Positions 1 through 64,000 of a DNA stretch of 64,000 bases are shown in pieces. The stretch covers positions 186,001-250,000 of the forward strand of contig NZ_LGUI01000002.1 of NCBI RefSeq assembly GCF_002891295.1. The letters run 5' to 3'. Source of the DNA: Streptomyces eurocidicus. Its GTDB lineage: Bacteria > Actinomycetota > Actinomycetes > Streptomycetales > Streptomycetaceae. The notes under the pieces are model-generated. The model ran no database searches. It saw nothing but the letters and a program-made list of their open reading frames with translations, and was not told the DNA's origin. A program made the position numbers and the translations under genes. The stretch's first letter is position 1. Each line of letters starts with the position of its first letter.

Positions 1-1
1 C

Positions 2-463
2 TGGACGCACGACTGGGTGCTCCTGACGGTCATCGCCGTCACCGCCGTCGTGACCATGGTCTACCTGCGGTTCCGCGAGCTCCCGCACCGTGCGCTGATG
101 ACCGTCGACGCGCTGGGCCTCGCCGTCGTCACGGTCATCGGGGCCCGGGCGGCCATCGACGCGGGCGTCACACCGTTCGCCGTGATCATCCTCGCCGTGG
201 TCACCGGAGTGACCGGAGAGGTGCTCCGCGATGTGCTGTGCGGGGAGTTCCCGCCGCTCCTGCTGCGGGAGGAGGTCTACGCCACCGCCGCCCTGGCCGG
301 CGCGGGCTGCTATCTGCTGCTGGACCGGCTGGGCACGGCCGGCACCCCGGCCACGGTGATCTCGGCGGGCACCGTCTTCGCGATCCGGATGGGCGCGCTG
401 TACTACGGCCTCCACCTGCCACGCCTCTCCCACCGCCCCCGCGGCGGCTCCGGGAACCCCTGA
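2..463 (+). CDS. TRIC/UPF0126 family membrane channel protein, 3' part
   Basis: This is the C-terminal part of a small integral membrane protein of the UPF0126 (YicG / trimeric intracellular cation channel) family. The reading frame is open from base 2, so the true start lies outside the window; a GTG at 17 is internal. The visible ~150 residues are hydrophobic with about five membrane segments. They contain the family-typical Gly/Asp-rich turn 'GVTGEVLRDVLCGE' near residues 65-78, followed by a second helical bundle. Family members are thought to form K+-selective or cation-permeable pores, but substrate cannot be deduced here. The tail is a short basic, Gly/Pro-rich extension. It converges on the PucR-like gene with a 12-nt gap. 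Confidence 0.8.
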   Translation, partial: WTHDWVLLTVIAVTAVVTMVYLRFRELPHRALMTVDALGLAVVTVIGARAAIDAGVTPFAVIILAVVTGVTGEVLRDVLCGEFPPLLLREEVYATAALAGAGCYLLLDRLGTAGTPATVISAGTVFAIRMGALYYGLHLPRLSHRPRGGSGNP

Positions 464-475
464 GCCCGGAGCGCC

Positions 476-1561
476 TCAGAGCTCCTGCGCCGGCCAGTCC
501 AGCAGGCGTGCCCCGATGACCGCGGTCTGAAGGGTGTAGCGGTGCATCGGGTCGGCGGGGTCCGAACCGGTGTACCGGTGGATACGCTCCAGCCGGTAGG
601 TGAGCGCCCGTACGCTCAGGCACAGCCGGCGGGCCGTCTCGGCGGCCACGCACCCCGAGTCGAAGTACGCGGTGAGCGTCTCCAGCAGCGGCTCGGCGCC
701 GCCGCGCGCCTGCCGCAGCGGCCCCAGCGTGGAGCGCACGAGGTCGGCCATGGCCTGCCGGTCCCGGGTCAGCACGGGGAAGACCAGGAGGTCCGCCGCG
801 CGCAGGACCGGAGCCTCAAGACCCATCCGGGCGGCCAGGTCCAGGGCCCCGAGGGCCTCCTCGTAGGAGTGCACCACACCGCCGGCGCCCGGGTGCGCGC
901 GGCCGATCGCCACCTGGCCGCCCTCGGTCGCGGTGTGCGCCTGCTTGGTGAAGTACCGCACGACGTCGTCCTGGTCGCCCGGCGCGACACAGATCAGCCG
1001 GCCTTCCTTGGTCGTCAGCAGGATCTGCCGCTCCCCGAAGCGGACGTGGAGCGCGCTCTCCACCCGCCGCATCACGGGGTGGGTGTCGTCGTACGGCTCG
1101 GCGCCGGCCGCCACGGCCACCGCGTGGGCGCGGGCCAGCCGGAGCCCGAAGCGCTCGGCCCGCTCCGCCAGCCGGCCCAGGTCGCTGCGCCCGTGGAGCA
1201 GGTCGTCGACGAACTCCCGGCGGGCCGCCTCCTCCTGGCGCACGGCCAGGCGCTGCGCGCGTTCGTAGCCCTCGGCGAAGGCGTCGACGGCCTGTTCCGT
1301 CGCGGCGAGGACGGTCTCGGCCGTGGCCCGGGCGCCGGGCGCGCCGCCCGAGGTGGGAAGCGCGGACCAGACCTCCCGGGTGGTGGCGAGGTGGCCGATG
1401 ACCAGCTGACGCAGCCCGCAGCCCCGCTCCGCGGCCCGCTCGCCGAGGGCCCGGCGGGACTCCAGCTCGTCGCGGCTCAGCCGGCGGCCGGTGGCCGAGA
1501 CCCTGGCGAGGATGTCGGCATAGCCGTCCAGATACTCCCCGGATATGTCCTGCTGCGGCAC
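476..1561 (-). CDS. PucR/CdaR-type helix-turn-helix transcriptional regulator
   Basis: A 361-residue regulator. The C-terminus carries the PucR-type helix-turn-helix ('ETARRLCLSVRALTYRLERI'), the signature of this family, which activates or represses in response to small metabolites. A GGDEF-like/CdaR central domain precedes it, and the N-terminal ~150 residues are helical and resemble the RsbR/PucR-associated sensor region of actinomycete homologues. I chose the GTG at 1561 because GGGAG lies just upstream of it; the frame stays open much further upstream, but that stretch looks non-coding (Pro/Arg/Ser-rich). The gene is divergent from the OB-fold/flotillin cassette and is a candidate local regulator of it. 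The ligand is unknown. Confidence 0.82.
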   Translation of the reverse strand: MPQQDISGEYLDGYADILARVSATGRRLSRDELESRRALGERAAERGCGLRQLVIGHLATTREVWSALPTSGGAPGARATAETVLAATEQAVDAFAEGYERAQRLAVRQEEAARREFVDDLLHGRSDLGRLAERAERFGLRLARAHAVAVAAGAEPYDDTHPVMRRVESALHVRFGERQILLTTKEGRLICVAPGDQDDVVRYFTKQAHTATEGGQVAIGRAHPGAGGVVHSYEEALGALDLAARMGLEAPVLRAADLLVFPVLTRDRQAMADLVRSTLGPLRQARGGAEPLLETLTAYFDSGCVAAETARRLCLSVRALTYRLERIHRYTGSDPADPMHRYTLQTAVIGARLLDWPAQEL

Positions 1562-1668
1562 GCGCTCTCCCTGTTTCCTTACGCGCTGCTGACGACTTCT
1601 TGTCGCGCGCTGCCCAGCGTGCCAGACGGCCGCCGGAGTGCAGCACCCTGCATTAAGGAAGCGTAAAG

Positions 1669-1687
1669 ATTGCCGGAAACCGGCAAT
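1669..1687. promoter_or_regulatory. 8-bp inverted repeat in divergent promoter region
   Basis: ATTGCCGG and CCGGCAAT are perfect inverted arms separated by AAA. They lie between the divergent PucR-like gene and the OB-fold/flotillin operon. Position and symmetry suggest an operator for the adjacent regulator. A second, longer-looped 11-bp inverted repeat (arms 1737-1747 and 1772-1782) lies closer to the OB-fold gene and may form a 5'-UTR hairpin. Function is inferred from position only. Confidence 0.4.
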
Positions 1688-1823
1688 GCGTGCGTATACC
1701 AACGGCTGGCAGCCTGGGGGTGCGGGAAACGGGGGAGGGCCCCGGCGTCGGAACACGGCAACACCATCCGGCGCCGGGGCCCCGTGAACAGCAAGGACAA
1801 CAGTGGACGAAGGGGACGGGCGC

Positions 1824-2528
1824 ATGGATGACTTCCTCGCCGCGGCACTGGGCTTCCCGGCCGTCCTCTTCGGCTTCGCGCTGCTGGTCGTCATCGGCTA
1901 CTGGCTGCTGGTCCTGGCCGGCGGCCTGGACCCGGCCGACCACGGCCACGCCGGCGACCCGGACCCGGGCGCGGACGGTGCCGACGGCACCGGTCACGGC
2001 GGTCCGGCCGGCCTCGTGGCCGCGGCCGGTCTGGGCGGGGTGCCCGTCTCCGTCGTCCTGTCCCTGCTGATCGCCGTCGCCTGGTTCCTGTCCCTGGCCG
2101 GGACCGCGCTGCTGGCCGACGCCGATGTGCCCGCCCCGCTCTGGGCCGCGCTGTCCGCGGGCGTGCTCGCCGGCGCGCTCGCCGGTTCGTGGGCCGCCGC
2201 CTGGGTGCTCGTACGCCCGCTCCGCCACCTCTTCCCCGACGAACGCCCGCCCTCGCGCCTGGACTTCGTCGGCCGCGTCTGCGTCATCCGCACCGGCCGG
2301 GTCGGGCCCGACTTCGGGCAGGCCGAGGTGGCCGCCGAGGACGGCTCGACGGCGATCGTCCAGGTCCGTACGGAACCGGCACCGCCGCCCGGCGGCGGTC
2401 CGGAGTGGCCGCACCCCGGGGAACCGGGGCTCACCGCCGGCGCGACCGCGCTGATCTTCCACTACGACGCCGACGGCGAGTTCTTCCTGGTCGCGCCCTT
2501 CGACGCGGCGCCCGGCCCGGCCGCCTGA
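1824..2528 (+). CDS. YqiJ-like membrane protein with OB-fold (NfeD-like) domain
   Basis: A 234-residue membrane protein. Its first ~25 residues form one membrane helix, an acidic Gly/Asp-rich loop follows, and two further helices lie around residues 70-130. The soluble C-terminal ~95 residues have the OB/NfeD-like pattern: 'RVCVIRTGRVGPDFGQAEVAAED' read as strands and ending in a conserved hydrophobic tail. Proteins of this type (E. coli YqiJ, DUF1449) are encoded directly upstream of a flotillin (YqiK), exactly as here, and are thought to help organise or anchor flotillin assemblies. ATG 1824 starts where similarity to a membrane helix begins; an in-frame GTG at 1803 is the alternative. The next gene follows after 106 nt. 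Confidence 0.78.
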   Translation: MDDFLAAALGFPAVLFGFALLVVIGYWLLVLAGGLDPADHGHAGDPDPGADGADGTGHGGPAGLVAAAGLGGVPVSVVLSLLIAVAWFLSLAGTALLADADVPAPLWAALSAGVLAGALAGSWAAAWVLVRPLRHLFPDERPPSRLDFVGRVCVIRTGRVGPDFGQAEVAAEDGSTAIVQVRTEPAPPPGGGPEWPHPGEPGLTAGATALIFHYDADGEFFLVAPFDAAPGPAA

Positions 2529-2634
2529 CCGGCAGTCCTCCCACCGCTCCGCACCTCCGTGCGTAAACGTTTCTTCGCTCGCGAGGGCCGCACCCGCCGC
2601 GGCCCTCCGCGACCCACACCGACAGAGGTTCCCC

Positions 2635-4671
2635 ATGGATGCCACCGCCATCGGCGTCGGCGTGCTCATCGCCGTCCTGCTGCTCATCGCCCTCGGCGTG
2701 TTCTTCACCGTCGGCCGCCTCTTCCGCAAGGTCGAGCAGGGCAAGGCGCTGATCATCTCCAAGACGAAACGCGTCGACGTCACCTTCACCGGCGCCGTGG
2801 TCCTGCCGGTGCTGCACAAGGCCGAGTACATGGACATCTCGGTGAAGACCATCGAGATCCGCCGGACCGGCCGCGAGGGGCTGATCTGCAAGGACAACAT
2901 TCGCGCCGACATCCACATCAACTTCTTCGTACGCGTCAACAAGACCGCCGAGGACGTCGTCAAGGTCGCCCAGGCCATCGGCACCGCCCGGGCCAGCGAC
3001 CCGCGCACACTGCAGGAGTTCTTCGCCGCGAAGTTCTCCGAGGCGCTCAAGACCGTCGGCAAGCAGCTCGACTTCGTCGACCTCTACACCAAGCGCGAGG
3101 AGTTCCGGGACCGGATCATCGCCGTCATCGGCACCGACCTCAACGGCTACCACCTCGAGGACGCCGCCATCGACTTCCTCGAGCAGACCCCGATGACCCA
3201 GCTCGACTCCGCGAACATCCTCGACGCCCAGGGCATCCGCAAGATCACCGAGCTCACCGCCATCGAGCACGTGCGCACCAACGAGTTCCAGCGCACCGAG
3301 GAGAAGGAGATCACCCGGCAGAACGTCGAGGCCCGGGAGGCCGTCCTCGAACTGGAACGCCGCCAGGCCGACGCCGAGATCAAGCAGCAGCGCGAGATCG
3401 AGACCGTACGGGCCCGGGAGGAGGCCGAGACGGCCCGGGTGCAGGCCGAGGAGCGGCTGCGCTCGCACAGCGCCCACCTCAGGACGGAGGAGGCGCTCGG
3501 CATCCAGAACGAGAACCGCGAGCGCGAGGTGGCCGTCGCGCAGAAGAACCGCGAGCGGGTCATCGCCGTCGAGAGCGAGCGGATCGAGAAGGACCGGATG
3601 CTGGAGGTCATCGCGCGCGAGCGGGAGACCGAGCTGCGCCGCATCGCCGCCGACAAGGAGGTCGAGGCCGAGAAGCGGGAGATCGCCGAGGTCGTCCGGG
3701 AGCGCATCGCGGTCGAGCGGACCGTCGCCGCCCAGGAGGAGGAGATCAAGAAACTGCGCGCGGTCGAGGAGGCCGAGCGCGAGCGGCAGGCCGCCGTCAT
3801 CCGCGCCGAGGCCGAGGCGCAGGAGCGCCTGGTCAAGGACATCAAGGCCGCGGAGGCGGCGGAGCAGGCGGCCGGCCACCGGGCCGCCGAGACGCTGACG
3901 CTGGCCGAGGCGCGCCGCAAGGCCGCCGAGCTCGACGCCGAGGCCGCCGTCCGGCTGGCCGACGGCAAGCGCGCGGACGCGGCCGCCGTCGGGCTCGCGG
4001 AGGCGGAGGTGCGCGAGCGCACCGCCCAGGCGATCGGCAAGGTCGGCCACGCCGAGGCCGAGGTGGCCAGGGAGAAGGCGTTCGCCGGGGCCGAGGGCCT
4101 CAAGCGCAAGCTCCAGGCCGAGGCCGAGGGGCTGACCGACAAGGCCGCCGCGATGGCGGCGCTGGACGCCGCGAGCCGTGAGCACGAGGAGTTCCGGCTG
4201 CGCCTGGAGGCCGAGAAGGACGTCCGGCTGGCCGGCATCGAGGTGCAGCGGCAGGTCGCCGAGGCCCAGGCGGGCGTCCTCGCCACCGGCCTGGAAAACG
4301 CGAAGATCGACATCGTCGGCGGCGACAGCGTCTTCTTCGACCGGCTGGTGAACTCCATCGCGCTCGGCAAGGGCGTCGACGCCTTCGTCGACCGCTCCGA
4401 GACGGTACGGACGCTGGCGGGCCCGTGGCTCGACAAGGACGACTCGTCCTTCACCCGGGACGTCGGCGCACTGGCCGCGGGCCTCGGCCCGGCGGGTCTG
4501 CGCGACCTCACCCTGGCCGGCGCCCTCAGCGGCCTGATCGCCGGCGGCGGCCCCCGGGCGGGAGCCCTCCAGGGCCTGCTGGACTCGGTACGGGCCAGCG
4601 GGCTGGGGGACGCCAGCCTGGCCGAACTGGCCGGCGCGGCACCGGGGTCGGTCAACGGCGCCGGGAAGTAG
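2635..4671 (+). CDS. Flotillin-family SPFH protein (YqiK-like)
   Basis: A 678-residue flotillin. There is an N-terminal membrane helix (residues ~5-27). An SPFH/Band-7 domain follows to ~residue 215 ('VEQGKALIISKTKRVDVTFT' onward). Residues ~220-540 form an extremely long Glu/Arg/Ala-rich coiled coil with the EA repeats of flotillins. The C-terminal ~130 residues end in a Gly/Ala-rich region. Flotillins form large cages or scaffolds in ordered membrane domains and are implicated in membrane fluidity and stress tolerance. The position directly after an OB-fold YqiJ-like gene and before a giant AAA ATPase indicates a three-gene assembly. No other gene intervenes and the strand is the same. Confidence 0.93.
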   Translation: MDATAIGVGVLIAVLLLIALGVFFTVGRLFRKVEQGKALIISKTKRVDVTFTGAVVLPVLHKAEYMDISVKTIEIRRTGREGLICKDNIRADIHINFFVRVNKTAEDVVKVAQAIGTARASDPRTLQEFFAAKFSEALKTVGKQLDFVDLYTKREEFRDRIIAVIGTDLNGYHLEDAAIDFLEQTPMTQLDSANILDAQGIRKITELTAIEHVRTNEFQRTEEKEITRQNVEAREAVLELERRQADAEIKQQREIETVRAREEAETARVQAEERLRSHSAHLRTEEALGIQNENREREVAVAQKNRERVIAVESERIEKDRMLEVIARERETELRRIAADKEVEAEKREIAEVVRERIAVERTVAAQEEEIKKLRAVEEAERERQAAVIRAEAEAQERLVKDIKAAEAAEQAAGHRAAETLTLAEARRKAAELDAEAAVRLADGKRADAAAVGLAEAEVRERTAQAIGKVGHAEAEVAREKAFAGAEGLKRKLQAEAEGLTDKAAAMAALDAASREHEEFRLRLEAEKDVRLAGIEVQRQVAEAQAGVLATGLENAKIDIVGGDSVFFDRLVNSIALGKGVDAFVDRSETVRTLAGPWLDKDDSSFTRDVGALAAGLGPAGLRDLTLAGALSGLIAGGGPRAGALQGLLDSVRASGLGDASLAELAGAAPGSVNGAGK

Positions 4672-4833
4672 CCGGCGGCCGGAGCGCGAGCGCCGGGGGC
4701 GACCGGCGCCGCGTGAGCGCCGGTGTACCGGCGCCGTGAAGCGGGCGCCCGCGAGCGATCGCCGGTCGCCGGGACCGGGTGCCGTGAAACAAGCAGTGGG
4801 ACGACAGAGCACGAGCGGAAGGCCGGGAACGAC

Positions 4834-7800
4834 GTGATCACCGAACGCCGGGACACGCGGGAGGAGCCGGGCGCGGGCACCGCCCCGGGCGCGCACGGGG
4901 ACGGCTCCGGGGCGGGGCCCGCCGGTCCGGACGCGGGGGCCTACGAGGTGCTGCGCGACCGGCTCACGGCCCAGGCCGGCGAGCTCCGCCGCCGGGCCGA
5001 GGAGCTCAACGCCCGGCGGGCGGCCGCCTTCGGCTCCCCCGGGCTCCGGCTCCTCGGCACGGCCGTGCTCCGCACGGAGCACCCGTGCGCGCCACGCGAC
5101 ATCGCCGCCGTCGGCGGGCACCTCCTCCTCGGCGTCCGCGCATCCGGCCGACCGGGCCCGGAGACGGCCGTCGAGGACGTCCTCACCCTCCACACCGTGC
5201 GTGTCGACGGCGGGGGTGACGCTGCGGCCCCGGGTGGCACGGGTGGTGCGGGGGCGCAAGGCGGGGGCGGCGCGGGCGGGGGCGTCGCTTCGGCCACCGC
5301 CTCCGAGGGCGGTGCTGCGGGCCCGGGCGGCGCGAGTGGCTTGGACGGTGTTGCGGGGGCGGATGGCGCGGGCGGCCGCATCGCTCTGGTCCCCGCCTCC
5401 GAGGGCGGTGTTGTGGCCTCGGGCGGTGCGAGGGGCGTTGTTGCGGCTCCGGGGGGTGCGGGGGCGGAAGGTGCGGGTGGTTCGGGCGGCGTTGTGGGCG
5501 TGGATGGCGCGGGTGGCCGCATCGCCCTGGTCACCGCCTCCGGGGGCGGTGTTGTGGCCTCGGGCGGTGCGAGGGGCGTTGTTGCGGCTCCGGGGGGTGC
5601 GGGGGCGGAAGGTGCGGGTGGTTCGGGCGGCGTTGTGGGCGTGGATGGCGCGGGTGGCCGCATCGCCCTGGTCACCGCCTCCGGGGGCGGTGTTGTGGCC
5701 TCGGGCGGTGCGAGGGGCGTTGTTGCGGCTCCGGGGGGTGCGGGGGCGGAAGGTGCGGGTGGTTCGGGCGGTGTTGTGGGCGTGGATGGCGCGGGTGGCC
5801 GCATCGCCCTGGTCACCGCCTCCGAGGGCGGCGTTGCGGCCCCGGACGGTGCGGGCGGCGCGGGCGGTGTCGCGGCCCCGGGCGGTGTCGGCCCCCGTGT
5901 CGTCCTCGTCGGCGCCCCCGCCGGCGCCCTCCCCGGGCTGCTCCACGACCCCGCGTTCGGCAAGGACTTCGCCGAGCTCCACCGCTACTACCGCGACGCC
6001 GCGCTCGCCCGCCTCCACCGGGCCGACGGAAGGCTCCTCGCCGCCTTCCGTACCGGCCCGCGCCCCGGCGACCTGCGCGTACTGCGCTGGCGGATCGCCG
6101 CCGACGGCACCCCCGCGTACCTGGACGCGCACGGCGAGCGCGACCACGCGCCCCCGCCGTCCCAGGAGCTCGCCTGGACGCCCGCCACGCGCGACGACCA
6201 CGTGCTCGGCCGGCACCCCCACGTCTCCGTCGCGGGCGAGGCGTTCGTCTCCACCGTCGGCGGCGCCCTCACCATCAAGACGGAGAACACCACCGAGACC
6301 GCCGAGGGCGTCCACAGCGAACCGGTCGACGAACCGCTCCAGTCCCTCGCCGACGCCGAGATCGAGCACGCCCGCGCCGGGACGCTCCTCCTGCTGCGCG
6401 TCCGCCCGTACAACGAGTCCGCGCGGCGGCACTTCGTCTTCGACACCGCCACCGGGACCGTGACCCGCCAGGACGGCATCGGGCAGGCGTGCCTGCGCCT
6501 CCCCGACGACCAGGGCATCGTCTTCCCCGGCGGCTACCACCTCGCCACCGGCGCCACCAGGACCTTCGACACCGACACCACCGGCCTCCGCTTCGAGGAG
6601 GCCGTGGCCGCCCCCGACGGCGAGAACGTCCTCTACGTCTTCCGCGCGCCCGACGACGGCCGCACCGTGCTCCTCCCGTACAACACCCTGCGGGAGGAGG
6701 CCGCGACCCCGCTCGTCTGCCACGGGCACGCCCTCTTCGACGACGGCACGCTCGCCCTCCTGCGCGCCGGCGCCGACGGGCCCGCCCGCGCGCACACCCT
6801 CCAGTTCTGGCGGACCCCGTTCCGCTCCGACGCGCACATCGCCGCCGGCCCCGTCGCCGACGGCCCCCTGGAGCGCGTCGGCAACGCCGACCTGGTGCGC
6901 TGCCTCTCCGCCTGTCTCTCCCTGGCCCGGGCGATCCCCGGCACCGCCCCGACGCCCGCCGCCCTCGAACCGGTCGTCACGGCCTGCGCGCGCGTCACCG
7001 ACCGCTTCCCCTGGCTCGCCGACCCCGGCCTCGGCGGGCTGCACACCCCGCTCGCCGCCGTGCGCGCCACCGCCGACCAGGTCCTGCGCGAGTCCGGGGC
7101 CGTCCGGGCCCTCACCCGGCAGGCCGCCGACGAACTGGGCGAGGCCGCGGTGCACATCGCCTCGCTCGTCCGCCGCATCCGCGCCGAGGCGCCCCGCACC
7201 GCCGGCGCCTGGGTCGACCGGATCACCGAACTCCGCCGGGCCCAGGGCCGGCTGGCGGCCCTGCGCGAGCTGCCCTACGCCGACGTCCCGCGCGTCGACA
7301 CCCTCGCCGCCGACGTGGCGGGCGACACGGCCGCCACCGCGCGCCGCGCCGTCGCCTTCCTCCAGCGGCCGGACGCCTTCGCCGCCGACCACGCCGACAA
7401 CGAGGCCCTGACCGCCGAGGCGGAGGCCCTCGCCACCGTCGACGGGGCCGGCCCCGTCGCCGACCGGATCACCGAACGGACCGAAGGACTCCAGACCCTT
7501 GCCGAGGTCGTCACCGGCCTCGACATCGGCGACGCCCCCGCCCGCACCGCCGTCCTGGAGCGCGTCGGGGAGGTCCTCGGCGGGCTCAACCGCGCCCGCG
7601 CCACGCTGGCCGCCCGCCGCCGCGCGCTCCGGGAGAGCGAGGGCCGGGCCGCGTTCGCCGCCGAGACCACCCTGCTCGGCCAGGCCGTCACCGGCGCGCT
7701 CGCCGCCGCGGACACCCCCGAGGCGTGCGAGGACCAACTCGGCCGCCTGCTGCTCCGGCTGGAGGACCTCGAAGCCCGGTTCGCCGACCACGACGGGTTC

Positions 7801-10512
7801 CTCGCCGAGCTGGCGACCCGGCGCGCCGACGTCCACGAGGCGTTCGCCGCCCGGCGGCAGTCCCTCCAGGACGCCCGCGCCCGGCGCGCCGAACGCCTCG
7901 CCGGCTCCGCGGCCAGGGTCCTGGAGACGATCGGCCGCCGCGCCGCCGCACTGGCCGACCTGGACGCCGTCCACACCTACTTCGCCTCCGACCCCATGGT
8001 CGCCAACGTCCGGCGCACCACCGCCGAGCTGCGCGAACTCGACGATCCGGTACGGGCCGACGAGCTGACGGGCCGGCTCGCGGCGGCACGCCAGGAAGCC
8101 GTACGCGCCCTGCGCGACCGCGCCGACCTCTTCGCCGAAGGCGACGGCGACGGCCCGGGACCGGGCACCGGCCGCACCCTCAGACTCGGCCGCCACCGCT
8201 TCACCGTCACCACCCGGCCCGCCGAGCTCACGCTCGTACCCCACGCGGACGGCCTTGCCCTCGCCCTCACCGGCACCGACTACCGCGCCCCCGTCACCGA
8301 CCCCGGCTTCGCCGCCACCCGCCCCCACTGGGACCGGCTGCTGCCCTCCGAGTCCCCGGAGGTCTACCGCGCCGAACACCTCGCCGCGAGCGTCCTCGCG
8401 ACCGCCGGCCCGGCGGCGCTCCAGGAGGCCGACCTGCCCGCCCTCGTACGCCGGGCCGCCGAGGCCGCCTACGACGAGGGCTACGAGCGCGGCGTCCACG
8501 ACCACGACGCGACCGCCCTCCTCACCGCCCTCCTGCGGCTGGGCACCGGGGCCGGGCTGCTCCGGCACCCGGCCGGGGCGCGGGCGACCGCCCAGCTGTT
8601 CTGGGCCCACGGGCCCGACGCCGCCGCCCGTGAGGAGACCGCCCGCCGCGCGACGTCCCTCGGGCGGGCGCGCGCGGCGTTCGGGCGGCCGGAGGCGGTG
8701 GACGCCCTCAAGGCCGAACTGGCCGGGGAGGTCGAGCGGTTCGCCTCGGCCGCGGGCCTGGACCCCGCCCCGTCCGCCGCCGCGGCCGCGTACCTTGTGG
8801 AACACCTGGCCGCCGGGGCCGACGGCTTCGTCACCGCCGCACCGGCCCGCGCGCTCCTCGACGCCTTCCACACCGCCGTGGCCGGCACGTCCTACGCGGC
8901 GGACCTGCGGGCCACGACCGGCCTCCCGGACCGCCACCGGCTCGCCCTCGCCTGGCTCGGCGCGTACGCCGCCGCCTCGGGAGAGCACCCCGACCCCGGC
9001 GACCTCGCCGAGGCCGTGGCCGTCGAGGTCTGCCCCCTCCTGCCCCGCCGCGCCTCCGACGCCCCGCTCACCGCCACCGTCGACGGCCTGCTGGGCGCCC
9101 ACCCCCGTGTCACCGACCGCCGCCTCACCCTCCGGCTCGACGAATTCCACGCCCGCACGGACCGCTTCCGCGCGCACGACGTGCCCGCCTTCCGCGCCTA
9201 CCAGCGGCAGCGCGACGCGCTCGTGGCACGGGAGCGCGCCCGGCTGCGCCTCGACGACTTCCGGCCCAGGGTGATGAGCGCCTTCGTCCGCAACCGCCTC
9301 GTCGACGAGGTCTACCTCCCGCTCATCGGCGACTCCCTCGCCAAGCAGCTGGGCACGGCGGCGGGGCGGGGAGAGGCGGCCGCGCGCACCGACCGCGGCG
9401 GCCTGCTGCTGCTCCTCTCGCCGCCCGGCTACGGCAAGACGACGCTCATGGAGTACGTCGCCGACCGCCTCGGCCTCGTCTTCGTGAAGGTCAACGGCCC
9501 GGCCCTGGGCCGCGGGACCACCTCCCTGGACCCGGCCGAGGCCCCCGACGCGGCCGCCCGCCAGGAGGTCGAGAAGATCAACTTCGCCCTGGCGGCGGGC
9601 AACAACACCCTGCTCCACCTCGACGACATCCAGCACACCTCGCCCGAACTCCTGGAGAAGTTCCTCTCCCTGTGCGACACCCAGCGGCGCGTCGAGGGCG
9701 TGCTCGACGGCGCGCCCCGCACCTACGACCTGCGGGGCAAGCGCTTCGCCGTCAGCATGGCGGGCAACCCCTACACCGGGTCCGGGCAGCGCTTCCACCT
9801 CCCCGACATGCTCGCCAACCGCGCCGACGTACGGAACCTCGGCGACGTGCTGGCCGGCAAGGAGGACGTGTTCGCCCTGAGCTTCGTCGAGAACGCCCTG
9901 ACGTCCCACCCGGTCCTGGCCCCGCTGGCCGCCCGGCCGCCCGGCGACCTGCCGCTGCTGGTCCGGCTGGCCGAGGGCGACACGGACGTACGGGCGGACG
10001 AGCTCGGGCACCCCTACCCGCCGGCCGAACTCGACCGCGTCCTCGCCGTCCTGCGCCACGTCCTCGCCGCCCGGCGCACGGTCCTCGCGGTCAACGACGC
10101 CTACATCGCCTCCGCCGCCCGGAGCGACGCCACCCGCACCGAGCCGCCCTTCCTGCTCCAGGGCTCGTACCGGGACATGAACAGGATCACCGAGCGCGTC
10201 GCGGCGGTGATGACGGACGCCGAACTCGCCGCCGCCGTCGGCGACCACTACGCGGGCGAGGCCCGTACCCTCGCCGCCGACGCCGAGGCCAACCTCCTCA
10301 AGCTCGCCGAGCTCCGTGGCTCCCTCACCCCGGAACAGGCCGTCCGTTGGAAGGAGATCAAGGACGCGTACGTCCGTGTCCACGCCCTCGGCGGCCCCGA
10401 GGCGGACCCCCTGACCCGGGCGGTCGCCGCCCTGGGCCTCCTCGCGGAGCGCGTCTCCGCCGTGGAGGCCGCCATCAGCCGGGCCGCCGGAGGGCCGCCG
10501 TCGCGGGGGTAG
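4834..10512 (+). CDS. Giant DUF3686-type AAA ATPase ('DNA repair ATPase' family)
   Basis: A 1,892-residue protein. The start GTG 4834 is preceded by a purine-rich GGAAGGCCGGGAA stretch; an upstream extension in the same frame is open but looks non-coding. Residues 1-170 are helical. Residues ~175-334 are a Gly/Ala/Val-rich tandem repeat. A long beta/helical region follows, with coiled coils around residues 750-1150. The C-terminal third has an AAA+ module with Walker A 'PPGYGKTT' (about residue 1529) and Walker B 'LLHLDDIQ' (about 1592). The architecture fits DUF3686 proteins, annotated as DNA-repair ATPases although evidence for repair is thin. Gene context (YqiJ-like, flotillin, ATPase) points instead to an ATP-driven membrane-associated machine. 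The repeat block is probably a strain-variable linker. Confidence 0.8.
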   Translation: MITERRDTREEPGAGTAPGAHGDGSGAGPAGPDAGAYEVLRDRLTAQAGELRRRAEELNARRAAAFGSPGLRLLGTAVLRTEHPCAPRDIAAVGGHLLLGVRASGRPGPETAVEDVLTLHTVRVDGGGDAAAPGGTGGAGAQGGGGAGGGVASATASEGGAAGPGGASGLDGVAGADGAGGRIALVPASEGGVVASGGARGVVAAPGGAGAEGAGGSGGVVGVDGAGGRIALVTASGGGVVASGGARGVVAAPGGAGAEGAGGSGGVVGVDGAGGRIALVTASGGGVVASGGARGVVAAPGGAGAEGAGGSGGVVGVDGAGGRIALVTASEGGVAAPDGAGGAGGVAAPGGVGPRVVLVGAPAGALPGLLHDPAFGKDFAELHRYYRDAALARLHRADGRLLAAFRTGPRPGDLRVLRWRIAADGTPAYLDAHGERDHAPPPSQELAWTPATRDDHVLGRHPHVSVAGEAFVSTVGGALTIKTENTTETAEGVHSEPVDEPLQSLADAEIEHARAGTLLLLRVRPYNESARRHFVFDTATGTVTRQDGIGQACLRLPDDQGIVFPGGYHLATGATRTFDTDTTGLRFEEAVAAPDGENVLYVFRAPDDGRTVLLPYNTLREEAATPLVCHGHALFDDGTLALLRAGADGPARAHTLQFWRTPFRSDAHIAAGPVADGPLERVGNADLVRCLSACLSLARAIPGTAPTPAALEPVVTACARVTDRFPWLADPGLGGLHTPLAAVRATADQVLRESGAVRALTRQAADELGEAAVHIASLVRRIRAEAPRTAGAWVDRITELRRAQGRLAALRELPYADVPRVDTLAADVAGDTAATARRAVAFLQRPDAFAADHADNEALTAEAEALATVDGAGPVADRITERTEGLQTLAEVVTGLDIGDAPARTAVLERVGEVLGGLNRARATLAARRRALRESEGRAAFAAETTLLGQAVTGALAAADTPEACEDQLGRLLLRLEDLEARFADHDGFLAELATRRADVHEAFAARRQSLQDARARRAERLAGSAARVLETIGRRAAALADLDAVHTYFASDPMVANVRRTTAELRELDDPVRADELTGRLAAARQEAVRALRDRADLFAEGDGDGPGPGTGRTLRLGRHRFTVTTRPAELTLVPHADGLALALTGTDYRAPVTDPGFAATRPHWDRLLPSESPEVYRAEHLAASVLATAGPAALQEADLPALVRRAAEAAYDEGYERGVHDHDATALLTALLRLGTGAGLLRHPAGARATAQLFWAHGPDAAAREETARRATSLGRARAAFGRPEAVDALKAELAGEVERFASAAGLDPAPSAAAAAYLVEHLAAGADGFVTAAPARALLDAFHTAVAGTSYAADLRATTGLPDRHRLALAWLGAYAAASGEHPDPGDLAEAVAVEVCPLLPRRASDAPLTATVDGLLGAHPRVTDRRLTLRLDEFHARTDRFRAHDVPAFRAYQRQRDALVARERARLRLDDFRPRVMSAFVRNRLVDEVYLPLIGDSLAKQLGTAAGRGEAAARTDRGGLLLLLSPPGYGKTTLMEYVADRLGLVFVKVNGPALGRGTTSLDPAEAPDAAARQEVEKINFALAAGNNTLLHLDDIQHTSPELLEKFLSLCDTQRRVEGVLDGAPRTYDLRGKRFAVSMAGNPYTGSGQRFHLPDMLANRADVRNLGDVLAGKEDVFALSFVENALTSHPVLAPLAARPPGDLPLLVRLAEGDTDVRADELGHPYPPAELDRVLAVLRHVLAARRTVLAVNDAYIASAARSDATRTEPPFLLQGSYRDMNRITERVAAVMTDAELAAAVGDHYAGEARTLAADAEANLLKLAELRGSLTPEQAVRWKEIKDAYVRVHALGGPEADPLTRAVAALGLLAERVSAVEAAISRAAGGPPSRG
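5359..5835 (+). repeat. 141-bp tandem coding repeat, three full copies plus a partial
   Basis: Units start at 5359, 5500 and 5641, and a truncated one starts at 5782. The spacing is exactly 141 bp (47 codons), so the frame is kept. Units 2 and 3 are nearly identical at nucleotide level; unit 1 and the last partial copy are slightly diverged. Each encodes a Gly/Ala/Val-rich 47-residue segment containing 'GGRIALVTAS' and 'GVVAAPGGAGAEGAGG'. Near identity at synonymous sites indicates recent duplication by slippage or unequal crossover inside the DUF3686 ATPase gene. Confidence 0.95.
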
Positions 10513-10544
10513 CGGGGCCCGGCCCTCGGCGCCGATCGTGTCGC

Positions 10545-10569
10545 CGGTGACCAGGGCCTGCGGTCACCG
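10545..10569. terminator. Weak hairpin between convergent genes
   Basis: CGGTGACC (10545-10552) pairs with GGTCACCG (10562-10569) around a 9-nt loop. It lies in the 78-nt gap between the convergent ATPase and SDR genes. There is no T-run, so the terminator assignment is tentative. Confidence 0.4.
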
Positions 10570-10590
10570 TGGTTCACCAGGGGATTCCTC

Positions 10591-11715
10591 TCAACCGGAC
10601 ACGGGAAGGCGGACGTTCATGGCGGCGCGGAGGTAGGCGCCGTCGACGGAGGCGGGGCCGGGCAGGTCCGGCAGGATCCGCCCGAGGGGGACGCAGTCGG
10701 CCGCCCGGCTCCGCCAGTCGTGGTGGAGGAGGCCGGCGAGGACCGGGTTGATCTTCCGTTCGACGAAGTTGGGCCGGTCGACCGCGGGCTGGAGGATCAG
10801 CTCGACGCCGGGGAGCAGCTCGGCGACGGCGGCGACCAGCGACCTCGCCGGGGTCTCGGCGGGATGGACCAGGGGGTAGGTCGTCGCGCCCGGCGGGTGC
10901 GGCAGCTCCGCCAGGCGCAGCATGGCGTCGACGGCGTACTCGACGGGGACGATGTTCATCCGGGCCGAGGGGTCGCCGAGGAGCCGGACCCGCAGCCGGG
11001 GGAACCCCGCCCGCCTGCCGAGGAGGAGGCCGCGCAGCGATGCCGGCACGTGGTCGAGCAGGGTGCGCAGTTCGGATCCGAGGGTGGACAGCGGCTGCTG
11101 GGCGGCGGTGTCGGGGAGCGGGCGGTCGGTGGCCAGCACGCTCGGGCGCAGCACCAGCGCCGGCCGCCTCCCGTCGGCCCAGGCGCGCACGACCTCCTCG
11201 GCCCGCCGCTTGGTGCGCTGGTAGCCGGTGAAGGCGTCGGCCAGGGCCGGTGAGGACCGCCGTTCCCGGGAGTGCGGGGCGGGGTCCCCGCTCACACAGG
11301 CGGTGCTGACGTACAGGAACGGCACCCCGGCGGGCGCGTGGTCGGCGAGTTCGGTGAGGCGGCAGGTGCCGGTGACGTTCACCGGGGTGAGCGATGCCTC
11401 GGTGTCGACCAGGGACGGCGGCGCGGCACAGTGCCAGATCGACCCGGCCCGCTCGCCCAGCCACCGGTGCGCGTCGGGCGTCAGCCCCAGCCGGGGCCGG
11501 GCCAGGTCGACCCGGACGGCCGTCACCCGCTCCTGGGCGCGCAGGAGTTCGCCCTCGTCGGCGCCGCAGGCGCGCAGCGCGTCCGTCACCCGCTCGGCCA
11601 GCGGCCGCCGCCCGTCCCGGCCGAGGACCGCGACCCGGCCCGCCCCCGCGGCCAGCAGGGCGCGCAGCAACCGGGAGCCGAGGAACCCGGTGGCGCCCGT
11701 CATCACGACCGTCAT
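10591..11715 (-). CDS. SDR-family NAD(P)-dependent thioester-reductase-like protein
   Basis: A 374-residue extended short-chain dehydrogenase/reductase of the NAD_binding_4 / thioester-reductase type. Residues 6-12 are the nucleotide-binding loop 'TGATGFLG'. The catalytic tyrosine-lysine pair is in 'GYQRTKRRAEE', preceded by 'LYVSTACVSG' supplying the Ser. Free-standing relatives of NRPS/PKS terminal reductase domains reduce carrier-bound or CoA thioesters to aldehydes or alcohols, and others act on isoprenoid or sugar substrates. No carrier protein or synthetase is adjacent, so the substrate is unknown. The start ATG 11715 has a GGTGGGTGA stretch upstream. It stands alone, with 247 nt separating it from tRNA-Lys. 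Confidence 0.78.
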   Translation of the reverse strand: MTVVMTGATGFLGSRLLRALLAAGAGRVAVLGRDGRRPLAERVTDALRACGADEGELLRAQERVTAVRVDLARPRLGLTPDAHRWLGERAGSIWHCAAPPSLVDTEASLTPVNVTGTCRLTELADHAPAGVPFLYVSTACVSGDPAPHSRERRSSPALADAFTGYQRTKRRAEEVVRAWADGRRPALVLRPSVLATDRPLPDTAAQQPLSTLGSELRTLLDHVPASLRGLLLGRRAGFPRLRVRLLGDPSARMNIVPVEYAVDAMLRLAELPHPPGATTYPLVHPAETPARSLVAAVAELLPGVELILQPAVDRPNFVERKINPVLAGLLHHDWRSRAADCVPLGRILPDLPGPASVDGAYLRAAMNVRLPVSG

Positions 11716-11962
11716 GGGTCACCCACCGTCCGGCAGGCGGCGCCGACGACGGCGACGGGGTCATGGTGCGCGTCGGATGAAAGACCACTGTGCTCCATGA
11801 ATCAGAGACATTTCCGTGCTTGCCGTTATTAGTGAACTACCAGGCGGTTTCACTCTTTTGAGATGAACGGAAACCCTTCGTCGTTCGCTGTACGGTCAGC
11901 TGTCCGGGTTCGTCCGGCTTCAGGGGTACGACCCGATCATCAGATGAGGTAAAGTTCCTTCC

Positions 11963-12036
11963 GCGCCGCTAGCTCAGTTGGTCAGAGCGGCTGACTCTTA
12001 ATCAGCAGGTCCGGGGTTCGAGTCCCTGGTGGCGCA
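11963..12036 (+). tRNA. tRNA-Lys (anticodon CTT)
   Basis: 74-nt cloverleaf. The acceptor stem GCGCCGC/GTGGCGC has one G-U pair and discriminator A at 12036. The D-arm is 'GCTCAGTTGGTCAGAGC', the anticodon stem GCTGA/TCAGC encloses loop CTCTTAA (anticodon CTT), and the T-arm contains GGTTCGAGTCC. The 3' CCA is not encoded (genomic CCG). It is followed directly by a strong terminator, so it is a single-gene unit. No integrase or duplicated attachment site was seen near it. Confidence 0.97.
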
Positions 12037-12043
12037 CCGGTGA

Positions 12044-12080
12044 CGGAAGGCCCTCCGCAGCTCTCGCGGAGGGCCTTCCG
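12044..12080 (+). terminator. Terminator of tRNA-Lys
   Basis: A perfect 15-bp stem: 12044-12058 (CGGAAGGCCCTCCGC) pairs with 12066-12080, with a 7-nt loop AGCTCTC. It begins 8 nt after the tRNA 3' end. Confidence 0.9.
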
Positions 12081-12339
12081 CGTTGTCCGGACCGCTCCCT
12101 CGGTTTCTCCGGGCGCTCGGCACACCCGTCACGGCCGGGGGGCCGAACGACAAGCGGTGTGCCCTGTCCTCTCCGCCGCCCGCGCCCGAGCCAACGACCC
12201 GCCCCCGAAAGCGCCGACGAGCCGTCACGACCGGGGATGCCCTGGCCACGGCGCGGGGAGTCAGAGAGGGGCACCGAGGACCGGCGCGCGAACCGCTCGC
12301 CCCGGCCCCCGCGGAACCGTCACCGACAGGAGCACAGCC

Positions 12340-12633
12340 ATGGCCATCATCGTCACCTTCTTCGTTCCCGGCATCGGGCCGGAGCTCTACGAAAGCTGCA
12401 TCGAGCGCCTCACCGACGGGAAGGGCTTCACCAGCGTCGGGGACCTGCCCGTCCCCGGCCTCCTCTCGCACGCCACGGGCCCGGTCGCCGGCGGCTGGCG
12501 GGTCACCGACGTCTGGGAGTCCACCGAGGCGTTCGAGGCGTTCGGCAAGGTGCTCGGCCCGATCCTCGTCGACCTCGGGTACGGCGACCTCCAGCCCGAG
12601 GTCGGCCCGGCCTACAACGTCGTCATCCGCTGA
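12340..12633 (+). CDS. Small conserved protein, probable ferredoxin-like alpha/beta fold
   Basis: A 97-residue protein of unknown function. ATG 12340 has a good ribosome site (ACAGGAG, 8-9 nt spacing). The sequence starts with a hydrophobic strand (AIIVTFFVPG), then a helix ('GPELYESCIERL'), strand-rich centre with 'GGWRVTDVWES', and another helix ('TEAFEAFGKVLGPIL'). This pattern is typical of dimeric alpha-beta-barrel (ABM-like) proteins, in which small molecules bind in the barrel. No catalytic residues can be named. It is transcribed downstream of tRNA-Lys but separated by the terminator and about 260 nt, and converges on the asparagine-synthetase-like gene. Confidence 0.75.
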   Translation: MAIIVTFFVPGIGPELYESCIERLTDGKGFTSVGDLPVPGLLSHATGPVAGGWRVTDVWESTEAFEAFGKVLGPILVDLGYGDLQPEVGPAYNVVIR

Positions 12634-12658
12634 CGGACACCCGCCGTCCGACGGCACG

Positions 12659-12691
12659 GCGCCGGCCGGACCCTTGAGGTCCGGCCGGCGC
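12659..12691. terminator. Bidirectional hairpin terminator
   Basis: Perfect 14-bp arms (GCGCCGGCCGGACC at 12659-12672 and its complement at 12678-12691) around a CTTGA loop, between two convergent genes. Confidence 0.85.
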
Positions 12692-12843
12692 GCCCACCCG
12701 CCGACGGATCCCGGCCCGGAGCGGTGCGACCTGCCGGGAGCCGTCGGTTCGCGCACGAGCGACAGCGCCGCGCGGGCCGGGCCCCGCGCGGACCCGGGAG
12801 GCCGTACGGGGCGGCCCGTCGGCGGAAGCCCGGCCCCCGCCCT

Positions 12844-14907
12844 TCAGAGCGTCACCCTCGCCGCGTGCTCGCACGGGTCCATCGCCGACGGAACAGGATG
12901 GTCCGCGAGTTCGCGGAGCCACGTCTCCACCGCCAGCGTCCGCTCCCACCCGCCCGCACCGCCCCCGGCGCCGTCGAGCGCCGCCTCCCGCAGCGCCCCC
13001 TCGTCCACGAGGCCCGCGGCCACCAGAAGGGACTCGTCCGCCCAGGCCGCACCGCCCGCCGCCCGCGGCTCCCCGTCCCCCCACGCCTCTTCTCCGGGCG
13101 GCTCCCCGCCGTCTTCCGCGACCCGCGGACGGAAACCCTCCGCCCGTACGCCCCGCATGGCCTCGATCAGCAGCGGCCGGTACGCCCAAGGGGTACCCGC
13201 CTCCTCCGGCCGCACCGCCAGACACGCGTCGAGCACCGCGTCGTCGCAGAACGGCGCGTCCGCCGGCAGCCCGCCGGCCGCCGCGTCCCGGACGGTGAAC
13301 GCGGCCGCCCGCCCGGCCCGCTGGACCCGCTGGACCCACGTGTGCCGGCCCCGGTCCACCGCCAGCGGCTCCACCTCACCGGCCGCCGCGCCCAGCAGCA
13401 GATCGCGCACGAGCTCCACGCACTCCTCGCTCGCCCACGGCGGCAGCGCGGGCCGCGCCCCCCAGCGGTGCGGCGCCCTCGGCCCCTCCGCCGCCAGGTC
13501 CAGCCCGTCGGCCGCCGAGCCCAGCCAGTCCCGGTACGAGCCCCGGTCGAGCAGCGCCCGCGCCGTCGCCCCCGGCGCCCACCCCAGCCGCGCCCGGTGG
13601 CCGAACGCGTGCCACAACCCCGCCGCCGGCCGCTCCCGCACCAGCGCGTGGACGTACGCGCTGGGCGGCCGGACCGCCGCGTCACCGCCGTGCCCCAGCA
13701 GCAGCCGGCCCACCCCCTGCGCGCTCAGCACACCGGCCGACCCGCGCCGCCGAGCGCGGTCGCGCAACCCGGCCGACGGCTCGTCACCCGGCTCACGCCG
13801 CCCCCGCACCGGCAGGCCGGAGCCGGTGAAGCCGCCCTCGCCGGCGCCCGGCGGCCGGCCGCCCACCCCGCCCCGTACGAAGCCCGGCAGGCCCCGCGTC
13901 ACCCCCGTAGCGTCCGGCCACCCGGCCGTCCTCTCCGCGAGGTCCGGTCGGCCGACGGTTCCTCTCGTGACGTCCGGCCGGCCGACTGCTCCTCTTGCGA
14001 CGTCCGGTCGGCCGACAGTTCCCTTCGCGACGTCCGGTCGGCCGACTCTTCCTCTTGCGACGTCCGGCCGGCCGTCGTCGTGGCCCCCGTCCGGTCCCGG
14101 CGGTCCCGGCGTCCCCGAAGTCACCAGCTCGGCCCCCGCCTCGGCGGCCAGGAGGCACAGTGCGGTGGCGGCCGGGCCGCCCGACAGGTCCGCGCCCAGT
14201 ACCTGTCCCGGGGCCACCCGGAGGGACACCGCCTCGCGCAGCGCCGCCAGCAGCCCCGGAGCGCCCTCGGCCACCGACAGCCCGGCGGCCGGCGGCAGCC
14301 ACCAGCGCCGGACCGCACCGCCGTTGCCGTCCCGGTCCAGCCGGAGCGCGTCGCCCGGCGGGACCGTGTGCACCCCGGACCACATGGCGCCGCCGTCCAG
14401 CGGATACGGCAGACCGGGCCCGGCCAGGCGCGCGGCCAGCTGGGCGGGGTCCGGATCGGCGTCGGTCAGCCACGCCAGCGTCCTGGCCCGGTCCGCGGCC
14501 ACCGCCGTGCCGTCGACCGACGTCCAGTACAGCCGCCGCGCACCGGACAGGCCGCCCCGGGCGTAGACCTCCCCGCCCAGCGAGGCGAGGACGTGGAAGC
14601 CGCCGTGCGCGCCGCGCAGGGCGTCCTCGACGTCGAACGGCGAACGGACGCCCCGCAGCCGCCCCGCGAGCTCCGCCTCGCCGAACGAACAGGGCCCGGC
14701 CACGGCCAGCCGCACCCCGCCCTGACGGGCCACCACCAGCTCGTCGTCCGGCCAGCAGCCGAGCAGCCACGGCCGGCCCGACGCGTGCGCCACGGTCCGG
14801 CAGCCGCGGCCGCGCAGCCTGCGCACGGCCGTGGACGCGTGCGGGCCGTCGGGAAGGACGGTGAACCAGCATCCGGCGCGAGGGACCAGCCCCCGGCCGG
14901 ACGTCAC
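12844..14907 (-). CDS. Asparagine-synthetase-like protein with degenerate PP-loop and repeat insertion
   Basis: A 687-residue member of the asparagine synthase / lasso-cyclase / beta-lactam synthetase superfamily. The N-terminal ~200 residues resemble a glutaminase-type fold without a catalytic Cys2. The nucleotide-binding PP-loop, normally SGGxDS, reads 'DLSGGPAATALCLLAAEAG' (about residues 240-258), so the Asp and Ser of the consensus are missing. Directly after it a Gly-Arg-Pro-Asp tandem repeat interrupts the synthetase domain. The C-terminal half keeps the helical domain ('GHGGDAAVRP', then Arg/His-rich segments). Lasso-peptide cyclases are the closest recognisable group, but no RRE or protease gene lies nearby. 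It may be a pseudo-enzyme or bind a different nucleotide. GTG start overlaps the stop of a 19-codon ORF. Confidence 0.7.
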   Translation of the reverse strand: MTSGRGLVPRAGCWFTVLPDGPHASTAVRRLRGRGCRTVAHASGRPWLLGCWPDDELVVARQGGVRLAVAGPCSFGEAELAGRLRGVRSPFDVEDALRGAHGGFHVLASLGGEVYARGGLSGARRLYWTSVDGTAVAADRARTLAWLTDADPDPAQLAARLAGPGLPYPLDGGAMWSGVHTVPPGDALRLDRDGNGGAVRRWWLPPAAGLSVAEGAPGLLAALREAVSLRVAPGQVLGADLSGGPAATALCLLAAEAGAELVTSGTPGPPGPDGGHDDGRPDVARGRVGRPDVAKGTVGRPDVARGAVGRPDVTRGTVGRPDLAERTAGWPDATGVTRGLPGFVRGGVGGRPPGAGEGGFTGSGLPVRGRREPGDEPSAGLRDRARRRGSAGVLSAQGVGRLLLGHGGDAAVRPPSAYVHALVRERPAAGLWHAFGHRARLGWAPGATARALLDRGSYRDWLGSAADGLDLAAEGPRAPHRWGARPALPPWASEECVELVRDLLLGAAAGEVEPLAVDRGRHTWVQRVQRAGRAAAFTVRDAAAGGLPADAPFCDDAVLDACLAVRPEEAGTPWAYRPLLIEAMRGVRAEGFRPRVAEDGGEPPGEEAWGDGEPRAAGGAAWADESLLVAAGLVDEGALREAALDGAGGGAGGWERTLAVETWLRELADHPVPSAMDPCEHAARVTL
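13942..14061 (-). repeat. 30-bp tandem repeat inside the synthetase-like gene
   Basis: Four 30-bp units start at 13942, 13972, 14002 and 14032, with partial units at both ends. They encode imperfect 10-residue repeats of the form GRPDVARGTV, where the R/K and A/T positions vary. The insert lies just after the PP-loop of the synthetase-like protein, where a functional domain would be sensitive to it. Confidence 0.9.
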
Positions 14908-14963
14908 GTGAACAGGCCCTCGGCGCGGTCCTCGTCGGGTGTGCCGGGGGATGACTCGCTCAC
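14904..14963 (-). CDS. Putative 19-residue leader or precursor peptide
   Basis: A very short ORF starting GTG 14963 and preceded by a perfect AGGAGG (complement of 14972-14977) at 8-nt spacing. It encodes an acidic 19-residue peptide (MSESSPGTPDEDRAEGLFT). Its TGA overlaps the GTG start of the synthetase-like gene (GTGA), the classic arrangement for translational coupling. It could be a translated leader that drives expression of the downstream gene or a minimal substrate peptide. It is too short to hold a normal lasso leader plus core. Coding status rests on the ribosome site and the overlap alone. Confidence 0.45.
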   Translation of the reverse strand: MSESSPGTPDEDRAEGLFT

Positions 14964-15055
14964 GGAGACGGCCTCCTGTGCCAGGGCGGAAATGTTCGGC
15001 GGACGTGATCGACAGAGGTCAACGTAGGCGGCCGCGCCACCCCCGTCCGGAGCGA

Positions 15056-16171
15056 TCAGTGTGAATTCCGCTCGTGTGGGTGACGAGGGGCCGCCAGGCA
15101 CATCAGATCCGTCACCGCGCGCCACCCGCCCTCGGCGAGCGCCCGGCGCTGCCGGTCGGCCGGCGCCCCCTCCTTGCGCCGCCGGTGGACGAGCGAGGCG
15201 ACCCGGCGCGCGCCGTCGAACCGCTCCAGGGCCGGGAAGACATGGCGGAGCAGCCGGCCGACGACCTCGTCGGCGGGCCGGCGGCGGCCGAGCGGGTCGA
15301 TCAGGTCCCCGCCCAGGCCGTGCCGCGCCGCCTGCCAGTTCGCGGAGTCCAGCATCTCCGGGGAGGGCGCGGGGTACGGAACGCCGCGCTTCTCCTCGAA
15401 GACGGCGGTGTCCACGAGGGCCCGTACGACGCCGGCGAACATGACGGCGTCCTCGGCGCCCAGCTGGACGTCCGGCGCGCGGACCTCCAGGGTCGGATAG
15501 CGCTCCGACAGCCGCGCCTGCCAGTAGAGCTGGCCGCGGTCGCGCAGGATCCCGGCGGCCATCACGGCCCGCACCCGCCGCTCGTAGTCCCCGGCGTCCG
15601 CGAAGAGCGGCGGCGGGCCGCTCACCGGCCAGCGGCCGAAGACGACCGTGCGCCAGCTCGCGAACCCGGTGTCGCGCCCGCACCACATCGGCGAGTTCGC
15701 GGCCATGGCGACGAGCACCGGGAGCCAGGGGCGGACGCGGTTGAGCACCGCCACGCCGGTCTCGCGGTCCGGGATCCCGATGTGCACGTGCATGCCGTTG
15801 ATCAGCTGCTCGTCCACCAGCTGCGGCGCGACGGCGTGGATGGCGTGGTACCGCGCCTCGTCGGTCACGGGCGGCGGGGTGCGGCCCGCGAAGGGCACGG
15901 TGCCGGACGCCGCCACCCGGCAGCCCGCCCGCGCCGCCGCCGCGGCGACCGCGTGCCGGAGCCTCAGCAGGCTGTCGCCCAGCTCGTCCAGGCTCCGGCA
16001 GACCGGAGTGGCGATCTCGATCTGGGACTGCAACAGCTCCGAGTGCACCTCGCCGGCGCCCGGCACCGGCCGCAGGCCCGCCGTCGCGCGGACCTTCTCG
16101 GCCAGCGGTACGGGCAGCCCGCTGGCCGCGTCGAGCAGCAGATACTCCTCCTCGACGCCCATGGTGCTCAT
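15056..16171 (-). CDS. Carboxylate-amine ligase, YbdK/GCS2 family (glutamate-cysteine ligase type 2)
   Basis: A 371-residue enzyme of the GCS2 family, which condenses a carboxylate with an amine using ATP (weak glutamate-cysteine ligase activity in E. coli YbdK). The N-terminus '[11 protein letters not shown]' and the block '[16 protein letters not shown]' contain the family's metal- and substrate-binding acidic residues. '[11 protein letters not shown]' is the conserved His-containing strand, and 'LEVRAPD' is also typical. Length matches the family. Start ATG 16171 is chosen because the family-typical N-terminus begins there; ATG 16162 (MGVEEEY) is possible. Streptomycetes use mycothiol rather than glutathione, so the true substrate is uncertain. 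Confidence 0.88.
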
Positions 16172-16314
16172 GGAGGGAGGCTCCCGGTCGCGGGCCCCGG
16201 ATCCAAGGAGGTGTGAGCCGACACGCTTCCGTGCGCCGCCGTTCGGGCATTCAAGTGCCGCGCACCGCGTGGTATGAACCTTTCGTAGGGTCTCTGTCAG
16301 TAGGGCGGTGTGGG

Positions 16315-16398
16315 ATGAACTGCTCGCATTGCGGTGCGGAGATGCGCCAGGGGCCGAACGGGGACTGGGCATGCGCCAATTGCGGAGGTACCGGATGA
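16315..16398 (+). CDS. 27-residue zinc-ribbon microprotein
   Basis: ATG 16315 to TGA 16398 encodes [20 protein letters not shown] followed by ANCGGTG. This contains CxxC-x14-CxxC, a minimal zinc ribbon with almost nothing else. The stop overlaps the next ORF's start (ATGA), and a second four-cysteine ribbon follows, which supports this as a real gene. The ribosome site is only moderate (AGGGCGG). Possible roles are a zinc-bound protein adaptor or an RNA-associated ribbon; no specific function can be assigned. Confidence 0.62.
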
Positions 16399-16550
16399 AC
16401 GAGTCGGAGGACTTCCCTCATGCCAACGCGGCCCTGATGCACTGCGCGCACTGCGGGTGGTCGGTGCACGAGGGGCCGGTGGGCGGATACGTCTGCGGCC
16501 AGTGCTTCCATACGGTGGAGCCGCAGCAGCACGAGCCGAGTGAACGGTAG
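16395..16550 (+). CDS. 51-residue zinc-ribbon protein
   Basis: ATG 16395 lies 6 nt after a strong GGAGG and overlaps the preceding stop by 4 nt. The protein has '[14 protein letters not shown]' and '[12 protein letters not shown]', that is CxxC-x15-CxxC, with a short acidic N-terminus and polar C-terminus. It resembles the small zinc-ribbon proteins common in actinomycetes. Coupled translation with the 27-residue ribbon suggests the two act together, perhaps as a heterodimer. No enzyme motif is present. Confidence 0.7.
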
Positions 16551-16571
16551 CCCGGGGCTCGCGCCCCGGGC
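16550..16571. terminator. Hairpin between convergent genes
   Basis: GCCCGGGGC (16550-16558) pairs with GCCCCGGGC (16563-16571) across a 4-nt loop. It starts at the stop codon of the zinc-ribbon gene, and further GC-rich inverted repeats follow before the VTC-domain gene. Confidence 0.65.
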
Positions 16572-16660
16572 CCGGCCCGCCGGGCGGGCTCCCCGCCCGG
16601 CCCGGGTGGCCGTGTTCCCGCCTCTCCGGTGTCCGGGGCGGGGCCCGGCGCCCCCGCCCG

Positions 16661-17479
16661 TCAGCCGAAGGCGTCCCGTGCCGCCCGCCGCCACCGGTTC
16701 CCCGGCAGCCCCGGCCGCAGCGCGGCCAGCGCCCCGCAGTATTTGGTGAACACCGCCGGCCGCACCCCGTACGCGTGCAGCAGCCGGTCGGCCTCCGTCA
16801 GGTGTCCCGCGGTCTTCGTCTCCACGAGCACGAGCCCCGCGTCGCACCGCACCGACCGCCGGGCCCGCAGGTCGTCGCAGACCAGCCCGGCGTCGCAGGT
16901 GACGCGCTCCCCGTCGGCCACCAGGGTCGCGCGGAGGTAGTCCGTGCCGAGGGAGGGGGTCAGCGCTCCCGGCGCCTCGATGCCGTACGCGCGGTGCAGG
17001 GTGTCGGTGAGGAAGGACCGGAAGGGGCCGTCGAGCGGGGCGTCCGCGCCGGCCAGCGGGCGGCGGTGCTTCACCGTGTCACCGCGCCGGCCCTTGAGCT
17101 TGATCTCGAACTGCCGCTCGCCACTGTCCTCGTACACCCGTTCGCGGATCTTGAAGCGGAGGCGCCGCCCCTGGCGGTGGTCGTGGAAGGAGCGGAGCCC
17201 GGGGGTGTCGTAGTAGACCGAGTGGTAGCGGAAGGCGCGGCGGTCGTCGATGGTCAGGGCCCGGAAGGGGCCGCCGGGACGCCGGGGGTCGGTAAGCCGG
17301 TCCGCCATCCGGAGAAACGTTTCGGCAGGTACGAGGTAGCTGCGGTCGAAGCGGGCGAGCAGCTCGGCGCGCTCATTGACCTCGGCCAGCGAGATGGCGC
17401 CGGCCTTCCGGGTCGCGGCGAGCAGGGCCCGCACGGCGGCGGGGGCGTGCGGGGCTGGGGTCTCCGGGGCGAGTGTCAT
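16661..17479 (-). CDS. VTC-domain protein (polyphosphate-polymerase-like)
   Basis: A 272-residue VTC-domain protein. In yeast, VTC4 polymerises polyphosphate from ATP inside a basic tunnel. Here the tunnel-lining pattern is visible as 'RFDRSYLVP', 'YHSVYYDTPGLRSFHDHRQG', 'RLRFKIRERVY', 'QFEIKLKGRRGDTVKHRRPL' and 'LVLVETKT', with alternating Lys/Arg and Glu residues as in catalytic members. Bacterial relatives are often paired with a DUF4956 membrane protein, as here. The start ATG overlaps the stop of that gene by 4 nt, so they form one operon. A role in polyphosphate or other nucleotide-dependent polymer formation at the membrane is inferred. Confidence 0.88.
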   Translation of the reverse strand: MTLAPETPAPHAPAAVRALLAATRKAGAISLAEVNERAELLARFDRSYLVPAETFLRMADRLTDPRRPGGPFRALTIDDRRAFRYHSVYYDTPGLRSFHDHRQGRRLRFKIRERVYEDSGERQFEIKLKGRRGDTVKHRRPLAGADAPLDGPFRSFLTDTLHRAYGIEAPGALTPSLGTDYLRATLVADGERVTCDAGLVCDDLRARRSVRCDAGLVLVETKTAGHLTEADRLLHAYGVRPAVFTKYCGALAALRPGLPGNRWRRAARDAFG

Positions 17480-18099
17480 ACGGACTCCCACGCGGGCACC
17501 GCGTGCACGGCCTCGGCGGCGGGCGCGGTCCCGGTGCCCGGCAGCGGCTCGCGGTAGCGGACGTCCACGACCGTCAGGTCGCGGACGAAGTCGACCTCCA
17601 TGACCGTCCAGTGGAACGGTTCGCCGAGGCGCCGGGCCAGGTCGGCGCGGAGCGCGGCGGGGTCGCTGTGGACGGCGTCGAGGGTGACGACCGTGCGGCG
17701 CGAGCGGGCGAACAGCCGGGGGTGGTCGGCCACGTAGACGACGAGGAGCAGTACGGCGCTCAGCGTGGCGGCGAGCGGGAGGCTCAGGTGCGGCAGGCCG
17801 CACAGCAGGCCGAGGACGAGGGTGGTGAAGTAGTACGCCACCTCCTCGTGCTGTACGGAGTCGGACCGGAGCCTGATGATCGAGAGCACTCCGAAGAGAC
17901 CGAAGCCGAGCGCCGTCCCGCCGCTGCCGCCCACTTCGGCAAGGGCGGCGACGACGGTGAACAGGGCGACGTTCAGGGCGAGATAGGCCGGGACGAGATC
18001 GCGGCGCCGGTGCCTGGGGTAGTAGATGGCGAAGGTCAGCAGGCAGATGGCGGCGAGGTCGAGCCCCAGGTGGGCCGCGAGGTGTCGTAGGGAATCCAT
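17476..18099 (-). CDS. DUF4956 integral membrane protein
   Basis: A 207-residue protein with about four membrane helices in the first 125 residues, including 'GFGLFGVLSIIRLRSDSV', the conserved DUF4956 core in which Arg/Ser residues flank a helix. A cytosolic C-terminal ~80 residues ends in 'VDVRYREPLPG'. DUF4956 proteins are partners of VTC-domain proteins, and the four-base ATGA overlap with the VTC gene shows co-translation. It probably anchors the polymerase-like partner and may provide the export path. The ATG start at 18099 is at the beginning of the first hydrophobic region. Confidence 0.85.
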   Translation of the reverse strand: MDSLRHLAAHLGLDLAAICLLTFAIYYPRHRRRDLVPAYLALNVALFTVVAALAEVGGSGGTALGFGLFGVLSIIRLRSDSVQHEEVAYYFTTLVLGLLCGLPHLSLPLAATLSAVLLLVVYVADHPRLFARSRRTVVTLDAVHSDPAALRADLARRLGEPFHWTVMEVDFVRDLTVVDVRYREPLPGTGTAPAAEAVHAVPAWESV

Positions 18100-18258
18100 G
18101 ACTTCGCTCTCTGTGTACGGGAGAAGGGAACACCGAAGATAAGGAAACGCAGGGTGAACATGTACACACGTTCGCGTGAACAATGCGCGCTCTTGACGCC
18201 TAGTGGAGCGCAAGTGGCCGGAAGGGACTCAGCCTTGTCGTGGAAGGCCGTCTTGCGG

Positions 18259-18313
18259 GGAACCCGGGCGGGATCCGCGAGGGATCCGGGTGGGATCCGG
18301 GTGGGGTCCGAGA
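18259..18313. repeat. 11-bp periodic direct repeats, CGGATCC on the minus strand
   Basis: GGGATCC starts at 18270, 18281 and 18292, GGGGTCC at 18303, and a diverged copy lies at 18259. The period is exactly 11 bp. Read on the minus strand this is the heptamer CGGATCC with 4-bp spacers, one repeat per helical turn. It lies about 160 bp upstream of the DUF4956/VTC operon start. The layout is like that of SARP-type activator sites, but no clear -10 hexamer follows at the expected distance. Confidence 0.8.
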
Positions 18314-18485
18314 AGATGTGGGGGACGTCCGGGGCAGACTCGAAGGTCTCGTTCCGGATCCTGCGGAGAGCGAGGGCCTGGCGGCCGGATCCGGGGGACG
18401 CGGGGGCCTCGCGCCGGACCCGGGGGGCGGGGGTTTCGCGCCGCATCGGGGGCCCGCGCCGGATCCACGGCCCCGGGCGCGCGGC

Positions 18486-18518
18486 GGCCCGCCCCGGCCG
18501 TTCTGCCCGGGGCGGGCC
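18486..18518 (-). terminator. Hairpin downstream of the 159-residue hypothetical gene
   Basis: Perfect 12-bp arms GGCCCGCCCCGG (18486-18497) and CCGGGGCGGGCC (18507-18518) with a 9-nt loop, located 21 nt beyond the stop of the minus-strand gene at 18540. Confidence 0.75.
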
Positions 18519-18539
18519 GTCTCGACCGGAGGCCGTGGT

Positions 18540-19019
18540 TCAGCGCGGCCAGAGCTGGATCAGCCACTCCTCCGTGCCGTGGAAGAACATCTCGCCCGCC
18601 GCGTGCCGCTCCCGTGCCGCGGCGCGGCCGAGGCTCGCCGCGCGCAGCCGGTAGACGCCCGGGCCGCCGAGGTCGACGGGCTCGCCCGACGGATCACCGT
18701 CCCACTCGTTGAGCTGCACCTTCCCATGCCGGAACAGTTCGAACTCCACCGTGTCCAGGGTGTCCCAGCCACCCGGCGGCGCCGGCGGTTCGGCGGACCA
18801 GCTCTCCAGCCGCACATGCGGGTGGAAGTCGGTGGTGGCGCACCGGAAGAGCACACCGCCCGGCCCGGCGAGCACCGCCCAGCGTCTGGGGGCGGTGGTG
18901 ACGGCCGTCTGCGGATCGGCGCCGTCCTCCAGGCCGCGCAGGAAGAAGGTGGAGTACGAGACGCGGGGCTCGGTGGTCCGCGCGCCGAGGAGTTCGGGGG
19001 ACGGGGGAGTGGCCGTCAC
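18540..19019 (-). CDS. Hypothetical protein
   Basis: A 159-residue soluble protein of unknown function. GTG 19019 is selected because GGAGG sits 8 nt upstream; the open frame further upstream is Pro/Arg-rich and not protein-like. The protein is rich in beta-strand segments with many aromatic residues ('VRLESWSAEPP', 'VEFELFRHGKVQLNEWDG', 'EEWLIQLWPR'). No signal peptide or membrane helix is visible. It is divergent from the DUF6314-like gene with 167 nt between. Nothing suggests a substrate. Confidence 0.72.
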   Translation of the reverse strand: MTATPPSPELLGARTTEPRVSYSTFFLRGLEDGADPQTAVTTAPRRWAVLAGPGGVLFRCATTDFHPHVRLESWSAEPPAPPGGWDTLDTVEFELFRHGKVQLNEWDGDPSGEPVDLGGPGVYRLRAASLGRAAARERHAAGEMFFHGTEEWLIQLWPR

Positions 19020-19186
19020 GGGCGGACCTCCGGCGGTCGGCTGCGGATGTGGACGTGGCACGCGCCGGAGTCGAGCATACGATCGAGTGTGCGGGGCTCG
19101 GTGATCCGGTCCCCGCCCTTCCCGTCGTCCCTCTCCGGAACGGGCGCGGGCGCGGGTGCGGCGCGGGCGAGAGGGATAATCGGAGG

Positions 19187-19708
19187 ATGCAGCCCTCCGC
19201 GTCCGTCCCCGCCCCGGTCCCGCCCCCGGGTCCGGATCCATGGGCGGTTCGGCCCGGTGCCCCGGACGCGTACCCGGTGTCCGATGCGGCGGCATACCTG
19301 ACGGGGGAGTGGACCGTCGAGCGCGCCCTGTTCGATCTCGCCGCCGACCGCAGCGGGTCGTTCCACGGCACGGCCGTGTTCCGGGCGGTCGACGGCGGCC
19401 GGCTGCTGCACACCGAGGACGGCGAACTGCGCTGGCACGGCACGGCGGCCCCGGCGGGCCGCACGCTCGTGCTGCTGCCCGGACCGGACGGCACTTGCGA
19501 CGTCATGTTCTCCGACGGCCGCTTCTTCCACGACCTGGACCTGCGCACCGGCGGCTGGACCGTCTCCCACCCCTGCGCTGCCGACAGCTACGAGGGGGCG
19601 TTCGTCGCCGTGTCACCCGAGGAGTGGCGCGTGCGCTGGCGCACGACCGGCCCGGCCAAGGACCACCTGCAGCACACGGTCTACCGGCGGCGCGCCGCCG
19701 GACGCTGA
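19187..19708 (+). CDS. DUF6314-like conserved hypothetical protein
   Basis: A 173-residue protein. After a Pro-rich N-terminus (residues 1-35) it contains 'YLTGEWTVERALFDLAADRSGSF' and 'GELRWHG', later 'FFHDLDLRTGGWTVSHPC' and 'WRVRWRTTGPAKDHLQHTVYRR'. This matches the pattern of DUF6314 proteins, a lipocalin-like beta-barrel family of unknown function. The barrel with Trp/Arg at its ends suggests binding of a small hydrophobic ligand. ATG 19187 has a GAGAGGG ribosome site about 12 nt upstream. It converges on the methionine transporter operon, with a strong hairpin in between. Confidence 0.75.
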   Translation: MQPSASVPAPVPPPGPDPWAVRPGAPDAYPVSDAAAYLTGEWTVERALFDLAADRSGSFHGTAVFRAVDGGRLLHTEDGELRWHGTAAPAGRTLVLLPGPDGTCDVMFSDGRFFHDLDLRTGGWTVSHPCAADSYEGAFVAVSPEEWRVRWRTTGPAKDHLQHTVYRRRAAGR

Positions 19709-19750
19709 GCCCCACGCTCGCGGGCCGTCCACAAGGCTCCGGCGCGAACC

Positions 19751-19792
19751 GGCGGGCGGGTCCGGGCACCGGGGCGCCCGGACCCGCCCGCC
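19751..19792. terminator. Strong bidirectional hairpin
   Basis: 17-bp perfect arms: GGCGGGCGGGTCCGGGC (19751-19767) and complement at 19776-19792, with an 8-nt loop. It ends 2 nt before the metI stop codon and serves both convergent units. Confidence 0.88.
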
Positions 19793-19793
19793 G

Positions 19794-20456
19794 TCACCGG
19801 CGCAGGATCTTGCGGGCCAGCAGGTTGCCCAGCAGCTGGGCGATCTGCACGAGGACGATCAGCACCGCCACGGTCACCACCATCACCGAGGTGTCGAAGC
19901 GCAGATAGCCGTACGTCATCGCGAGGTTGCCCACCCCGCCGCCGCCCACGGTCCCGGCCACCGCCGAGAAGTCGATCAGGGCGACGAGCATGAAGGTGAA
20001 GCCCAGGACCAGCGGCCCGAGGGCCTCCGGGACCAGCACGGTCAGCACGATGCGCAGGGGGCTCGCCCCCATGGACCGGGCGGCCTCGACGACCCCGGTG
20101 TCCACGGCGAGGAGGTTGGTCTCCACGATCCGGGCGACGCCGAAGGTCGCCACCACCACCATGGGGAAGATCGCCGCCTCGGTGCCGATCATCGTGCCCA
20201 CCACGCCCCGGGTCACCGGGGACAGTGCGACGATCGCGATGATGAAGGGCACCGGCCGGATGACGTTGATCAGCGCGTTGAGCACCGCGTACACCACGCG
20301 GTTGGGGAGCACGCCGCCCTTGCGGGTGGCGTAGAGGGCCAGGCCCACGGCCATGCCCAGCACCGCGGAGAGCGCCAGCGTGATCAGCACCATGTACACA
20401 GTCTCGCCGGTGGCGTCGACGACCTTGACCCAGAACTCGTTCCAGTCGACGCTCAT
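19794..20456 (-). CDS. metI: Methionine ABC transporter permease MetI
   Basis: A 220-residue permease of the D-/L-methionine importer. Five membrane helices are visible. The EAA loop that docks on the ATPase reads 'VVEAARSMGASPLRIVLTVLVPEALGPLVLG' in outline (EAAxxxGAsp...vP). The short C-terminus is 'LARKILRR'. The start ATG overlaps the stop of metN by 4 nt, and gene order metQ-metN-metI on one strand gives the complete importer. It imports methionine across the cytoplasmic membrane together with MetN and the lipoprotein MetQ. Confidence 0.95.
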   Translation of the reverse strand: MSVDWNEFWVKVVDATGETVYMVLITLALSAVLGMAVGLALYATRKGGVLPNRVVYAVLNALINVIRPVPFIIAIVALSPVTRGVVGTMIGTEAAIFPMVVVATFGVARIVETNLLAVDTGVVEAARSMGASPLRIVLTVLVPEALGPLVLGFTFMLVALIDFSAVAGTVGGGGVGNLAMTYGYLRFDTSVMVVTVAVLIVLVQIAQLLGNLLARKILRR

Positions 20457-21475
20457 GCCACGGCCACCTCTCCGGCACCGGCCAGCTCGGTGAGGAACGC
20501 GTCGATCGCGTCGTCCGGACCCCGGAGTTCGAGGGTCACGCTGCCCAGCGGGAGGTGCTGCACCTCACCGACGCCGGCGTGCGCGATCGCGAAGTCCAGC
20601 CCGTACCGGCGCAGCAGCCGGGACAGATCGGGCCCGTCCGCGCCGTCCCTGGTGACGGGCACGGTGACCAGCCGCCCGCCGTGCCGGGCGCGCAGCCGCT
20701 CCAGGGCCGCGCCCTCCGGCACGTCGTGGAGCGCGGAGCGCACGAACGACGAGGTGACGATGTGCTTCGGCCGGGCGAAGACGTCGTAGACGCCGCCGCT
20801 CTCCACCACCCGGCCGTCGGCCATGACGGCCACCCGGTCGCAGATACGGCGCACCACGTCCATCTCATGGGTGATCAGGACGATCGTGACGCCGAGCTCG
20901 GCGTTCACCCGTTCGAGCAGGTCCAGCACCTCGCCGGTGGTCTGCGGGTCGAGGGCGGACGTCGCCTCGTCGCACAGCAGCACCTTCGGGGAGGTGGCCA
21001 GCGCCCGTGCGATGCCGACGCGCTGGCGCTGGCCGCCGGAGAGCTGTTCGGGGTAGCGGCGCGCGTGGCCCTCCAGACCGACGAAGCGCAGTGCCTCGCC
21101 GGCCCGCTCGCGCGCCTCCCGGCGCGAGTGCCCGGCGAGCCCGAGCGGGTAGGCGACATTGCCCAGGACCGTACGGGAGCGGAAGAGGTGGAACTGCTGG
21201 AAGACCATCCCTATGGACCGCCGGACCGCGCGCCGCCGCCGTTCCCCGAGCGCGCCCAGGTCCTGCCCGTCGACGAGGACGCTGCCGGAGGTGGGCTCCT
21301 CCAGGTAGTTGATGACGCGCAGAAGGGTGCTCTTGCCTGCGCCGCTGTGGCCGACGATGCCGAAGACGCTGCCCCGCTCCACGGTCAGGGAGACGTCGTC
21401 CACCGCCCGGAACTCGGATTTCCGGTTGCCGTCCCTGGTGGGAAAGGTCTTGGTGACGTGACGGAGTTCGATCAC
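20453..21475 (-). CDS. metN: Methionine ABC transporter ATP-binding protein MetN
   Basis: A 340-residue ATPase. Walker A is 'GHSGAGKST' (about residues 41-49), the Q-loop lies near 'VFQQFHLF', the signature is 'LSGGQRQRVGIARAL', and Walker B is 'VLLCDEATSALD'. After the ATPase domain a C-terminal NIL/ACT-like domain (about residues 265-340) is present, the methionine-sensing domain that trans-inhibits the transporter. The gene is 5 nt downstream of metQ and overlaps metI by 4 nt. The NIL domain makes the methionine assignment firm compared with other amino-acid importers. Confidence 0.95.
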   Translation of the reverse strand: MIELRHVTKTFPTRDGNRKSEFRAVDDVSLTVERGSVFGIVGHSGAGKSTLLRVINYLEEPTSGSVLVDGQDLGALGERRRRAVRRSIGMVFQQFHLFRSRTVLGNVAYPLGLAGHSRREARERAGEALRFVGLEGHARRYPEQLSGGQRQRVGIARALATSPKVLLCDEATSALDPQTTGEVLDLLERVNAELGVTIVLITHEMDVVRRICDRVAVMADGRVVESGGVYDVFARPKHIVTSSFVRSALHDVPEGAALERLRARHGGRLVTVPVTRDGADGPDLSRLLRRYGLDFAIAHAGVGEVQHLPLGSVTLELRGPDDAIDAFLTELAGAGEVAVA

Positions 21476-21480
21476 CGGGA

Positions 21481-22359
21481 TCAGCCCTTGCCCTGCTTCG
21501 TCAGCCGGCCGAGCTCCTGGTCCAGCTCGGCCTGCGGGATGTCCAGGACGTAGCGGGCCCCGTGCGCGGACTTGGCGACGGCCTCCTGGACCTTCTTCGT
21601 CCGGTAGAGCTCGACGACCTTCCGGACGTTCTCGGAGTCCTTGTCCTTGCGGTTGGCGGCGATGACGTTGACGTAGGGCCGGGCGGCCGCGCTCTCCGGC
21701 TCGTCGTGGAAGACGGCCTGCTCCAGCTTGTAGCCGGCCAGTTCGGCGACGCCCGCGTTGATCACCGAGGCCGCGGTGTCCTTGAGGCTGCGCGGGGTCT
21801 GCTGGGCGTCCACCGGGGTGATCCTGAGATGCCTGGGGTTGGCGGTGATGTCCTCGGGGGTGCCGTAGATGCCCGCCTTCCCCTTGAGCTCGATCAGCTT
21901 GGCCGCCTGCAGCACCAGCAGTGCCCGGCCCTGGTTGGACGGGTCGTTGGGGATCGCGACGCGGGCCCCGTCGGGGATGTCGTCGACCTTCTTGTGCTTG
22001 AGCGAGTACAGGCCCATCGGCGCCACCGAGGTGGAGGTGACCGGCACGATGTCGGTGTGGTTCCGGGCGTTGAACTGGCTGAGGAAGGCGAGGTGCTGGA
22101 AGGCGTTGAGCTCGATGTCGCCGTCGGCGAGCGCCCTGTTGGGCAGCTGGTAGTCGTCAAAGGTGACGATCTTGACGTCGAGGCCCTCCTTCTTCGCCTC
22201 CTCGGCGAGCACGTCCCACTCCTGGTCCGCGCCGCTGACCCCGATCCGCACCTGGTTCCCACCGCCGGAGTCCGACAGTCCGCAGGCCGACAGCAGCAGG
22301 GCGAGGGCGGCGGCGGTGGTCGCCGCCAGGACGCGTCGGCGGGGGAGGGGGAGTGTCAT
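21481..22359 (-). CDS. metQ: Methionine-binding lipoprotein MetQ
   Basis: A 292-residue NlpA/MetQ family substrate-binding lipoprotein. The N-terminus is basic then hydrophobic and ends in the lipobox 'LLLSACG' (Cys ~26). The mature part has 'VRIGVSG', 'FDDYQLPNRALADGDIELNAFQHLAFL' in outline, and 'VAIPNDPSNQGRALLVLQ', all characteristic of MetQ. It is the first gene of the importer operon. The ribosome site is weak. A candidate promoter is listed separately; I looked for a SAM riboswitch upstream and did not recognise one. Confidence 0.94.
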   Translation of the reverse strand: MTLPLPRRRVLAATTAAALALLLSACGLSDSGGGNQVRIGVSGADQEWDVLAEEAKKEGLDVKIVTFDDYQLPNRALADGDIELNAFQHLAFLSQFNARNHTDIVPVTSTSVAPMGLYSLKHKKVDDIPDGARVAIPNDPSNQGRALLVLQAAKLIELKGKAGIYGTPEDITANPRHLRITPVDAQQTPRSLKDTAASVINAGVAELAGYKLEQAVFHDEPESAAARPYVNVIAANRKDKDSENVRKVVELYRTKKVQEAVAKSAHGARYVLDIPQAELDQELGRLTKQGKG

Positions 22360-22676
22360 CGGTGGCTCATTCCAGGAGACAGGACGGTGCGAGGACGTGG
22401 CGGGGCACTGGGCCGGCCTCCGCGTCTTTCCGGGGATCGTATGAGCGAAACCGGAAAATACCTGTCAAGTGAAGGCAGGGTTCATGCCTCCGCAATAAAA
22501 CGAAGGCATTTGCTGCGTTCTTATGAACGGCTGTGTCTCCGGCCGTGTCCCTGACCGTGTCCCCGGCCGCGTCCTCGGCCGGGTTTCGGCTGTGTCGTCG
22601 GCCGGCTGCTCGGCGCGCGTGGTCGCGTCCTCGACCGGGTCTTGCGCCGAGCCCGCCGCCCGTCCTCGGCGCCTCC
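22360..22676. other. 317-bp intergenic region upstream of metQ
   Basis: It contains the candidate metQ promoter, a short AT-rich patch around 22470-22530 (unusual for this chromosome) and a GGCCG/TCGGCCG-rich imperfect repeat at 22550-22620 near the end of the dioxygenase gene. No gene is supported and no S-box is recognised. Confidence 0.5.
22436..22468 (-). promoter_or_regulatory. Candidate metQNI promoter
   Basis: On the minus strand TTGACA (complement of 22463-22468) is followed by a TACGAT-like -10 (complement of 22436-22441). The spacing, 21 nt, is long; a CATACG register gives a shorter spacer. The transcript would have an untranslated leader of about 70 nt. Confidence 0.35.
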
Positions 22677-23417
22677 TCAGGAGCCGCCGAGGAAGTCGAC
22701 CAGCAGCATGTCCCGGACGCCGGTCGCGGCGCCGGACGCCGGCCGGACCGGGGAGACACCGTGCAGGACCCGGCGGTCGTCGAGGATGATCGTCTCCAGC
22801 GGCGCGGTGAGCACGGCCCGGTGCACGGGGCGCCGCTCCGGGTCGTAGAGACAGGACTCCGCGCCCCGCACGTCCTGGCGGCGGATCAGCACCTGGGCCA
22901 CGTAGCAGTGCCCGTCCCGGTGGACGCCCTCCGGCGCGGGATGGCCCTCGGCGTTGACCGTCGCGACGACGCGGATCTGGTGCACGCCGCAGGTGTCGAT
23001 GCCCGCGCGCGGGCCGGGCAGCCGGTCCAGGAGCGCGAGGACGACGCGGCGCAGCGGCTCGCCCGCCGCCACGGACGGGTGCAGCGGGGCGAACAGCCGC
23101 GCGACGCCGCCGTTCACCCGGTTCACCGACGCGTCCTGGAAGAAGGGGGCGTGGGGGAGTGGCGCCAGCCCCCGCGACCGGAGGCGGAACTTCCCGTACC
23201 GGCGGAAGCGGTAGGGCTTCTCCGTACCCAGGTGGGCGTCACCGGGCAGATCGTCCCAGGAGCCGAGGAACTCCGTCACCTCAGCCTCGGGGACCCCCGC
23301 CAGCGCGTCCGCCAGCGGGCCGGGGCCGAAGTGGACGAAGGGCGGCCGGGACACGGCACCGGGTATCGCCGGAAGCGCGTCGGGCAGCTCCCGCGCGCGC
23401 AGTGGACTTGAGGTCAT
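22677..23417 (-). CDS. 2OG-Fe(II) dioxygenase family protein (PF10014 type)
   Basis: A 246-residue protein like the bacterial free amino-acid hydroxylases of the isoleucine/leucine dioxygenase type. The metal triad is visible as 'GVHRDGHCYV' (HxD) and the distal His in 'RRVLHGVSPV', with the 2-oxoglutarate-binding Arg in 'GVRDMLLVDF'. Around the core are 'EKPYRFRRYGKFRL' and 'CGVHQIRVVATVNAEG', also typical. Reaction expected: hydroxylation of a free amino acid or similar small acid with O2 and 2-oxoglutarate; substrate unknown. ATG 23417 follows GAGGA with a 7-nt gap. It sits between the methionine importer and the polyyne-like cluster and is on the same strand as the FabH gene upstream, so it could be co-transcribed with it. 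Confidence 0.82.
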   Translation of the reverse strand: MTSSPLRARELPDALPAIPGAVSRPPFVHFGPGPLADALAGVPEAEVTEFLGSWDDLPGDAHLGTEKPYRFRRYGKFRLRSRGLAPLPHAPFFQDASVNRVNGGVARLFAPLHPSVAAGEPLRRVVLALLDRLPGPRAGIDTCGVHQIRVVATVNAEGHPAPEGVHRDGHCYVAQVLIRRQDVRGAESCLYDPERRPVHRAVLTAPLETIILDDRRVLHGVSPVRPASGAATGVRDMLLVDFLGGS

Positions 23418-23600
23418 CAGATGTCCTCGCCTTCGTACGGGCCGGGGGCGCCGGCCCGGTGCGGGCCCGCGCGGGCGGCGTCGGGTCGGGGGCGAGGAGG
23501 CCCCTCGTCCGACAGTAAGGCGAGAGCCGGGCGGACTGGCCTGAAAGTGCGCGGTGGACCTGAGGAACCGGCCGGCCGACCGCCTCAGGCGCCCCATCCG

Positions 23601-24593
23601 TCACGGAAGACGTACAACTTGCGCCCCCCAGGTGAGACCCGCGCCGAATCCCAGGAACAACGCCAGATCGCCACTGGTCACGGCCCCCGACTCGCGCAGC
23701 CGGGCGACGGCGAGCGGTACGGAGGCGGCCGAGGTGTTGCCCGTGTGCACCACGTCCCGGGCCACGACGACGTGTTCGGGCAGCTCCATGCGCTGCGCCA
23801 CGGTCTCGATCATCCGCAGATTGGCCTGGTGCGGTACGAAGGCGGCGAGATCGGAGGGTCTTGTTCCGGCCGCGTCGAGCGCGGCCAGGGCGACCTTGGG
23901 CATCTCCTCGATGGCCCAGCGGAACACCTCCGGCCCGGCCATGCGCATGGTCGGCCACACCGTCCCGGGCTCGTCCCGGTACGCGAGCCAGCTGGCCGAG
24001 TGGGCGATGAGCTCGCGGCGGCCGCCGTCGGAGCCCCAGACCACCGGCCCGATGCCGCACTCCTCGCGCGGTCCCACGACCATGGCGCCGGCGCCGTCGG
24101 CGAACAGGATGGCCGCCGAGGGGTCCTCCGGGTCGACGATGTCCGTCATCTTGTCCGAGCCGATCACCACGACATAGCGCGCCGCGCCGTCCCGGACCAT
24201 CGAGCCGGCCAGCGCCAGGCCGTAGCAGAAGCCCGCGCAGGCGGCGTTGAGGTCGAAGGCCGCGCCACGGGTGCCGAGCCGGTCGGCGATCTCCGTCGCG
24301 TCACCGGGGCTCTGCCGCAGCCCCGACATCGAGGCCAGCACGACCGCGCCGATCAGGCCGGGCTCCACACCGGCGTCGGCGACGGCCTTCCGCGCCGCCT
24401 CCACGGCCATGTCCACGACCGTCTCGTCCGCGGCGGCATAGCGGCGTTCCATGATTCCGGTGCGCCGCTGTATCCACTCCGCCGTACGGCCGGTGCGGGA
24501 AGCCACTTCCTCATTGGTGACGACGCGGTGCGGCCGGTAGGCACCTATACCCAGAATTCCCGCGTCCTGTGCGGTGGTTCGCTGTATCTGCAT
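23601..24593 (-). CDS. Beta-ketoacyl-ACP synthase III (FabH-like)
   Basis: A 330-residue KAS III. The catalytic triad is intact: Cys119 in 'NAACAGFC', His in 'PHQANLRM' and Asn in 'HTGNTSAAS'. The protein begins 'GILGIGAYRPHRVVTNEEV' as in FabH. It condenses an acyl-CoA starter with malonyl-ACP. The gene is divergent from the thioesterase-FAAL-desaturase operon across a 573-nt regulatory region. Options are supply of the fatty acid precursor, a pathway-specific condensing step, or a resistant duplicate of a fatty acid enzyme protecting against a product that alkylates thiols. The housekeeping fabH is normally in the fab operon, so this is an extra copy. Confidence 0.88.
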   Translation of the reverse strand: MQIQRTTAQDAGILGIGAYRPHRVVTNEEVASRTGRTAEWIQRRTGIMERRYAAADETVVDMAVEAARKAVADAGVEPGLIGAVVLASMSGLRQSPGDATEIADRLGTRGAAFDLNAACAGFCYGLALAGSMVRDGAARYVVVIGSDKMTDIVDPEDPSAAILFADGAGAMVVGPREECGIGPVVWGSDGGRRELIAHSASWLAYRDEPGTVWPTMRMAGPEVFRWAIEEMPKVALAALDAAGTRPSDLAAFVPHQANLRMIETVAQRMELPEHVVVARDVVHTGNTSAASVPLAVARLRESGAVTSGDLALFLGFGAGLTWGAQVVRLP

Positions 24594-24912
24594 GGCAATA
24601 CCAACCCTCGGTCCGTTCTGGATGCCGGTTGTCGCACGGCCGTCGAAGGGGCACCGGTCCTGGCGCGGTCGACGGAGGCGGGGCGCGGGCGCGATCAGTG
24701 ACAGCCGGTCCGCGCCGGCCGGCGGACGGGTCCGGGAAAGGCGCTCCGGCCTTGATCCCGAAGGTGTGCGGAAACCCGGTCCCGACGGGCGGGACACTCG
24801 GGCGCCGGACGGCTTCCGATCCGGGCGAGAACTCCGGTGGCGATCACCGTGCCGCGCATACAGGCCCCCCCAAGCCGGAAACGTGAACTCACCCGCGGGA
24901 ACTATCGCCGGG

Positions 24913-24935
24913 GTGGGTTGGAGTCCGCAACCCAC
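24913..24935. promoter_or_regulatory. Operator-like 23-bp palindrome (copy 1)
   Basis: Left half GTGGGTTGG and right half CAACCCAC are inverted and fill 23 bp in total. The same half-site grammar, GTG-R-GTTGG and CAAC-Y-CAC with identical overall length, recurs at 33678-33700 before the MFS exporter gene. A single dimeric repressor could bind both. Confidence 0.6.
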
Positions 24936-24951
24936 CGGCATCCGGATGCCG
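24936..24951. promoter_or_regulatory. Perfect 16-bp palindrome CGGCATCCGGATGCCG
   Basis: An uninterrupted palindrome abutting the right arm of the 23-bp palindrome. It is probably a second regulator site or part of a compound operator. Confidence 0.45.
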
Positions 24952-24990
24952 AGTGTTGAACGTCACGCCTCTCCGAGGATTCGAACAAGC

Positions 24991-25004
24991 GTGATGCGGG
25001 TCAC
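24991..25004 (+). promoter_or_regulatory. Crp-like binding site GTGATGCGGGTCAC
   Basis: Matches the GTG-N6-GNCAC pattern described for Streptomyces Crp and lies 12 nt upstream of a -35 element, a typical activator position. Crp control of secondary metabolism is known in Streptomyces; for this site it is inferred. Confidence 0.45.
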
Positions 25005-25016
25005 AAAAAATATTGC

Positions 25017-25046
25017 TTGCTTGGTATGGCGCGGCCCTTCTACGGT
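25017..25046 (+). promoter_or_regulatory. Candidate promoter of the thioesterase-FAAL operon
   Basis: -35 TTGCTT (25017-25022) and -10 TACGGT (25041-25046) are separated by 18 nt. The thioesterase GTG lies about 110 nt further on. Confidence 0.5.
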
Positions 25047-25166
25047 CACTCGTGTGATCCAACTCCTCGTAAAGACTGGCCTGTTGTCGACGATCGGGTT
25101 CCAGCACCGCGAGGGGTCCGCCCTTTTCGCTGACGGCGTTGTTCCGGTTGCCGGTTCGGAGGAGTC

Positions 25167-25964
25167 GTGACCTCTCTTGCAACACCGCTCTCACCTGCGG
25201 AACTACTGCGCCGACCGGTCTCCGGCGATATCGCCGCGGGAGCCCATCTGCAGGGCTTCGGAGGCTTGCACGGCGGCCTCACCCTCGCGCTGATGACCTC
25301 CGCGATGCAGGGATCGGTACCGGACATTCCGCTGGTGAGCACAACCGCCCGATTCCACCGGCCGATCGGCGGCGACTTCCGGGTGGAGACCTCGGTCGTT
25401 CGATCGGGTCGCACCATCTCGGCGGTCGGCGCACGCGCGACGACGGCCAAAGGAATTCATGTCGACGGCCAGGCGGTCTTCGGGTCGCTGAAGCCGGCGT
25501 CCTGGCGGACGTTTGCCCCGGTCGCACCGGTGGCGCCGCCTCCGGAAGACTGTGAAATCTTCACCATTCCACCCGAGTTCGTGGCGATTTCCACGTACAT
25601 GGAGATTCGCCCGGTCGGCCCCAGCCGTCCCTATGCGGGGGGTGCGGAACCCGAACTCATCGCATGGATAAGGCTGGTGGAGGACGAGGAGCCGCCGGAT
25701 GTGCTGCGCTTCGTCTTTCTGATGGATTCGCTGGCGCCTTCGTACGCGGCGGTGCTCTCGACCCTAGCCTTGGTGCCCACCGTGGAACTCACCGTACGGC
25801 CCGGCGGAAATCTCGCCCGGGCGGATTCGCCGTGGATGCTGCTGCGCGCGCGGACCCGGGCGGCCAGTGCCGACGGCTGGGTGGACGAGCAGATCGACGC
25901 CTGGGGGCCGGACGGCACCCACCTGGGTTCCGCCCAGCAGCTCCGCGTCGTGCGGACGGACTGA
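25167..25964 (+). CDS. TesB-like acyl thioesterase (double hotdog)
   Basis: A 265-residue protein of the TesB/acyl-CoA thioesterase II-like group with two hotdog repeats. The first repeat includes 'GGLHGGLTLALMTSAM', 'PIGGDFRVETSVVRSGRTISAV' and 'GQAVFGS'; the second includes 'VELTVRPGG' and 'SPWMLLRARTRAASADGWVDEQIDAW', the catalytic-domain pattern. GTG 25167 lies after GGAGGAG. It is the first gene of the proposed polyyne operon and most likely hydrolyses a CoA or ACP thioester, either providing free acid for the FAAL or releasing the product. Its codon use is slightly less GC-biased than its neighbours. Confidence 0.8.
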   Translation: MTSLATPLSPAELLRRPVSGDIAAGAHLQGFGGLHGGLTLALMTSAMQGSVPDIPLVSTTARFHRPIGGDFRVETSVVRSGRTISAVGARATTAKGIHVDGQAVFGSLKPASWRTFAPVAPVAPPPEDCEIFTIPPEFVAISTYMEIRPVGPSRPYAGGAEPELIAWIRLVEDEEPPDVLRFVFLMDSLAPSYAAVLSTLALVPTVELTVRPGGNLARADSPWMLLRARTRAASADGWVDEQIDAWGPDGTHLGSAQQLRVVRTD

Positions 25965-26074
25965 CCGGCTTTACCGCGCACGGCACGAAAAAAGAATTCA
26001 GGACCCGCCATTGGCGCAATGACGGGTCTCAGTCACGAGGCCGAAGTGAACGGGCCGAAGCAAACGGGGGCGCT

Positions 26075-27865
26075 GTGGACCGCTTAGCGGGGTGGGCTCG
26101 TACGTCATTGCCCGCATCATTGCCGGAGATCCTGGAACACCGGGCGGCCCAGCCGCCGAGGCTGGCCTTCCGCTTCCTCCCCGACGGGACCGGCGACGAG
26201 CTGGTCGACTGGACGTACCAGGACCTCGCCGAGCACGCCGGCCGTATCGCCGCGGATCTGCTGGGCCGGGAGCTCACGGGCCGCCGCGTCGTCCTGGCCC
26301 TCGACCCCGGGGTGCACTACGTCGCCGCGCTCTTCGGGATATTCCGGGCCGGGGCCACCGCGGTGCCCTCCTTCCCGCCGACCGGCAAGCGCGCCGTGGC
26401 GCGCTTCGCTTCGATCGTCGAGGACTGCGCACCCGATGTGATCATCGCCGACACCCGGCTGGAGAGCCGCGTCGGTCAATTCGAGGCCGAACTACCGGAA
26501 TCCGTGTCCCGCCCGCAGTGGATATTCGTCGACGACGCGTATTTCCGGGGCGCGGCCGCACCCGATCCGGAGCCCCCGAGGCTCGCCGGTCCGGCGCTGC
26601 TGCAGTACACCTCGGGCTCGACCGGGAACCCCAAGGGCATTGTGCTCACCCATGAAAACCTCGTCAGCAATTGCGTCACGCTTGAGGAGAACATGGGCTA
26701 CGAGCCGGACCGGGTCGGCTGCACCTGGCTCCCGCCGTACCACGACATGGGGCTCATGGGCACCCTGTTGCTCGCGGTGCACGGTGGCTGGCCCCTGGTG
26801 CTGCTGTCGCCGGCGCACTTCGTACAGCAGCCGTACCGCTGGCTCAAGGCGCTCACCGACCACAAGGTGACGATTTCGGTCGGCCCGAACTTCGCGTTCG
26901 ACCTCTGTACGTCGAGCGTCACCGACGAGGAGCTGGAGACGCTCGACCTCCGCCTGCTGCGGCAGGTCTTCTGCGGCTCGGAGCCCGTCTCCCGGGCCAC
27001 CCTGGACCGGTTCCAGGAGCGATTCGGCCCGCGCGGCTACACCGAGACGTCCCTCATCCCCTGCTATGGGCTGGCCGAGGCGACGCTCTACGTCTCGGGC
27101 AAGCGCTCGGGCACCGAGGTCCGCACCCGGCTCCTGGACAAGGAGGCCCTGGAGCGGGGTTCCGTCCGCGACGCCGATCCCCTCGGCGCGGCCGCGACGG
27201 CGCGGATCGTCAGCTGCGGCGCCGTCGCCGCCGGCCACGAGGTGCTGATCGTCGACCCGGAGTCCCGGCGTCCGGCCGGTGCCGGGCGGGTCGGCGAGGT
27301 CTGGGTCCGCGGCCCCAACGTCGCCGCGGGCTACCTCGGCCGGCCCGAGCTCACCGCCGAGACCTTCGCCGCCCGCCTCGCGGACGGCGCCCGGCCGTCT
27401 TCGGGAAGTGAACAAACGTATCTGCGCACGGGAGACCTGGGCTTCCTGCTCGATGACGAGCTCTACATCACCGGGCGCCTCAAGGACCTCGTGGTCATCG
27501 CCGGCCGCAATCTCTATCCGCAGGACATCGAGCACTCCGTGCGCGAGTCCCACGACAGACTGCGCGGCTCCGCGGTCTTCTCCCGCCCCGGTGAGGCCGG
27601 CGAGGAACTGGTGGTCGTCGCGGAGTACCGCGGCACCGCACGTCAGCTGGCCGCCGAGGGCGGCGCGGTCCTCGACGCGGTGATCGCGGCGGTGACCGCC
27701 GACCACGGGGTCCGGCCGGCCGACGTGCACTTCGGGCCGGTCGGCGCGATCCCCATGACCACCAGCGGCAAGGTCCGCCGGGACGCGACACGGAAGGCAT
27801 ACGCCCAGGGGACGCTCAAGAAGCTGGCCCTGGCCACCGACGACAAGCCGCTGTCCGCGCGGTGA
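26075..27865 (+). CDS. Fatty acyl-AMP ligase (FAAL) of polyyne-like cluster
   Basis: A 596-residue adenylate-forming enzyme. Motifs are 'YTSGSTGNPKGIVLTHENL' (phosphate loop), 'CYGLAEATLYVSG', and 'YLRTGDLGFLLDDELYITGR' with 'DLVVIAGRNLYPQDIE'. The 'YHDMGLMGTLLLAVHGGWPLVL' stretch and length are typical of FAALs rather than acyl-CoA ligases. It should activate a free fatty acid as acyl-AMP and transfer it to the ACP encoded 2 kb downstream, like JamA and CayA. GTG 26075 has a GGGGG ribosome site. Codon 4 is TTA, which requires the bldA tRNA in streptomycetes. The next gene begins 12 nt downstream. Confidence 0.93.
   Translation: MDRLAGWARTSLPASLPEILEHRAAQPPRLAFRFLPDGTGDELVDWTYQDLAEHAGRIAADLLGRELTGRRVVLALDPGVHYVAALFGIFRAGATAVPSFPPTGKRAVARFASIVEDCAPDVIIADTRLESRVGQFEAELPESVSRPQWIFVDDAYFRGAAAPDPEPPRLAGPALLQYTSGSTGNPKGIVLTHENLVSNCVTLEENMGYEPDRVGCTWLPPYHDMGLMGTLLLAVHGGWPLVLLSPAHFVQQPYRWLKALTDHKVTISVGPNFAFDLCTSSVTDEELETLDLRLLRQVFCGSEPVSRATLDRFQERFGPRGYTETSLIPCYGLAEATLYVSGKRSGTEVRTRLLDKEALERGSVRDADPLGAAATARIVSCGAVAAGHEVLIVDPESRRPAGAGRVGEVWVRGPNVAAGYLGRPELTAETFAARLADGARPSSGSEQTYLRTGDLGFLLDDELYITGRLKDLVVIAGRNLYPQDIEHSVRESHDRLRGSAVFSRPGEAGEELVVVAEYRGTARQLAAEGGAVLDAVIAAVTADHGVRPADVHFGPVGAIPMTTSGKVRRDATRKAYAQGTLKKLALATDDKPLSAR
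26084..26086 (+). promoter_or_regulatory. TTA codon at FAAL codon 4 (bldA-type control point)
   Basis: The reading GTG GAC CGC TTA places the rare leucine codon at the very start of the FAAL. In Streptomyces TTA codons make translation depend on the developmentally regulated bldA tRNA. I noticed no other in-frame TTA in this cluster. Confidence 0.85.
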
Positions 27866-27877
27866 CGGGAGTCCACC

Positions 27878-28843
27878 ATGACCGTCTCTTCCGAGAGTTC
27901 ACCCGGGACCACCCCCGGGAGCTCCCCCCGGCCGGCCGGTGCCGCGGGCCCCGCCGGTGCCCCGGCCGGTGACACCGACGCCTCGGCGCGAAGACTCGCC
28001 TACGTCACCGTCGGCGTGCCCACCCTCGGCTTCGCCGGAGCCGTGGTCTTCGCCTTCCACTACGGCATCAGCGCCGTCGACATCGGGCTGCTCGCCGGCA
28101 TGTACCTGGTGACCTCGCTGGGGGTGGAGGGCGGCTTCCACCGCTTCTTCTCCCACCTGTCCTTCACGGCCAGGCCCGGCGTCACCGCCTTCTGGGGGAT
28201 CGCCGGGAGCATGGCGGCGCAGGGCCCGATCGTCTTCTGGGTGGCCACCCACCGCCAGCACCACGCCTTCACCGACCGCGACGGCGACCCCCACTCGCCC
28301 CGCCCGCTCGAGGACGGCCGGCGCTTCCCCCGGGTACGCGGCTTCTGGCACGGCCACGTGGGCTGGCTGTTCACGGTCCGCCGGCAGAACTGGAGCAAGT
28401 ACGTCCCGGACCTGATGCGCAACCGGCTGGTGATGAAGATCAACCAGTACTACTTCGGCTGGGTCCTGGCCGGTCTGGCGCTGCCCGCGCTGCTGGGCTG
28501 GGCGCTCACCGGCGGCAGCGCCCGCGGCGCGGCCGGCGGCCTCCTCTGGGGCGGTCTGGCCCGGATCTTCCTGCTCGACCATGTGACGTGGAGCGTCAAC
28601 TCGATCGGCCACACGCTGGGCAACCGCCCGCACCGGACCCGTGACGACAGCCGCAACGTGGCCGCCCTCGCACCGTTCTCGGTCGGCGGCTCCTGGCACA
28701 ACAACCACCACGCCAAGCCGGCCCTGGCGCACAACCGGCACACCTTCTGGCAGATCGACATCGCCGGGGGCGTCATCCGGCTGCTGGACGTGCTCGGCCT
28801 GGTCTCCCATGTCCGCTACCCCAAACGCGCACGGTCAGAGTAG
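27878..28843 (+). CDS. Acyl desaturase 1 (delta-9-type membrane desaturase)
   Basis: A 321-residue membrane di-iron desaturase. The histidine boxes are HRFFSH (residues 88-93), HRQHH (125-129) and HNNHH (274-278), with four hydrophobic membrane spans around residues 45-115 and 190-245. Gly/Pro/Ala-rich residues 1-35 form a disordered N-terminus. Together with two further desaturases and an ACP it fits the CayB/CayC-type enzymes that introduce double and then triple bonds into an ACP-bound chain. The ATG lies 12 nt after the FAAL stop with GGGAG upstream. Confidence 0.9.
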   Translation: MTVSSESSPGTTPGSSPRPAGAAGPAGAPAGDTDASARRLAYVTVGVPTLGFAGAVVFAFHYGISAVDIGLLAGMYLVTSLGVEGGFHRFFSHLSFTARPGVTAFWGIAGSMAAQGPIVFWVATHRQHHAFTDRDGDPHSPRPLEDGRRFPRVRGFWHGHVGWLFTVRRQNWSKYVPDLMRNRLVMKINQYYFGWVLAGLALPALLGWALTGGSARGAAGGLLWGGLARIFLLDHVTWSVNSIGHTLGNRPHRTRDDSRNVAALAPFSVGGSWHNNHHAKPALAHNRHTFWQIDIAGGVIRLLDVLGLVSHVRYPKRARSE

Positions 28844-28859
28844 AAAAGGAGTGGCCCTC

Positions 28860-29807
28860 GTGTCCTCGGCAACAGCTGATCCGCTGGCGGCGGCAATCGT
28901 CAAGCTCGACCCTGCCAGCCGCCGCATCAAGAGATTCTCCGCGCTGACCACCATGACGCTGCCGCTGATCGGCACCCTCGCGGCGGTCTGGTTCCTGTGG
29001 ACCGGCAACTTCACCACCACGGACCTGGTCCTGTTCGTCGTGATGTATTTCGTCCACATGGGCGGCATCACCATCGGCTTCCACCGCTACCTCTCGCACA
29101 AGGCGTTCAAGACCTCGCGTGTGTTCGAGGGCATCATGATGATCACCGGATCCATGGGTGCCCAGGGCCCGCTGATGTTCTGGGTCACGACCCACCGCCG
29201 GCATCACCGCTTCAGCGACCGCGACGGCGACCCGCACTCCCCGAACCTGCACGGCCGGAGCCTCCGGGCCCGCCTGCGGGGGCTGTGGTACGCGCACATG
29301 CCCTGGATGCTGAGCGACGAGACCTCGAAGTGGACCGTCTTCGCCCCCGACGTCCTGCGCGACCGCCGGCTGATGTGGTACCACCGCACCTACCCCGCCT
29401 GGGTGCTCACCGGCCTGCTGATCCCCACCGTGATCGGCTTCGCCGTCGGCCATACCCCGATGTCCGCCCTCACCGCGCTGGTCTTCGGCGGATTCGCCCG
29501 TATCTTCGTGGCCAACCAGGCCGCCTGGTGCGTCGGTTCGGTCTGCCACGCCATCGGCAGCCGCCCCTTCAACAACGACGACCGCAGCGCCAACAACTGG
29601 CCCGTGGCCGCCTTCACCTTCGGCGAGGGCCTGCAGAACAACCACCACGCCTTCCCGGGCTCGTACCGCCACGGCGTCACCTGGTGGGAGCCGGACCTGA
29701 GCGGCTGGCTGCTCTTCGGCCTCGGCAAGGCGGGCGTCGTATGGGAGCTGCGCGAACCCGACCAGGCGACCATCGCCAGGAAACGGGCGATGAAAAAGGC
29801 CGCCTGA
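28860..29807 (+). CDS. Acyl desaturase 2 with QNNHH third box
   Basis: A 315-residue membrane desaturase. Box 1 HRYLSH (75-80) and box 2 HRRHH (112-116) are standard, but box 3 reads 'GLQNNHHAF' with Gln259 where most homologues, including desaturase 1, have His. Membrane spans lie near residues 32-75 and 185-230. GTG 28860 follows AAAGGAG at 9-nt spacing, and the intergenic gap from desaturase 1 is 16 nt. A second desaturase acting on the same substrate at the adjacent bond, or an acetylenase step, is likely. The Gln substitution may alter the iron site or its reactivity. Confidence 0.9.
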   Translation: MSSATADPLAAAIVKLDPASRRIKRFSALTTMTLPLIGTLAAVWFLWTGNFTTTDLVLFVVMYFVHMGGITIGFHRYLSHKAFKTSRVFEGIMMITGSMGAQGPLMFWVTTHRRHHRFSDRDGDPHSPNLHGRSLRARLRGLWYAHMPWMLSDETSKWTVFAPDVLRDRRLMWYHRTYPAWVLTGLLIPTVIGFAVGHTPMSALTALVFGGFARIFVANQAAWCVGSVCHAIGSRPFNNDDRSANNWPVAAFTFGEGLQNNHHAFPGSYRHGVTWWEPDLSGWLLFGLGKAGVVWELREPDQATIARKRAMKKAA

Positions 29808-29872
29808 GCGGCCCCGCTCCCCTCCACCCCACCCAGTTCCCGCACCACCTCCCGGCAGGAGCCACACCACCC

Positions 29873-30169
29873 ATGTTCGGACGCAAGAAGGAAACGCAGC
29901 TGACCGGCCCGCTCACGGAGGACTCCCTCCGGCAGTGGCTGGTCGACCACCTGGCACAGCGGATCGAGGTGTCGCCCGCCGAGATCGACACCACCAAGTC
30001 CTTCGAGGCGTACGGGCTCGACTCCCGCGTCGCCGTCCAGGTCTCGGGCTCCCTGGAGAAGGTCGTCGAGCGCAGGCTCTCGCCCGGCCTGCTCTACGAG
30101 CACCAGACCATCGACGACCTGAGCCGCTACCTCGCGCAAGAGCTCAGACTGTCCGGCCGGACCGGCTGA
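29873..30169 (+). CDS. Acyl carrier protein of polyyne-like cluster
   Basis: A 98-residue ACP. The phosphopantetheine attachment Ser51 is in 'EAYGLDSRVAVQVSGSLEKV'. The N-terminal 10 residues (MFGRKKETQL) are a basic extension, and the rest has the four-helix carrier pattern. It should carry the fatty acyl chain loaded by the FAAL while the desaturases act, as JamC does. AGGAG is 11 nt upstream of the ATG. It lies between desaturase 2 and desaturase 3, matching the order FAAL-Des-Des-ACP-Des seen in described polyyne clusters. Confidence 0.93.
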   Translation: MFGRKKETQLTGPLTEDSLRQWLVDHLAQRIEVSPAEIDTTKSFEAYGLDSRVAVQVSGSLEKVVERRLSPGLLYEHQTIDDLSRYLAQELRLSGRTG

Positions 30170-30182
30170 AGGGATCGCCACG

Positions 30183-31283
30183 ATGGCCGCTTACAACTTT
30201 CCGTCGGCACCCGACGAGAACTTCAAGGAATTCCTCCGGAAGTCGGAGAAGATCGAGGGGGAACGCCTTCAGGCGGCCATCCCCCGGGACTACTTCGAGC
30301 CCCGGGTGGCCCGCGGCATCCTCGGCTTCGCCGTCAGCTGGGCGCTCTACATCGGGGCGACCGTCGGCGTCGCCTACGCACCGCACTGGCTGCTGTGGAT
30401 CCCGCTGTGGATCGTCGCCGGCCTCGGCGGCTGGGGACTGCACTGCATCGCCCACGACTGCGGGCACGGCTCCTTCTCCCGGTCGCGCAAGTTCAACTTC
30501 GCCGTCGGCCATGTGTCGCTGCTGCCCCTGATCTACCCCTTCCACGCCTGGCGGCACGTCCACAACCTGCACCACAGCCACACCAACAACCTGGAGCTGG
30601 ACACCGACTGGCGTCCCGTCCCGGCGGCGCTCTACGACCGGATGCCCTTCCACGAGAAGGTCATCTACCACGGGACGCGCACCTGGGCGTTCTGGGGCGG
30701 CACCATCAACTACTGGCGGGAGTCCGGCTTCCGGCCGAGCTATTTCCCCAAGCGCGAGGCGCGCCGCGACGTCCGCCGGTCGATGCTCTTCGTGCTGGCC
30801 GTGTGCGCGCTGTACTTCACGCCGCTGATCTGGTTCACCGGCTTCACCGGCTTCCTGATCTACTTCGTCGCGCCCTGGCTCGCCACCCACGCGTGGTTCA
30901 GCGCGACGACGCTGATGCACCACAGCTCCAGCGACGTGCCGTACCTGACCAACGAGCACTGGACGCGCAACGCGAGCCGGCTGCTGGTGACGACCGACTA
31001 CGTCTACCCCAAGTGGCTGCTGTTCCTCACCCACAACATCTCCATCCACACCGCGCACCATGTGGCCCCGGTCGTGCCCTACTACAACCTCCGCAAGGCC
31101 CAGGCGGCCCTGAAGGCGGCGTACCCGGGCATGGTCCGCGAGGAGAAGGTCAGGATCGGCCAGCTCGCCCGGATCGTCCGGCGGCTGCACTTCTACGACA
31201 CCGAGTCGGGCTACTACACCGACTTCTCCCGTACCCGCATCGCACCGGCGGAGGCCGAGCCGGTGCCCGTGAAGACCTCGTGA
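30183..31283 (+). CDS. Fatty acid desaturase 3 (FADS type)
   Basis: A 366-residue membrane desaturase of the delta-12/omega-3-like type, different from the first two. The boxes are HDCGHGS (from residue 91), HNLHHSH (127-133) and HTAHH (289-293). Hydrophobic segments flank them ('ILGFAVSWALYIGATVGVAY' region and 'SMLFVLAVCALYFTPLIWF' region). This subclass contains plant and fungal acetylenases as well as desaturases, so it is a good candidate for triple-bond formation. It begins 13 nt after the ACP gene, and its TGA overlaps the start of the hydrolase gene by one base (TGATG). Confidence 0.92.
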   Translation: MAAYNFPSAPDENFKEFLRKSEKIEGERLQAAIPRDYFEPRVARGILGFAVSWALYIGATVGVAYAPHWLLWIPLWIVAGLGGWGLHCIAHDCGHGSFSRSRKFNFAVGHVSLLPLIYPFHAWRHVHNLHHSHTNNLELDTDWRPVPAALYDRMPFHEKVIYHGTRTWAFWGGTINYWRESGFRPSYFPKREARRDVRRSMLFVLAVCALYFTPLIWFTGFTGFLIYFVAPWLATHAWFSATTLMHHSSSDVPYLTNEHWTRNASRLLVTTDYVYPKWLLFLTHNISIHTAHHVAPVVPYYNLRKAQAALKAAYPGMVREEKVRIGQLARIVRRLHFYDTESGYYTDFSRTRIAPAEAEPVPVKTS

Positions 31284-32164
31284 TGACACCACTCTCCCTC
31301 CGACGGTTCGCCCACGCGGCGGTCGGCGCCCTCGCACCGGGCATCGGCGGCCGCTGGGCGACCGACGTGTTCTCCCGCACCCGCAAGCTGGGTGTCCGCC
31401 CCGACAACGTCCTGCCGCTCGGCGCCCGCCGGTTCGCCATCGAGGGCAACCCCGATGTGCGCGGCGGCTATCTGTGGGGCGAGGACGAGGGCCCGGACGG
31501 CGCGCCCGCGCCGACCGCGCTGCTCGTGCACGGCTGGGGCGCGGACAGCTCCAGCATGTACTCCCTCATCGCCCCGCTGCGCGAACTCGGCTACCGCGTG
31601 GCCGCGTTCGACGCCCCGGCCCACGGGGTGTCCGAGGGCAAGCGGGCGACGATGACGCAGTACACGGCGGCCACCCGGGCGGCGCTGGACTCGCTCGGCG
31701 GGGCGCGGGTGATCGTCGCGCACTCGCTGGGCTCGATCGCCGCCGTGGCCGCCCTGGCCCTGCGACCGGACCCGCGCGTCGACTGCCTCGCCCTCGTCGC
31801 GCCCACCTGCACCCTGAACGCCGTCCTGGACACCTGGGCGGAGCACGAGCTGCGGCTCGCCCGCCCGGTCCTCGACCGCATCTACCGAGAACTGCACCGC
31901 CGCAACGGGGTGCCCGTCAGCCACTGGGACGTCGTCGGCCTCGGCCGCGGGCTCCCGTGCCCGGTGCTGGCGATCCACGACCCCGACGACCCGGTCGTGC
32001 CGTTCCACGAGGCCGAGGTCATCGCGGCCGGCCTGCCGGACGTCCGGCTCGAAAGGGCCACCGGACGGGGCCACATGGGGATCCTCATGTCGCCCGAAGT
32101 GAAGAGCGCCGTCTCCGCGTTCGTCGCCGAACACGGATCCAGAACTGGAGAGACCATCGCGTGA
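31283..32164 (+). CDS. Alpha/beta hydrolase, probable acyl-ACP thioesterase or product hydrolase
   Basis: A 293-residue alpha/beta hydrolase. The nucleophile is Ser148 in 'VIVAHSLGSIAAV', the oxyanion region is 'LLVHGWGADSSSMY', the acid is in 'AIHDPDDPVVPF', and the catalytic His is in 'GRGHMGILM'. The N-terminal ~45 residues lack hydrolase features. By position it corresponds to the thioesterase that releases the polyyne from the carrier. It is translationally coupled to desaturase 3 (TGATG) and to the rubredoxin (GTGA). Confidence 0.87.
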   Translation: MTPLSLRRFAHAAVGALAPGIGGRWATDVFSRTRKLGVRPDNVLPLGARRFAIEGNPDVRGGYLWGEDEGPDGAPAPTALLVHGWGADSSSMYSLIAPLRELGYRVAAFDAPAHGVSEGKRATMTQYTAATRAALDSLGGARVIVAHSLGSIAAVAALALRPDPRVDCLALVAPTCTLNAVLDTWAEHELRLARPVLDRIYRELHRRNGVPVSHWDVVGLGRGLPCPVLAIHDPDDPVVPFHEAEVIAAGLPDVRLERATGRGHMGILMSPEVKSAVSAFVAEHGSRTGETIA

Positions 32165-32343
32165 GCGAGGACATGGGCAAGAGGGCATGGATGTGCCTGG
32201 TGTGCGGATGGGTCTACTACGAGGCCCTCGGACTCCCCGAGGAGGGCATCGCCCCGGGCACCCCCTGGGAGCAGATCCCCGACACCTGGGAGTGCCCGGA
32301 CTGCGGCACCACCAAGGCCGACTTCGTGATGGCACCGCTGTAG
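32161..32343 (+). CDS. Rubredoxin
   Basis: A 60-residue rubredoxin with an Fe(Cys)4 site: C12, C15 ('MCLVCGWVYYE') and C45, C48 ('WECPDCGTTKADF'). GTG 32161 overlaps the hydrolase stop by 4 nt, with GGAGAG about 10 nt upstream. Rubredoxins pass electrons to membrane di-iron oxygenases (AlkB-type) and desaturases. Its tight linkage suggests it serves the three desaturases and perhaps the P450, so the cluster brings its own electron carrier. No reductase gene is present here. Confidence 0.97.
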   Translation: MSEDMGKRAWMCLVCGWVYYEALGLPEEGIAPGTPWEQIPDTWECPDCGTTKADFVMAPL

Positions 32344-32401
32344 CCCCGGAGATCCGCACCGCCCGCCGGCACCCGCCGGGAACGTTCGAGGAGGAGAGCA
32401 G

Positions 32402-33628
32402 ATGAGCACACCGGTGACGGACCCCGGCGCCGCGATGACGGCGCTGATGACCCCGGAGGGCAAGCGCGACCCGTACCCCCTCTACGAGGCGCTCCGCGCG
32501 TACGGTCCGCTGCTGCGGCTCGGTCCGGACCAGCTGGTCGTCACCGGCCACGCCGAGTGCTTCCGCGCGCTGCGCGAGCCCGGGCTGCTGTCCACCGACG
32601 GGGCCGTGCAGGACAGGATGATGCCGGGCTGGCGCGAGCACTCCTCCTGGGTCTGGCTGGCCCGGAACATGCTGTTCAGCAACTCCCCGGACCATGAGCG
32701 CTACCGGCGGTTCTTCAGCGGCGCCTTCACCCCGCGGCGGATCGCCGGGATGCGGCCCGTGGCCGAGGGCCTGATCGACGGACTGGTCGAGCGGCTGGCC
32801 GGGCTCGGCGCGGACGGCGCCCCGGTGGACTTCATGGCGGAGTTCGCCTTCCGGGTGCCGATGGCCGTGATGGGTGCGCTGCTGGGCATCCCGGAGGAGG
32901 ACCAGGCGGCGTTCCGGGGCCCCGTCGGGGACATCACCACCGCCCTGGAGCCGATCCGCGACCTCGCCCAGCTCGACCGGGGCGACGGCGGCATGGACCG
33001 GATGGCCGCCTACTTCACCGAACTGGTCGCCGCCCGCCGGGCCGCACCGCGCGACGACCTGGTCAGCGAGCTGACCCGGGCCCGGGACGAGAGCGGCGAG
33101 CTCAGCGAGGAAGAGCTGATCGCCAACTTTATGCTGCTCCTGGTCGCCGGGACCGAGGCCCCCATGGACCTCATCGGCAACGCGCTGCGGCTGGCCCTCG
33201 ACCACCCCGAGCACGCCGACGGGCTCCGCGAGAACCCCGGGCTGGCCCCCGGTTACATCGAGGAGACCCTGCGCTTCGACCCCGCCGCCCAGGCGCTCAA
33301 CAGGATGGCCGCGACCGACATGGAGTTCTGCGGCGTACCGCTCACGGCGGGGACGAAGGTCACCCTCCTCATCGCGGCCGGCAACCGCGACCCGCGCCGG
33401 TTCCCCGACCCGCTGCGGTTCGACCCGTACCGCACGGGCAACCACGCGCTGACGTTCAGCGGCGGCGCGCACTTCTGCCTCGGCGCGGCGCTGGCCCGGA
33501 TGCAGGCGGAGACCGCGCTGCCGAGGCTGCTGCGCCGGCTCCCGGGGATCGGGCCGGCGGGGGAGCCCGGCTTCCGCGACCAGCTGGTGCAGCGGGGCTT
33601 CGACCGGCTGCCGGTGAAGTGTGGCTGA
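32402..33628 (+). CDS. Cytochrome P450
   Basis: A 408-residue bacterial P450. The haem-binding loop is 'FSGGAHFCLGAALAR' with Cys359, and the ExxR pair is in 'YIEETLRFDP'. In the I-helix the usual AGxET/D-T reads 'VAGTEAPMD', so Ala253 replaces the conserved oxygen-activating Thr, with Glu252 retained. Such a change is known in EryF-like P450s that use substrate hydroxyls, and can mean unusual chemistry. In caryoynencin biosynthesis a P450 at the equivalent place makes the allylic alcohol; a hydroxylating role is inferred here. It is the last gene before the MFS exporter. Confidence 0.92.
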   Translation: MSTPVTDPGAAMTALMTPEGKRDPYPLYEALRAYGPLLRLGPDQLVVTGHAECFRALREPGLLSTDGAVQDRMMPGWREHSSWVWLARNMLFSNSPDHERYRRFFSGAFTPRRIAGMRPVAEGLIDGLVERLAGLGADGAPVDFMAEFAFRVPMAVMGALLGIPEEDQAAFRGPVGDITTALEPIRDLAQLDRGDGGMDRMAAYFTELVAARRAAPRDDLVSELTRARDESGELSEEELIANFMLLLVAGTEAPMDLIGNALRLALDHPEHADGLRENPGLAPGYIEETLRFDPAAQALNRMAATDMEFCGVPLTAGTKVTLLIAAGNRDPRRFPDPLRFDPYRTGNHALTFSGGAHFCLGAALARMQAETALPRLLRRLPGIGPAGEPGFRDQLVQRGFDRLPVKCG

Positions 33629-33677
33629 CGCCTCTTCATGAAGCCGGGGGCCGTCCGCGAGGGCGCGGTATGCTCGC

Positions 33678-33700
33678 GTGAGTTGGAAAAACCAACTCAC
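33678..33700. promoter_or_regulatory. Operator-like 23-bp palindrome (copy 2)
   Basis: GTGAGTTGG (33678-33686) and CCAACTCAC (33692-33700) are perfect 9-bp inverted arms around AAAAA. The right arm is 14 nt before the MFS start codon. It shares half-sites and length with the palindrome at 24913-24935. Confidence 0.75.
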
Positions 33701-33714
33701 TAATGAGGAGAGCG

Positions 33715-35121
33715 ATGACTCAGACCGCCGCCGGTGAGGCGGGCAGCGTCACCAAGCCCCGGTTCGGCCCGGTGTTCGCCGTGGTGGTGGCCGGCGTGGC
33801 GATGTCCAACCTCGACATGTTCATCGTCAACGTCGCCCTGCCCGACATCGGCGCACGGTTCTCCGGGTCGTCGCTGGCCTCGCTGTCGTGGATCCTCAAC
33901 GCCTACGCCGTGATCTTCGCCGCGCTGCTCGTCCCGGCCGGCAGCCTCGCCGACCGGACCAGCCCGCGGCAGGCGTACCTGCTGGGCACGGCCGTCTTCA
34001 CCCTCGCCTCCGCCGCCTGCGCGGTGGCGCCGGGGGTATGGGTCCTGGTCGCCGCCCGGGTGGTCCAGGCCGTCGGGGCGGCGATGCTGATCCCGTCCTC
34101 CCTGGGGCTCCTGCTCGCCGCCGCCCCACCCGAGAAGCGGGTCGCCTCGGTGCGCGCCTGGACCGCCATCAGCGGACTGGCCGCGGCGCTCGGCCCCGTC
34201 ATCGGCGGCCTGCTCACCCAGCTCGACTGGCGCTGGGTCTTCCTGATCAACCTGCCCATCGGCGTCTTCGCCCTCGTCGTCGGCGCCCGGGTGCTGCCGC
34301 GCACCCCGTCCCGCCCGACCGCCGACCGGCTGGACCTCGCCGGCGCCGTGCTGCTCACCCTCGGCATCGCCGTCGTCGCCCTCGGCCTGGTCAAGAGCGG
34401 CGACTGGGGCTGGGCCTCCGGCGGGGTCCTCGGCTCGCTGGCGGCCGGCGCCGTCCTGCTCGGCTGCTTCGTCGTCAGCTCCGCCCGCCACCCGTCCCCG
34501 ATCCTGCCGCTGGACCTGCTGAGGATCCGGCCCGTCGGCCCGGCGACCTTCGCCAACCTCCTGTTCGCGGTGGCCTTCGGGGCGATGCTGCTCTCCGCGG
34601 TGCTCTGGTGCCAGCAGGTCTGGCACTGGTCACCGCTGCGCACCGGCCTCGCCATCGCGCCCGGCCCGGTGATGGTCCCCGCCTTCGCCATGGGCGTCGG
34701 CCCGCTCATCCGCAGGATCGGCTCGGGCGCGGTCTCCGCGATCGGCTCCGTGCTCTTCTGCGTGGGCATCGGCTGGTGGATACTCCGCCTGGACACCGCG
34801 CACGACTACGTCGCCGGCTTCCTCCCCGGCATGCTCCTCACCGGCGTCGGGGTGGGCCTGGTCGTACCGACCCTCGTCGGCGCCGCCGTGACCGCCCTCC
34901 CGCCGCAGAGCTTCTCCACCGGCTCGGCCGTGGTCACCATGGCCCGCCAGGTCGGCTCCGTCCTCGGGGTGGCCCTGCTGGTCGCCTTCCTCGGCACCCC
35001 CGGCGCCGGCGACGCCGTCACGGCCTTCGACCACGGCTGGGAGTTCACCCTCGCCGCGTCCGGGCTCTCGGCGCCGGCCTGTCTCTTCATACCCCGGGCC
35101 GCGAAGAAGGCCGCCGCCTGA
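33715..35121 (+). CDS. MFS drug transporter (DHA2-type, 14 spans)
   Basis: A 468-residue major-facilitator exporter. Fourteen hydrophobic segments are visible. Motif A appears as 'GSLADRTSPRQAYLLG', motif C as 'GPVIGGLLTQLDWRWVFLINLPIG', and the first helix contains 'NLDMFIVNVALP' as in EmrB/QacA relatives. It is the probable exporter or self-resistance pump of the polyyne-like cluster. ATG 33715 follows GAGGAG at 6-nt spacing; ATG 33703 is possible. Its own operator-like palindrome lies directly upstream, and a strong terminator follows. Confidence 0.9.
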   Translation: MTQTAAGEAGSVTKPRFGPVFAVVVAGVAMSNLDMFIVNVALPDIGARFSGSSLASLSWILNAYAVIFAALLVPAGSLADRTSPRQAYLLGTAVFTLASAACAVAPGVWVLVAARVVQAVGAAMLIPSSLGLLLAAAPPEKRVASVRAWTAISGLAAALGPVIGGLLTQLDWRWVFLINLPIGVFALVVGARVLPRTPSRPTADRLDLAGAVLLTLGIAVVALGLVKSGDWGWASGGVLGSLAAGAVLLGCFVVSSARHPSPILPLDLLRIRPVGPATFANLLFAVAFGAMLLSAVLWCQQVWHWSPLRTGLAIAPGPVMVPAFAMGVGPLIRRIGSGAVSAIGSVLFCVGIGWWILRLDTAHDYVAGFLPGMLLTGVGVGLVVPTLVGAAVTALPPQSFSTGSAVVTMARQVGSVLGVALLVAFLGTPGAGDAVTAFDHGWEFTLAASGLSAPACLFIPRAAKKAAA

Positions 35122-35159
35122 CGATCCCCCCGGCACCCGATACCACTCTCCCACCCCCG

Positions 35160-35201
35160 GCCGGACGGCCGCCGCGCCCCGAACGCGAGCGGCCGTCCGG
35201 C
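35160..35201 (+). terminator. Terminator after the MFS gene
   Basis: Perfect 13-bp arms GCCGGACGGCCGC (35160-35172) and its complement (35189-35201), loop of 16 nt, followed by GTTTT. Confidence 0.85.
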
Positions 35202-35214
35202 GTTTTCGCGTGTA

Positions 35215-35273
35215 TTGACACAGGGCCGGGTGATCGACAATGCTCATTCCACTAGCTGACTAGTTAATTAGCA
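35215..35273 (+). promoter_or_regulatory. Promoter and GntR-type operator of the ABC transporter operon
   Basis: -35 TTGACA (35215-35220) is followed by a GACAAT-like -10 (35236-35241, short spacer). Immediately downstream lie ACTAG-CTGA-CTAGT (35251-35264, perfect) and an overlapping CTAGTTAATTAG imperfect repeat. Clustered CTAG repeats of this kind are typical operators of YtrA-type GntR repressors, one of which is encoded at the operon's end. Confidence 0.6.
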
Positions 35274-35282
35274 AGGTGGTCG

Positions 35283-36239
35283 ATGGTGGGGATACCTCCG
35301 GACGGCGGCGGAAGCCGCTGGGCGATAGAGGCACACGGGCTCGGCAAGCGCTACCGGCGGCGCTGGGCCCTCCGTGACTGCTCGTTCCGGGTGCCGGCCG
35401 GCGCCGTGTGTGGACTCGTGGGGTCGAACGGCGCGGGCAAGAGCACCCTGCTGAACCTGGCCGCCCGCGTCACCCGGCCCTCCGGCGGGAGCCTCCGGCT
35501 GTTCGGGACGCCCGTGGCCGAGGCCGGTGTGCTGGCGCGGTGCGCCTTCCTGGCACAGGACAAGCCGCTGTTCCCGCGCTTCACTGTCGAGGACCACCTC
35601 CGGCTGGGCGAGGAGCTCAACCCCCGGTGGGACCGCGCGGTCGCGACGCGGATCGTACGCTCCGGAAAGGTGCCCCTCCACGCGCGGACGGCGGCCCTCT
35701 CCGGCGGCCAGCGCTCCCGGGTCGCGCTCGCCCTGGCCTTCGGCAAGCGCCCCGACCTGCTGCTCCTGGACGAACCCATGGCCGAGCTGGACCCGCTCGC
35801 CGCCCATGAGATCGCCGGGCTGCTGATGTCCGAGGCCGCCGAGCAGGGCACGACCGTCGTCATGTCCTCGCACCAGCTGTCCGACGTGTCCACCATGTGC
35901 GACTACCTGCTGGCCCTCGCCGACGGCCGGCTCCGGCTCGCCGGCGAGGTCGACGCGCTGCTGTCCGCCCACAGCCTGGTGACCGGGGCCCGCCTGGTGG
36001 ACGGCGTCCCCCCGGAGCTCGCCCGGCACACCGTCGTCGAATCGCGCGTCGTGGGCCGCCAGTTCACCGGGCTGATCCGCCCGGACGGCCCGGTGGAGGG
36101 CGACTGGAGGATCAGCGAACCCACCCTCGAAGAGGTGCTCCTCGGCTGTCTGAGGTCGCCCGGAGCACCCCCGCTGATCACGGCCGGAGCCCGGCCCGAC
36201 GGCTACGACGAGCACGGCACCCCGGAGGTGGCCGCATGA
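35283..36239 (+). CDS. ABC transporter ATP-binding protein
   Basis: A 318-residue ATPase of the CcmA/YtrB kind. Walker A is 'GSNGAGKST', the signature 'LSGGQRSRVALALAF', Walker B 'LLLLDEPMAELD', and the H-loop lies in 'VVMSSHQLSD'. The C-terminal 100 residues are the extra domain common in drug-efflux ATPases. The start overlaps nothing and follows AAGGTGG. It forms an exporter with the permease, whose start overlaps its stop by 4 nt. Its substrate is unknown; envelope-active compounds are typical for YtrA-controlled systems. Confidence 0.9.
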   Translation: MVGIPPDGGGSRWAIEAHGLGKRYRRRWALRDCSFRVPAGAVCGLVGSNGAGKSTLLNLAARVTRPSGGSLRLFGTPVAEAGVLARCAFLAQDKPLFPRFTVEDHLRLGEELNPRWDRAVATRIVRSGKVPLHARTAALSGGQRSRVALALAFGKRPDLLLLDEPMAELDPLAAHEIAGLLMSEAAEQGTTVVMSSHQLSDVSTMCDYLLALADGRLRLAGEVDALLSAHSLVTGARLVDGVPPELARHTVVESRVVGRQFTGLIRPDGPVEGDWRISEPTLEEVLLGCLRSPGAPPLITAGARPDGYDEHGTPEVAA

Positions 36240-37219
36240 GCACGACCGTACGGCAGGCGGCGCACCCCGAGGCCGGCAAGCGGCCGCCCCGCGTCATGCG
36301 CGGCATGGCCTGGCTGGTCTGGCGCCAGCACCGCACCGCCTTCGTCGCCTGCCTCCTGCTCGCCGCCGCCTCCTGCGTGAACATGCTGTGGCAGCGCGGC
36401 GCGACCCGGGACCTCCTCGCGCGCGGGGCCGACGGCACGGCCGTCGACCTCCTCCAGCTGTTCCAGGGCTCGCAGAACTCCGCCTTCCAGAGCGCCACCT
36501 GGACGCTGTCGATGGCGCCCGTCGTCGCCGGAGTCTTCCTCGGCGCCCCGCTGATCTCCGGCGACCGCGAACGCGGCACCGTGAAGCTGGTCACCACCCA
36601 GTCGATGACGCGCGGCCGCTGGATCCTCACCAAGCTCGGCCTCGCGGCACTGGTCACCCTCGTCTGCTCGGTCGCCCTCTCCGCCGTCTTCACCTGGTGG
36701 TGGGAGCCCGCGCACCGCTACGTCAACAGCGGTCAGTGGGACGCCGCCAGTGTCTTCGACAACACCGGCCCCATGCTGCCGGCGATGGCGCTGCTCCACT
36801 TCGCCGTGGGCGCGGCCCTCGGCATGTTCGTCCGCCGCACGGTGACCGCCATGGTGCTGACCTTCGGCTTCGCCTACGCGGCGGACATCCTCTGGGACAC
36901 CGTCCGGCACCGGCTCGGCACCGCCCGGGTCCTCACCTCCCCGGTGGAGGCGGGCCCGCCCCCGCTGCCGGAGGGCGCGGTGCGCCACGACGAGTGGACC
37001 GTCGACGCGCACGGCGGACTGCACGGCTTCGGCACCTGCTTCAACGAGCGCACGCCCGAGGGCTGCCGGGCGAACGAGGGGATCGTCGCCCACCGCCTGG
37101 AATACTTCGGATACGACCAGATGAACGCCATGCAATGGACGGGCGCCGCGATCCTGCTGGCCCTGGCCGCCGCGATTCTCACCCTCACCGTGTGGTGGGC
37201 CCGCAGGCGTCCCCTGTGA
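36236..37219 (+). CDS. ABC transporter permease (ABC-2 type)
   Basis: A 327-residue membrane protein with about six spans: residues ~37-55, 95-120, 140-165, 185-200, 210-225 and 300-322. 'LISGDRERGTVKLVTTQSMTRGRWILTKL' is the coupling segment typical of ABC-2 permeases. A long extracytoplasmic loop (about residues 240-295) lies before the last helix and contains two Cys, probably paired. It is translationally coupled to the ATPase (ATGA). Confidence 0.88.
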   Translation: MSTTVRQAAHPEAGKRPPRVMRGMAWLVWRQHRTAFVACLLLAAASCVNMLWQRGATRDLLARGADGTAVDLLQLFQGSQNSAFQSATWTLSMAPVVAGVFLGAPLISGDRERGTVKLVTTQSMTRGRWILTKLGLAALVTLVCSVALSAVFTWWWEPAHRYVNSGQWDAASVFDNTGPMLPAMALLHFAVGAALGMFVRRTVTAMVLTFGFAYAADILWDTVRHRLGTARVLTSPVEAGPPPLPEGAVRHDEWTVDAHGGLHGFGTCFNERTPEGCRANEGIVAHRLEYFGYDQMNAMQWTGAAILLALAAAILTLTVWWARRRPL

Positions 37220-37272
37220 GCCGTGCCGTCATCGGGTCGACGCGCACACGGATGGATTGAGGGGGCCGGCAC

Positions 37273-37659
37273 ATGGTCGCGTTCAGGATCGACCGGCACA
37301 GCGGTATGGCCGCCTATCTGCAGATCGTCCAACAGGTGCAGGAGGCCCTGCGGCTGGGCATCCTCGCCGTGGGCGACCAGCTGCCGACCGCGGCGCGCGT
37401 CGCCCGGGACACCAAGCTCAACCCCAACACCACGCTCAAGGCGTACCGGGAGCTCGAACACCTGGGGCTCGTCGAACCCCGCCCCGGCGTGGGGACGTTC
37501 GTCAGCGCCGTCCCGGCGCAGGCCCGGCCGCTCGGGGACTCCCCGTTCCGCGGGGAGCTGTCGGACTGGATGGGCCGGGCGCGCGCGGCGGGGCTCGACT
37601 GGGCGGACGTCTCCGCCCTGGTCACGGCGGCCCGCGCCGAGCACTATCCCACCGCCTGA
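37273..37659 (+). CDS. GntR-family regulator, YtrA subfamily
   Basis: A 128-residue repressor. The winged helix-turn-helix is in residues 11-78 ('AYLQIVQQVQEALRLGILAVG', 'ARVARDTKLNPNTTLKAYRELEHLG'), and a short ~45-residue C-terminal helical region ends it, the hallmark of the YtrA group. YtrA repressors usually sit with an ABC exporter and autoregulate. Here the gene is last rather than first in the operon, 53 nt after the permease. GAGGGGG lies 9 nt before the ATG. The probable operator is 35251-35273. Confidence 0.92.
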   Translation: MVAFRIDRHSGMAAYLQIVQQVQEALRLGILAVGDQLPTAARVARDTKLNPNTTLKAYRELEHLGLVEPRPGVGTFVSAVPAQARPLGDSPFRGELSDWMGRARAAGLDWADVSALVTAARAEHYPTA

Positions 37660-37756
37660 CCCGGGGCCCCGGCCCGCGCCCTGCCGAAGCCCGTCCCGCG
37701 CCGTCACGCCCGGCCCGGACCACCCGGGCACCCCGGCCACCATCCGAAGAAACGGC

Positions 37757-38980
37757 ATGAAAAACGTTATGAGAACGGTGAAACCGGATCTGATACCCGG
37801 CTCCTCCGCGACGGGGACCCGCGCCCGGCCGTCGTGGAGGAAGCCGGAGCCCAGCTCTCCGGCGAAACGTATCTTCGCCCAGGTGCGGCCCGCGTTCGCC
37901 GTCTACGCCGGCACCGCCGCGCTCCATCTGCTCCTGCTCTCCGTCATGAGCGGACCGGACGGCCCCGGCCTCCGCGAGAAGCTGCTGGCCTGGGACGGCG
38001 GCCTCTACGTCGACATCGCGGAGCACGGCTACCCGGACTCCTTCAGCTACGGCGAGGACGGCCGGCTCACCGGCAACAACCTGGCCTTCTTCCCGCTGTT
38101 CCCGACGCTGATCCGGGTGGTCCACACCGTCACCCGCCTCGACCACGGGACCTCCGGCATCGTCGCCGCCCACCTCTCGCTGATCGCCGCGCTCGTCCTC
38201 GTGCACCGCCTCGTCGACGGGCTGTACGGGCGCCGGACCGCGACCGTCACCCTCGTCCTGCTGGCCGGGGCGCAGCCGATGGCCCTGGCCTTCCTGATGT
38301 CCTACAGCGAGGCCCTCTTCCTGGCGCTGGCCGCCGGAACGCTCCTCGCCGCGCACCGCCACGCCTGGCTCACCGCGGGCGCCCTCGCCCTGCTCACCGG
38401 CCTGACCCGGCCCGCCGCCGCGGCCACCGTCGCCGCCCTGGCCGTCGCCGCCGGACTGCACCTCCTCCGTGAGCGCCGCGTCACCTGGCGCCCGGTCACG
38501 GCCGTCGCCCTCGGCTGCGCGGGCACCCCCCTCTACCTGTGGTGGGTGGGGTGGCGGCTCGGCGAGCCGGGCGCGTGGTTCCGTGTCCAGGAGGCCGGCT
38601 GGGGCACCCACTGGGACAACGGCGCCGCCTTCCTGGACTTCCTCGGCGAGACGCTCCGGCGGGGCGAGGGCTGGGTGGCCGTGAGCACCGCCGTCCTCCT
38701 CCTCGGCCTCCTCTGCGCCACCTTCCTCACCTGGCACCGCGGCACCTGGCCGCCGCTGCTCGTGTACGGCACCGGCATCGTCGTACTGACCCTCGCGCAG
38801 AGCAACTACTCCCACTCCAAGCTGCGGCTGCTGGTCCCCGCCCTCCTCTTCCTGCTGCCCGCCGCCCGCGCGCTCGCCCGGGCCGCCGACCGCACGGTGG
38901 TCGTCTCCCTGACCGCCGCCACCCTCTTCGGCTGCTGGTACGGGGCGTACATGCTCACGGCCTGGCACTACGCCATCTAG
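37757..38980 (+). CDS. PIG-V-like integral membrane mannosyltransferase
   Basis: A 407-residue polytopic membrane protein. A ~45-residue basic, Ser/Pro-rich N-terminus precedes 8-10 helices. The first extracytoplasmic loop holds 'AWDGGLYVDIAEHGYP', resembling the WD..yl.IA..GY motif of GT-C mannosyltransferases of the PIG-V / GPI-MT2 type, followed by 'NNLAFFPLFPTLIRVV'. These enzymes use polyprenyl-phosphate sugars on the outer face. In actinomycetes such proteins modify cell-envelope glycoconjugates. The target is unknown. The gene follows GntR after 97 nt and ends 60 nt before the convergent DUF574 gene. Confidence 0.8.
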   Translation: MKNVMRTVKPDLIPGSSATGTRARPSWRKPEPSSPAKRIFAQVRPAFAVYAGTAALHLLLLSVMSGPDGPGLREKLLAWDGGLYVDIAEHGYPDSFSYGEDGRLTGNNLAFFPLFPTLIRVVHTVTRLDHGTSGIVAAHLSLIAALVLVHRLVDGLYGRRTATVTLVLLAGAQPMALAFLMSYSEALFLALAAGTLLAAHRHAWLTAGALALLTGLTRPAAAATVAALAVAAGLHLLRERRVTWRPVTAVALGCAGTPLYLWWVGWRLGEPGAWFRVQEAGWGTHWDNGAAFLDFLGETLRRGEGWVAVSTAVLLLGLLCATFLTWHRGTWPPLLVYGTGIVVLTLAQSNYSHSKLRLLVPALLFLLPAARALARAADRTVVVSLTAATLFGCWYGAYMLTAWHYAI

Positions 38981-39040
38981 CGCGGTATGCGGTTACGGAG
39001 GTCCCGGATGCGGGGGAGGGGAACGCGGGCCCGGCCGGGG

Positions 39041-39865
39041 CTACGGCTTGCGCGCCGTCGCGGCGTAGCAGGCGGACTCCGCGGCCGTGGCGCGCAGGGC
39101 GTCCCCGGGCCGGTCGGGGCGCCAGCGGTGGGTGAGGGTGACGCCCGGCTCCAGCAGTTCCCAGCCGTCGAAGAACCGGCGGAACTCGGCCTCCGTGCGC
39201 AGCCGGAAGGGCGTCCCCGCCCGCCGGCAGACCTCGCCGACCGCGGACATGGCCGCCGGGGCGAACTCGCGGGTGGCGTGCGTCGCCGTGAGCGTACTGC
39301 CACTGGGCATCGCGGCCTTGAGCTCCTCGACGGCCGCGTGGGCGCCGCCGCGCCCGTCGCCGGGGACGAAGTGCAGCAGTGCGATGAGGGTCAGGGCCAC
39401 CGGTCTGCCGAGGTCGAGGGTCTCCCGCAGCCGTGGCGCGCCGAGGACGGCGGCCGGATCGGTGACGTCGGCCTGGACGTATGCCGTACGCCCCTCGGGC
39501 CGGCCGCGCAGCAGGGCGGCGGCGTGGGCGAGTACGACGGGGTCGTTGTCGGCGTAGACGACGCGGGCGTCGGGCCGGATCGCCTGGACGGTCTCGTGGA
39601 GGTTGGGCGAGGTCGGGAGGCCGGCGCCGATGTCGAGGAACTGGCGCATGCCCGCGCGGGCCAGATGACGGGCCGCCCGGTGGGTGAAGGCGCGGTTGAT
39701 CCGGGCCGCCGCGGCGGCCTGGGGGAAGACCGCGAGCATCCGGCGGGCGGCCTCCCGGTCGGCGGCGAAGTGCGTACGGCCACCGAGCAGGAAGTCGTAG
39801 ATCCGGGCCGGATGGGCCCGGTCGAGCCGGAGGTCGACCGCCGTTCCCCGCCCGCCGTCGCTCAT
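39041..39865 (-). CDS. DUF574 SAM-dependent methyltransferase (SAV2177-like)
   Basis: A 274-residue methyltransferase of the family abundant in Streptomyces (DUF574). The typical opener 'HPARIYDFLLGGRTHFAADRE' is present, then the SAM-binding 'FLDIGAGLPTSPNLHE', 'VVYADNDPVV', and 'YVQADVTDP'. It ends with 'RPDRPGD' and aromatic residues. These are strikingly multiplied in streptomycetes, often next to regulators or biosynthetic genes, but their substrates remain undefined. ATG 39865 follows GGAGG at 9-nt spacing. It is divergent from the sigma-like gene across 233 nt that contain an AT-rich patch (39990-40030). Confidence 0.92.
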   Translation of the reverse strand: MSDGGRGTAVDLRLDRAHPARIYDFLLGGRTHFAADREAARRMLAVFPQAAAAARINRAFTHRAARHLARAGMRQFLDIGAGLPTSPNLHETVQAIRPDARVVYADNDPVVLAHAAALLRGRPEGRTAYVQADVTDPAAVLGAPRLRETLDLGRPVALTLIALLHFVPGDGRGGAHAAVEELKAAMPSGSTLTATHATREFAPAAMSAVGEVCRRAGTPFRLRTEAEFRRFFDGWELLEPGVTLTHRWRPDRPGDALRATAAESACYAATARKP

Positions 39866-40098
39866 CCTGTGCGCCTCCCCGGCACGGGCGGCCCACCGGC
39901 CGGACCGGCTGCCGCGGATTGTCGGGTCGTCATACGTACCCACTTCAATGAGCGCATACGAGTAACCAGTTGGATGCGGAGAGCTAAAATTTTTGATGTG
40001 TTGCCGCATGACCGGATCAATTTTCCGGTTCATTGGATGCCGAGCGCATACCGGCACATCCGCCCACACCGCGCGGCTTCGTACGGATCGAGGGATCT

Positions 40099-40746
40099 GT
40101 GAGTGGAGACTCGGAGCGGCCGCCGCCGTCCGGCGCGGACGGCCGCCGGATGGCGATCACCTACGCCGCCTTCCGTGAACTGCACGCGAGCAAGTGGCGG
40201 GTCTACGCCTATGTGCACACCGGCGACCGGGAGGCCGCGGCGAGGATCTCCGAGGAGACCTTCGCCCTGCTGGCCGCGCGCTGGCCGCACGTCCTGCGCC
40301 GGCGGTCCGCCGACTCCTACGCCTGGTCGCTGCTGAAGGAGCGGGTCGACCGCTGGCTGACGGACCGCGGCCGGGGCACCGCGCTGGCGACGGCGGCGTT
40401 CCACGGCGCGGGCGGCGGGGACCGCCTGCCACCGGCCGGGGACCGCCTCTCGCCGGCCGGGGAGTGCGCGCGCCGCTTCGCCCGGCTGGAGCAGCGGATC
40501 GGGCTCTACGCGGCCCTGGCCCGGCTGCCCGAGCGGCAGTCCGACGCCCTCGTCCTCACCTGCTTGATCGGCTACGGCGTGCGCCAGGTCGCGGAGCTCC
40601 TCGGAGCCGAGGAGGCGTCCGTGCGCTCCCACATCGGCCACGCGAAACGCAGGCTCGCCTCGGTGCTGGAGGCGCAGAATTCCGTCAGGGGGAACCCATG
40701 CCGCACAGCAATGACACCGACGGTGATGCCGTCGAAGCCATCCTGA
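40099..40746 (+). CDS. Sigma-70-like helix-turn-helix protein
   Basis: A 215-residue ECF-like protein. A region-2-like helical part lies at ~20-100 ('HASKWRVYAYVHTGDREAAARISEETFALLAARWPHVLRR' in outline), then a Gly/Asp/Pro-rich linker. Region 4 with a helix-turn-helix follows ('LARLPERQSDALVLTCLIGY', 'RQVAELLGAEEASVRSHIGHAKRRLA'). The GTG start has GAGGG 7 nt upstream. Its 3' end overlaps the next gene by 49 nt, so the last ~16 residues share DNA with that gene's 5' end. Region 2 is poorly conserved, so it may be a sigma-like activator rather than a full sigma factor. Confidence 0.78.
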   Translation: MSGDSERPPPSGADGRRMAITYAAFRELHASKWRVYAYVHTGDREAAARISEETFALLAARWPHVLRRRSADSYAWSLLKERVDRWLTDRGRGTALATAAFHGAGGGDRLPPAGDRLSPAGECARRFARLEQRIGLYAALARLPERQSDALVLTCLIGYGVRQVAELLGAEEASVRSHIGHAKRRLASVLEAQNSVRGNPCRTAMTPTVMPSKPS

Positions 40747-41396
40747 CCGCGGACGCCCGCATCATCGCGGGGGAGTTCGAGAACCGCCGCCGGATCCCGG
40801 CGGTCCGCCGCCGCGGGCGGCCCGCCGACGGGCGGAACGAACCGGTCCGCGCCGGCCGCCCCACCGCCCGGGACGAGGCCGCCCAGGAGCTCGACCTCGC
40901 CTGCGCACTCGTCATCGGCGCCGCCGAGGCCGCCACCAGCCTCGGGCTCCTGGAGAACGGCCGGGCCATCGACCCCGAAGGCGCGCTCGTCTTCGCCTGT
41001 CTGCTCCACGTCGTCGGGCACACCGGCGCGGCCGAGTTCTGGTGGCGGTTCGGGGCGGGCGGCGGCAGCCGCACCGCCGCCTACTGCCTCCACCTCTCGC
41101 ACCGCCGCAACGGCGAGTTCCGCGACGCCGCCTTCTGGCGCGCGGAGGCCGCCCACGATCCGGAGGAGGAGCGGGAGCCGCGGCCGGCCGGGCCGGTCAC
41201 CGGCCGTGCGGGGCTGCTGCCGGACGCCGCCCGGCACGCCCTCCTCGTCCAGTGGCACAGCGGCCTCACGCCGCATCTGCCCGCCGCGCTCGAAAGCGTC
41301 GTCAACCGCCTCGTCGTCGCGGGCGACGACGAGGACTTCGGCGAGGTGCCGCAGCCCGACCCCGGTCTCGTGGCACGGCTCTCCCGCGAAAGGTGA
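40698..41396 (+). CDS. Hypothetical protein overlapping the sigma-like gene
   Basis: A 232-residue protein without recognised domains. ATG 40698 follows AGGGGGAA at 5-nt spacing and begins inside the sigma-like gene. N-terminal ~60 residues are basic and polar. A helical, Ala/Leu-rich core follows (residues 62-140, 'ALVFACLLHVVGHTGAAEFWWRFGAGGGS' in outline, 'YCLHLSHRRNGEF'), resembling tetratricopeptide-like or helical-repeat sensors in actinomycete regulators. The overlap indicates a matched pair, so it could be a partner, modulator or anti-sigma-like factor for the upstream protein. No membrane segment is visible. Confidence 0.72.
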   Translation: MPHSNDTDGDAVEAILTADARIIAGEFENRRRIPAVRRRGRPADGRNEPVRAGRPTARDEAAQELDLACALVIGAAEAATSLGLLENGRAIDPEGALVFACLLHVVGHTGAAEFWWRFGAGGGSRTAAYCLHLSHRRNGEFRDAAFWRAEAAHDPEEEREPRPAGPVTGRAGLLPDAARHALLVQWHSGLTPHLPAALESVVNRLVVAGDDEDFGEVPQPDPGLVARLSRER

Positions 41397-41411
41397 GCCA
41401 GGGGCCCGCCG

Positions 41412-41978
41412 CTACAGCGTGGCCTGCGCCGCGAGCAGCCCCAGCACGCCCTTGACCGCCCGGTCGTACGGCTCGGCCGAACCCGCCGCGCGGGCGAGGA
41501 CGTATCCGCCCTGGAGCACGGCGACCACGGCCGACGCCGTCCCGGCGGGGTCGAGGGAGGCGCTCAGCTCGCCGCGCTCACGGCCCTCGGCGAGCACCTC
41601 CGCGAGCCGGCCGCGCAGCCAGTCGAAGGTCTCCTCGACGGGCCGGCGCAGCGCGGGGTCGGCCACGACGTCCGGGTCCTGGGCGAGCCCGCCGATCGGG
41701 CAGCCCTTGAGCACGTCCCGCTCGCGCAGGAGGTAGGCCGAGACCCGCTCCAGGGCCGTGCCCGGTCCGGCGAACTGCTCCTCGGCCTTGGCCCGCATCT
41801 CCTCGGCGGTCCGCCGGATCGCGGCGAGGGCGAGGTCCGGCTTGCCGGTGAAGTGGTGGTACATGCTGCCTTGGCCGGCGCCGGCGCGCTGCTGGATGGC
41901 CTTGGGGCTGGTGCCTACGTAGCCGCGTTCCCAGAGGAGGGCGCGGGTGCTTTCGATCAGGCGGTCCGATGTGTTCAC
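41412..41978 (-). CDS. TetR/AcrR-family transcriptional regulator
   Basis: A 188-residue repressor. The N-terminal HTH is 'RLIESTRALLWERGYVGTSPKAIQQRAGAGQGSMYHHFTGKPDLALAAI' in outline. The C-terminal ligand domain contains 'GCPIGGLAQD', the conserved cysteine loop of LmrA/YxaF-like members. It is convergent with the hypothetical gene and just upstream, on the same strand, is the siderophore ATPase gene. A perfect palindrome lies directly before its start codon and is the likely autoregulatory operator. Confidence 0.92.
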   Translation of the reverse strand: MNTSDRLIESTRALLWERGYVGTSPKAIQQRAGAGQGSMYHHFTGKPDLALAAIRRTAEEMRAKAEEQFAGPGTALERVSAYLLRERDVLKGCPIGGLAQDPDVVADPALRRPVEETFDWLRGRLAEVLAEGRERGELSASLDPAGTASAVVAVLQGGYVLARAAGSAEPYDRAVKGVLGLLAAQATL

Positions 41979-41985
41979 GTCGGCA

Positions 41986-42003
41986 CTGTACCTGTGGGTA
42001 CAG
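41986..42003. promoter_or_regulatory. TetR-type operator candidate
   Basis: CTGTACC (41986-41992) and GGTACAG (41997-42003) are perfect 7-bp arms around TGTG, 7 nt upstream of the TetR start codon. Confidence 0.7.
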
Positions 42004-42039
42004 GAGGGCTTTCCGCTGCCCGCCCTGCCCCGGCCGGGA

Positions 42040-42831
42040 TCAGCCCACCGCCACCGGGCGCCGCGCCGACGGGACCACGACCGGTGACCCGTCGTCCGGT
42101 GCCTGGAGGATGTCGGCCTCGATGCCGTACAGCTCGCGCACCAGAGCCGTGTCGACGACGTCGCGCGGCGCGCCCTGGGCGACGATCCGGCCGTCCTTCA
42201 TGGCGACCACCGTGTCCGCGTAGCGCGCGGCGCTGGCCAGGTCGTGCAGGACCATCACGACCGTACGGCCCGCGACGGCCACCTGGCGTACGAGGTCGAG
42301 GACTTCCACGGCGTGGCCGATGTCCAGGGCGCTGGTCGGCTCGTCGAGGAGGACGATCGGGGTCTCCTGGGCGAGGACCATCGCCAGCCAGCAGCGCTGC
42401 CGCTGGCCGCCGGAGAGCTGCTCCAGGCGGCGGTCGGCGAGGGCGGTGACCCCCGTGGCCCGCAGGGCCTCCTCGACGGCCCGCTCGTCCTCGCGCGACC
42501 ACTGCCGGAAGAGGCCCTGGTGCGGGTGGCGGCCGTAGCGCACGAGCCCGGCGACGGTGACCGCCTCGGGGGCGAGCGGGGACTGGGGGAGGAGGGCGAT
42601 GCGGTGGGCGGCCTGGCGCTGCTTCAGCTGCCAGATGTCGGCGTCGCCCGCGTGGACCCGGCCGGACTCGGGCTGGTGGAGACGGGCGACGGAGCGCAGC
42701 AGGGTGGACTTGCCGCAGCCGTTGGGTCCGACGATCGCGACGACCTGCCCCGAGGGGATGGTGAGGTCGACGCCGGCCACGGCGCGGTGGCCGGGGTAGC
42801 CGGCGACGAGCTGTTCTACGCGGAGCTCCAC
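42040..42831 (-). CDS. Iron-siderophore ABC transporter ATP-binding protein (FecE/FepC-like)
   Basis: A 263-residue ATPase. Walker A is 'GPNGCGKSTLL', the signature 'LSGGQRQRCWLAMVLAQ', Walker B 'IVLLDEPTSALD', and the family-typical 'IALLPQSPLAPEAVTVAGLVRYGRHPHQ' appears in outline. These features are specific to Fe3+-siderophore/B12 importers. It lacks adjacent permeases; the fused permease at 55742-57937 and the lipoprotein gene divergent from it complete a transporter. The promoter region contains an iron box (42891-42909) shared with the lipoprotein gene. It should be expressed when iron is scarce. Confidence 0.93.
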   Translation of the reverse strand: MELRVEQLVAGYPGHRAVAGVDLTIPSGQVVAIVGPNGCGKSTLLRSVARLHQPESGRVHAGDADIWQLKQRQAAHRIALLPQSPLAPEAVTVAGLVRYGRHPHQGLFRQWSREDERAVEEALRATGVTALADRRLEQLSGGQRQRCWLAMVLAQETPIVLLDEPTSALDIGHAVEVLDLVRQVAVAGRTVVMVLHDLASAARYADTVVAMKDGRIVAQGAPRDVVDTALVRELYGIEADILQAPDDGSPVVVPSARRPVAVG

Positions 42832-42890
42832 GGGCGGGGGCCTTTCCAGAAGATCGCCGGTTCGATGTGGACCCTCTTGCCTGAGGGCTT

Positions 42891-42909
42891 TAAGGTAAGG
42901 CTAACCTAA
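42891..42909. promoter_or_regulatory. Iron box (DmdR/IdeR site) between ATPase and lipoprotein genes
   Basis: TAAGGTAAGGCTAACCTAA matches the consensus TTAGGTTAGGCTAACCTAA at 17 of 19 positions. It lies between the divergent siderophore ATPase and binding-protein genes and should repress both when iron is plentiful. Confidence 0.92.
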
Positions 42910-43014
42910 TGGCTGTCGCAGGTCAGTGCGAGGGGACACCCGTACGACCGGTGGCCGTTTTTCCTGCTTTTCCTGCGTCCCCCTTTTTCACGTCTTTCAC
43001 GTCCGGAGCTTTCG

Positions 43015-44016
43015 ATGACCGCACCCCACCGCCTCCTCCTGTCCACCCCGCGCCGCGCGGTACAGGTCCTCGCCGCCGTGGGGGCGGCAGCCGTGCTGGT
43101 GACGGGCTGCGGCTCGGACTCGGACAAGGGCTCCGACAAGAAGTCCGACACGAAGTCCGAGGCGAGCGGCACCCGCACCGTCAAGGACGCGACCGGCAAG
43201 GCCGTCCAGGTCCCGGCCAACCCCAAGCGGATCGTGACGCTCACCCAGGAGGACCTGGACGCGGTGCTCGCGCTCGGCCTCAAGCCGGTCGGCATCACCA
43301 ACGGCCAGGGCCTGAACAAGCCGCCGGCCTACCTCGACGACAAGGTCAAGGGCATCAACGTCGTCGGCAACCTGCTCCAGCCGGTGATGGACAAGGTCGT
43401 GGCCGCCAAGCCCGACCTCATCCTGGCCGGTGACATGCAGGACGAGCAGGTGCTCAAGCAGCTGCGCGAGATCACCCCGGCGACCCTGGTCACCATGGCC
43501 CCGACCGACGACTGGAAGCTCTCTTTCCGGGGCATCGGCAACGCCGTCAACGCCATGGACAAGGCCAACAAGGTCATCTCCGACTACGAGTCCAAGGCCA
43601 AGAAGGCCGGCGAGGGCCTGGGTGACAACAAGGGCGCCGAGGTCAGCATCGTCCGCTGGAACCCGGACGGCCCCAGCTGGATGGAGAAGAAGCAGTTCGC
43701 CAGCGGCGTCGCCCTGGACATGGGCCTGAAGCGCCCCAAGTCCCAGGACAAGGACGGCAACGCCCACACGCCGGCGCTCAGCCTTGAGAAGATCAACGAG
43801 ATCGACGGCGACTGGCTGTTCCTCTCGACCCTCACCTCCGACGGTGAGAAGGCCCTGAAGGACGTCCAGGAGAAGCCGGCCTACAAGGACCTGAACGCGG
43901 TCAAGAAGAACCACGCCGTGACGGTGGACGGTTCGGTCTGGTCGACCCGTGGCGGCCCGCTGGCCAGCTCCGCCGTCATCGACGACATCGTGAAGGCGCT
44001 GGGCGCGAAGTCCTGA
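43015..44016 (+). CDS. Iron-siderophore binding lipoprotein
   Basis: A 333-residue periplasmic-binding-type (FecB/FhuD-like) lipoprotein. It has an N-terminal Arg-rich then hydrophobic signal ending in 'AVLVTGCGSD' (lipobox Cys about residue 32) and a Lys/Ser/Asp-rich linker. The mature fold begins 'RTVKDATGKAVQVPANPKRIVTLTQ'. Later 'DLILAGDMQDEQVLKQLREI' and 'WLFLSTLTSDGEKALKD' are typical of class III binding proteins. It should deliver the ferric catechol-peptide siderophore to the fused permease. Start ATG 43015. Iron control by the box at 42891. Confidence 0.93.
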   Translation: MTAPHRLLLSTPRRAVQVLAAVGAAAVLVTGCGSDSDKGSDKKSDTKSEASGTRTVKDATGKAVQVPANPKRIVTLTQEDLDAVLALGLKPVGITNGQGLNKPPAYLDDKVKGINVVGNLLQPVMDKVVAAKPDLILAGDMQDEQVLKQLREITPATLVTMAPTDDWKLSFRGIGNAVNAMDKANKVISDYESKAKKAGEGLGDNKGAEVSIVRWNPDGPSWMEKKQFASGVALDMGLKRPKSQDKDGNAHTPALSLEKINEIDGDWLFLSTLTSDGEKALKDVQEKPAYKDLNAVKKNHAVTVDGSVWSTRGGPLASSAVIDDIVKALGAKS

Positions 44017-44041
44017 CGCCACCGCACCCAGTACGGGGAGT

Positions 44042-44084
44042 TCACACGCCGGACGGGCTGAGAATCAGCCCGTCCGGCGTGTGA
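44042..44084. terminator. Bidirectional terminator; dispersed palindromic element copy A
   Basis: A perfect 19-bp stem (44042-44060 with 44066-44084) and AGAAT loop, between convergent lipoprotein and M20 genes. The core CGCCGGACGGGCTGA and complement recur at 55647-55699. It is followed by CCGGGGC-GGA-GCCCCGG at 44095-44111, which recurs at 59530-59546. Confidence 0.92.
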
Positions 44085-44114
44085 GGACCGGGGCCCGGGG
44101 CGGAGCCCCGGAAA

Positions 44115-45248
44115 CTACCCGCGCTTCGCCGCCGCGAAGTCCGCCGCCGTCCAGGCCATGCCCACCGCGCCGTCCAGGAGAGCGCGCTCCCCCATGGGGG
44201 ACACCGCCGCCTCCGCGAACGCGGCCTCGTGCGGGCCGCACGCGCCACCCGAGATGTCGAGGACGGGATGGATCGACGGGACGACATGGGAGACGTTGCC
44301 CATGTCCGTGCACGCGAACGCGTCACGCCGCTGCGGCTCCGGGCGGCCCAGGGCGCGGGCGTTGGCCTGCCACAGGGAGATCAGCCCGGCGTCGGTGCGG
44401 AAGTCCAGATAGTCCGGCTCGGGCCGGGTCAGCTCCACCTCGCAGCCCGTGGCCAGCGCACCCGCCCGGAAGCACGCCTCGACGCGCTCCCGCAGCTCCC
44501 GCAGGTCCTCGGCGGCCGACGCGCGGATCTCGTACTCGGCGGTCGCCCGGTCCGGGATCAGGTTCGGCGCCGTCCCCGCGCCCGTGGTCACGCCGTGCAC
44601 CTTCCACTGCGGCGGCAACTGCTGACGCAGCAGCCCCAGGGCGACCTGGGCGACCGTCAGGGCGTCCGCGGCGTTGCGGCCCTCGTGCGGGTTGAGGCTC
44701 GGGTGCGCCGCCTTGCCGGTGTACGCGACGGAGAGGGTGCCCAGGGCGAAGGAGCGGAACTCCGCGACCTCGAACGGGCACGGGTGCACCATCATCGCGG
44801 CGTCCACCCCCTCGAAGGCCCCCGCCTCCAGCATCAGCGCCTTGCCGGCGCCGCGCTCCTCGGCGGGGGTGCCCAGGACCCGTACCGTCAGGCCGAGTTC
44901 GTCGGCGTACGGCGCGAGGGCGAGGGCCGCGCCGAGGCCCGCGGCGGCGATCAGATTGTGCCCGCAGGCGTGCCCGAGGCCCGGCAGCGCGTCGTACTCG
45001 CAGGCGATCGCCACGGTCACCGGGCCGGATCCCACCGTCGCGGCGAACGCGGTGTCGAGCCCGTACGCCGGGGCCGTCACGTCGAAGCCCCGCTCGCGCA
45101 GGAAGTCGGCGCACCACGCGGCGGCGCGGTGCTCGCCGAAGGCGGTCTCGGGATGCGCGTGGATGCGCCGGCTCAGCGACAGGAGGGCGTCGCGGTGGTC
45201 GAGCACGCGTGCGCGCAGGGCGGATTTGAGGCCGTCGGCCGCGGTCAT
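44115..45248 (-). CDS. M20-family amidohydrolase/peptidase
   Basis: A 377-residue metallo-amidohydrolase of the M20D (AbgB/aminoacylase) type. Metal-binding signatures are 'CEYDALPGLGHACGHNLIAAAG' in outline, 'TPAEERGAGKALML', 'GKAAHPSLNPHEGRNAADA', and the late 'DMGNVSHVVPSIHP'. It would cleave an amide of an aromatic, acyl or amino-acid conjugate. Its divergent promoter with the NRPS contains an iron box, so it is likely co-regulated with the siderophore genes. It may process or recycle the catechol amide after uptake, but this is inferred. Confidence 0.88.
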   Translation of the reverse strand: MTAADGLKSALRARVLDHRDALLSLSRRIHAHPETAFGEHRAAAWCADFLRERGFDVTAPAYGLDTAFAATVGSGPVTVAIACEYDALPGLGHACGHNLIAAAGLGAALALAPYADELGLTVRVLGTPAEERGAGKALMLEAGAFEGVDAAMMVHPCPFEVAEFRSFALGTLSVAYTGKAAHPSLNPHEGRNAADALTVAQVALGLLRQQLPPQWKVHGVTTGAGTAPNLIPDRATAEYEIRASAAEDLRELRERVEACFRAGALATGCEVELTRPEPDYLDFRTDAGLISLWQANARALGRPEPQRRDAFACTDMGNVSHVVPSIHPVLDISGGACGPHEAAFAEAAVSPMGERALLDGAVGMAWTAADFAAAKRG

Positions 45249-45308
45249 GAGGTGGCTCCTGTTCGTTTCGCCCGCTCAGCTGAGGGAGTCTCACGGGCGA
45301 GCAAAAAA

Positions 45309-45327
45309 ATAGCTTAGGCTTCCCTAA
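45309..45327. promoter_or_regulatory. Iron box between M20 gene and NRPS
   Basis: ATAGCTTAGGCTTCCCTAA matches the iron-box consensus at 15 of 19 positions and forms part of the symmetric AGCTTAGG-CTTC-CCTAAGCT. It is 62 nt upstream of the NRPS start and 60 nt upstream of the M20 start, so it can regulate both. Confidence 0.8.
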
Positions 45328-45389
45328 GCTGACATGCCGGGGGGTCCGGTGTGGCCAGATCGCTGTCATACAACGGGAGTCCCCACGCC

Positions 45390-52616
<7,227 letters not shown>

Positions 52617-52620
52617 CCCC

Positions 52621-52821
52621 ATGAGCGACGCACCCGCCAACCCCTTCGACGGGGACGGCCCCTTCCACGTCCTCGTCAACGCCGAGGGCCGGCACAGCCT
52701 CTGGCCGGGGTTCGCCGCCGTCCCCGACGGCTGGACCGCCGTCCACGGCCCGTGCGAGCGCCAGGAGGCACTCGACTGGATCACCGAGCACTGGACCGAC
52801 CTGAACCCGGCGGCCCGGTGA
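52621..52821 (+). CDS. MbtH-like protein
   Basis: A 66-residue MbtH partner. The family motif is visible: '[55 protein letters not shown]' in outline, with the conserved Trp residues and the S-L-W-P box. MbtH proteins bind and activate adenylation domains. It begins 4 nt after the NRPS stop and its TGA overlaps the next gene's GTG, so it is co-translated with the synthetase and the MFS gene. Confidence 0.97.
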
Positions 52822-54239
52822 AGGGCATGAACCCGCGCGTCGCCGTCGTGATCGTGTACACGGCGGCGATGTGCATGAACGGGCTCGACTCCACCATCGT
52901 CAACCCGGCGCTGCTCACCATCGCCCGGGACTTCGGCGAACCGGTGTCGGCCGCCAACACCGTCGAGGTCGCCTTCCTGGTGGCGCTCGCCGTCGCCCTG
53001 CCCGTCGCGGGCTGGTTCGGCGACCGCTTCGGCACCAAGCGGGTCTTCCTCGGCTCCCTCGCCGTCTTCACGGCCGCCTCCGCGGTCTGCGGCCTCGCCC
53101 AGAACCTGGAGACGCTGGTCCTCGCCCGCGTCGTCCAGGGCATCGCGGGCGGCCTGCTCACGCCCGTCGGCATGACGCTGCTCTTCCGCGCCTTCCCGCC
53201 GCACGAGCGGATGAAGCTGTCGAAGGTGCTCATCGTGCCGACGGCCCTGATGCCGGCCCTCGGGCCGCCGCTGGGCGGCTTCCTGACCGAGCACCTCTCC
53301 TGGCACTGGCTGTTCTTCGTCAATGTGCCGATCGGCGCGGCGGCGGTGCTGCTGGGAGCGGTGGGGCTGACCGAGCACAAGGAGGACACCGAGGGCGGGT
53401 TCGACCTCAAGGGCTTCCTGCTCGCCACCCCCGCGCTCGGCCTGCTCACCTACGCGCTCGGCTTCGGCCCCACACACGGCTGGACCGCACCGTCCGTCGT
53501 GGTGGCCGGCCCGCTCGGGCTCGTCCTGCTGGTCGCCGGGTGCGTCCACCTGGTCCGCGCGAAGACGCCGCTGCTCCGGCTGCGGCTGCTCGCCGACAAG
53601 GTGTTCGCCTCCGCCACCGTGCTCGCCCTGGTCACCTCGGCCGGGCTGATGGGCGTCCTCTTCGCCTTCCCGCTGCTCTACCAGGCGGCGCTCGGGGCCT
53701 CGGCCCTGGACGCGGGCCTGAGCGTCTTCCCGGAGGCGCTCGGACTGATGCTGGCCTCCCAGGTCTCCGACCGGCTGATGCCCCGGCTCGGACCCCGGTG
53801 GCTCGCCGTGCCCGCCCTGGTCCTGGCGACGGCGGTCTTCGCCGCGCTCGCCGTACCGGGGGTGGCCGAGAACGCCTGGGCGGTACGGGCGCTGATGTTC
53901 TGCGTCGGCCTGGTGCTGGGCACGGCCGTGATCACGGTGCAGATCGCCGGGTTCGCGGACGTACCGCCCCCGGCCATGGGCCAGGCCATGGCCCTGTTCA
54001 CCATCGTGCGCACGCTCGGCGGGGCGCTGGGCATCGCGGCCGTCGCCGCGGTCATCTCCGCCTCGGGCGCCGCGTCCACGCACGACGCCGACCCGGGCCC
54101 GTACCGTACGGGCATCCTGGTCACCGCCGGACTGGTCGCCGCCGGCACGCTGTTCGCCCTGCGGATGCCCAAGGAGGCACCCGGCCCGCCGCCCTTCGAC
54201 GACGAGCCGGAGAGCGAGCAGGCGCCGGCCGCGGCCTGA
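52818..54239 (+). CDS. MFS exporter (DHA2-type), probable siderophore efflux
   Basis: A 473-residue transporter with 14 predicted helices. The first helix has '[14 protein letters not shown]', motif A '[16 protein letters not shown]', and motif C '[29 protein letters not shown]' in outline. GTG 52818 (GTGA overlap with the mbtH stop) is preferred; ATG 52827 is an alternative. Position in the iron-regulated operon indicates export of the newly made siderophore (like EntS). The C-terminus is acidic and Pro-rich. A long palindrome terminates the operon just after the stop codon. Confidence 0.88.
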
Positions 54240-54245
54240 CGCGCC

Positions 54246-54301
54246 ACGGCAGAGGCCCCCTTGGACCGGCGTCGACGCCGGTCCAAGGGGGCCTCTGCCG
54301 T
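54246..54301. terminator. 56-bp perfect palindrome, bidirectional terminator
   Basis: 28-bp arms meet at the centre GTCGAC with no loop bases and no mismatch. The palindrome begins 7 nt after the MFS stop and ends 16 nt before the Fes-like stop, between convergent genes. Confidence 0.95.
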
Positions 54302-54316
54302 CACCCCGTGACGTGC

Positions 54317-55531
54317 TCAGGAACCCAGCAGCCCCGCGAGGCCGCTGGCCAGCCCGCCGCGCCAGCAGGCGTAGTCGTGGCCGCCGTTGAACTCGTGGTA
54401 GTCCACCTCGTAACCGCGTGCCCGGAGCACGTCGCGCAGGTGGCGGTTCTGGGGGAGCAGCATCCACTCCTGGAGGCCCACCTCCAGACGGAAGCGGACC
54501 GGCAGCTTCTCGCGCACCGCGTACTGCCGGGTCAGCCACTCGCTGCCGCTGTCGAACTCGGTGCCGTCGGGCCACCAGAAGGAGCCCGACTGCGACAGCG
54601 CGTTCCCGAACCGCTCGGGCCTGCGGAACGCCGCGAACGCCGCCGTCAGACCGCCCGCGCTCTGACCCGCCACCACCGTGCGCGCCGGGTCGCCCGTGGC
54701 GCCGTACGCCTCGGCGGCCCACGGCAGCAGCACGTCCGCCAGCCAGTCGACGAACTCCTCGCTGCAGCTGAGGTCGGTCACCCGCCGGTCCCGGCCCATG
54801 GTGTGCACCAGCAGCGTCACGGTCGGCGGGATCCGCTGCTCCGCGTGCAGGTTGTCGAGGGTGTCACCGAAGCCCAGGACCGGCCCCCACATCTCGCCGT
54901 CCAGCAGCACGGCGACGGCGTACGAGCCGTTCCCGGCCCGGTGCCCGGCGGGCAGGTGCACCGACACCGGGCGGCCGTCGACCTCCGCCTCGACGCGCTC
55001 GCCGCGCGCCACCTCCGACCTGGGCGGGGCCCACTTCTGGGCCGGGGCGTCGGGCAGCTCCAGCACGGACGACGGGTGCCGGCCGTCCTTGGCGGGCAGC
55101 GACGGGCCCGTGCCGAGCGGGTCGGGCACGGCGGCGTCCAGCACCCGCAGCCACGCCTCGCGGTCGGTGCGCAGCGTCTCCTCGCGGGGGCCGCGCGCCA
55201 CGAAGAACTGGTACGAGGCCCGGTGGTCGGCGCGCAGCCGGTGGCTGATCGCCCAGACGTCCGTGCCCGGCACCTTCTCCATCAGGTGCGGGCTCAGGTC
55301 GCGGGCGTGCCGGTCCTTGTCGGTGACGGTGTGCAGGAGGGCGAGGACGTCGGTGGCGGGGTCGGCGGGGTCGTCGCGCCAGAGGAAGGTGACGAGGCGG
55401 TACGCGGGGTTGTCGGGGTCGGGCTCGACGAGGGGGGTGGCGGTGTGCCGCCAGAAGTCCTCTGTGGCGCGGGGGCCGTCGGTGCGTATGTCTTCGACGA
55501 GCTGTCGGAGTGCGGGGCTCTGCGGTTCCAT
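54317..55531 (-). CDS. Enterochelin-esterase-like siderophore hydrolase (Fes family)
   Basis: A 404-residue cytosolic esterase. The N-terminal ~180 residues form the Fes-type Ig-like domain ('VTFLWRDDPA' and 'WAISHRLRADHRASYQFFVA' segments). The C-terminal alpha/beta-hydrolase has the nucleophile in 'VVAGQSAGGLTAAF' and the catalytic His in 'FNGGHDYACWRGGL'. It would cleave ester bonds of the imported ferric siderophore to release iron, consistent with a Thr-based trilactone. AAGGGAG precedes the ATG. It is convergent with the exporter and upstream of a dispersed palindrome. Confidence 0.93.
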   Translation of the reverse strand: MEPQSPALRQLVEDIRTDGPRATEDFWRHTATPLVEPDPDNPAYRLVTFLWRDDPADPATDVLALLHTVTDKDRHARDLSPHLMEKVPGTDVWAISHRLRADHRASYQFFVARGPREETLRTDREAWLRVLDAAVPDPLGTGPSLPAKDGRHPSSVLELPDAPAQKWAPPRSEVARGERVEAEVDGRPVSVHLPAGHRAGNGSYAVAVLLDGEMWGPVLGFGDTLDNLHAEQRIPPTVTLLVHTMGRDRRVTDLSCSEEFVDWLADVLLPWAAEAYGATGDPARTVVAGQSAGGLTAAFAAFRRPERFGNALSQSGSFWWPDGTEFDSGSEWLTRQYAVREKLPVRFRLEVGLQEWMLLPQNRHLRDVLRARGYEVDYHEFNGGHDYACWRGGLASGLAGLLGS

Positions 55532-55646
55532 GACTCCCTTGGTTTCTGTGATGTGCGGAGGGGGCTGTGCCTGCGGCGCTTTCCCCTACCCGCCCCTTCC
55601 CGTACCGGGGGCTTCGCCCCGGGCCCCCGTTCCGCGCTCCGCGCGG

Positions 55647-55699
55647 TGTCCTCAATCGCCGGACGGGCTGAAATTCAGCCCGTCCGGCGATTGAGGACA
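55647..55699. repeat. Dispersed palindromic element, copy B (near-perfect 53-bp palindrome)
   Basis: Arms 55647-55672 and 55674-55699 are 26-bp perfect complements around one base. The core CGCCGGACGGGCTGA is identical to copy A at 44042-44084. It lies in the 210-nt gap between the Fes-like gene and the fused permease stop codon, flanked by CCCCTTCCC/GGGAAGGGG sequences also seen near 59550. It may act as a terminator for the permease gene. Confidence 0.92.
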
Positions 55700-55741
55700 T
55701 TCGGGAAGGGGCGGGGTGGGGAAGAAAACCTCCCGCCGTCC

Positions 55742-57937
55742 TTACACGCGCGCCGCCGCGGAGCGACCCAGCAGCACCCACAGCAGGAACGGCCCGCCCA
55801 GCACCGTCGTGACGACCCCGACCGGGATCTCCACCCCGTTCAGGACGATCCTGCCGAGCATGTCCGCCAGAACGATCAGCACCGCGCCCACCAGCATCGA
55901 CCCCAGCACCGGCACCCGCAGCGGCCCCGCCAGCCGGCCCGCGATCACGGGCGCGGCGAGGGCGACGAAGCCGACGGGCCCGCAGATGCCGACGGCCAGG
56001 CCGGCCAGGCCCACCGCGAGGAGCAGGCAGATCAGCCGGATCCGGGCGGCGGAGACGCCCAGCGACGCGGCCGTCGAGTCGTCGAACCGCAGCACGTTGA
56101 GGTGCCGGGCGACGACGAGGGCGAGCGGTACGAGCACGGCCAGACCGATGAGGACCGGGACGGCCACGGAGTAGCCGCGCCCGTTGAGGCTGCCGGAGGT
56201 CCACACGTAGAGGGAGCTCGCGGAGTTCAGGGAGCGGCGGGAGAGCACGACCTGGGTGACGGCGGAGGCGAGCGCCGACATCGCGAGGCCCACGACGAGG
56301 ACCCGGTAGCCGCGCTGCCCGAGGCCGCCGGAGACGGTGGTGACGACCAGTACGGCGGCGAGGGCGCCGAGCGGGCCCGCCCACCAGGCGCCGAAGGTGC
56401 CGCTGAGAGTGGCCGACAGCAGGACGGCGGCGGTGGCGCCGTCGTTGACGCCGAGGAGCTCGGGGGTGGCGAGCCGGTTCCTGGCGAGCGTCTGGGTCAG
56501 ACACCCCGCGAGGCCGAGCGCCGCGCCGGCGGCCAGCCCGGCGACGATCCGGCCGAGCCGGAACTTCTGCACCAGCAGCACGTCGAACCGGTCGCCGGAG
56601 CCGAAGACCGCGTTGAACGTACGGGTGATGCCCATGTCGCTCTGCCCGGCGTACGCGGACAGCACGACGGCCGCCACCAGCAGCGCGCTCAGGAGCAGCG
56701 CGGCGAGCGCCGCCCGGCGGGGCACCAGCAGGGAGAGCGGGCCGCGGCGGACCACCAGGGTGTCGGACCGCCCCTCGGCGGGGCGGGGCAGCCGGGGCAG
56801 CAGTCGCCGGCCGGGGCCCGAGGTCTCGGCGGTGGCGGGCTCGGTCATGCCCATCGCGCCCAGCCGCTTGGAGCGGACGATGGCGATCAGGACGGGCGCG
56901 CCGAAGAGCGCGATGACGACGGAGACCGGGGCCTCGAAGGGCCGGGAGACCACCCGGGCCAGGACGTCGGAGCCGGTCAGGACGCCCGCGCCGATGAGCC
57001 CGGCGAGCACGATCTGGGCGAGCAGCCGGGGGCCGGTGACGGCGCGGGCCAGGAACCCGGCGAGCAGCCCGAGGAAGGAGATGGGTCCGACGAGCGCCAC
57101 GGACGCCGCGGTCAGCAGGGTCACGGAGAGGGCGACGACGACGCGGATGGCGCCCGGTCGGTGGCCCAGGCCGCGGGCGAGGTCGTCGCCGAGGGCGAGG
57201 GCGGACAGCGGCCGGGCGATGAGCAGCGCCACGACGAAGCCCACGGCCAGGACGGGCGCCAGGCTGCCGAGCTTGCCGAAGCCCTCGACGCCGGCGAGGG
57301 AGCCGAGCACCCAGAAGCGGAAGCGGTCGTAGGTCTCGGCGGAGTTCACGATGAGGACGCTGGTGACACCGCCGAAGGTCGCGCCCAGCGCGGATCCGGC
57401 GAGCACCAGCCGCATCGGCGAACCACCGCCCCGGCGGCCCGCTATCAGCAGCACGAGGGAGCTCGCGACGACGGCGCCGCCGAAGGCCCAGAGCAGATAG
57501 CCGAAGCCGCTCTGCACCCCGAGGAAGGCGATGCCGACGACGACGCCGAGGGACGCGCCCGCGTTGACGCCGAGCAGGCCGGTCTCGGCCAGCGGGTTGC
57601 GGGTGACGGCCTGGAGCAGACAGCCCGCCGTGCCGAGGGCCGCGCCGACGGCCAGCGCGGTGAGCGTGCGGGGTATCCGCAAGTCGCCGACGACCAGGGA
57701 GAGACGGGAGCTGTCGCGTGCGCCGTCCCGCCCCAGCAGGTAGTCCAGGACGTCCCCGGGCCCGACCTCTCCCGCGCCCACGGACAGCGAGAGGGCGGAC
57801 AGGACGAGGACGGCGAGCACCAGGGAGACCGCGGCGACCACGAGGGTCCGGCTGCCGTGCGGACGGCCCGGCGGCGACGCCGAAGGGGAGGAGCTGGTGG
57901 GCTGTGCCTCCGGGGGGCCCACTTGCGACAGAGTCAT
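55742..57937 (-). CDS. Fused FecCD-type siderophore permease (two permease domains)
   Basis: A 731-residue protein consisting of two tandem FecCD domains in one chain, like FhuB. Domain 1 occupies about residues 33-350 and domain 2 about 405-725, joined by a Pro/Arg linker. Each has about ten helices with the coupling motif: 'PRTLTALAVGAALGTAGCLLQAVTRNPLAETGLLGVNAG' in domain 1 and 'GRIVAGLAAGAALGLAGCLTQTLARNRLATPELLGVNDG' in domain 2, in outline. With the ATPase at 42040 and lipoprotein at 43015 it forms a complete ferric-siderophore importer. The iron box overlaps the start codon by one base, leaving no ribosome site, so the transcript may be leaderless or the start may lie further in. Confidence 0.93.
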   Translation of the reverse strand: MTLSQVGPPEAQPTSSSPSASPPGRPHGSRTLVVAAVSLVLAVLVLSALSLSVGAGEVGPGDVLDYLLGRDGARDSSRLSLVVGDLRIPRTLTALAVGAALGTAGCLLQAVTRNPLAETGLLGVNAGASLGVVVGIAFLGVQSGFGYLLWAFGGAVVASSLVLLIAGRRGGGSPMRLVLAGSALGATFGGVTSVLIVNSAETYDRFRFWVLGSLAGVEGFGKLGSLAPVLAVGFVVALLIARPLSALALGDDLARGLGHRPGAIRVVVALSVTLLTAASVALVGPISFLGLLAGFLARAVTGPRLLAQIVLAGLIGAGVLTGSDVLARVVSRPFEAPVSVVIALFGAPVLIAIVRSKRLGAMGMTEPATAETSGPGRRLLPRLPRPAEGRSDTLVVRRGPLSLLVPRRAALAALLLSALLVAAVVLSAYAGQSDMGITRTFNAVFGSGDRFDVLLVQKFRLGRIVAGLAAGAALGLAGCLTQTLARNRLATPELLGVNDGATAAVLLSATLSGTFGAWWAGPLGALAAVLVVTTVSGGLGQRGYRVLVVGLAMSALASAVTQVVLSRRSLNSASSLYVWTSGSLNGRGYSVAVPVLIGLAVLVPLALVVARHLNVLRFDDSTAASLGVSAARIRLICLLLAVGLAGLAVGICGPVGFVALAAPVIAGRLAGPLRVPVLGSMLVGAVLIVLADMLGRIVLNGVEIPVGVVTTVLGGPFLLWVLLGRSAAARV

Positions 57938-57955
57938 AAGGTAAGGCTAGCCTAA
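57937..57955. promoter_or_regulatory. Iron box at the fused permease start codon
   Basis: TAAGGTAAGGCTAGCCTAA matches the DmdR/IdeR consensus closely (16-17 of 19). Its left end is the first base of the permease start codon on the minus strand. Confidence 0.93.
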
Positions 57956-58039
57956 GAACTTTACATCATCGCAGGCGGAGGGGGGCGTACGTCCGTCGTA
58001 CGCTCCGCCGGAGCCGTCCCGCCCGGACCTGGTCCCCGG

Positions 58040-59440
58040 TCAGGGCTCCACCGGATACGGTACGAAGGTCGTACGGTTCTCGTCCACGGCCAGCCGCCGG
58101 CCCAGCGGCGGCACCGCGCGCTGCGGGCAGTCCAGCCGCTCGCACGCCCGGCAGCCCATCCCGATCGGCGTCGCCGCCGCCGCGTCGTCCAGGTCCAGAC
58201 CCGTGGAGTACACCAGCCGCGGCGCGTGCCGCAGCTCGCAGCCCAGCCCGATCGCGAACGTCTTGCCGGGCTCGCCCCAGCCACCGCGGGAGCGGGTGAC
58301 GGCCCGTGCCGTCCACAGATAGCGCTGCCCGTCCGGCATCGCCGCCAGCTGCACATGGACCCGGCCCGGCGAGGCGAACGCCTCGTAGACGTTCCACAGC
58401 GGGCAGGTGCCGCCCGCGCGGGAGAAGTGGAAGCCCGTCGCCGACTGCCGCTTGGACATGTTGCCCGCCCGGTCCACCCGGACGAACGAGAACGGCACCC
58501 CGCGGGCCCGGGGCCGCTGCAGGGTGCTGAGCCGGTGACACACCGTCTCGTACCCCACCCCGAAGTGGTCGGCGAGCCGCTCGATGTCGTAGCGCTGCTC
58601 CTCCGCCGCCGCGTGGAAGACGCCGTACGGCAGGACGAGCGCCGCCGCGAAGTAGTTGGCCAGCCCGATCCGGGCCGTGGACCAGGCCGGGGAGTCCTCC
58701 GTGAAGTCCTCCGCTGCCAGCTCCGACAGCTCTCGCCCGTACTCCAGGAGCGCGAGCTGCGTCGCCATCCGGAACGCCTGCTGGCCCGGCCGCAGCCGGG
58801 GTGACAGGTGCAGGACGCGCGCGGCCGGATCGTAGCGGTGCAGTTCCTCGGTGCCTGCGGCCAGCCGCACCCCGTGCCGGTCGGCCAGCCGGGCCGCCAG
58901 CGCCTGCCGCACCTCGCCGCGCCGGACCCCGATCGCGCCCGCGAGCCGCTCGGCGGCCATGTCCGGTTCGTTCAGATAGTTCTGCCGCCGGTAGAAGAAC
59001 TCCCGCACCTCCTCGTGCGGCGTGCGCCCGGCCGCGGCCGCCGCGGTGCCCTCGCGGTCCCCGGCGAGCTCCGCCAGCCGCTCGGTCAGCGCGCGGTTGC
59101 GGCGGTCCATGGTGAGCACGACCTCGGCCACGGACGGCAGCCGCGACGCCAGCTCGGAGAGATCGCCCGGGGAGACCTTCGCGCCCGTCACCTCGTCGGC
59201 CAGGGCCTCCCGCAGGTCCGCGAGCAACCGGTTGGTGTCCCGCTCGGAGAAGAACCCGGCGTCCACGCCGAACGCCTCGGTCAGGCGCAGCAGCACGGGG
59301 ACGGTCAGGGGGCGGGCGTCGTGCTCCATCTGGTTGAGGTAGCTGGGGGAGACGGCGAGCTGCCGCGCGAGCTCGGCCTGGCTCAGCCGGCGCTCCTCCC
59401 TGAGACGGCGCAGGCGCGCGCCGGCGTAGGTCTTGCTCAT
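58040..59440 (-). CDS. ScfR/RamB-like XRE regulator (short-chain fatty acyl type)
   Basis: A 466-residue regulator. The N-terminal HTH is 'GARLRRLREERRLSQAELARQLAVSPSYLNQMEHD' in outline. An IrrE/M78-like domain follows at ~180-320, ending with 'LANYFAAALVLPYGVFHAAAEEQRYDIERLADHFGVGYETV'. The C-terminal DUF2083 region has 'GMGCRACERLDCPQRAVPPLG' in outline with paired cysteines. RamB and PrpR relatives sense acyl-CoA and control acetate, glyoxylate or propionate genes. No such genes are nearby. ATG 59440 has GGGAGG at 8-nt spacing (ATG 59446 is possible). It is transcribed toward the permease end. Confidence 0.93.
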   Translation of the reverse strand: MSKTYAGARLRRLREERRLSQAELARQLAVSPSYLNQMEHDARPLTVPVLLRLTEAFGVDAGFFSERDTNRLLADLREALADEVTGAKVSPGDLSELASRLPSVAEVVLTMDRRNRALTERLAELAGDREGTAAAAAGRTPHEEVREFFYRRQNYLNEPDMAAERLAGAIGVRRGEVRQALAARLADRHGVRLAAGTEELHRYDPAARVLHLSPRLRPGQQAFRMATQLALLEYGRELSELAAEDFTEDSPAWSTARIGLANYFAAALVLPYGVFHAAAEEQRYDIERLADHFGVGYETVCHRLSTLQRPRARGVPFSFVRVDRAGNMSKRQSATGFHFSRAGGTCPLWNVYEAFASPGRVHVQLAAMPDGQRYLWTARAVTRSRGGWGEPGKTFAIGLGCELRHAPRLVYSTGLDLDDAAAATPIGMGCRACERLDCPQRAVPPLGRRLAVDENRTTFVPYPVEP

Positions 59441-59529
59441 GTCCATGCCCTCCCGGGGCATCCTCGCACTGTAGTGGCGTGCGCGGGCGGCAAAGATTGG
59501 ATCTTTCCCCGGCACCTGAGGACCGGGGT

Positions 59530-59546
59530 CCGGGGCGGAGCCCCGG
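59530..59546. repeat. Dispersed element fragment CCGGGGC-GGA-GCCCCGG, copy C
   Basis: A short 7-bp hairpin with a GGA loop embedded in 'gaggaccggggtccgggg', the same context as copy A at 44095-44111. The following GGGAAGGGGCGGGTAGGGG tract resembles sequence beside copy B. It lies between the ScfR-like gene and the histidine-phosphatase-like gene. Confidence 0.75.
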
Positions 59547-59580
59547 TTCGGGAAGGGGCGGGTAGGGGGAAAACCACCCC

Positions 59581-60147
59581 TCACAACGCCGACCCGCACC
59601 GCAGATTCCACCGCCCCACCCGCCCCGACAACTCCGTACGCACCAGCGGCCGCACATCCAGCCGCCAGAACGCCTCCCCCGGCAACCCCAGCCCGTGGAC
59701 CACCGCCGCCCGCACCACTGCCGGTTCCACCACCGCCAGCACCCGCCCGCCGTCCGCCACCAGGGAGTCCAGCCAGCCGCCCACCCGGGCCACCAGGCCG
59801 AGGACCGACTCGCCGCCGTGCGGCGCGGCACCGGGGTCGGCCAGCCAGCGGGCCACGGCCTCGGGCTCCTCGGCGCCGACCTCCGCCAGCGAACGCCCGC
59901 GCCACCGGCCGGGGTCCAGGTCGTGCGGGGCGGCCCCGGCGCCCGCGTCCGGGGTCAGGCCGAGCGCCGCGCACGTCTCGCGGCAGCGCACGGACGGTGC
60001 GCAGAACACCCGCGCCGCGGCCGGTACGCCCGCCGCCGCGTCCGCCGCCCGCCGCCGGGCGGCCTCGTCCAGCGGGCCGTCGGCGAACCGCGCCTCCCGC
60101 TCCGCCGCCCCGGACGCGGCTGAGATCAGCGTCACACGCACCGTCAT
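59581..60147 (-). CDS. Histidine-phosphatase-like protein, catalytically degenerate
   Basis: A 188-residue member of the phosphoglycerate-mutase/histidine-phosphatase superfamily. The 'RHG' that carries the nucleophilic His reads 'LISAASGAAE' (residues 7-16). The downstream SHG block that carries the second His reads 'LAVVEPAVVRAAVVHG', so both catalytic histidines are lost. The fold context is retained ('FCAPSVRCRETCAALG', 'DLDPGRWRGRSLAEV', 'HGGESVLGLVARV'). In actinomycetes similar genes flank cbtBA genes. It may be a structural or binding protein or a CobC-like remnant. It is divergent from the cobalamin riboswitch. Confidence 0.8.
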   Translation of the reverse strand: MTVRVTLISAASGAAEREARFADGPLDEAARRRAADAAAGVPAAARVFCAPSVRCRETCAALGLTPDAGAGAAPHDLDPGRWRGRSLAEVGAEEPEAVARWLADPGAAPHGGESVLGLVARVGGWLDSLVADGGRVLAVVEPAVVRAAVVHGLGLPGEAFWRLDVRPLVRTELSGRVGRWNLRCGSAL

Positions 60148-60317
60148 CGTCGTTCCCTTCCTCTTGCCTCACCGGTGATTCCCTTGCCCGCCAAGCCCGT
60201 TCCGGCTCCCGCGCGCCCGCGCGTCAGGAGACCACGGACATCCGGGGGAGCGTGCGCTGGGGTGCGCATCCGCACGCCGTGGCGCGCGGGTCCGGCGCGC
60301 GGTACGGTCGCGTGGCA

Positions 60318-60436
60318 ATGACGACGGTGTGACGGAATCCCGGTGAGAATCCGGTACGGTCGCGCCACTGTGTCACCGGCCCGCGCGCCCTCCGGCGTGC
60401 CCGGGCCGGGAAGTCAGACCCGGCACCGTCGTCCTG
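60318..60436 (+). promoter_or_regulatory. Cobalamin (B12) riboswitch
   Basis: The conserved core is present: 'GACGGAATCCCGGTGAGAAT' near 60331-60350, the 'GGTCGCGCCACTGTG' block near 60358-60372, a hairpin of the variable arm, and the B12 box 'AAGTCAGACCCGGC' (60411-60424). A closing stem pairs GACGACGGTG (60320-60329) with CACCGTCGTC (60424-60433). It lies 40 nt before CbtB and should shut off expression when cobalamin is abundant. Confidence 0.95.
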
Positions 60437-60476
60437 GCCCCGACATGGGACGCGTGTTCCCCCAGGAGGTTCCGCC

Positions 60477-60701
60477 ATGGCACAGTCAGCCGCTCCCGCG
60501 ACCAGCTCGCCCGTCATACCCGAGGTCACCCCCATCTCGTTGAAGGAGATCGCCCCCTGGGCCGTCTTCGGCGGGATCCTCATGCTGGTCCTGATCTACT
60601 TCGTCGGCGCCGAACAGGGCGCCACCTCGCTCGTCTCCGGCGAGAACGTCCACGAGTGGCTCCACGACGGGCGCCACCTGCTCGGCTTCCCCTGCCACTG
60701 A
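60477..60701 (+). CDS. cbtB: CbtB-domain protein
   Basis: A 74-residue membrane protein with a single helix (residues ~28-45) and the CbtB C-terminal His cluster 'VHEWLHDGRHLLGFPCH', a metal-binding motif. CbtB is a predicted component of a cobalt uptake system and normally accompanies CbtA. It is directly under the B12 riboswitch, so cobalt import would be increased when cobalamin is low. ATG 60477 follows AGGAGG at 8-nt spacing. Confidence 0.93.
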   Translation: MAQSAAPATSSPVIPEVTPISLKEIAPWAVFGGILMLVLIYFVGAEQGATSLVSGENVHEWLHDGRHLLGFPCH

Positions 60702-60721
60702 CGATCCAGGGGTACCGACAC

Positions 60722-61489
60722 ATGAACTCCGTCTCCGTGAGAGCCCTGCTCGTCCGCGGTATGCTCGCCGGCCTCGCCGCCGGCGTCCTCGCCCTGATCG
60801 TCGCCTATCTGCTGGGCGAGCCCCAAGTGGACTCCGCCATCGCCTTCGAGGAGGCGCACAGCCATGAGCACGGCGGCGAGGAGGCCGTCAGCCGCGCCCT
60901 GCAGTCCACGGCCGGCCTCGCCACCGGCGTCCTCGTCTACGGCGTCGCGCTCGGTGGCGTCGCCGCCCTGGCCTTCTGCGTCGCGCTCGGCCGCGTCGGC
61001 CGGTTCGGCCCCCGCGCGACGGCCTCCCTGGTCTCCCTCGGCGCGCTCCTGTCCGTCTATGTGGTGCCGTTCCTGAAGTATCCGGCGAACCCCCCGGCCG
61101 TCGGCGACCCCGACACCATCGCCAAGCGCACCACGCTCTACTTCCTGATGATCGCGCTCAGCGTCCTCCTGGCCGTGGGCGCGGTCGTCCTCGGCAAGCG
61201 GCTCGCGCCCCGCCTCGGCGCCTGGTACGCCACCGTCGCGGCGGCCGCCGGCTTCCTCGTCGCGGTCGGCCTCGCCTACGCCTTCCTGCCCGCTGTCAAC
61301 GAAGTCCCCGAGGGCTTCTCCGCCACGGTGCTCTGGCGCTTCAGGCTCTCCGCCCTCGCCATGCAACTCGCCCTGTGGACCGGCTTCGGCCTCGTCTTCG
61401 GCCACCTCGCCGAGCGGCTCCTCACCCCCCGGGCCGCGACCGGATCCCGCGCCGGGACGACCGCGTCGGCGGCCGCGCCGACGCGCTGA
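60722..61489 (+). CDS. cbtA: CbtA-family cobalt transporter subunit
   Basis: A 255-residue integral membrane protein with about six spans. The first helix is near residues 10-32. A His-rich stretch 'EEAHSHEHGGEEA' follows and is probably a cobalt-binding loop. Further spans lie around 65-88, 95-115, 140-160, 170-190 and 215-240. CbtA and CbtB are predicted to form a cobalt importer. It starts 20 nt after cbtB, and the C-terminal ~20 residues are Ala/Thr-rich and disordered. A strong terminator follows. Confidence 0.93.
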   Translation: MNSVSVRALLVRGMLAGLAAGVLALIVAYLLGEPQVDSAIAFEEAHSHEHGGEEAVSRALQSTAGLATGVLVYGVALGGVAALAFCVALGRVGRFGPRATASLVSLGALLSVYVVPFLKYPANPPAVGDPDTIAKRTTLYFLMIALSVLLAVGAVVLGKRLAPRLGAWYATVAAAAGFLVAVGLAYAFLPAVNEVPEGFSATVLWRFRLSALAMQLALWTGFGLVFGHLAERLLTPRAATGSRAGTTASAAAPTR

Positions 61490-61502
61490 ATCTACCCCTC
61501 CC

Positions 61503-61543
61503 ACGTGAGAGCCCGCCCGGAGCCACCGGGCGGGCTCTCACGT
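61503..61543 (+). terminator. Terminator after CbtA
   Basis: 18-bp perfect stem ACGTGAGAGCCCGCCCGG (61503-61520) with its complement (61526-61543) and AGCCA loop. Confidence 0.92.
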
Positions 61544-62021
61544 CTCCGCTCCTACCACGCCTCTGTAGTCGACAACTCGCCTTACAGTCAATGACTTTGA
61601 CGGATCGTCGAATCGCAATGGCATCGCGGCGAACCGATGGCGATGGCTTCCTGCCGGTCTCGCACCGGGGCGGGCGGAGGCGCTAGCCTGAACGCCCGAC
61701 ACGCGCGCTGCGCTTGGGGGCGGGGGAGCGGTGGGGTGTGCATGGACGGTCGGATGACCCTACGTCACGTCAGGTGGCCGACGTGTCGCCCGGGACAGTG
61801 GCGCGGAATCCTTCAGAGCCGGTAAATCCCCTGGCGCGAGGCCCCGTCGGGCCGTTCTCCGCCACGGTCTCCGCGAGTGCGGTCCCTTTCGCGTTCCGCC
61901 GGCCCCTTTTTCGCCGTGGGCCCCTCGGCACCCTCGGCATCGGCCGCCGGAGACCCGGAAATCCGGGAATTCATCCCGAGAAGGTCCGTCTGCTGAACTT
62001 TACGAGGGCGTGTCACTCCAG
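61544..62021. other. 478-bp intergenic region upstream of the LAL-type regulator
   Basis: No gene is supported. It contains a TTGACG-like -35 element (61597-61602) and a TAGCCT hexamer near 61684-61689, but no confident promoter pair. G+C is lower around 61560-61620, consistent with a promoter region for the regulator gene. Confidence 0.4.
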
Positions 62022-64000
62022 ATGATACTGGTCAACCGTGAAAAGGAACTCGGCCTTCTCGCGGCCGCGCTCACCGAGTGCGCGGCCGGACGGTCCAGGA
62101 CGGTCGTCGTGGAAGGCGGCGTCGGCTGCGGAAAGAGCGAACTCCTGGACACCTTCGCCGAATACGCCGCCGCCCGCGGCGCCGTGGTGCTCAGGGCCGG
62201 CGGGCCGCGTGCCACCGACGCGCGGCCCTTCGCCCTGCCGCACCGGCTCGCGGACCGGACGGGACACGACGGCCCCGGTCCGGCCCGGCCCCCCACCGAG
62301 CACGACTTCCTCGCGACCCTCGCGACTCTCCACCGGACGGCGGCGACCCCACCCGTCGTCGTCTGCGTGGACGACGCCCGGGACGGTGGCATCCGCTCCC
62401 CGCACCACCTCCTCCGGCTCGCGGGCCGGCTCCGCCCGGCCCGCCTCCTCCTCGTCCTCACCGACGGCCTTCACCTGCCCCACCAGGACCCGTCGAGTGA
62501 ACCGGAGTTGCCGCACCGCTCCGACATCCTGTACATCCGCCTCGGTCCGCTCACCGAACAGGGCACCGCCGAGCTCCTCGCCGCCCACGGCGGCGACCCC
62601 CACGACGCCGTCCTCGTCGCGCGCCTGCACTCCGTAGCCGCCGGCAACCCCCGGCTCCTGCGGGCACTCCTCGAAGAGTGCCCGGTCACCGGGGCGGGCC
62701 CGGCGGATGCCTGCGGCGAACCCCTGGTGGGCGGGCGCTACGGACAGGCCCTCCTCGCCTGTCTCCACCGCGGCGGAGCCACGGCCCTGGAGATCGGCCA
62801 CGCCCTCGCCGTCCTCGGCGACGAAGGCCGCCCCGACCTGCTCGCCCGGATGCTCGACCGGCCCGCCGCGTCCCTCGACCGGAACCTCCGGGCGCTCAGG
62901 GCCGCCGGGGTCCTCGACGGCACCCGCTTCCGGCACCGCTCCGCCGCCGCCACGGTCGAGGCCGGCATGGCACCCGCCCGCCGCACCGCCCTCCACCGCA
63001 GGGCCGCCGCCGTCCTCCACACGGACGGGGCCGGCTCCCCGGCGATCGCCCGCCACCTCCTGGCGGCCCGGTGCGCCGTCGAACCCTGGGAACTGACCGC
63101 CCTGCGCGACGCCGCCGAGGACGCCCTCGGCGAGGACGACGCGGAGTTCGCCGTCGACTGCCTCGAACTCGCCCACGAATCGGACCCCGACGCGTCCCGG
63201 CGCATCGAGATCGGGATGCGCCTCGCCCTCGTCATGTGGCGCACCGACCCCGCCGCCGCGGAGTGCCGGCACCTCCCCGGCCTGCTCGCCGCCATGCGCG
63301 CCGGAGCGCTGTCCTCCGACGGTCTGGCCATGCTCGGCAGGCTCCTCGTGGCGCACGGCCGCGTCGAGGACGCCCTGGAGGTCGCCGCCCGCCGCGGCCC
63401 CGGGGCCCCGGACGCCTCCCCGGAGCGCGGCATCCACCCGTACGTCTCCTCGGCGCGGGCGCGCCACGACGTCCCCGCCGTGGTGTCCCCCGGCGAGGGC
63501 CGCGCGACCGTCCCGGCGGTCTCCGGCGTCCCCGCCGGTGAGCGCGTCCCCGGCGTCCGGCTCCTCCAGGGGTCCGCCGGATCCCTTCCGCCCGGCGGGG
63601 GCGGGGCGGACCGGGCCGCCTCCGCCGAGAGCTTCCTCAAGGTCGCCACCCTCACCGACGCCACGCTCGGCCCTGTGTGCGGTGCCCTCAAGGCCCTGCT
63701 CCACGCGGACCGGGTCGAGGAGGCCGCCGCCTGGTGCGCGCGTTCGCTCGACGAGTCGGTCCGCCGTGACATCCCCGGCTGGCAAGCGGTGTTCGCCACC
63801 GTCCAGGGCCTGATAGCCCTGCGCCAGGGGCGGCTGGAGGACGCGATCACCTCGGTCGAGCGGGCCCTGGCCGTGGTGCCCGGGCGCGCGGGCGGAGTCA
63901 TGGGCTGCGGCACCACCGCCATCCTGGCCACGGCCTACACCGAGCTCGGCCGCTACGACGACGCCGCCCGCCAGATCGACCGGCCCGTCCCGGAGACCTG
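62022..64000 (+). CDS. Large ATP-binding (LAL/MalT-like) transcriptional regulator, 5' part
   Basis: The open frame runs from ATG 62022 through the window's end without a stop. It begins 'MILVNREKELGLLAAALTEC' and has the P-loop 'EGGVGCGKSELLDTFAEYAA', then 'PPVVVCVDDARDGG' (Walker B-like) and 'LARLHSVAAGNPRLLRALLEE', the STAND/AAA pattern of LAL regulators. Downstream helical repeats follow (residues ~390-650). The C-terminal LuxR HTH would lie beyond the window and is not visible. LAL proteins are often cluster-situated activators of antibiotic pathways, so a further cluster may begin to the right. No good ribosome site is visible; GAGGGC lies 13 nt upstream. Confidence 0.82.
   Translation, partial: MILVNREKELGLLAAALTECAAGRSRTVVVEGGVGCGKSELLDTFAEYAAARGAVVLRAGGPRATDARPFALPHRLADRTGHDGPGPARPPTEHDFLATLATLHRTAATPPVVVCVDDARDGGIRSPHHLLRLAGRLRPARLLLVLTDGLHLPHQDPSSEPELPHRSDILYIRLGPLTEQGTAELLAAHGGDPHDAVLVARLHSVAAGNPRLLRALLEECPVTGAGPADACGEPLVGGRYGQALLACLHRGGATALEIGHALAVLGDEGRPDLLARMLDRPAASLDRNLRALRAAGVLDGTRFRHRSAAATVEAGMAPARRTALHRRAAAVLHTDGAGSPAIARHLLAARCAVEPWELTALRDAAEDALGEDDAEFAVDCLELAHESDPDASRRIEIGMRLALVMWRTDPAAAECRHLPGLLAAMRAGALSSDGLAMLGRLLVAHGRVEDALEVAARRGPGAPDASPERGIHPYVSSARARHDVPAVVSPGEGRATVPAVSGVPAGERVPGVRLLQGSAGSLPPGGGGADRAASAESFLKVATLTDATLGPVCGALKALLHADRVEEAAAWCARSLDESVRRDIPGWQAVFATVQGLIALRQGRLEDAITSVERALAVVPGRAGGVMGCGTTAILATAYTELGRYDDAARQIDRPVPET

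What the first reader, a model, noticed from the sequence alone, without database searches (positions are those of the whole stretch)
23601..35121. Complete polyyne/terminal-alkyne-type biosynthetic cluster in an actinomycete
Gene order FAAL, desaturase, desaturase, ACP, desaturase, hydrolase, rubredoxin, P450 matches the caryoynencin (cay) type of Burkholderia polyyne cluster and extends JamABC. Here it is preceded by a thioesterase and a divergent FabH and followed by an MFS exporter. Established: FAAL + membrane desaturases + ACP make ACP-bound alkynes. Seen: all motifs intact. Inference: a new actinomycete conjugated polyyne or enyne acid. Polyynes are unstable and often missed.
Basis: partly seen in the sequence, partly recalled or inferred. 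Interest (0 to 1): 0.93.

Follow-up and report, generated by a model that had tools for sequence, protein, structure and literature searches.

The report
Streptomyces polyyne cluster with spare FabH
A Streptomyces genome carries the complete, intact gene set that other bacteria use to make polyynes (reactive chains of carbon triple bonds), so it likely makes an uncharacterised one; such actinomycete clusters were mapped before, and the less expected part is an extra fatty-acid enzyme beside it that may feed the pathway or protect the producer.

Summary
Window 25.2-35.1 kb holds, in order and intact, a thioesterase, FAAL, two desaturases, ACP, a third desaturase, alpha/beta hydrolase, rubredoxin, P450 and MFS exporter, with a divergent FabH (KAS III). 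FAAL to rubredoxin is the published seven-gene bacterial polyyne cassette in the published order. One scan found 47 relatives; 13 of 392 sampled Streptomyces genomes carry the third desaturase, all beside its partners. The host is close to S. albireticuli.

The polyyne call is well supported; two parts are not. It is not the caryoynencin subtype (actinobacterial side of the tree; P450 nearer to unrelated P450s of its own genome than to that of a Burkholderia gladioli-type cluster). And actinobacterial polyyne clusters were described in 2021. No product is known.

Apparently unreported is the accessory FabH: present in 9 of 9 named genomes of this subtype plus the window, divergent from the polyyne operon across a partly conserved promoter region, and never found with the cluster thiolases that 9 of 36 actinobacterial locus sets carry. 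It may supply starter units, or be a spare condensing enzyme for self-protection. New member of a known kind.

The parts
22677..23597 (-). 2OG-Fe dioxygenase (PF10014), ORF 3 bases downstream of FabH; membership of the cluster uncertain
   Evidence: Pfam E 5e-52; ORF clustering groups it in 8 loci, window included, but only 6 of 36 locus sets reach the threshold; pN/pS 0.49-0.61
23601..24593 (-). KAS III (FabH-like) condensing enzyme, divergent; extra to the FAS-operon FabH
   Evidence: 53% identical to the own FAS-operon copy and in a separate clade; close orthologues only in the group that bears this cluster
24913..24935 (.). inverted repeat GTGGGTTG-7 bases-CAACCCAC in the FabH/thioesterase divergent region (24594-25166); candidate operator, untested
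   Evidence: alignment of 9 loci: right arm CAACCCAC in 9 of 9, left arm GGGTTG in 7 of 9; exact pattern once in the own genome; with mismatches allowed it is no rarer than chance
25167..25964 (+). acyl-CoA thioesterase (4HBT_3 / 4HBT_3C)
   Evidence: Pfam E 2e-17; homologue in 24 of 36 actinobacterial locus sets, window included
26075..27865 (+). fatty acyl-AMP ligase (FAAL, JamA/CayA-like)
   Evidence: start codon inferred
27878..28843 (+). membrane desaturase 1 (by order the counterpart of PgnE/CayB)
   Evidence: PF00487; His boxes
28860..29807 (+). membrane desaturase 2 (by order the counterpart of PgnF/CayC); third box QNNHH
29873..30169 (+). acyl carrier protein (JamC-like)
   Evidence: PF00550 E 1e-12; GLDS motif
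30183..31283 (+). membrane desaturase 3 (by order CcnN/PgnH/CayE-like; the desaturase used for the published polyyne tree)
31283..32164 (+). alpha/beta hydrolase, core thioesterase (CayF-like), overlaps des3 by one base
   Evidence: PF00561 E 8e-18; AHSLG
32173..32343 (+). rubredoxin
   Evidence: PF00301 E 4e-19
32402..33628 (+). cytochrome P450, accessory, actinobacterial-cluster type
   Evidence: 55-63% in 13 hydrolase-type actinobacterial locus sets outside the own group
33715..35121 (+). MFS exporter
   Evidence: PF07690 E 1e-38; homologue in 25 of 36 actinobacterial locus sets, window included

Best explanation
This conserved Streptomyces gene cluster carries the complete seven-gene bacterial polyyne cassette and is predicted to make a fatty-acid-derived terminal polyyne of unknown structure. 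Shown by sequence: the genes, their order, intact motifs, conservation in relatives and purifying selection. Inferred from the characterised cay, pgn and mas pathways: the FAAL would activate a free C16 or C18 fatty acid (probably released by the adjacent 4HBT thioesterase) and load it on the ACP; the three membrane di-iron desaturases would act in turn on the ACP-bound chain to give conjugated triple bonds ending in a terminal alkyne, with rubredoxin as electron carrier; the alpha/beta hydrolase would release the acid; the P450 would hydroxylate it; the MFS protein would export it. The divergent FabH is more loosely assigned: it is probably regulated with the cluster, and either supplies starter units or serves as a spare thiolase-fold condensing enzyme that keeps fatty-acid synthesis going in the producer.
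For: Domains and gene order. In 47 loci of one scan, ACP is seen before des3 in 46, des2 in 45, the hydrolase after des3 in 41 and rubredoxin in 35; the rest are cut contigs, the P450-type clusters and a few divergent ones. 13 of 392 Streptomyces genomes have des3, all 13 beside des2 and ACP. Des3 tree: 32 labelled actinobacterial and 15 proteobacterial rows each on one side of a branch, support 86/88. pN/pS 0.05-0.40 for thioesterase to MFS. Function of the same gene set elsewhere: deletions of the desaturases and of cayF abolish polyynes (PMC8406139 section 9); the mas core made an ene-triyne in E. coli, with one gene replaced by its Burkholderia homologue, while loss of the rubredoxin only lowered yield (PMC9098870 section 7). 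Distinct from the four other desaturase loci of the genome: best 39%.
Against: No metabolite data. Chain length, number of triple bonds and tailoring cannot be read from sequence. No JamABC outgroup was fetched, so placement inside the wider alkyne tree rests on gene content and the published description. The same system gives a tetrayne, a triyne or a diynyl allene in different producers. No regulator was recognised among the genes examined from 19.7 to 37.2 kb, and no sigma-70-like promoter was found in 22.5-35.4 kb (0.4 expected by chance), so expression is unknown.
Confidence: 0.88

Rival explanations
1. The cassette makes a simple terminal alkyne or polyunsaturated acyl group (JamABC-like) for another pathway, not a conjugated polyyne.
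For: FAAL, desaturase and ACP are also the alkyne minimal set (passages).
Against: All four extra polyyne-specific genes are present, contiguous and conserved. No PKS or NRPS gene was recognised between 22.7 and 35.1 kb; the rest of the window was not annotated in full.
Confidence: 0.07
2. Role of FabH, reading 1: a biosynthetic enzyme that, with the 4HBT thioesterase, supplies a dedicated fatty-acid precursor for the FAAL.
For: Its nearest relatives outside the group sit in other biosynthetic loci: S. klenkii C6 and G332 near NRPS-like ORFs, recognised by eye; a plasmid locus with an annotated adenylation-domain gene about 10 kb away; and 10 of the 14 loci L082-L095 beside another FAAL-like gene.
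Against: Of the 15 other actinobacterial locus sets with the 4HBT thioesterase, 14 have no KAS III in the DNA held and one (G009) has a different one. No other fatty-acid-synthase gene was recognised in the cluster.
Confidence: 0.45
3. Role of FabH, reading 2: a self-protection copy of a target enzyme, standing where related clusters carry a thiolase.
For: Polyynes alkylate the active-site Cys of the thiolase MasL, a proposed self-resistance gene (PMC9098870); FabH has a Thiolase_N match and Cys119 intact. Cluster thiolases in 9 of 36 sets, KAS III in 10 of 36, both in 0. Precedent: condensing-enzyme copies, fabH among them, in thiotetronate clusters (PMC5518548, passages) and ptmP3 (PMC6332302, passages).
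Against: 17 of 36 sets carry neither in the DNA held, so a protective copy is not obligatory. The KAS III sets are one lineage plus G009, so the exclusion (hypergeometric 0.033) is not independent evidence. The group's genomes lack the FadA-like thiolase altogether, but so do three other polyyne genomes without this FabH. The FabH kin in other biosynthetic loci favour reading 1.
Confidence: 0.35
4. The cluster is a caryoynencin-type cluster and makes caryoynencin itself.
For: Same gene order including a P450 after rubredoxin, as in L059.
Against: L059, whose des3 is 90% identical to B. gladioli, is distant on the tree, and its P450 is only 30.5% identical to the window's, below the 41% seen with unrelated own-genome P450s.
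Confidence: 0.03

Closest known systems
Actinobacteria clade of polyyne BGCs (Mullins et al. 2021, PMC8406139)
   Same: Seven-gene cassette; Streptomyces-dominated; deep branching; no product linked to a cluster as of 2021.
   Different: The sections and passages read do not mention the divergent FabH, the 4HBT thioesterase or the shared promoter region of this group; the supplements were not read.
Caryoynencin (cay), Trinickia caryophylli / Burkholderia gladioli
   Same: Core cassette and a P450 after rubredoxin.
   Different: Different clade; P450 not closely related; FabH and 4HBT thioesterase not found in the B. gladioli-type locus L059 (16 kb).
Massilin/collimonin (mas/col) and cepacin (ccn) clusters
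   Same: Core cassette. MasL-like thiolases also occur in some related actinobacterial clusters.
   Different: The window has no matching thiolase, and no Rieske-type oxygenase appeared among the window genes put through Pfam; a P450 instead.
JamABC alkyne cassette
   Same: FAAL, membrane desaturase, ACP.
   Different: Window has two more desaturases, hydrolase and rubredoxin.
Thiotetronate and platensimycin clusters with resident condensing enzymes
   Same: A spare fatty-acid condensing enzyme beside an antibiotic cluster.
   Different: There the target is known; here the role of FabH is untested.

Membership tests
Seven-gene bacterial polyyne cassette (Mullins 2021; Commun Biol 2022) | FAAL | tested here: met
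Seven-gene bacterial polyyne cassette (Mullins 2021; Commun Biol 2022) | Three membrane desaturases, two before and one after the ACP | tested here: met
Seven-gene bacterial polyyne cassette (Mullins 2021; Commun Biol 2022) | Stand-alone ACP with phosphopantetheine Ser | tested here: met
Seven-gene bacterial polyyne cassette (Mullins 2021; Commun Biol 2022) | Hydrolase/thioesterase and rubredoxin after the third desaturase | tested here: met
Seven-gene bacterial polyyne cassette (Mullins 2021; Commun Biol 2022) | Third desaturase groups with desaturases of polyyne loci | tested here: met
   56-97% identity to the 47 loci, actinobacterial side of the tree; no JamB outgroup included
Seven-gene bacterial polyyne cassette (Mullins 2021; Commun Biol 2022) | FAAL/JamB inside the monophyletic polyyne clade of the wider alkyne tree | not tested
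   no JamABC outgroup sequences were fetched
Seven-gene bacterial polyyne cassette (Mullins 2021; Commun Biol 2022) | Product is a conjugated polyyne | not testable with these tools
   needs chemistry
Caryoynencin (cay) subtype | Cay-type P450 | tested here: not met
   30.5% to the P450 in B. gladioli-type L059 versus 41% to own-genome P450s
Caryoynencin (cay) subtype | Clade of the third desaturase | tested here: not met
MasL-type self-protection | Acetyl-CoA acetyltransferase gene in the cluster | tested here: not met
   no match in the window; FadA-like cluster thiolase at most 55% elsewhere in the genome; the MasL-like match in the genome (66%) lies on another contig and has a counterpart in all 13 genomes searched
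Self-protection by a resistant condensing enzyme | Cluster copy resists the product better than the housekeeping copy | not testable with these tools
   needs the product and enzyme assays

The most novel reading that the evidence does not exclude
In the S. albireticuli/roseoverticillatus group the polyyne cluster has exchanged the thiolase shield of its relatives for a FabH: the product kills bacteria by alkylating the active-site cysteine of FabH, and the divergent, co-regulated FabH is the producer's resistant spare. This would name a bacterial target for polyynes, which has been open.
Probability: 0.2. Interest if true: 0.72.

Novelty: new member of a known kind. Interest (0 to 1): 0.42.

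Why it matters
As of 2021 no actinobacterial polyyne had been linked to its genes (PMC8406139), and the bacterial target of Pseudomonas polyynes was still called open in 2025 (PMC12016544, passage). This cluster is intact and conserved in the window and nine named genomes of the group, several of them culture-collection strains, so product, target and role of the FabH can be tested directly.

Tried and rejected
Considered and rejected. (1) FabH as the housekeeping gene: rejected. The FAS-operon copy lies elsewhere (L138, between FabD-like and ACP/FabF-like ORFs, recognised by eye), is 53% identical and in a separate clade. (2) FabH as a mere neighbour: disfavoured. It keeps its place in at least two chromosomal settings (met genes in L023, L039, L051 and the window; other genes in L020 and its G241 copy), part of the intergenic region is conserved, and the 389 sampled Streptomyces genomes other than G000, G060 and G241 reach at most 63%; only the 5 best first-look candidates per genome were scored. 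(3) An empty site in G051, the only other of 392 genomes with a near metQ: its flanks match only the met operon, so uninformative. No group genome without the polyyne cluster was found or looked for further, so co-occurrence inside the group has no negative case. (4) The inverted repeat as a statistically rare site or a regulon: not shown; 2 matches against 1.29 expected in the window with 3 mismatches, both the same site, and two-mismatch matches in the genome no more frequent than the control pattern. (5) FabH and thiolase exclusion as proof: rejected, it rests on about two lineages. (6) FabH with a polyyne desaturase in a metagenome outside the group: P0005 (des3, 78%) and P0151 (FabH, 67%) are both listed on JGI contigs of 61,140 bases; same contig is inferred from equal length only, the contig was not read. 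(7) A notebook entry says 8 of 9 loci keep both arms of the repeat; the alignment shows 7 of 9.

Literature: searches listed no paper, judged by title, abstract start and the passages read, that links an actinobacterial polyyne cluster to a product or a polyyne to FabH (in one search none of the 10 listed papers holds the word polyyne). The library is open-access only; most subscription papers are missing. Supplements were not available.
Full report
Observation. The window comes from a 7.93-Mb, 18-contig Streptomyces genome (the genus by the kinship of named relatives). The closest named locus is S. albireticuli NRRL B1670 (L051): 91-99% identical for FAAL to MFS, 93% for FabH, 89% for the 4HBT thioesterase, 84% for the dioxygenase. 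Pfam, NCBIfam and PDB searches identify, from 25.2 to 35.1 kb on the plus strand, a 4HBT acyl-CoA thioesterase, FAAL, desaturase, desaturase, ACP, desaturase, alpha/beta hydrolase, rubredoxin, P450 and MFS protein; on the minus strand a KAS III (FabH) and a 2OG-Fe dioxygenase. Gaps from FAAL to rubredoxin are -1 to 65 bases, as in one transcript. Residue motifs are intact here and in relatives.

Relatives. One scan of the named genome collection with an alignment of the third desaturase gave 47 loci. ACP precedes des3 in 46 of 47 (L058 is cut at the contig end), des2 is seen in 45, the hydrolase in 41, rubredoxin in 35. The six without a hydrolase (L044, L045, L053, L056, L060, L064) have a P450 directly after des3, apparently the subclade that Mullins 2021 reported in ten genomes. 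In an even sample of 392 Streptomyces genomes 13 have des3 at E below 1e-60, the own one included; all 13 have des2 and ACP beside it, 11 followed by hydrolase and rubredoxin and 2 by the P450. In the des3 tree the 32 labelled actinobacterial and 15 proteobacterial rows each need one change, support 86/88; four rows, the window among them, carry no label and lie on the actinobacterial side. The window is in a 10-row clade (97/98) with L019-L024, L039, L051 and L062, called 'the group' here. Codon comparison with four relatives gives pN/pS 0.05-0.40 for thioesterase to MFS; the outside gene metQ gives 0.18-0.40. The genes are maintained like ordinary genes.

What it is. Two papers define the same block as the polyyne core: Mullins 2021 (PMC8406139; sections 5 and 9 and passages read) and the massilin paper (PMC9098870; sections 7 and 8 and passages read), which compared 56 clusters. 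In those producers deletion of the desaturases and of the hydrolase abolishes polyynes, loss of rubredoxin lowers them, and the mas core makes an ene-triyne in E. coli. By homology the window cluster is predicted to make a polyyne; the structure cannot be told. The P450 is not of the cay kind: 30.5% to that of L059, whose des3 is 90% identical to B. gladioli, against 41% to several own-genome P450s, while 13 hydrolase-type actinobacterial locus sets outside the group carry it at 55-63%.

The FabH. Three facts stand out. (a) The FabH of the window has orthologues of at least 76% in 9 of 27 polyyne-bearing named genomes, exactly the nine of the group; the other 18 reach at most 55% (in the genome of L024 it is on another contig than des3). 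In 392 Streptomyces genomes it exceeds 76% only in the window's genome, G060 and G241, which also carry the closest des3. (b) It is not the FAS-operon FabH (53%, separate clade), and the polyyne-linked sequences of the group form one supported clade (100/98, 9 rows) whose sisters lie in loci with NRPS-like genes. (c) It is divergent from the polyyne operon across 573 bases; in the nine loci aligned, the half next to the thioesterase is well conserved and holds an inverted repeat (right arm 9 of 9, left arm 7 of 9), though its rarity is not established. Its pN/pS is 0.15-0.29. G009, another Streptomyces, has a different KAS III (56%, placed nearer the FAS clade) after the MFS, SDR and FAD-oxidase genes of its polyyne cluster.

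Thiolases. Of 36 actinobacterial locus sets, 9 carry a FadA-like thiolase, 5 of these also a MasL-like one, 10 carry a KAS III of at least 50%, none carries both, and 17 carry neither; some sets are short or cut, and flanks vary. Genome-wide, the FadA-like kind (E 1e-115) is found in 16 of 28 genomes searched, in 0 of the nine of the group, and is also missing in three others. The MasL-like cluster copies, in 4 of 13 genomes searched, are extra to a copy of 65-68% present in all 13. MasL is a covalent polyyne target and a proposed self-resistance gene. KAS III shows kinship with thiolases (a Thiolase_N match at E 1e-6) and the same kind of active cysteine, so a swap of the spare target enzyme is possible, with thiotetronate and platensimycin clusters as precedents (passages). 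Against it: 17 sets with neither, one or two lineages behind the pattern, and FabH kin beside FAAL-like genes (10 of 14 loci L082-L095) or in NRPS-like loci, which favour a biosynthetic role. I rate supply 0.45 and protection 0.35; the mended counts (10 of 14, and 15 thioesterase-bearing sets outside the group) did not move these odds.

Novelty. The kind is known: clade mapped in 2021, detection rule in antiSMASH 8 (one passage). No product of an actinobacterial cluster was found in the listings; Sch 31828 from Microbispora is the one published actinobacterial polyyne that Mullins 2021 names, without a genome. The accessory FabH with its shared promoter region appears undescribed in what I could read (and the papers above). 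That these hosts are the former Streptoverticillium is recalled and from no call.

Noticed in passing
L028 and L029 (S. griseofuscus DSM 40191): A polyyne cluster with identical des3 lies near both chromosome ends in opposite orientation, probably in terminal inverted repeats.
   Followed up: no
L152 (S. goshikiensis plasmid NZ_CP115937.1): Seven Streptomyces plasmid records of 510-630 kb carry a polyyne des3; in the one read (linear), the cluster lies beside a DAHP synthase, aminodeoxychorismate synthase and AMP-binding genes, which might mean an aryl-conjugated product.
   Followed up: partly
L055, L057, L065: Mycobacterial and other actinobacterial clusters show no rubredoxin match and have a second FAAL-like gene after the hydrolase.
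   Followed up: no
window 28860-29807: Desaturase 2 has Gln in place of the first His of the third box (QNNHH) in 49 of 49 aligned sequences that reach it, while desaturase 1 has HNNHH in 48 of 50.
   Followed up: partly
window 22677-23597: The 2OG-Fe dioxygenase ORF (PF10014) behind FabH has a higher pN/pS than the cluster genes (0.49-0.61).
   Followed up: partly
L122:7617-8618 (G009): A second, apparently separately recruited KAS III near another Streptomyces polyyne cluster.
   Followed up: partly
L021: The record is titled Streptosporangium nondiastaticum, yet its cluster is 88% identical in des3 to the window and its FabH is named from Streptomyces nondiastaticus in another source; the title looks taxonomically off.
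   Followed up: no
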